The notes under the pieces were generated by a model. It ran no database searches. It had not been told where the DNA came from and worked only from the letters and a program-made list of their open reading frames with translations. A DNA stretch of 21,450 nucleotides from Candidatus Tectimicrobiota bacterium (GTDB lineage Bacteria; JACPSX01), in the NCBI GenBank assembly GCA_016193065.1, contig JACPSX010000007.1, forward strand, positions 1 to 21,450, in the 5' to 3' direction. This document shows, one piece after another, positions 1 to 21,450 of the stretch (positions are counted from its first letter, which is position 1; every line of letters begins with the position of its first letter). The position numbers and the translations under genes are program-made.

Positions 1-112
1 CTAGGGGGCACACCCGGTCTCCAAGAGAAAAGGGGCTGGTGGGTCGCTGCGGGAGGCGTGAAGCGAAGGGTAGGCAGCAGCCCCGAGAAGTTCAAGTCAG
101 GTAGGTGGGCAG

Positions 113-1783
113 ATGTTTGATCCGGAATCTTTGAAGAGGCTGAAGGCCGAGCGGAAGCGCTGGGAGGAAAAGGTGGAGAACGCCCTCGGTCAATCACCGG
201 AGAAGCGGCGGGAAATTCTCACCTCCTCGGGCATCCCGGTCGAGCGGATCTATACACCCGAATCCACCGCGAAGCAGGACTACCTCCAAGACCAGGGCTT
301 TCCCGGGGAGTACCCCTACACCCGGGGAGTGCAGACCACGATGTACCGGGGTCGCCTGTGGACCATGCGCCAGTACGCAGGCTTTGCCAGCGCGGAGGAA
401 TCAAACCAGCGCTACCGCTACCTCCTCTCCCAGGGCCAGACGGGGTTATCCGTGGCCTTTGATCTCCCCACCCAGATGGGGTACGACTCCGATCACCCCA
501 TGGTCCGGGGAGAAGTGGGGCGGGTCGGGGTGGCGATTTCCTCCCTGCAGGACATGGAGATTTTGCTGGCGGAGATTCCTCTGGAGAAGATCAGCATCTC
601 CATGACGATCAACGCCACGGCCGCCATCTTGCTAGGGATGGTGATCGCCGTGGCCGAGCGGCAGGGGGTGGAGACCCGCAATCTCCAGGGGACCCTGCAG
701 AACGACCTGCTCAAGGAATACGTGGCCCGCGGCACGTACATCTACCCTCCGGAGCCTTCCCTGCGGATCAGCACGGACATCATCTCCTTTTGTCAGGAGC
801 ACATGCCCCGCTGGAACCCCATCAGCATCAGCGGCTACCACATGCGGGAGGCTGGCTGCACGGCGGTCCAGGAGGTGGCCTTCACGCTGGCGAACGGCAT
901 CGCCTACGTGGAAGCGGCGCGGAAGGCGGGCTTGGCGGTGGACGATTTCGCCCCCCGCCTGTCTTTCTTCTTCAACGTGCATATGAACTTTCTGGAGGAG
1001 GTGGCCAAATTCCGGGCCGCCCGGCGCTTGTGGGCCCGGATCATGAAAGAGCGCTTCGGAGCGCGGGACGAGAACTCCTGCCGGCTGCGCTTCCATGCCC
1101 AGACGGCGGGCTGCACCTTGACGGCCCAGCAGCCCGACAACAACGTGGTTCGTGTGACCTTGCAGGCCCTGGCCGCGGTTCTGGGCGGCGTCCAATCCCT
1201 GCACACGAACTCCAAGGACGAGGCCCTGGCTCTCCCTTCCGCCGAGGCGGCTCTCCTGGCCCTGCGCACCCAGCAAATCATCGCTTACGAGAGCGGGGTG
1301 GCGGACACGGCGGACCCGCTGGGCGGCTCCTACGCCGTGGAGGCCCTGACCTCGGAAATCGAGGAGCGGGCCCGGGATTACTTGCAGCGCATCGACCGGA
1401 TGGGAGGATCTTTAAAAGCCATCTCCTTCATGCAAAGGGAGATTCAGGAAGCGGCCTACCGGACTCAGAAGGCCGTGGAGCGCAAGGAGGAGATCGTAGT
1501 CGGGGTCAACGAGTTTGTTTCTGCCGATGATGGAATCCATGAGACGCTGCAGATTGATCCCCAGGTCGAGGAGCGCCAGCACCGCAAGCTGGCCGCCCTG
1601 CGAGCAGGCCGGGATGGGGCAGCGGTGGCCCGGGCGCTGGATGAACTCAACGCTGCAGCCAAAACAGGCGCAAATCTGGTCCCGCCGATCTTGCAGGCCG
1701 TCACGGTCTATGCTACTTTGGGTGAGATAGCTGACTGCCTCCGCTCGGTCTTCGGAGTCTACCGGGAACAGGTCGTCCTCTAA
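113..1783 (+). CDS. Methylmalonyl-CoA mutase large (catalytic) subunit, B12 domain absent
   Basis: This subunit carries the substrate-binding TIM barrel of the enzyme that interconverts methylmalonyl-CoA and succinyl-CoA in propionate and branched-chain breakdown. At 556 residues it has the length of stand-alone alpha subunits. It ends at the barrel linker, without a DxHxxG B12-binding domain, so a separate small subunit must supply cobalamin. Residues matching known active-site positions are visible: Y78 in TMY, R206 in [10 protein letters not shown]242-H243 in SGYHMREAG and R282 in PRLSFF. The Y and R at the first two positions are those of methylmalonyl-CoA mutase; isobutyryl-CoA mutases have F and Q there. 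The ATG is preceded by a modest GGTAGGTGGG Shine-Dalgarno. No small subunit or MeaB-type chaperone follows; alaS does. Any partner must lie upstream or elsewhere. The 112 bases before it show no recognisable gene. Confidence 0.95.
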
Positions 1784-1849
1784 GTCGTCAGAAGAGTCCG
1801 GTCCGCGCTGCGCGACAAAGATGCCCCTCGCCGCACCCAGAGGGTACCC

Positions 1850-1874
1850 GGGGGGAGAGGGATGGGTGAGGGGG
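1850..1874 (+). other. G-quadruplex-type G-run motif in the alaS leader
   Basis: Four runs of three or more G (six, three, three and five) are separated by AGA, AT and TGA. This satisfies the simple G3+N1-7 quadruplex pattern on the coding strand, and the motif ends 22 bases before the alaS start. Whether it folds or regulates is inference. Runs of this kind are also common as low-complexity intergenic sequence in GC-rich genomes. Confidence 0.4.
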
Positions 1875-1876
1875 CC

Positions 1877-1900
1877 ATGGAGAGAAGCGAAACACCATGA
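1877..1900 (+). CDS. Possible seven-codon leader minicistron overlapping alaS
   Basis: An ATG at 1877 opens a frame reading MERSETP. Its TGA (1898-1900) shares bases with the alaS ATG (1897-1899), forming an ATGA junction. A GTGAGGGG run sits two bases before this ATG and could serve as a ribosome site, while the alaS ATG itself has only a distant GGAGAGAAG. Termination and re-initiation could therefore feed alaS. A frame this short arises easily by chance. Confidence 0.25.
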   Translation: MERSETP

Positions 1901-4545
1901 CGGGAAACGAAATCAGGGAGAGCTTTCTGCGCTATTTTGAGTCCCAGGGTCACACCCGGGTCGCCAGCGCCTCCCTGATCCCCCGCGGAGATCCCACGCT
2001 ACTTTTTACCAATGCCGGCATGGTGCCCTTCAAGGACGTCTTCCTTGGGGTTGAGATGCGCCCCTACGTGCGGGCCGCCTCTTCCCAGAAGTGCCTGCGG
2101 GTGAGCGGCAAGCACAACGACCTGGAAACCGTGGGCCGCACGGGGCGCCACCACACCTTCTTCGAGATGCTGGGGAACTTTTCCTTTGGAGATTATTTCA
2201 AGAAAGAGGCCATCGAGTTTGCCTGGGAATTCATGACCCGCACGGTGGGTCTGCCCGCCGAGCGTCTCTGGATCACGCTCTTCCGGGAAGACGATGAGGC
2301 CTACGACCTCTGGCACCGGCACATGGGCATTCCCTCCGGCAAGATCGTCCGTTTGGATGAGAAGGACAACTTCTGGTCCATGGGGGAGACGGGCCCCTGC
2401 GGCCCGTGCTCGGAGATCCACATCGATCAGGGGGAAGGGATCGGCTGCGGACGCCCCACCTGCGGCGTGGATTGTGATTGCGACCGTTTCCTCGAACTGT
2501 GGAATCTGGTCTTCATGCAGTACAACCGGGATCATTCCGGGACCTCGACGCCTCTGCCCAGACCCAGCGTGGATACGGGTATGGGGCTCGAGCGCATGTG
2601 CGCGGTCCTGCAGGGTCGCACCAGCAACTACGACACGGATCTCCTGCGGCCCCTGATCGAGGCGGTGACGGAGCTCTCCGGTCAACCTTATGCGGAGGAT
2701 TCCCCCAGAGCCGTCTCCTTCCGCGTCATCGCAGACCACATCCGGGCCCTCACCTTCCTCATTAGCGACAGCATCCTCCCCTCCAACGAGGGTAGGGGCT
2801 ACGTCTTGCGCCGGATCATGCGCAGAGCGGCCCGGCATGGCAAGATTCTGGGGCTTCACGAGCCCTTCCTGCACAAGCTGGTAGGCAACGTGGTGGCCAT
2901 CATGGAAAAGGGTTATCCGGAGCTCCACCAATCCAAGCAGACCATCGAGCGCGTGATCCTCCACGAGGAGGAACGATTCGTGCTCACCTTGGAGCAGGGG
3001 ATGCGACTTCTGGAAGAGGTGATGGCGGAGAAGAAGCGCAAGGGCGAGCGGCACATTTCCGGAGAGACGACCTTTAAGCTCTACGATACATATGGTTTTC
3101 CCCTGGACCTGGTTCAGGACATCGCTGCGGATGCGGGTTTTAGCGTAGATGAGGCCGGCTTCCAGACCGCCATGGAGCGGCAGCGGGAGCAGGCCCGGGC
3201 TTCCTGGAAAGGGAGCGGGGCCGAAGGGGTCAAGGAAGTTTACCGGCGGTTCTTGAGAGCAGAAGACTCCTTCGTCGGCTACGACCATCTGGAGATAGAG
3301 ACGATCGTCTTAACTCTGCTCAAGGGGGAAACCCCGGTGGATGTTGCCCGCGAGGGGGAAGAGGTCGATGTGATTCTGGAAAAGACCCCGTTTTATGGCG
3401 AATCCGGCGGCCAGTTGGGAGATGCGGGGCAGATCTGGAATCCAGATCAGGGCTTGCTGGCCGAGGTTCTAGACACCAAGAAGCCGATTCCGGGCCTCCA
3501 CGTGCATAAGGTAAAGGTCCTCCAGGGAGTGTTGCGGAAAGATCAAGTCGTTCATGCCCGGGTGGACGGAGAGCGCCGCGGGCAGACGGTTCTCAACCAC
3601 TCGGCTACTCACATCCTCCACTCGGTGCTCAGAGAAGTTCTCGGAGACCACGTCAAGCAGGCGGGCTCCCTGGTGGCGCCGGACCGCCTGCGCTTTGACT
3701 TCACCCACTTCTCCCGGCTCACGGAAAGAGAGGTCGAGCGTATCGAAGAGCAAGTGAACAGCCACGTGCGCGAGAACGTCCGGGTGGAAAGCGGTCAGAT
3801 GCCGCTGGAGGAGGCCCTGTCCCAGGGAGCCATGGCCCTCTTTGGTGAGAAGTACGGCCAGATTGTCCGGGTGGTCCAGATGGGGGATTTCAGCCAGGAG
3901 CTTTGCGGCGGTACCCACGCAAAAGCAACGGGAGACATCGGATTCTTCAAGATCCTTCAGGAAGGGGGAGTTGCTGCAGGTGTGCGCCGCGTTGAGGCCC
4001 TGACCGGCAGCGGCGCCCACCAGTTCGTGCGCCGGGAAGAGGATCTTCTCTCCGAGATCCGTGACCTCCTGAAGGCCAAGCCGTTTGACGAAGAGGACAA
4101 AGTTCGCCGCCTCGTGGAAAGGGTCCGGGAGCTTGAGCGCGAGAACCGGGAGATCAAGGGACGGGCCTTGCAGGCCAGTGCCGAGGATCTGTTCTCCCAG
4201 GTGCGGACCTTGCAGGGGGTGAAGGTTCTTGCCGTCCAGATCGAGGAATCGGATCCCAAGGCTCTGCGGACCTTTGTGGATAACGCCAAAGACCGTCTGG
4301 GTTCCGGTATCGTGGTTGTAGGAGCCGTGAGCGACGGCAAGGTCTCCCTGGTGGGAGGAGTCACCAAGGATCTCACCCATCGCTTTCATGCCGGAAACAT
4401 TTTGAAGGAAGTTTCCGCCTTGGTCGAGGGAACCGGCGGCGGGCGTCCGGACATGGCCCAGGCCGGCGGCAAAAACCCCTCCCGCCTCAAAGAAGCCCTG
4501 CAAAAGGTCTACGAGATCATCGAAAAGCAGGGTCCCCCTTCCTGA
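1897..4545 (+). CDS. alaS: Alanine-tRNA ligase
   Basis: This cytoplasmic class II synthetase charges tRNA-Ala and clears mischarged Ser and Gly through an editing domain. Its 882 residues match the usual bacterial length (about 875). The N-terminal catalytic core begins with the typical FTNAGMVPFKDVFLG segment and contains GETGPCGPCSEI. The editing domain has its metal-binding set: H568 and H572 in HSATH, and C670 and H674 in CGGTH. The C-terminal DHHA1-type domain ends with the glycine-rich GTGGGRPDMAQAGG stretch. The protein appears complete. It follows the mutase gene by 113 bases, and the spacer holds a G-run motif and a possible leader peptide. No recX or recA lies beside it. It ends 54 bases before a toxin-antitoxin pair that appears to have its own promoter. 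Confidence 0.98.
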   Translation: MTGNEIRESFLRYFESQGHTRVASASLIPRGDPTLLFTNAGMVPFKDVFLGVEMRPYVRAASSQKCLRVSGKHNDLETVGRTGRHHTFFEMLGNFSFGDYFKKEAIEFAWEFMTRTVGLPAERLWITLFREDDEAYDLWHRHMGIPSGKIVRLDEKDNFWSMGETGPCGPCSEIHIDQGEGIGCGRPTCGVDCDCDRFLELWNLVFMQYNRDHSGTSTPLPRPSVDTGMGLERMCAVLQGRTSNYDTDLLRPLIEAVTELSGQPYAEDSPRAVSFRVIADHIRALTFLISDSILPSNEGRGYVLRRIMRRAARHGKILGLHEPFLHKLVGNVVAIMEKGYPELHQSKQTIERVILHEEERFVLTLEQGMRLLEEVMAEKKRKGERHISGETTFKLYDTYGFPLDLVQDIAADAGFSVDEAGFQTAMERQREQARASWKGSGAEGVKEVYRRFLRAEDSFVGYDHLEIETIVLTLLKGETPVDVAREGEEVDVILEKTPFYGESGGQLGDAGQIWNPDQGLLAEVLDTKKPIPGLHVHKVKVLQGVLRKDQVVHARVDGERRGQTVLNHSATHILHSVLREVLGDHVKQAGSLVAPDRLRFDFTHFSRLTEREVERIEEQVNSHVRENVRVESGQMPLEEALSQGAMALFGEKYGQIVRVVQMGDFSQELCGGTHAKATGDIGFFKILQEGGVAAGVRRVEALTGSGAHQFVRREEDLLSEIRDLLKAKPFDEEDKVRRLVERVRELERENREIKGRALQASAEDLFSQVRTLQGVKVLAVQIEESDPKALRTFVDNAKDRLGSGIVVVGAVSDGKVSLVGGVTKDLTHRFHAGNILKEVSALVEGTGGGRPDMAQAGGKNPSRLKEALQKVYEIIEKQGPPS

Positions 4546-4564
4546 AGAAATCTGTCCGCTGGAC

Positions 4565-4602
4565 TTGACACTTCTAGTAGGAATTCATACACTACTGGTA
4601 TG
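4565..4602 (+). promoter_or_regulatory. Promoter and likely self-operator of the VapBC-type pair
   Basis: A perfect -35 TTGACA (4565-4570) is followed after 17 bases by TACACT (4588-4593). Transcription would then begin at about 4599-4600, on or next to the antitoxin ATG at 4600, so the mRNA would be leaderless or nearly so; no Shine-Dalgarno precedes this ATG. Two inverted repeats cover the same bases: CATAC-N7-GTATG (4586-4602), which includes the start codon, and AGTAG-N11-CTACT (4576-4596). AbrB-fold antitoxins usually repress their own promoter through such palindromes, so operator function is a reasonable inference. Confidence 0.6.
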
Positions 4603-4830
4603 AAAACAACCGTTTCGGAAAAAGGCCAAGTCACGATTCCCAAACCCCTGCGGGATCGCCTAGGGATTCGCCCGGGTCACGTCCTGGATTTCCAGGAAGA
4701 ACGGGGGCGTCTGGTCGCCACTAAGGCCACTCCGCAAGATCCGTTGCAGAGCGTGTACGGGATCCTCAAGCTGGGCCGTTCGACGGACGACTTGATTAAG
4801 GCTTTACGTGGCACAGCGGACGCGACGTGA
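4600..4830 (+). CDS. AbrB/SpoVT-family antitoxin (VapB-like)
   Basis: This 76-residue protein has the swapped-hairpin AbrB/MazE DNA-binding fold in its first 45 residues: TVSEKGQVTIPKPLRDRLGI followed by RPGHVLDF. The remaining 30 residues, with a hydrophobic ILKLGRSTDDLIKALRG stretch, probably wrap around the toxin as in other VapB proteins. The last codons overlap the next gene in a GTGA junction (toxin GTG at 4827, antitoxin TGA at 4828-4830), the standard coupled arrangement of toxin-antitoxin pairs. The gene has its own promoter and overlapping palindromes, which implies self-repression. It is unrelated in function to alaS upstream. The family and the pairing are clear. Pairing with this particular PIN toxin is inferred from position. 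Confidence 0.88.
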   Translation: MKTTVSEKGQVTIPKPLRDRLGIRPGHVLDFQEERGRLVATKATPQDPLQSVYGILKLGRSTDDLIKALRGTADAT

Positions 4831-5237
4831 TCACGGCCGTTGATACCAATGTCCTGCTGGATGTGTTTGGAGCGGATCACACCTACGGGGCCCGATCGAG
4901 AAAGGCCATCGGTTCCTGCCTGACCGAGGGTGGCCTCGTAGCCTGTGAAGTGGTTTGGGCAGAGGTTGCGAGCTTCTTCCCTTCCCCCGATGCCGCACAA
5001 GATGCCATGGACCGCATGGGAGTGGAGTTCAGCCCCATCGAAGTGAAGACGGCACTGGCGGCCAGCACCGCTTGGAAAGCCTATCGAAGTCGTGGTGGGC
5101 GGCGCGATCGCGTGGTGGCGGATTTTCTAATCGGCGCGCACGCACTCTCTCAGGCCGATCGCCTACTCACACGGGACCGAGGCTTCTACCGGGCCTACTT
5201 TTCCCGCCTTCGGGTACTTGACCCCACGAGAGGATAG
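4827..5237 (+). CDS. PIN-domain ribonuclease toxin (VapC-like)
   Basis: This 136-residue PIN domain is a Mg2+-dependent RNase fold, typically the toxin of VapBC pairs that cleave tRNA or rRNA. The acidic quartet is present: D6 in AVDTNVLLD, E46 in VVWAEV, D99 in VVADFLIGAHA and D117 in LTRDRGFY. The protein should therefore be catalytically competent. It starts at GTG inside the antitoxin stop codon. Its own ribosome site is poor, as expected if it is translated by coupling at a lower rate than the antitoxin. After its stop comes a 321-base region without genes. The RNA target cannot be predicted from sequence. Confidence 0.88.
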   Translation: MITAVDTNVLLDVFGADHTYGARSRKAIGSCLTEGGLVACEVVWAEVASFFPSPDAAQDAMDRMGVEFSPIEVKTALAASTAWKAYRSRGGRRDRVVADFLIGAHALSQADRLLTRDRGFYRAYFSRLRVLDPTRG

Positions 5238-5558
5238 CCAGGGAAAGAAAGGGGCAGCCTCGCCTGTCCCCACGATTGGATGCCATCTCCGCTGTGCCGA
5301 CGGCCACGTCGCGTGACAAAACTTGATTTTTGGACCCGTTATTTCACCCGGGTAAAACAAGGTCCCCCAGGGCCTTCCTTATTTCACAAAACTGGCAAAG
5401 GATGAAACAAGACCGCCGGTTTAAGGTCTCAACGGAGAGGTCTGAGCGCCGGGGGGTTACAGGCTGGAAGTCGAGTGGAGCGAACGGTGAGGGAATTTAG
5501 CGGGTCTGTTTCGGGAAGCACCTTGATTGTTTTGGCCCCTCGGCGCTCAGACGGGCTG
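5238..5558. other. Non-coding gap after the toxin-antitoxin pair
   Basis: No protein-coding frame with family resemblance was found here on either strand, and no tRNA-like T-arm. The only structure noticed is the palindrome at 5332-5365 plus a second TTATTTCAC (5379-5387) followed by AAACAAGACC. These partly repeat the sequence of the palindrome, so the gap may hold a decayed mobile or regulatory element. Confidence 0.5.
5332..5365. repeat. Imperfect palindrome centred on CCCGGG
   Basis: The left arm GGACCCGTTATTTCACCC and the right arm GGGTAAAACAAGGTCC are near reverse complements: GGACC/GGTCC at the tips and ACCC/GGGT at the centre, with short gaps between. A partial second copy of the internal words (TTATTTCAC, then AAACAAG) follows at 5379-5414. 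It could be an operator or the end of a vanished insertion. Function is unknown. Confidence 0.4.
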
Positions 5559-5747
5559 CTACTCATCTTTCAGCATCGAACGAATCTGCTCTCGGAGTTC
5601 AGCCGTGTTCTCGTGTCCGTGCTCCTGAACCGCATGCCGGACAGCGACCGTGAGCACCTCCTCTTCCGTCCCCGCGATGGCCAGAGTGCATTGCTTCTCA
5701 CTGGGGAATGCCCTGCAATCAATGAACTTCCGATTCATGCTTGCCAT
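5559..5747 (-). CDS. DUF1059 family small protein
   Basis: The protein has 62 residues and reads MASMNRKFIDCRAFPSEKQC at the start, then TLAIAGTEEEV and HAVQEHGHENTAELREQIR. This is the full-length pattern of the DUF1059 family: a short conserved domain with FxDCR, a GTExEV segment and HGHxDTPELRE near the end. Its function is unknown. The frame is open further upstream, but the family homology begins at this ATG, which has a good Shine-Dalgarno (GGGAGGGGGTGAAACGT before ATG). A longer open frame on the opposite strand (5475-5876) shows no family resemblance and is taken as its shadow. It is a single-gene unit pointing back toward the toxin gene. Confidence 0.85.
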   Translation of the reverse strand: MASMNRKFIDCRAFPSEKQCTLAIAGTEEEVLTVAVRHAVQEHGHENTAELREQIRSMLKDE

Positions 5748-6040
5748 ACGTTTCACCCCCTCCCTTGGATCGAACGTCTTTGGAGCACCTTCCCACCATG
5801 CCTCGAGCTTCTTCCGCTGACCCGATCCGTTGTGAATCGGGCCACAGGAAGGGTGCACCAAAGTCCTGCGATTTGACCTATGTCACAATGTGGCTTGACA
5901 ATTACCCAACGACTGGCCTGCAGTCAATACCTAATTTTGTATATTTGAGGGGTCATCGGGGCTTGCGCATGGATCCGGATCCGAATATCCTCTATCCTCG
6001 GTTAGGAGGCGGCCCCAGGGTTGAATAGGAGGAAGAACTT
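5748..6040. other. Divergent spacer between the DUF1059 gene and pntAA
   Basis: This 293-base spacer must hold the leaders of the two divergent genes. It is noticeably AT-richer between 5880 and 5950, contains TTGACA at 5895-5900 and a GTATATT at 5939-5945, but no correctly spaced -35/-10 pair. The GGATCCGGATCC doublet (5971-5982) is a small palindrome. The pntAA ribosome site AGGAGGAAG lies just before 6041. No convincing gene was found. Confidence 0.4.
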
Positions 6041-7228
6041 GTGATCATCGGCGTTCCCAAGGAGTCTTTTCCCGGGGAGAAGAGGGTTGCTCTGGTTCCG
6101 GCTGTCGTCCCCACCCTTGCCAAGGCTGGTCATGAAGTCGTTGTGGAGACAAGCGCCGGGCTCGCAGCGGGTTACCCGGATGCCGATTATGCCGACAAGG
6201 GCGCCAGGATTCTCGCCTCCCGGGGCGAGGTGTTTGCCGCCTCGGAGGCGGTCTTCCAGGTCCTCTGCTACGGGGCGAACGATAAGACCGGAGGCGAAGA
6301 CCTGCCACTTTTGCGCCGCGATCAGGTCCTGATGGGTTTCCTCCGGCCCCTGGGATCCCCGGAGACGGTAAAGGAAATCGCGGCGACCGGCGCCATTGCT
6401 TTTGCCGTCGAGCTGATGCCGCGCATCACCCGGGCCCAGAGCATGGACGCTCTGTCCGCCATGTCTACGGTGGCCGGGTACAAAGCCGTCCTGCTGGCCG
6501 CCACCACCCTTCCCCGGATGTTCCCGATGCTCATGACCGCGGCCGGCACGATCGCCCCGGCGCGGGTTCTGGTCATCGGCGCCGGGGTGAACGGACTCCA
6601 GGCCATGGCAACGGCCCGCAAGCTCGGCGCCGTGGTGTCCGCATACGACATCCGGCCGGCGGCCAAGGAACAGGTGCTGAGCGTCGGGGCGCGCTTCGTC
6701 GAGCTGCCCCTGGAGGCGGCCGACGCGGAGGACAAGCACGGCTACGCCCGGTCCCAGGACGAAACCTTCTACCAGCGCCAGCGCGAACTGTTGGCGCGCG
6801 TGGTGGCTGAAAGCGATGTGGTCATCACTACGGCGGTGGTCCCCGGCAGAAAGGCGCCCGTGCTGATCACCGCCGAAATGGTCGCCCGCATGGCCTCCGG
6901 CTCGGTGATCGTGGACCTGGCGGCGGAGCGGGGCGGCAACTGCGAGCTGACGCGGGCCACTGAGACCATCATCGACCACGGGGTGACGATCATCGGCCCC
7001 GTGAACCTGGCCGGCACGGCGCCCTACCACGCCAGCCAGCTCTACGCCAAAAACCTCACCACGTTCTTCCTGCACCTCGTCAGGGAGGGCAAGCTCCAGC
7101 TTGGCCTGGAAGACGAGATCACCCGCGAGACCCTCCTGACCCAAGGCGGCGAGGTGGTGCACCCGCGGGTCCGGGAGGCCCTGCACCCGCAAGGCGGGTA
7201 CCCGACGCTGGAAAGGAGGACTTCATGA
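6041..7228 (+). CDS. pntAA: NAD(P) transhydrogenase subunit alpha part 1 (NAD-binding)
   Basis: This is the soluble dI domain of proton-translocating transhydrogenase, which binds NAD(H) and exchanges hydride with the NADP(H) domain of PntB. In three-gene versions dI is a separate subunit of about 380-400 residues, as here (395). The Rossmann motif VIGAGVNGLQA (178-188) ends in an acidic D203, as expected for NAD. The RQD contact triad is visible as R131, Q133 and D136 in RAQSMDALSA. VDLAAERGGNCE is the conserved strand-loop near the end. The start is GTG, chosen for the AGGAGGAAG ribosome site and the alignment of the first strand (IIGVPKE). The stop overlaps the next ATG by ATGA. Confidence 0.97.
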   Translation: MIIGVPKESFPGEKRVALVPAVVPTLAKAGHEVVVETSAGLAAGYPDADYADKGARILASRGEVFAASEAVFQVLCYGANDKTGGEDLPLLRRDQVLMGFLRPLGSPETVKEIAATGAIAFAVELMPRITRAQSMDALSAMSTVAGYKAVLLAATTLPRMFPMLMTAAGTIAPARVLVIGAGVNGLQAMATARKLGAVVSAYDIRPAAKEQVLSVGARFVELPLEAADAEDKHGYARSQDETFYQRQRELLARVVAESDVVITTAVVPGRKAPVLITAEMVARMASGSVIVDLAAERGGNCELTRATETIIDHGVTIIGPVNLAGTAPYHASQLYAKNLTTFFLHLVREGKLQLGLEDEITRETLLTQGGEVVHPRVREALHPQGGYPTLERRTS

Positions 7229-7521
7229 CGACGGATCTCCTCACGGGGCTGTACATCTTCCTCCTGGCCGGCTTTCTCGGCTTGGAGCTGATCAAGCGCG
7301 TGTCTCCCCTCTTGCACACCCCGCTCATGGCCCTGACGAACGCCATCTCGGCCATCGCGGTGGTGGGCTCCATCGTCATCGCTGGCGAGCAGCGCAGCAC
7401 GCTTTCCACGGTGCTGGGGACTATCGCCGTGACCGCCTCCGTGACGAACGTGGTGGGCGGCTTCCTGATCACGGACCGGATGCTTAAGATGTTCAAGAAG
7501 AAGGATCAGAAGCGATCATGA
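7225..7521 (+). CDS. pntAB: NAD(P) transhydrogenase subunit alpha part 2 (membrane)
   Basis: This 98-residue membrane piece of domain dII corresponds to the C-terminal membrane part of a full-length PntA. Three hydrophobic segments are visible at about residues 7-22, 38-53 and 62-82, and a lysine-rich tail (FKKKDQKRS) lies probably on the cytoplasmic side. It overlaps both neighbours through ATGA junctions (7225-7228 and 7518-7521), so the three subunits should be translated in coupled fashion and assemble in the inner membrane. Confidence 0.95.
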   Translation: MTTDLLTGLYIFLLAGFLGLELIKRVSPLLHTPLMALTNAISAIAVVGSIVIAGEQRSTLSTVLGTIAVTASVTNVVGGFLITDRMLKMFKKKDQKRS

Positions 7522-8915
7522 GCGAGCAACTGATCGAGCACTTCATCCAGTTCAGCTACATTGCGGCGGCGGTCCTGTTCGTTCTCTCGCTCAAGTGGCT
7601 GAGCGCGCCCACCACGGCGCGGCGCGGCGTGAGGGCCGGCGAGATCGGCATGCTGTTGGCCATCATCGGCGCCCTACTGCACCACGGGATCGTCAGCTAC
7701 CAGTGGATTCTGGTGGCCTTTGTCGTCGGCTCTTTGATCGGCGTTCCCATGGCGGTTCTCATGCCCATGACGGCGGTTCCCCAGCGCACCGCCCTGTCCC
7801 ATGCCTTTGGCGCCCTGGCCGCCGCCCTGGTCGGAACCGCCGAGTACTACCTGAAGACGCCGAACCTGGATTCCTTCATCATGATCGCCCTTGTCCTGGA
7901 GATGCTCCTGGGATTTCTCACCTTCACGGGGAGTCTCATGGCCTTCGGGAAGCTGCAGGAAGTGCTCCCGACGCGGCCTGTCACGTACCGGGGGCAAAAC
8001 TTCGTCAACCTCGCCCTGCTGGGTATTGCCGTCTTGATCGGCGCCTACCTCGTGGTGAACCCCGGAGCGACGGGCCTGTTCCTGGTCTTCGCCGGACTCT
8101 GTCTTCTCTTCGGCGTCCTCCTGATCCTCCCCATCGGGGGCGCCGACATGCCTACGGTCATCGCGCTCCTCAACTCCTACGCGGGGCTGGCCTCATCGGC
8201 CATGGGGTTTGTTCTCGACAACAAGCTCCTGATCATCGCGGGGGCACTGGACGGCACGTCCGGCTTCATCCTCTCCGTCATCATGTGCAAGGCCATGAAC
8301 CGCTCCTTCACAAACGTTCTCTTCGGGGCCTTCGGGCAGGTTCAGGTCGCTGCCGCGGGGAAAGTCGAAGAGCGCCCTGTCCGCAGCGCGACGCCGTCGG
8401 AGGCCGCCTCGATCCTGGAGACCGCCAGCTCCGTGATCATCGTCCCGGGATACGGCATGGCGGTGGCACAGGCCCAGCACAAGGTCCGCGAGCTTTATGA
8501 ATCTCTCTCGAAGCGCGGCGTCGAGGTGCGCTTCGCGATCCACCCCGTGGCGGGCCGCATGCCGGGTCACATGAACGTGCTTCTGGCGGAGGCGGAAATC
8601 CCCTACGACAAGCTTTCGGAGATGGAGGAGATCAACGGGGACTTCCCGTATGCCGACGTGGCGCTCGTCATCGGCGCGAACGACGTGACGAACCCCGCCG
8701 CCCGCCACGACCAGGCTAGCCCTATCTACGGCATGCCCATCCTGGACGTCGATAAGGCCAAGACGGTCATGGTGATCAAGCGCAGCATGAACCCGGGCTT
8801 CGCAGGGATCGAGAACGAGCTCTACTATATGGACAGGACCCTCATGCTCTTCGGCGACGCCAAGGGCTTCGTGGGAGAGATCGTCAAGTCCCTGTCCGAT
8901 GGCGCTCACGGCTGA
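7518..8915 (+). CDS. pntB: NAD(P) transhydrogenase subunit beta
   Basis: This subunit has 465 residues. The first 270 or so are a bundle of hydrophobic helices (rest of domain dII, proton channel). The last 180 form the NADP(H)-binding dIII domain, with VPGYGMAVAQAQ near residue 312, HPVAGRMPGHMNVLLAEA, GANDVTNPAA and VIKRSMNPGFAGIEN, all hallmark segments of the family. The enzyme couples proton import to NADPH formation from NADH. The gene closes the pnt operon and is followed after 26 bases by the tail of a convergent gene, with a hairpin between. It is complete, with no deviation at the nucleotide site. Confidence 0.98.
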   Translation: MSEQLIEHFIQFSYIAAAVLFVLSLKWLSAPTTARRGVRAGEIGMLLAIIGALLHHGIVSYQWILVAFVVGSLIGVPMAVLMPMTAVPQRTALSHAFGALAAALVGTAEYYLKTPNLDSFIMIALVLEMLLGFLTFTGSLMAFGKLQEVLPTRPVTYRGQNFVNLALLGIAVLIGAYLVVNPGATGLFLVFAGLCLLFGVLLILPIGGADMPTVIALLNSYAGLASSAMGFVLDNKLLIIAGALDGTSGFILSVIMCKAMNRSFTNVLFGAFGQVQVAAAGKVEERPVRSATPSEAASILETASSVIIVPGYGMAVAQAQHKVRELYESLSKRGVEVRFAIHPVAGRMPGHMNVLLAEAEIPYDKLSEMEEINGDFPYADVALVIGANDVTNPAARHDQASPIYGMPILDVDKAKTVMVIKRSMNPGFAGIENELYYMDRTLMLFGDAKGFVGEIVKSLSDGAHG

Positions 8916-8916
8916 A

Positions 8917-8945
8917 CTGCACCGGACATCCGTACCCCGGTTCAG
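8917..8945. terminator. Hairpin between convergent pntB and the nor operon
   Basis: CTGCACCGG (8917-8925) and CCGGTTCAG (8937-8945) are inverted with a single mismatch around an 11-base loop. The hairpin lies between the two stop codons and slightly overlaps the PsiE-family stop. No T-run follows on either side, so intrinsic termination is only possible, not shown. Confidence 0.4.
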
Positions 8946-9529
8946 AAGATGGCGGTGGATCCTCCGTGCTTCCTTAGAACCACGATGGAGACCACGAGCA
9001 CGAGGACGAGAAGGGTGAGGAGGCCCATCTCGATCATCGCCATCCGAAAGAGTTCGGCAGGGACCTCCGCCAGGTGCCAGACCTCCGCCGTGAGGATCAA
9101 GATGCGGCGCACGGCGGCAATGAGCCCCACGACCAGGAAGGGCTCGCAGGCCAGACTCTTCTCCACGAAGGAAACCCGCACCGTGTAGAGGATCTCTACC
9201 ACCATGAGGGTGATCAACAGGCTGTCAATCACCCCGATGGCGTTAAATTGCGCGCGCTGCCAGAGAACCCCGGAGACGATTTTCACCCCGGCGTCCCAGA
9301 GCAAGGCCAAGGCCGTAATCGCCAGCAAGACCCCAATGATCGCGTAAATGCCGTCCTCGCCGCGGTCGATCCAGCGCACGAACCAGCCGCGGAAGGACCT
9401 GTCCTGCACCCGGAAGCCGGGTACCCGGTCGAAGGGCCTGTCCTGAGCAGAGTCGAAGGGCTCAGGACGAGCGGCGGGGTCGAGGGGCGTGCCCTGAGGG
9501 CGTTCGAAGGGCTTGTCCTGGGAAGTCAT
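8942..9529 (-). CDS. PsiE-family membrane protein, third gene of the nor operon
   Basis: The protein has 195 residues. Positions 58-188 match the PsiE (phosphate-starvation-inducible E) membrane family: four hydrophobic segments at about 62-82, 97-117, 130-148 and 163-185, with VVEILYTVRVSFVEK and LVVGLIAAVRRILILTAE between. Biochemical function is unknown for the family. The first 50 residues are not part of it: they are low-complexity and composed of related units (QDKPFER, EPFD, AQDRPFDR, VQDRSFR) encoded by a GC-rich repeat. The ATG overlaps the norB stop in an ATGA junction, so the protein is translated with nitric oxide reductase. That linkage suggests a role in assembling or serving the NOR complex, which is inference. 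Confidence 0.8.
   Translation of the reverse strand: MTSQDKPFERPQGTPLDPAARPEPFDSAQDRPFDRVPGFRVQDRSFRGWFVRWIDRGEDGIYAIIGVLLAITALALLWDAGVKIVSGVLWQRAQFNAIGVIDSLLITLMVVEILYTVRVSFVEKSLACEPFLVVGLIAAVRRILILTAEVWHLAEVPAELFRMAMIEMGLLTLLVLVLVVSIVVLRKHGGSTAIF
9391..9520. repeat. In-frame palindromic repeat cluster inside the PsiE-family gene
   Basis: TCGAAGGGCCTGTCCTG (9429-9445) and TCGAAGGGCTTGTCCTG (9504-9520) differ by one base. Related units begin at about 9391, 9453 and 9480. GTCCTGAG (9440-9447) and CTCAGGAC (9461-9468) form a perfect inverted repeat with a 13-base loop. All units are separated by multiples of three, so the host frame stays open and reads as PFD/QDRPF peptides. The pattern resembles palindromic elements known to spread inside reading frames. 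Confidence 0.7.
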
Positions 9530-10890
9530 GAGGTTTTCTTCAGGTCATTCCCGCTCCCGCCTGCGACCGGAGAGGGCTTGAGCGTGAGGATGTTGGCAAC
9601 CGTATAGGCAACGGCCGCCAGCATGCTCAGGCCGAAGAAGACCAGGATTTGAAACCAGAACTGCATCTGAGCCTGGGCCGTCATGAAGCCAAACCCCATG
9701 ACCCGCTCAATGTAAGCTTGCAGGACTCCGGCCACTCCAAAGGCAAGGCCCATGCCCATCATCGTCAGACTCATCCACCAGAAACCGATCCGTCCCGGCC
9801 TCTCGTTGAACTTCGTGAACCCTTTGAGCCGCGGGACCGCGTAATAAAAGAAGGTCAGGTTCAAAAGCACGTAAGCCCCGAAAAAGGCCACGTGGCCGTG
9901 GGAGACCGTCACCTGGCTGCCGTGGGTATAGTAGTTGATCGGGGGGAGCGTGTGCACAAACCCCCAGAACCCGGCCCCGATCACGTGGTAGATCGCCATC
10001 CCGACCGCGTACAGGAAAACCAGCGGGCTCGCCATGGGGATCTGGCGCTCCTTGACGTGCTTCCAGGCATCCCAGAGCATGAGGATGATGGGCAGGGGCT
10101 CCAGGGCGCTGAACACTCCGCCCACCCAGATCCAGTAGTGCGGGGCCCCGAGCCAGTAGTAGTGATGCCCCGTCCCGGCGATCCCGGTGAACAGGAAAAG
10201 CCCCAGCTCCACGTACAGCCACTTCTCCACGGTGGCCCGAGGCACTCCCGTGATCTTCATCAGCAGAAAGGCCGTGAGGGCGGCGGCCACCAGTTCCCAG
10301 GCTCCTTCCACCCAGAGGTGGATCACCCACCACCAGTAGTACCAGTCGATGGTCAGGTTGCGGTAGAAGGGGAGATCAAAGAGGTAGAGGAGCGCCAGGA
10401 AAACGAGACCCCCCAGGAGGGAACCTTGAGTGACGGTCCACTTGCGGGCCCGGATCAACGTAAGACCGACGTTAAACAGGAAGATCAAGGCCCCGATGAC
10501 CACTAGAATATCCAGGGTGAACGGAATTTCCAGCAGGGGCCTCCCCGAGGTCCAGCGCAGCACGAACCCCACGAGGGCTGCCACGCCGGTTCCAACCAGG
10601 ATCACAAGCTGGAGATAGGCCAGTTTCGTGCTGAACAGGTCCCGTCCGCTCTCCTCGGGGATCATGTAGTAGGTGCTTCCCATGAACCCGAGCAGGAGCC
10701 AGAGCACCAGAAGATTCGTGTGAATGGGGCGCGCGAAGTTAAAGGGGAAGACGTCCACGAGCCCCTGGGGGAGGTTGAATGCGTAGTTGGAGGCAATCCA
10801 GATCCCGAAGACGATCTGCAAGACAAAGAGCAGCAAGGCAATGGCGAAGTAGGGATACGCTACGCGCTGGGATGGGTATGCGATTGGCAT
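9526..10890 (-). CDS. norB: Nitric oxide reductase large subunit (cNOR)
   Basis: This 454-residue integral membrane protein with about twelve helices is a member of the heme-copper oxidase superfamily. It reduces two NO to N2O. Expected metal ligands are present: H57 and H333 for low-spin heme b, H331 for heme b3, and H191, H242, H243 plus E195 for the non-heme iron FeB. Supporting glutamates E80, E199 and E264 are also in place. The length and lack of an N-terminal extension indicate the cytochrome c-dependent type. The intact FeB ligands and short form argue against NO dismutase. It lies 27 bases downstream of norC and overlaps the PsiE-family gene by ATGA. Confidence 0.97.
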   Translation of the reverse strand: MPIAYPSQRVAYPYFAIALLLFVLQIVFGIWIASNYAFNLPQGLVDVFPFNFARPIHTNLLVLWLLLGFMGSTYYMIPEESGRDLFSTKLAYLQLVILVGTGVAALVGFVLRWTSGRPLLEIPFTLDILVVIGALIFLFNVGLTLIRARKWTVTQGSLLGGLVFLALLYLFDLPFYRNLTIDWYYWWWVIHLWVEGAWELVAAALTAFLLMKITGVPRATVEKWLYVELGLFLFTGIAGTGHHYYWLGAPHYWIWVGGVFSALEPLPIILMLWDAWKHVKERQIPMASPLVFLYAVGMAIYHVIGAGFWGFVHTLPPINYYTHGSQVTVSHGHVAFFGAYVLLNLTFFYYAVPRLKGFTKFNERPGRIGFWWMSLTMMGMGLAFGVAGVLQAYIERVMGFGFMTAQAQMQFWFQILVFFGLSMLAAVAYTVANILTLKPSPVAGGSGNDLKKTS

Positions 10891-10917
10891 GAGCAGATTC
10901 CTCCCGTCTGTTGCCGG

Positions 10918-11601
10918 CTACTTCAAGCCAGTGAGGAAATCGGCCAGTTGATCCCGCTGTTCGTGGCTCAATGGGATCTGGGGCATTGTGGCCTTCGGGT
11001 TCACGGACCTCGGGTTATCGAGGATTTTCTCGATCGTGTTGTGGTCCAGCCGCCCACCCACATGGGTCAGTTCCGGGCCCACGGTGACCCCGGTTCCGAA
11101 AAGTTTGTGGCAGCCAAAGCACCCCTTTTCCTGGAAAAGAACGGCGCCGGAACTGACTCCCAGGGCGACCACCTTGCGTTCTGTAGCGCGGAGCTTGGCG
11201 TCCTGGGGCGGCCAGTTGTTGTTGTCGATCTCGCTCGTCCATTTGAAGAAGGCGATGAGGTCGTCAATTTCCTTGTCGCTCACGTGCTGGTTCGGCATCT
11301 TGCGCCAGGTGGTGTACAGCTCCGGGTTCTTCACCATGGCCCGGATCCCTTCCGCGCCGCGGCGCCAGTACACCTTGGTCATGTCCGGGGCGTAGTAGGC
11401 GCCGAACCCCAGAATCGTGTGGCAGTCGTTGCAATTGTACTTCTGCCAGACCCGTTTGCCTGAGACCACCTGGTCGCTCAGTTGGTCCGCATGGGTCAAG
11501 GTCTGGACCTGGCGGTGGGTGTCCACCGTGAGGGCGAGAAAGAGAATGAGGGAGATCAGAGTCCCGAGGTAAAAGATTGCCCGCGCAGCCTTTGGGCTCA
11601 T
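10918..11601 (-). CDS. norC: Nitric oxide reductase cytochrome c subunit with a second heme domain
   Basis: NorC passes electrons from periplasmic donors to NorB. Counting from the chosen start (227 residues), a signal-anchor helix (about 8-28) is followed by the usual NorC domain with CNDCH at 57-61, GFGAYYAPDMTKVY and axial Met 102, ending at NNNWPP. Canonical NorC stops about there. This one continues with a second class I cytochrome c domain: CFGCH at 161-165, KLFGTG and Met 206 in TMPQI. The protein should therefore bind two hemes. The start was set at 11601 because AGGAGG lies five bases before it; the frame is open to another ATG at 11631. A single transcript with norB is likely. Confidence 0.95.
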   Translation of the reverse strand: MSPKAARAIFYLGTLISLILFLALTVDTHRQVQTLTHADQLSDQVVSGKRVWQKYNCNDCHTILGFGAYYAPDMTKVYWRRGAEGIRAMVKNPELYTTWRKMPNQHVSDKEIDDLIAFFKWTSEIDNNNWPPQDAKLRATERKVVALGVSSGAVLFQEKGCFGCHKLFGTGVTVGPELTHVGGRLDHNTIEKILDNPRSVNPKATMPQIPLSHEQRDQLADFLTGLK

Positions 11602-11955
11602 GGCAACCTCCTTCCCCCTCACTGTGTTCATCTTCAGGATCGTGCGGTTTTTGCGCCTGCCGATCGGGTTCCTTTCGGCTCACTCCGGTCTGATCCGCAG
11701 GGCAAGGTAGCAGCGAAATTGAATCTGATCTGCTTTGTGTAAGGCCTCCTGTCAGCAGGCCTCGGCGGGACGGGGCCTCCGTTCGCGGAGATGCAAGTCG
11801 TTCCACTATAAAACCATCGGGAGTGCTTTGTAAAGAGAGAAACCAGACTCAAGTGGGAGACCGGGGTGCCCTCTGTCGCCAGCCCCTCTGCTCAGACAAA
11901 ACTCGTTGACAGAACATGGGTTATTGGGCAAGGATGAAAACGGAGGTGGCCTTTC
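11602..11955. other. Divergent norC/ubiB spacer
   Basis: These 354 bases separate norC (minus) from ubiB (plus). They contain the norC promoter candidate described separately, leaving a norC leader of about 200 bases. AGGCCT occurs twice (near 11743 and 11756) around CCTGTCAGCAGG, so the leader can form a local hairpin. On the ubiB side, TTGACA is seen at 11906-11911 without a good -10. The ubiB ribosome site GGAGG is at 11942-11946. No FNR, NsrR or NorR site could be supported, and no gene was seen. Confidence 0.45.
11805..11834 (-). promoter_or_regulatory. Candidate sigma70 promoter for the nor operon
   Basis: Read on the minus strand, TTTACA (11829-11834) and TATAGT (11805-11810) each match five of six consensus bases and are 18 bases apart. 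Transcription would start near 11798, about 200 bases before the norC ATG. Nothing here shows how NO or oxygen control is applied. Confidence 0.5.
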
Positions 11956-13647
11956 ATGTTCCCCCTCGTGCGGGTGACCCGCACCTACAAGAACATCCGG
12001 CGCCTGCGGCAGATCGTCAACGTGCTCTTGAGGCACGGCTTCGGCCATCTCGTGGAGCAGATGAATCTGCTGCCGGCGGTTTCCCTGGGCCGCCGTCTGT
12101 TTCTGCGCAAGTCTCGAGACCGGGAGATCAGCCGCCACACGGTCCCCGAGCGCCTGCGGGCCGCCTTTGAGGAGCTGGGTCCCACCTTTGTCAAGTTCGG
12201 CCAGGTCTTGAGTACCCGGCCGGATCTGGTCCCCGGGGAGTTCACGCTGGAGTTTCGCAAGCTCCAGGACAACGTCCCACCGTTCCCGTTCTCCCAGGTC
12301 CGGGAGCTCGTGGAGGAGGAGCTGGGAGCCCCACTCCAGGAGATCTTCCCCGTGTTTGAAGAGGTTCCCCGAGCGGCGGCCTCCATTGCTCAGGTCCACT
12401 ACGCCGCGCTGCGCAGCGGCGAAGAGGTGGCCGTCAAGATCCAGCGCCCTGGGATTCAGGATCTCCTGGAGACCGACATTGATCTCCTCTTCCACCTGGC
12501 CGAACTCCTGGAGCGTCACGTGGCCGAGGGGGAAATGATCAACGCGGTGGGAATCGTGGAAGAGTTTTCCCGCACCGTGCACCGGGAGCTGGATTTTAAC
12601 CTGGAGGCAAGCCACGCCCGCCTGTTCCGGGAGAACTTTGCCCGAGACCCGAGAATTCTCATCCCCCAAGTGTACTGGCAGCACACGACCCGCCGGGTTC
12701 TCACCTTGCAGCGGGTGGAGGGGTCAGCGATCGATCACGTGGAGGCCCTCCGGGAAGCGGGCTGCGATCTCAGAGAGATTTCCAGGAATCTCGTCGCCAT
12801 CTTTTTTAAGATGGTTCTCGAAGACGGCTACTTCTACGGGGATCCCCATCCGGGGAACTTCCTCGTGCAGTCCGATAACCGGATTGGGATCGTGGATTTC
12901 GGCCAGGTCGGCTACCTGGAGGAAGAGCTCATCGAACGGCTGGCCAACCTCTTCCTGGCCCTCTACCAGCGGGACTACCAGAAGCTTGCCCAGTCCTACC
13001 TGGAGATGGACAAGGCCGACGAGCGCACGGATCCTCGTCTCTTCCAAAGCGATCTCCGGGATCTCCTGGATCCCCGCTACGGGCGTTCCCTCCGGGAAGT
13101 CCACTTTGGTGCCATGCTCAGTGATTCCTTTCAGTTGGCCCTGCGCCACCATATCCGGCTCCCGAACGAGCTCGTCCTTCTGGGCAAGGCCATGATCGGG
13201 GTCGAGGGACTGGCCCGCAAGTTGGACGAAGACCTGGTCATCGTTGAGATCGTGAAACCCTTCGCCTCCCGGCTCATCGAGCACCGGCTGGATCCCCGCC
13301 GCCAGCTCAGGCGCACCTACAGGGATGTTTTGGAACTCGGCCTGTTGGGCAAGCAGCTCCCGGGTCAGATGAGCCAGGCCCTCAAGAAGATCATCGGCGA
13401 CGACATGAAGATCGAGTTTCGCCACAGCCGGCTTGAGAAGCTCATCCGGGAAATCGACCGCTCCAGCAACCGGATCGCCTTTAGCCTCATCATTTCCGCT
13501 CTCATTGTCGGTTCCTCCCTGATTGTCCTGTCCGCCAAGGAGCCGCTGCTCTTCGGGTTCCCCGTGCTCGGGTTGATTGGCTTCCTGCTCGCCGGCCTGC
13601 TGGGTCTCGGGGTCGTGTTCTCCATCCTGCGCTCGGGCAAGCTCTAG
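11956..13647 (+). CDS. ubiB: UbiB/ABC1-family protein kinase-like protein
   Basis: This 563-residue protein belongs to the atypical kinase-like family that supports quinone biosynthesis or lipid handling at the inner membrane. The diagnostic KxGQ motif is at 80-83 (KFGQ), the alanine-rich loop AAASIAQVH at 140-148, the ATP-site lysine K161 in VAVKIQRPG, the catalytic-loop GDPHPGN at 295-301 (D296) and the metal-binding DFG at 314-316. Two C-terminal hydrophobic helices (about 498-520 and 532-555) anchor it to the membrane, as in E. coli UbiB. The start has GGAGG nine bases before it. It is transcribed away from norC and has no quinone-biosynthesis neighbour here, so quinone synthesis is an assumption from the family. 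Confidence 0.93.
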   Translation: MFPLVRVTRTYKNIRRLRQIVNVLLRHGFGHLVEQMNLLPAVSLGRRLFLRKSRDREISRHTVPERLRAAFEELGPTFVKFGQVLSTRPDLVPGEFTLEFRKLQDNVPPFPFSQVRELVEEELGAPLQEIFPVFEEVPRAAASIAQVHYAALRSGEEVAVKIQRPGIQDLLETDIDLLFHLAELLERHVAEGEMINAVGIVEEFSRTVHRELDFNLEASHARLFRENFARDPRILIPQVYWQHTTRRVLTLQRVEGSAIDHVEALREAGCDLREISRNLVAIFFKMVLEDGYFYGDPHPGNFLVQSDNRIGIVDFGQVGYLEEELIERLANLFLALYQRDYQKLAQSYLEMDKADERTDPRLFQSDLRDLLDPRYGRSLREVHFGAMLSDSFQLALRHHIRLPNELVLLGKAMIGVEGLARKLDEDLVIVEIVKPFASRLIEHRLDPRRQLRRTYRDVLELGLLGKQLPGQMSQALKKIIGDDMKIEFRHSRLEKLIREIDRSSNRIAFSLIISALIVGSSLIVLSAKEPLLFGFPVLGLIGFLLAGLLGLGVVFSILRSGKL

Positions 13648-13680
13648 CCCCTTCCCCCGCGAACTGCTCGCGCTGCCCAA

Positions 13681-14104
13681 GGCGGGTTGATCTACCACCA
13701 ACACCACCACACGACCGGCAGCGGACCTCTAGACCAGGGTCGATACAAGAGTTTCTCTGTGCCGCAGGACGATCACCTGTTGATTGTGCTGCGATATATG
13801 GAAGCCAATCCGCTGCGAGCCGGCCTTGTCCGAAGGGCACAGGATTGGGGATGGCCGAGCCGGGAGTATCGGCATCGTGCGAAGGGACGGGATGAGAGGA
13901 CGGTTGCCAGTGGATCGTCCACAGCACTGGCTGGAGTGGGTCATCAACACAGTGGGGGACGTGGAGCTGAAATCTCTGCGCGCAAGCGTGACTCGCGGTC
14001 GGCTCTATGGTGAGGAGCCATGGGTGATCGAGACCGCCCATTGGCTGGGATTGGCCTTTACACTACGTGTGCGGGGCCGCCCGGGAAAAGGAACTTACAG
14101 ATAA
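13681..14104 (+). pseudogene. REP-associated (Y1-type) transposase relic, frameshifted
   Basis: Frame 1 reads GRYKSFSVPQDDHLLIVLRY, then MEANPLRAGLVRRAQDWGWPS. Frame 2, from about 13890, continues with LPVDRPQHWLEWV, ELKSLRASVTRGR and a GRPGKGTYR tail. Placed end to end these match the C-terminal half of REP-associated tyrosine transposases (RAYT, Transposase_17/Y1 family). One frameshift near 13890-13905 separates the halves, and the N-terminal half with the HUH motif and catalytic tyrosine is missing, replaced by the end of ubiB. The stop lies inside the adjacent REP-like sequence. The gene is inactive; its product once moved REP elements such as those found here. Confidence 0.82.
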
Positions 14105-14124
14105 TTTGGATGTCACCTTTTCTG
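14101..14124. repeat. REP-like element copy 1
   Basis: It begins ATAATTTGGATGTCACC and ends TTTTCTG. Two relatives occur at 18082-18104 and 19059-19081, in the same orientation. This copy directly abuts the transposase relic and supplies both its TAA stop and the TGA stop of the small membrane protein on the other strand. Confidence 0.65.
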
Positions 14125-14313
14125 TTCCAACCAGACGAACCCGGCCCCGATTGCTGCCCCGATGCCGATGCATGTGACGAAAACCAAGCCTACTGATCCG
14201 GTATAGAAACCCAACGGAGAATTCGCGCTCATGTAAAGCGACGCTGTCGCGACCCCCGCGACCGCGCCGCATTTTGCGCCCTTAGGGAGAGCTGCGGTTT
14301 CCTTTTCGGTCAT
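14113..14313 (-). CDS. Small two-helix membrane protein, unknown
   Basis: The protein has 66 residues. After a charged start (MTEKETAALPKGAKCG), two hydrophobic stretches at about 16-31 and 38-58 are rich in Gly, Ala and small residues, and the protein ends WLEQKR. No family is recognised. The ATG at 14313 was chosen over an upstream one at 14355 because AAGGACGAG precedes it at fitting distance and the upstream 14 residues look non-coding. The stop codon lies within REP copy 1, so the original C-terminus may have been altered by the element. It is separated from the FGE-like gene upstream by about 130 bases containing a C-run/G-run hairpin. Confidence 0.5.
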   Translation of the reverse strand: MTEKETAALPKGAKCGAVAGVATASLYMSANSPLGFYTGSVGLVFVTCIGIGAAIGAGFVWLEQKR

Positions 14314-14444
14314 TTCGTCTCGTCCTTGGTGCCTGCAGCTATGGTTCAAAGACAAGGCGTCCTACCTTTCTGGCCCCGCGTATTTGCCTCCGCCCCCTGG
14401 ACCCCCAAGGGGTAAAGGGGACAAGGAGCCAGGAGTAAATCTTG

Positions 14445-15890
14445 CTAAGGCAAAAGCGTCCGGGAAACACGGAACCCACTGCTGTTGTTCCGTAGCGTGG
14501 TGCTGTTCACGAGCCGAATGGCGGAGCGGAGGAACCCCGGTTCGTAGTTCCAGGAGCCGCCGCGAAAAAACCGGTGCGAGCAATCGCCGCTCGTCCAGGC
14601 TTCGCCTTTCGCCAGTGCGCCGCTGTAACCGTCGTTCCAACAGTCCTCTACCCACTCCCACACGTTTCCATGAATATCGTATAGACCAAACGGATTGGCG
14701 GTTTTACTCCCTACTGGCTGGGTTCCTCTGCCACCTCTGCCAGAATTGCTCGAATACCAAGCCGTGCCGTCAAGACAGGCCTCGGCGCCACCGCACCACC
14801 ACGCCGTACTTGTCCCGGCCCTTGCAACGTACTCCCACTCCGCCTCTGAGAGCAGCCGGTATTCTTTCCCCGTCTTCTTTGACAGCCAGGCCACATAGGC
14901 CTTCGCATCGTCCCAGCTCACACAAGTCACCGGATCGCGATCCGTCTGCGCGAAGCCGGGATCACGCCAGCTTGCCGCGTCGTTCATTTCATATCTGCCT
15001 CCAGATCTGCCTCTAGTATAGGTGTCACAGTCGCCGGCGGTGGAATGACCGGTGGCGGCGACGAAGGCCGCGTACTCGCCCCGCGTCACCTCAAACTTCC
15101 CCACCGCGAACGGCTGCCCGATCGTCACCTTGTGAACCGGCTTCTCGTTCTCGTATCCGTCGCCGGCGCCCATGTTGAACCGGCCGGGCGGAATCGTGAC
15201 CATCTCCGGGCATTCGGCACAGTCGCGGAATGCGTAGCCCGCCCCAGGAACCTTTGCCACGACCGGCTGGACCAAGGTTGTCGTCGGCAGCTTGGCCGCC
15301 GCGACCTCGGCCTTGGCCGCCTCTACGCTCAAGGGGTCGAGTAGCGCGGTAAGCTCGTAGTGGCGCTTTGCGCCGTGGGCGTCTTTGAGCCGCATCAGGG
15401 TCTCCGCCAGGAAGTAGTGCGCCTGGCCGTTGCCCGGGTCCTTCTCCAGCCCCTGGTCAAACCGTTTGCGGGCGGCCTCGAAGACGCCTTCCTGGAACAG
15501 TTGGACGCCCTGGAAGAACATCTGCCGCGCGGTTTCCAAATCCGTTTGAGACGCCGATGCGGACCGAGCCTTAAGGCTCGCCGCCATCCCCGCCGGGCTG
15601 CTTTCCGACAGCAACCCCGCGCCCACCTCCCGCGCCGCCCGGACAAAGGCCGCGAGCCTCGCCTCGTGATCGGGATTGGCAGCCGTCCACTTGGCATAGC
15701 TCTCCCGCCGCTCTGCCATCCAGGCGCCCAGGTTCTCCTGCGCATCCACGGCCGGCGCGACTGCGCCAGCCAGCAGCCAACACAACAGAACCAACGCGCG
15801 GGCCCTCCATTGGCACAGCGGTGACATAAACGTCCCTCTCGATTTTCTCGCCATCAAGCAACGCCGTTTTCGGACCATGTCATCGCTCAT
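14445..15890 (-). CDS. Exported TPR protein with FGE/SUMF1-like domain, catalytic Cys absent
   Basis: It has 481 residues from the outer start. A Sec-type signal (MSPLCQWRARALVLLCWLL, then AGAVAPAVDA|QE) begins at residue 22. TPR units follow at 117-195, with QGLEKDPGNGQAHYFLAET, and an FGE-sulfatase/C-lectin-like domain at 220-478: PPGRFNMGAG, KFEVTRGEYAAF, RLLSEAEWEYVARAGT, GNVWEWVEDCW, RFFRGGSWN, SGFRVSRTL. Active formylglycine-generating enzymes carry two cysteines just after GGSW; here the stretch is NYEPGFLRS, so sulfatase activation is unlikely and a binding role more plausible. The outer ATG overlaps the upstream TGA (ATGA, 15887-15890). The inner ATG at 15827 has the better ribosome site (GAGAGGGACG) and gives a normal signal peptide; either may be right. 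Confidence 0.85.
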   Translation of the reverse strand: MSDDMVRKRRCLMARKSRGTFMSPLCQWRARALVLLCWLLAGAVAPAVDAQENLGAWMAERRESYAKWTAANPDHEARLAAFVRAAREVGAGLLSESSPAGMAASLKARSASASQTDLETARQMFFQGVQLFQEGVFEAARKRFDQGLEKDPGNGQAHYFLAETLMRLKDAHGAKRHYELTALLDPLSVEAAKAEVAAAKLPTTTLVQPVVAKVPGAGYAFRDCAECPEMVTIPPGRFNMGAGDGYENEKPVHKVTIGQPFAVGKFEVTRGEYAAFVAATGHSTAGDCDTYTRGRSGGRYEMNDAASWRDPGFAQTDRDPVTCVSWDDAKAYVAWLSKKTGKEYRLLSEAEWEYVARAGTSTAWWCGGAEACLDGTAWYSSNSGRGGRGTQPVGSKTANPFGLYDIHGNVWEWVEDCWNDGYSGALAKGEAWTSGDCSHRFFRGGSWNYEPGFLRSAIRLVNSTTLRNNSSGFRVSRTLLP

Positions 15891-17119
15891 TTCTTCAGCC
15901 GCGACTGCGCCAGCAGCGCTTCTTTGCTGTCGGGGGCGAAGTCGACCGTGCGCTGGTAGTGCGTGCGCGCCAGCGCCGTCTTGTTCTGCCGCGCATAGGT
16001 CTCCGCCAGATAGAAATGGGCGACGCCGTTCGCCGGATCAATCTCCAGCCCCTGGGTGAAGCCCCGCACCGCCGCATCGAACTCCCCGGCCTTGAACAGC
16101 TCGAAGGCCTGGTTGAACAGTTTTGTCGCCCCATCGCGCGCGCTTGCGCTCAGATTCTGCGATCTGCGGACATTTTCAGCTCGTTCGGCGGCTTGGGCTT
16201 TGGCTTGATTGGCGACTACCCGGGCTAACTGTTCGGAACTGACTGGCACTAATCCTAAGTCAAGAAGTCTCTCACGCAGGTCAGTTGTGTTATCGGTCTT
16301 TGAAATCTCGGAATTGAGCCGTACAAGGACCGGCTGCGGTGTCCCTGCCGGCACGAAAAAGGCATACGCGAGGGAAGGCGGCTCGAAACCCGGCACGACT
16401 TCCCGGACATTGGGGACATCGGGCAACGCCGGATACCGCTCCGGGCCGGTGACCGCCAGCAGCTTGAGATTTAGACTGGGCATTCGACTGCGCATCATTT
16501 CTATGGGGGCGAACAGCATGGATGCTAAGCCCGCAGTAAGCGCGCTTATGGCTGGGCTGGTGCCCGTGTAAGGCACGTCCGCGATTTCGGCGCCAGTCGA
16601 TCTTTGGAATGCATCGTTCAACAGATGGGCGGCTCCGCCGGCGCCGGTGCTGGCAAAGGACAGTTTTTTCGGATTCCGTTTGGCGTATTCCACCAACTCT
16701 TGAACCGAGTTCGCCGGCACCGACGGGTTGACGAAGAGACCGAATACGGGCTCGGCCACTGACGTAACGAGGGTGAGGTCTCGCTTGGGGTCAAAAGGCA
16801 GGTTCGGAATCGTGCTGGCGAACAGACTGTTGGTCGTCGTGAACAAGACCGTGTGCCCATCAGGCGCCGAGCGAGCGACAGCCTGGCTTCCGACGGCGCC
16901 TCCCGCGCCTGGAATGTTCCGGATCGTGACTGGCTGGCCCATGGTGGATTCAATCTTCCGGGCGATCAGACGCGCGACTATATCGCTGGACCCTCCCACG
17001 GCAAAAGGCACCACGATCTGTATCGGCTTCGAAGGGTAGTCCTGTGAATGAGCACGAAGCGGCACCAGTGCAGCAATGCAAGTTACTCCAATCATGCAAG
17101 CCCATGCGAATCGTTTCAT
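15887..17119 (-). CDS. Bug/TctC-type solute receptor fused to a TPR module
   Basis: The protein has 410 residues. A signal peptide (1-25, cleaved near AHSQ) is followed by a complete tripartite-tricarboxylate receptor domain (about 27-300): YPSKPIQIVVPFAVGGSSD, ARKIESTMGQPV, NIPGAGGAVG, ADVPYTGTSPA and LPDVPNVREVVPGFE are family hallmarks. Such proteins bind carboxylates or other small acids in the periplasm. A charged linker (300-330) then leads to TPR units (332-410) closely similar to those of the next gene (FTQGLEIDPANGVAHFYLAE). Family members normally end at about 320 residues, so the TPR tail is unusual. The start has a ribosome site in a hairpin loop. No TctA/TctB membrane genes are in the window. 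Remnants of a propeller gene lie immediately upstream. Confidence 0.9.
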   Translation of the reverse strand: MKRFAWACMIGVTCIAALVPLRAHSQDYPSKPIQIVVPFAVGGSSDIVARLIARKIESTMGQPVTIRNIPGAGGAVGSQAVARSAPDGHTVLFTTTNSLFASTIPNLPFDPKRDLTLVTSVAEPVFGLFVNPSVPANSVQELVEYAKRNPKKLSFASTGAGGAAHLLNDAFQRSTGAEIADVPYTGTSPAISALTAGLASMLFAPIEMMRSRMPSLNLKLLAVTGPERYPALPDVPNVREVVPGFEPPSLAYAFFVPAGTPQPVLVRLNSEISKTDNTTDLRERLLDLGLVPVSSEQLARVVANQAKAQAAERAENVRRSQNLSASARDGATKLFNQAFELFKAGEFDAAVRGFTQGLEIDPANGVAHFYLAETYARQNKTALARTHYQRTVDFAPDSKEALLAQSRLKK

Positions 17120-17136
17120 GGCATAGCTCCCTATGC
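17120..17136 (-). promoter_or_regulatory. Ribosome site in the loop of a perfect hairpin
   Basis: Read on the minus strand, GCATAGGGAGCTATGC forms a 6-bp perfect stem (GCATAG/CTATGC) with loop GGAG, and the receptor ATG follows after one more base. GGAG is the only Shine-Dalgarno candidate. The same TAG also ends the propeller remnant. Control of translation is inferred. Confidence 0.5.
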
Positions 17137-17399
17137 GGTACTATTTTTCATTGCGCCGGCGGCAATCCGCGCGATTTCCTTCCCGGCGGCAAGGTCCCAC
17201 ACCAGCACCTGGCCTCAATGTGACATTCGGGTAATCCGCATGCGAGGAGACGCGCCACTCGCAAAGGTCCCAGACGAGTCCTGATGCGTGCCGAAGCGTC
17301 ACGAATCATGAGGTTACGGTGTCAAGATTCGGACCTTCGTAGCCCGCGTGGCCCGCGGCTCCGAGGAGGTTAAGCGCCGGGCGTTTTGACGCATCGGGG
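17131..17399 (-). pseudogene. Decayed beta-propeller (WD-repeat) remnant
   Basis: On the minus strand, 17214-17131 reads GQVLVWDLAAGKEIARIAAG, then AMKNSTA and stop: a typical last WD-repeat strand and C-terminus. A second VWDL-coding word (GTCTGGGACCTT) lies at about 17264-17276 in another frame, and several stops interrupt the region. The gene immediately upstream (17400-17933) is a propeller fragment ending abruptly at TAG 17402. I infer one ancestral propeller gene broken by stops and frameshifts, whose end lay 11 bases before the receptor gene. Confidence 0.6.
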
Positions 17400-17933
17400 C
17401 TAGGACTTCCCACCTTTCGGGCTCGAGTCCGGCTGGCAGGCGACGGCCAAGCCCAAATCGTCGTTCACGGCAGCCGTGGCCAGTCCCTGGAACTGGACCA
17501 CGATCGCCAGGTCGTCGGCCCGGACCATGCGGGCGCCACGGGAGTCTCCAGACAGCACCGCGTGACGGCCGGACACCCCGATTCCCGTGATCCCCGGTGG
17601 CAGCGGCTGCTCAGCTCCGGTTTTCCTGTCGTAGAGACGCTGGTCCTTCCCGTCCGCACTTGTGACAGAGATCCAGCGATTGCCATGAAACCAAGCATAG
17701 CCACCGGGCAGGCCGAGGGAAAGGCCGGTTTTCGTGTCGTAAGCACCGATGGAGGTGGTTTTGCCGATGTAGTCGGTAACCAGGAAAGCCTCGCCGTCCG
17801 GCGAAAATTTGACCGTGGGAGAATCGAACGAGCCGACCTCGTAAACGAATCGACACGCCGGCGCCGCCGTCTGCGCTGCCGCGGGCGTAGCGAAAAACAT
17901 AAGTGATGCGAGAAGAAGGAGAATTCGTTTCAT
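17400..17933 (-). CDS. Exported beta-propeller N-terminal fragment
   Basis: The protein has 177 residues. The signal peptide MKRILLLLASLMFFATPAAA is followed by blades of a WD/YVTN-like propeller: VKFSPDGEAFLVTDYIGKT, IGAYDTKTGLSLGLPGG, WISVTSADGKDQRLYDRKTG and LSGDSRGARMVRADDLAIVV. A complete propeller needs more blades. This one stops after about four, and degenerate propeller sequence follows downstream, so it is probably a truncated gene. The start is supported by the internal signal peptide, by a GAGGATAGGA ribosome site and by an ATGA overlap with the TPR remnant before it. The same frame is also open upstream into the Cys-rich protein, so automated calling would merge the two. Residual function is doubtful. 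Confidence 0.6.
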   Translation of the reverse strand: MKRILLLLASLMFFATPAAAQTAAPACRFVYEVGSFDSPTVKFSPDGEAFLVTDYIGKTTSIGAYDTKTGLSLGLPGGYAWFHGNRWISVTSADGKDQRLYDRKTGAEQPLPPGITGIGVSGRHAVLSGDSRGARMVRADDLAIVVQFQGLATAAVNDDLGLAVACQPDSSPKGGKS

Positions 17934-18989
17934 TTTCCTATCCTCGTCCGCGCGATGGCTGCTTCCTTGCTGTCGGGGGCGAAGTCTATCGTGCGCTGCT
18001 AGTGCTGGCGTACCGGCGCCGTCTTGTTCTAGCAGCCAACACATCAGAACCAAGACACGCCCCCTCCATCGGCACAGCGAAATCATGTACATGTCACCTT
18101 TTCCCGCCGGATCGCGGAGCGCCTGCCGCGGGAGCGCGCTTTCATTGAGGTACACCTCGCAGGCCCAGCGGAGCTTCGCCTCGAGCGACTCGCTGTACCG
18201 GGTGTCCTCTCGCGCCCGCATCGCGGTATTCAAGCCTACCGTGTATCCGAAATCGTCGACGGTCACGACTCTCATTACGAAATCGCCGTTTTGGGTGTAC
18301 TCCACCGCGACTTCCGCGAACGCGAAGCGGCATTCGGCCGGAACGGGAATCTTCTCGATCCGCGAGAAGGGGTCATCGGAGCCAGGTGCCCGCAGCCAGG
18401 CCTGCGCCTGTATCGCCTCGTAGGCGCCGGGAAACGCGGTAATGCAACGGTTCGAGACCGCATCGCGCTCTCGGGCATGCCATTCCCACCGCTGCCACTG
18501 CTCGGTCCTGCGCGGATATTCCCTCCGGATCCGCTCCCATTCCGCGGCGTCCATTGCGCGCAAGGTGCCGAAATGCGCGTCGCACTCCGCGCGCGAGGGG
18601 CCACCAGCGAGCGGGTTTTCCGGCAAGGTCGGGCGCCCCGGTCGATCGCTGGCCTCTCTGGGAGGAGCGCTCGGGCGCGACGGCTCCGGCTGGCGCACAT
18701 TAGTTGAGCCGCCCGAGGGCCTCCCTGACGGCCCGCTGGCGGACGTCGCCACTTCGCACCGGGTCGGGGCGCCGGGTATCCCGGGGTTGACGTACCTCCC
18801 GCCGTGGCTAGCGCAGAAAGACGGCGTGACCTTGTACGCCGCGCAGAGTTGTCCACCTTTCCACTCAAACCCCGCAGGGCAGCTTTGCGCTGGAGCCGGC
18901 GCCGGCGCCAACAGCACGCCCGCCACCGCCACCGCGGCAACCCAAACGAACACCGCCTTCACGCCTTTGCCAGTCTGACAGCCCATCAT
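17400..18989 (-). CDS. Secreted Cys/Pro-rich protein, read through into downstream remnants
   Basis: The open frame has 529 residues, but only 1-299 (18989-18093) look like one protein. It has a signal peptide (about 1-35, cleaved near APAQS), a small Cys-rich region (C37, C49, C59, C78), a Pro/Ser/Arg-rich linker (80-135), then an uncharacterised domain with AECDAHFGTLRAMDAAEWE, a Trp/Arg-rich helix and the EVAVEYTQNGDFVMRVVTVD strands. No family was recognised. Residues 300-352 are encoded by REP copy 2 and the TPR remnant read out of frame. Residues 353-529 are the propeller fragment with its own signal peptide. I take the fusion as a product of decay: the native stop was lost at the REP element. 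A real read-through protein cannot be excluded. Confidence 0.6.
   Translation of the reverse strand: MMGCQTGKGVKAVFVWVAAVAVAGVLLAPAPAPAQSCPAGFEWKGGQLCAAYKVTPSFCASHGGRYVNPGIPGAPTRCEVATSASGPSGRPSGGSTNVRQPEPSRPSAPPREASDRPGRPTLPENPLAGGPSRAECDAHFGTLRAMDAAEWERIRREYPRRTEQWQRWEWHARERDAVSNRCITAFPGAYEAIQAQAWLRAPGSDDPFSRIEKIPVPAECRFAFAEVAVEYTQNGDFVMRVVTVDDFGYTVGLNTAMRAREDTRYSESLEAKLRWACEVYLNESALPRQALRDPAGKGDMYMISLCRWRGRVLVLMCWLLEQDGAGTPALAAHDRLRPRQQGSSHRADEDRKMKRILLLLASLMFFATPAAAQTAAPACRFVYEVGSFDSPTVKFSPDGEAFLVTDYIGKTTSIGAYDTKTGLSLGLPGGYAWFHGNRWISVTSADGKDQRLYDRKTGAEQPLPPGITGIGVSGRHAVLSGDSRGARMVRADDLAIVVQFQGLATAAVNDDLGLAVACQPDSSPKGGKS
17930..18086 (-). pseudogene. Remnant joining a signal peptide to a TPR tail
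   Basis: From 18086 the sequence reads MISLCRWRGRVLVLMCWLL, close to the signal peptide of the FGE-like protein (MSPLCQWRARALVLLCWLL). Exactly at 18030/18031 it switches to sequence resembling the end of the receptor-TPR protein: in the shifted frame NKTAPVRQH, stop, QRTIDFAPDSKEA, versus NKTALARTHYQRTVDFAPDSKEA in two parts. By eye, 45 of 56 bases match 15772-15827 and 60 of 69 match 15919-15987. The tail's TGA overlaps the propeller ATG. This looks like an internally deleted third paralog of the TPR family. Confidence 0.75.
18082..18104. repeat. REP-like element copy 2
   Basis: ATCATGTACATGTCACC followed by TTTTCC shares its right half with copies at 14101-14124 and 19059-19081. It lies at the junction between the Cys-rich protein and the TPR remnant. 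On the minus strand it reads GGAAAAGGTGACATGTACATG, offering a ribosome-site-like AAGGTG before two ATGs. Its frame here lacks the stop that copy 1 provides. Confidence 0.6.
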
Positions 18990-19058
18990 GCTCTGCTTCT
19001 TTCTTGCTCTCGCTTCAGCCGCACCTCGGAGAGACCGGTTCGTCGGACTCTTGTAGAG

Positions 19059-19081
19059 ATAATGTGGATGTCGCCTTTTCC
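19059..19081. repeat. REP-like element copy 3
   Basis: ATAATGTGGATGTCGCC followed by TTTTCC differs at a few positions from copy 1 and lies in the same orientation. It directly abuts the stop codon (19082-19084) of the Gly-rich/NPF protein, between that gene and the Cys-rich gene. Confidence 0.65.
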
Positions 19082-20281
19082 TTATTGATTGTTATAGCGC
19101 TGCCTTACGGCAATGGCTGTCGTCGTGTTGCAACCTGACGCGCCCTCGGCGCACGCCCAAACTATTTCCGGTTTATGTCCATGGTAACTGTAGATCCCGG
19201 ACGATGAATCGGGCGCCTTTCCCAATCTGCCCATATCGTACTCTACCGGGCTCTGAAAATTTCTTCCTGAAAAGACATAATTGATCGAGAAGGGGCAGCG
19301 ATTTTGCAGCTTGTAGTTAGCGTCCCTTATATGTGTCACATCGATGCATGATTTCGGATCGCCAATTTGGCCAGGATTTCGATCTTGCGGCGGGCGCGCG
19401 AACGGGTTGTCGGGCGACGGTGCCCCGGCCGACGCGGAGCCGTCGACGAACGGATTATCAGGCGATACGGTTCTCCCGCCGCGGGCAGAGGGGTTCCCGC
19501 TGCCGCCCGCCGGAGACGATATGGTGCTGCCGAAAGGATTCGGAGCGGTCCCGCCAGCGCCTGCCCCGGCCGGCGCCCAGGGATTGATCATGGCCTGGCG
19601 TTTCTTGTCGTCCGCGGCCTTCTCGGCTGCAGCTCGCCGCTTTTTCTCCAACTCTTCGGCCTCGAGCCGCGCCTGCTCCCGCATCTGAAGGCGCTCGCGG
19701 GCATCGCGAATATGATTCTCCATGACGGCCATGTTTCCGCCCTCGCCGTTCTGCTGAAAGTACTGGTATCCGCGCTGGAAGGCGTAAAGAGCCTCCTCAT
19801 ACCGACCGCTGTTGTAATGCTCCAGCCCCTCCTGCTCCGCCTCGCGGCCCAGGCGGTTGTTCTCCTGGCGCTGCTTCTGCTCCTGCTGCCGGCTCATGTC
19901 GCGGAGGATGCCGAGGCCACGCTGCAAGGCCCCCATGCCCTGCTGGAAGCGGTTACCGCCGCCCCCGCCGCCGGAATAACCACCGCCTCCACCGCCGCCG
20001 CCCGAGCCGCTCAAAGAGGCCCAGCATTGCCGGGCGTGGCTCTCGTAGGTCCGTGCCGCCTGGAGGTGAGCTGGATCGCGGTGTTGGTTGTAGAGGTTCA
20101 TGTTCTGCTGGGCGAGGTTCTGCATCTGCTGGCAGTCCGCCGCCGTGGCCGCGACAGCCCCGCGGGGCTGGGACAAGAGCAGGAAGGCCGCCAGAAGCGC
20201 CAATGAGCCGCGAACCGCCGCCGCGAAGTACATGGGAAGACAAAAGGCAACGAGCCGAGCCATTGAAACACTGGATTTCAT
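19082..20281 (-). CDS. Exported Gly-rich, TPR/coiled-coil, NPF-repeat protein, unknown
   Basis: The protein has 399 residues. The N-terminal export signal is long (hydrophobic core 17-36, likely cleavage near AVAA). A helical segment with two Cys (50, 86) is followed by two glycine runs (94-100, 104-109), a Gln/Arg-rich stretch, a TPR-like unit (147-180: EGLEHYNSGRYEEALYAFQR), a charged coiled coil (186-229) and a Pro/Gly linker with three NPF motifs (APNPFG, SPDNPFVDG, SPDNPFARP). The C-terminal domain (311-399) has four Cys (312, 329, 377, 384), suggesting two disulfides in the periplasm or outside. No family was recognised for this domain. The ATG follows GAGGGGGGAAGC. It is the first gene of the minus-strand cluster and has its own promoter candidate. 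Confidence 0.8.
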   Translation of the reverse strand: MKSSVSMARLVAFCLPMYFAAAVRGSLALLAAFLLLSQPRGAVAATAADCQQMQNLAQQNMNLYNQHRDPAHLQAARTYESHARQCWASLSGSGGGGGGGGYSGGGGGGNRFQQGMGALQRGLGILRDMSRQQEQKQRQENNRLGREAEQEGLEHYNSGRYEEALYAFQRGYQYFQQNGEGGNMAVMENHIRDARERLQMREQARLEAEELEKKRRAAAEKAADDKKRQAMINPWAPAGAGAGGTAPNPFGSTISSPAGGSGNPSARGGRTVSPDNPFVDGSASAGAPSPDNPFARPPQDRNPGQIGDPKSCIDVTHIRDANYKLQNRCPFSINYVFSGRNFQSPVEYDMGRLGKAPDSSSGIYSYHGHKPEIVWACAEGASGCNTTTAIAVRQRYNNQ

Positions 20282-20353
20282 GCTTCCCCCCCTCTGCGCG
20301 ACAAAAAAGTTGCCCGATTTGCTTGGCCTAATTGAGAAATACTGGATTGATGA

Positions 20354-20382
20354 AAATTAACCCCTAATCTGCCTTTTGTCAA
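20354..20382 (-). promoter_or_regulatory. Candidate promoter of the Gly-rich/NPF gene
   Basis: On the minus strand, a perfect TTGACA (20377-20382) is followed after 17 bases by TAATTT (20354-20359). Transcription would start about 65 bases before the ATG at 20281. The -10 is weak, but the surrounding sequence is markedly AT-rich. Confidence 0.4.
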
Positions 20383-20420
20383 CTTTTTTACAGGTGTTGA
20401 AAAACCCTGTTTCCAGGCCG

Positions 20421-20595
20421 GTCAAAAAGGTCCCAGATGCGAGGCGCGCGAGAAATCGACGACCTGTCTGCGTGCGGACCTGTCTGCCGTGTCGGCACAG
20501 GCAGGCACGCACAGGCAGAGCGCAGGCGTACCTAAGAAGTACGTCGGAGCGAGGCGGTCGAGCGCAACGAAGCAGATGGGCCTTTTTCAGTTGAC
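20421..20595. repeat. MITE-like element with inverted ends and nested palindromes
   Basis: The left end GTCAAAAAGGTCCCAGATGC (20421-20440) is an imperfect inverted match of the right end, which begins GCAGATGGGCCTTTTTCAG at 20572. Inside are near-palindromes made of CCTGTCTGC and GGCAGGCACGCACAGGCAG words (about 20462-20520), and CGTAC-N7-GTACG around 20527-20543. From memory, sequences with the ...CAGATGGGCCTTTTTCA... end are dispersed in several environmental bacterial genomes. No coding gene is contained. The inner CCTGTCTGC block may be a second repeat nested in the first. Confidence 0.6.
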
Positions 20596-20734
20596 ATGGG
20601 GTCGATGCGTAGGACATATCAGAAGCACAATGTATCTGCGCCACACAACACGTCGGAAGGCCGGACGGACTTCTTGCCGCACTGGCTGCAGGAGCGAGTT
20701 TCCGGTACAATATGGGATTATTCCGAGGGGGACC

Positions 20735-21450
20735 ATGGGCTTCTACCAATTTCGCGGCGAGAACCGGGAATGGACTGACCGGGAGGTCGTGGGCGAGCGG
20801 CCGCTGACGATCAACGTCAACGGTAAGGAGCTCGTCCGCTTCCTGTGCACCCCGGAAAAGCTCACGTACCTGGTCGAACGGCCGCTGACCATCAACGTCA
20901 ACGGCAAGGAGCTCGTGCGCTTCCTGTGCACCCCGGAAAAGCTCACGTACCTGGTCGTCGGCTTTCTATACTACGAGGGGATCATCCAGGGGATCGAGGA
21001 CCTGCTCATGGTCCGGGTCTGCGAGGAGGACGGCGTGGCCGATGTGCAGATCGAAGGGGAGCTGTGCCTGCCTGAAAAGAAGGCCATCACCTCGGGATGC
21101 GGTGGGGGGGTCACGTACAATATTGACTTCAGCGCCCAGTCTCTGGAGAACGTAGCCTGCGAGGTGACCCCGGAGCAGCTCTTTGACCGCATGGCGGATC
21201 TCTACGAGCACGCCGTCAAGTACAAAGAGACCCGCGGGATTCACACCTCGGCCCTGGCCACCCCGGATGCGCTCCTGGCCTATGCGGAAGACGTGGGGCG
21301 TCACAATACCCTGGACAAGCTCATGGGGGAATCCCTCCTGCGACGGTTCTCCGGCCGCGCCAAGATCCTTCTTTCCTCGGGGCGAATCTCTTCCGAGATG
21401 CTCTTGAAAGCAGCCAAGATGCGGGTCCCCATCGTGGTCTCGCGCACCTC
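20735..21450 (+). CDS. fdhD: FdhD-family sulfurtransferase (partial, runs off the window)
   Basis: FdhD moves sulfur to the molybdenum cofactor of formate dehydrogenase. The first 238 codons are in the window; the end is missing. Family segments: ERPLTINVNGKELVRFLCTP, VGFLYYEGII (75-84), ITSGCGGGVTY with C122, GIHTSALA (168-175), EDVGRHNTLDK (185-195) and SSGRISSEMLLKA (214-226). The loop is C-G-G-G, not CxxC, so only one of the two cysteines of E. coli FdhD is present; this variant occurs in other lineages. Residues 21-47 are repeated as 48-74, which a normal FdhD lacks. The start has GAGGGGGACC immediately before ATG. Formate dehydrogenase genes probably lie beyond the window. Confidence 0.93.
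   Translation, partial: MGFYQFRGENREWTDREVVGERPLTINVNGKELVRFLCTPEKLTYLVERPLTINVNGKELVRFLCTPEKLTYLVVGFLYYEGIIQGIEDLLMVRVCEEDGVADVQIEGELCLPEKKAITSGCGGGVTYNIDFSAQSLENVACEVTPEQLFDRMADLYEHAVKYKETRGIHTSALATPDALLAYAEDVGRHNTLDKLMGESLLRRFSGRAKILLSSGRISSEMLLKAAKMRVPIVVSRT
20795..20956 (+). repeat. 81-bp tandem duplication inside fdhD
   Basis: Copy 1 is 20795-20875 and copy 2 is 20876-20956. They are in frame, 27 codons each, and encode identical peptides from ERPLTINVNGK to LTYLV. Four of 81 bases differ (GAG/GAA, ACG/ACC, GGT/GGC, GTC/GTG), all at third positions and all silent. Confidence 0.95.

Follow-up and report, generated by a model that had tools for sequence, protein, structure and literature searches.

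The gene for the formate dehydrogenase accessory sulfurtransferase FdhD at the end of the window (the whole stretch of DNA that was analysed, 21,450 bp, which is all of contig C291) contains an 81-nt unit twice, head to tail, and both copies translate to the same 27 residues (ERPLTINVNGKELVRFLCTPEKLTYLV). This repeat is probably an assembly artefact, in which two strain versions with an inexact overlap of 81 bases were joined end to end. The contig is one of 294 in a 2.90-Mb draft genome (86% complete, 0.95% contamination), which is the sole representative of its phylum among the genomes searched. The relevant features are:

20735..21450, plus strand: fdhD (formate dehydrogenase accessory sulfurtransferase), ATG at 20735, PF02634 and TIGR00129 above cut-off
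20795..20875, plus strand: copy 1 of the 81-nt (27-residue) unit, running on from the normal FdhD N-terminus
20876..20956, plus strand: copy 2 of the 81-nt (27-residue) unit, running on into the normal remainder of FdhD
20875..20876, no strand: junction without Ns, the putative end-to-end join of two strain versions
21089..21109, plus strand: TSGCGGG sulfur-transfer loop with Cys122 of the printed protein, untouched by the repeat

The fdhD frame is open from its ATG to the contig end at 21450, where the gene is truncated 494 bp beyond copy 2. The product (P0001) comprises 238 residues as encoded before that point, and its C-terminal end is absent because the contig stops. A GAGGGGG upstream of the ATG is a plausible ribosome-binding site. 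The product scored 201.3 bits against PF02634 of Pfam (cut-off 27.2) and, despite the missing C-terminus, 158.3 bits against TIGR00129 of NCBIfam (cut-off 140.9). It resembles the FdhD/NarQ family (2PW9 of Desulfotalea psychrophila; 4PDE, E. coli FdhD with GDP) in profiles, fold, and the motifs TSGCGGG and EDVGRHN, but differs in the 27 residues repeated near the N-terminus and in the missing C-terminal end. C122 in TSGCGGG is nearly invariant in a 24-sequence alignment, and we take this loop cysteine to have the sulfur-transfer role. Molybdopterin-oxidoreductase genes are numerous in the genome (18 PF00384 matches). No second fdhD or donor copy was detected elsewhere in the genome, even at E values up to 10, and a search for the remainder of fdhD, or for a contig overlapping its 3' end, found neither.

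The first-pass annotation had described tandem copies at 20795-20956 that encode the same 27 residues and differ by four silent third-position changes, and these coordinates and counts are exact. The mismatches fall at unit positions 3 (GAG/GAA), 15 (ACG/ACC), 30 (GGT/GGC) and 42 (GTC/GTG), corresponding to a divergence of 4.9%; the last 39 nt of the unit are free of differences, so that all four lie in the first 42 nt. Tandem Repeats Finder reported this repeat as the only tandem array in the window (score 301, period 81). At the junction, CTCACGTACCTGGTC is followed directly by GAACGGCCG; there are no Ns around it in the window, and a search of viral contigs with the junction sequence gave no match. 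The unit boundaries, TGGTCG and TGGGCG, have five of six bases in common (0.036 by chance for a similarity of 5/6 or more at two such points).

The window contains further repetitive sequence of other kinds. Two pairs of diverged direct repeats (77-78%) lie at 15887-15987/17930-18030 and at 15399-15456/15998-16055, the latter pair coding for similar tetratricopeptide-like segments in two adjacent minus-strand genes, which we take, recognising them from sequence only, to be sulfatase-modifying-factor-like and tricarboxylate-transport receptor-like. The minus-strand frame at 8942-9529 includes, close to the N-terminus, the peptide PFDSAQDRPFDRVPG, which has the look of a short dispersed DNA repeat that was inserted in frame. 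Upstream of fdhD, at 20462-20532, lies a dispersed REP-like element of ~70 bp with arms rich in CTGTCTGC/GCAGGCAG, of which about ten further copies at 83-100% identity and additional fragments occur elsewhere in the genome.

Random substitutions in the 81-nt unit are silent in 26-32% of cases. If either copy were neutral, the probability that all four of four differences are silent would be 0.005-0.010, which argues against neutral decay of a copy and confirms in quantitative terms the earlier claim that a neutral duplicate should show replacements. Under ordinary purifying selection (omega 0.05-0.1) the same probability is 0.37-0.66, so that an all-silent pattern is what any pair of alleles of a conserved gene would be expected to show. 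Consequently, the pattern does not separate two selected copies in one genome from alleles of different strains.

FdhD matches were found in ~96 genomes across the domain, none of which shows the repeat, and the homologues that were read residue by residue are all single-copy. We compared 35 fdhD loci at 44-54% identity, from genomes labelled Bacillota, Deltaproteobacteria, Chloroflexi and others; no relative closer than ~50% identity was available for comparison, because the phylum is represented by one genome among those searched. Most homologue alignments start at residue 38-50, that is, in or just before copy 2, and several weaker ones start later; those that reach the unit carry on from copy 2. 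Three genomes with matches starting further N-terminal (G034, G244 and G265) were considered as carriers of the repeat and were all single copy on inspection. The single-copy proteins L206, L207 and L209 align from their own N-termini into copy 1. Comparison with the single-copy relatives that align best, such as L206 (YRYENGRFEQFERPVVREQPLTILVNGKELATFLCTPVKLDCLTLGFL), shows copy 1 in continuity with the usual N-terminal sequence and copy 2 in continuity with the rest of an ordinary FdhD. Judging from these alignments, the change in fdhD is one clean tandem copy, apparently private to this sequence.

The FdhD protein with the repeat was modelled with AlphaFold2 from a shallow alignment of 24 sequences. 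In the model, copy 2 is placed at pLDDT 90 or more as strand, strand and helix start in the normal hairpin position, and copy 1, at pLDDT ~54, forms an extra N-terminal hairpin outside the FdhD fold. The model matched 2PW9 with Z 20.8 over 185 residues and 4PDE with Z 19.6 over 202 residues; the VIA-align rows below these two were discarded as evidence on the repeat, since most are deaminase-like folds whose match is confined to the C-terminal domain. A single-copy control model (L018) has the strand-strand-helix arrangement likewise, at the place of copy 2. The N-terminal hairpin before the first helix, which is usually single and is not a formal criterion of the FdhD/NarQ family, is present in one copy in the homologues and in the control model and is encoded twice in this assembly. 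According to the model, the added segment need not break the FdhD fold; the model shows neither the existence nor the function of that segment, and tolerance of an extra segment by AlphaFold2 is not a test of stability. The earlier suggestion that FdhD has gained an extra strand pair agrees with the modelled hairpin of copy 1, itself of low confidence, but no homologue shows such an addition and the suggestion is weakly supported.

The evidence that points to an assembly origin comes from the ends of other contigs in the same draft. Among 179 contig ends from a sample of 100 other contigs (~0.88 Mb), we identified seven dovetail overlaps that reach both contig termini (63-611 bp, 79-98% identity) and one co-terminal pair. 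The clean overlaps diverge by 2.0, 6.5, 9.7 and 10.3%, a range that includes the 4.9% between the two fdhD copies. The overlap of L064 and L111 spans 393 bp with eight mismatches and changes 3 of 130 residues, and merging the two contigs gives one DsrK frame: L064, which includes among others a dsrB-like gene and dsrC, stops ~170 residues into dsrK, and L111 starts within dsrK, extends the frame 367 residues past the overlap and continues with DsrO/DsrP-like genes. DsrK and DsrC were confirmed by NCBIfam models, and the dsrB-like, DsrO-like and DsrP-like genes are presumed to be such by their sequences alone. L064 and L111 hold a single locus in two diverged versions. L069 and L116 overlap by 93 bp, where the nine mismatches all fall in third positions, the 30-residue protein is identical and the merged frame is continuous; had these two contigs been abutted instead of kept apart, a tandem copy of roughly 93 bp with silent differences only would have resulted. 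This overlap is the signature of the fdhD repeat, seen before joining. Two further overlaps of a similar kind measure 116 bp, with 12 mismatches and 3 of 38 residues changed (L135/L142), and 570 bp at 93.5% identity (L114/L145). The overlaps L098/L102 and L100/L150 could stem from dispersed repeats; of the seven dovetails, two or more (85% and 79%) may have this origin and not be alleles.

As a separate observation, the sulfite-reduction (dsr) cluster with dsrB-like, dsrC, dsrK and other genes is split over L064:1-6192 and L111:1-3843, in a bacterium whose phylum has no other representative among the genomes searched.

We infer that the fdhD locus is one such overlap, joined without Ns. In the sampled population fdhD would exist in two or more strain versions, ~5% apart in the 81-base stretch, with nearly all differences silent. 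One assembled piece would have ended at 20875, inside version A, and the following piece would have begun at 20876, within version B and 81 bases back along fdhD. If the two pieces were then abutted with the inexact 81-base overlap unrecognised, the stretch would appear twice with silent differences, and the organism itself would have an ordinary single-copy FdhD with the usual single N-terminal hairpin. There are published parallels. Chen et al. 2020 (PMC7111523) describe a metagenome-assembly error in which Ns are inserted although the flanks overlap, so that duplicated sequence remains; duplicate sequence is likewise left here where joined pieces overlap, and this assembly has unmerged overlaps, but the published errors have Ns between the duplicates and the fdhD junction has none. 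False duplications have also been described to arise where diverged haplotypes are placed next to each other (PMC9516828); there, too, two diverged versions of one locus stand adjacent as if paralogous, although those cases concern diploid animals and ours would concern bacterial strains and only 81 bp.

Several observations bear on the assembly explanation from both sides. Diverged versions of one locus do occur at contig ends (dsrK in L064/L111; the silent-only 93 bp of L069/L116), the relatives are single-copy, if distant at ~50% identity, and the repeat lies 0.5 kb from a contig end. Against the artefact, the reading frame is intact across the junction (1 in 3 by chance), the boundaries are 5/6 alike, as slippage would predict, and the junction lacks the N gap that is typical, though not required, of such joins. 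Thirteen short N gaps in the sampled contigs indicate that the sequences are scaffolds, and the known scaffold joins in the assembly have 2-70 Ns; none of the 13 gaps has duplicated sequence at its flanks, which weakens the join explanation and does not remove it. The dovetails that may be dispersed repeats count on the same side, as does the density of tandem copies in the draft, which is not raised, with five tandem units (≥30 nt) over 879 kb compared to four in 400 kb of five complete genomes, where the cases are mostly in repeat proteins or low-complexity DNA. A raised density as a sign of artefact was therefore dropped, and density is in itself no evidence either way. The other tandem copies in the draft have few boundary bases in common (0-3). 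At L151:6120-6305 the gene for an unnamed protein contains an in-frame tandem copy of 93 bp that differs at one silent site, a feature of the fdhD type; an exact 37-bp copy splits a group II intron reverse transcriptase frame (L079:1860-1933), an exact 64-bp copy shifts a frame (L148:2709), and a 30-bp copy lies in a lipid A acyltransferase-like gene (L136:3302). The exact 37- and 64-bp copies break frames, so not every tandem copy in the draft belongs to a functional gene, a point in favour of the artefact.

It is conceivable, if unlikely, that the repeat is a genuine in-frame duplication that arose by slippage between TGGTCG and TGGGCG, with both copies since under purifying selection (dS ~0.19), so that only silent changes accumulated; copy 2 would then be the usual hairpin with the start of the first helix, and copy 1 an added N-terminal hairpin. 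The preserved frame, the four silent changes (0.37-0.66 likely under ordinary constraint), the short imperfect homology at the boundaries, the junction without Ns, the retention of the FdhD fold by AlphaFold2 with the added segment outside, and the further in-frame copy in L151 (93 bp, one silent change) all agree with such an origin. However, the duplication is absent from every homologue examined, an 81-bp repeat would have to persist undeleted while a dS of 0.19 built up, the modelled pLDDT is ~54 for copy 1 compared to 90 or more for copy 2, and the same pattern occurs as a contig-end effect in this assembly. We consider it very unlikely that a diverged allele fragment was instead acquired in a real cell by unequal or homology-assisted recombination, as a recent true copy whose differences predate the event. 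This would explain the silent-only differences without long retention, and diverged versions of loci coexist in the draft, but both end points would have to fall inside 81 bp, the flanks bear no sign of an imported tract, and the predictions are those of the assembly explanation with one event more. That the repeat is an established domain variant of an FdhD sub-lineage is extremely improbable: in its favour is only that the relatives compared reach no closer than ~50% identity, and against it that neither the ~96 genomes with FdhD matches nor the 35 loci at 44-54% identity show a repeat, with G034, G244 and G265 single copy. Of the three readings offered by the first-pass annotation (selection on both copies, a recombined related allele, or misassembly), the one that two alleles were brought together by misassembly is thus the best supported, because contig ends of this draft overlap their neighbours as diverged, often silent-only versions.

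Taken together with the contig-end overlaps, the fdhD repeat carries a warning for drafts from mixed populations, in which a silent-only tandem copy has the look of two strain alleles joined end to end, so that selection on both copies should not be inferred before a check of the reads. A real duplication kept by selection, in which a second copy of the first hairpin has been conserved residue for residue over ~0.2 silent divergence, perhaps as an extra contact surface for formate dehydrogenase or cysteine desulfurase, seems clearly improbable to us; if the duplication is real, FdhD would be an unusual case of an enzyme that tolerates and conserves an exact internal repeat.
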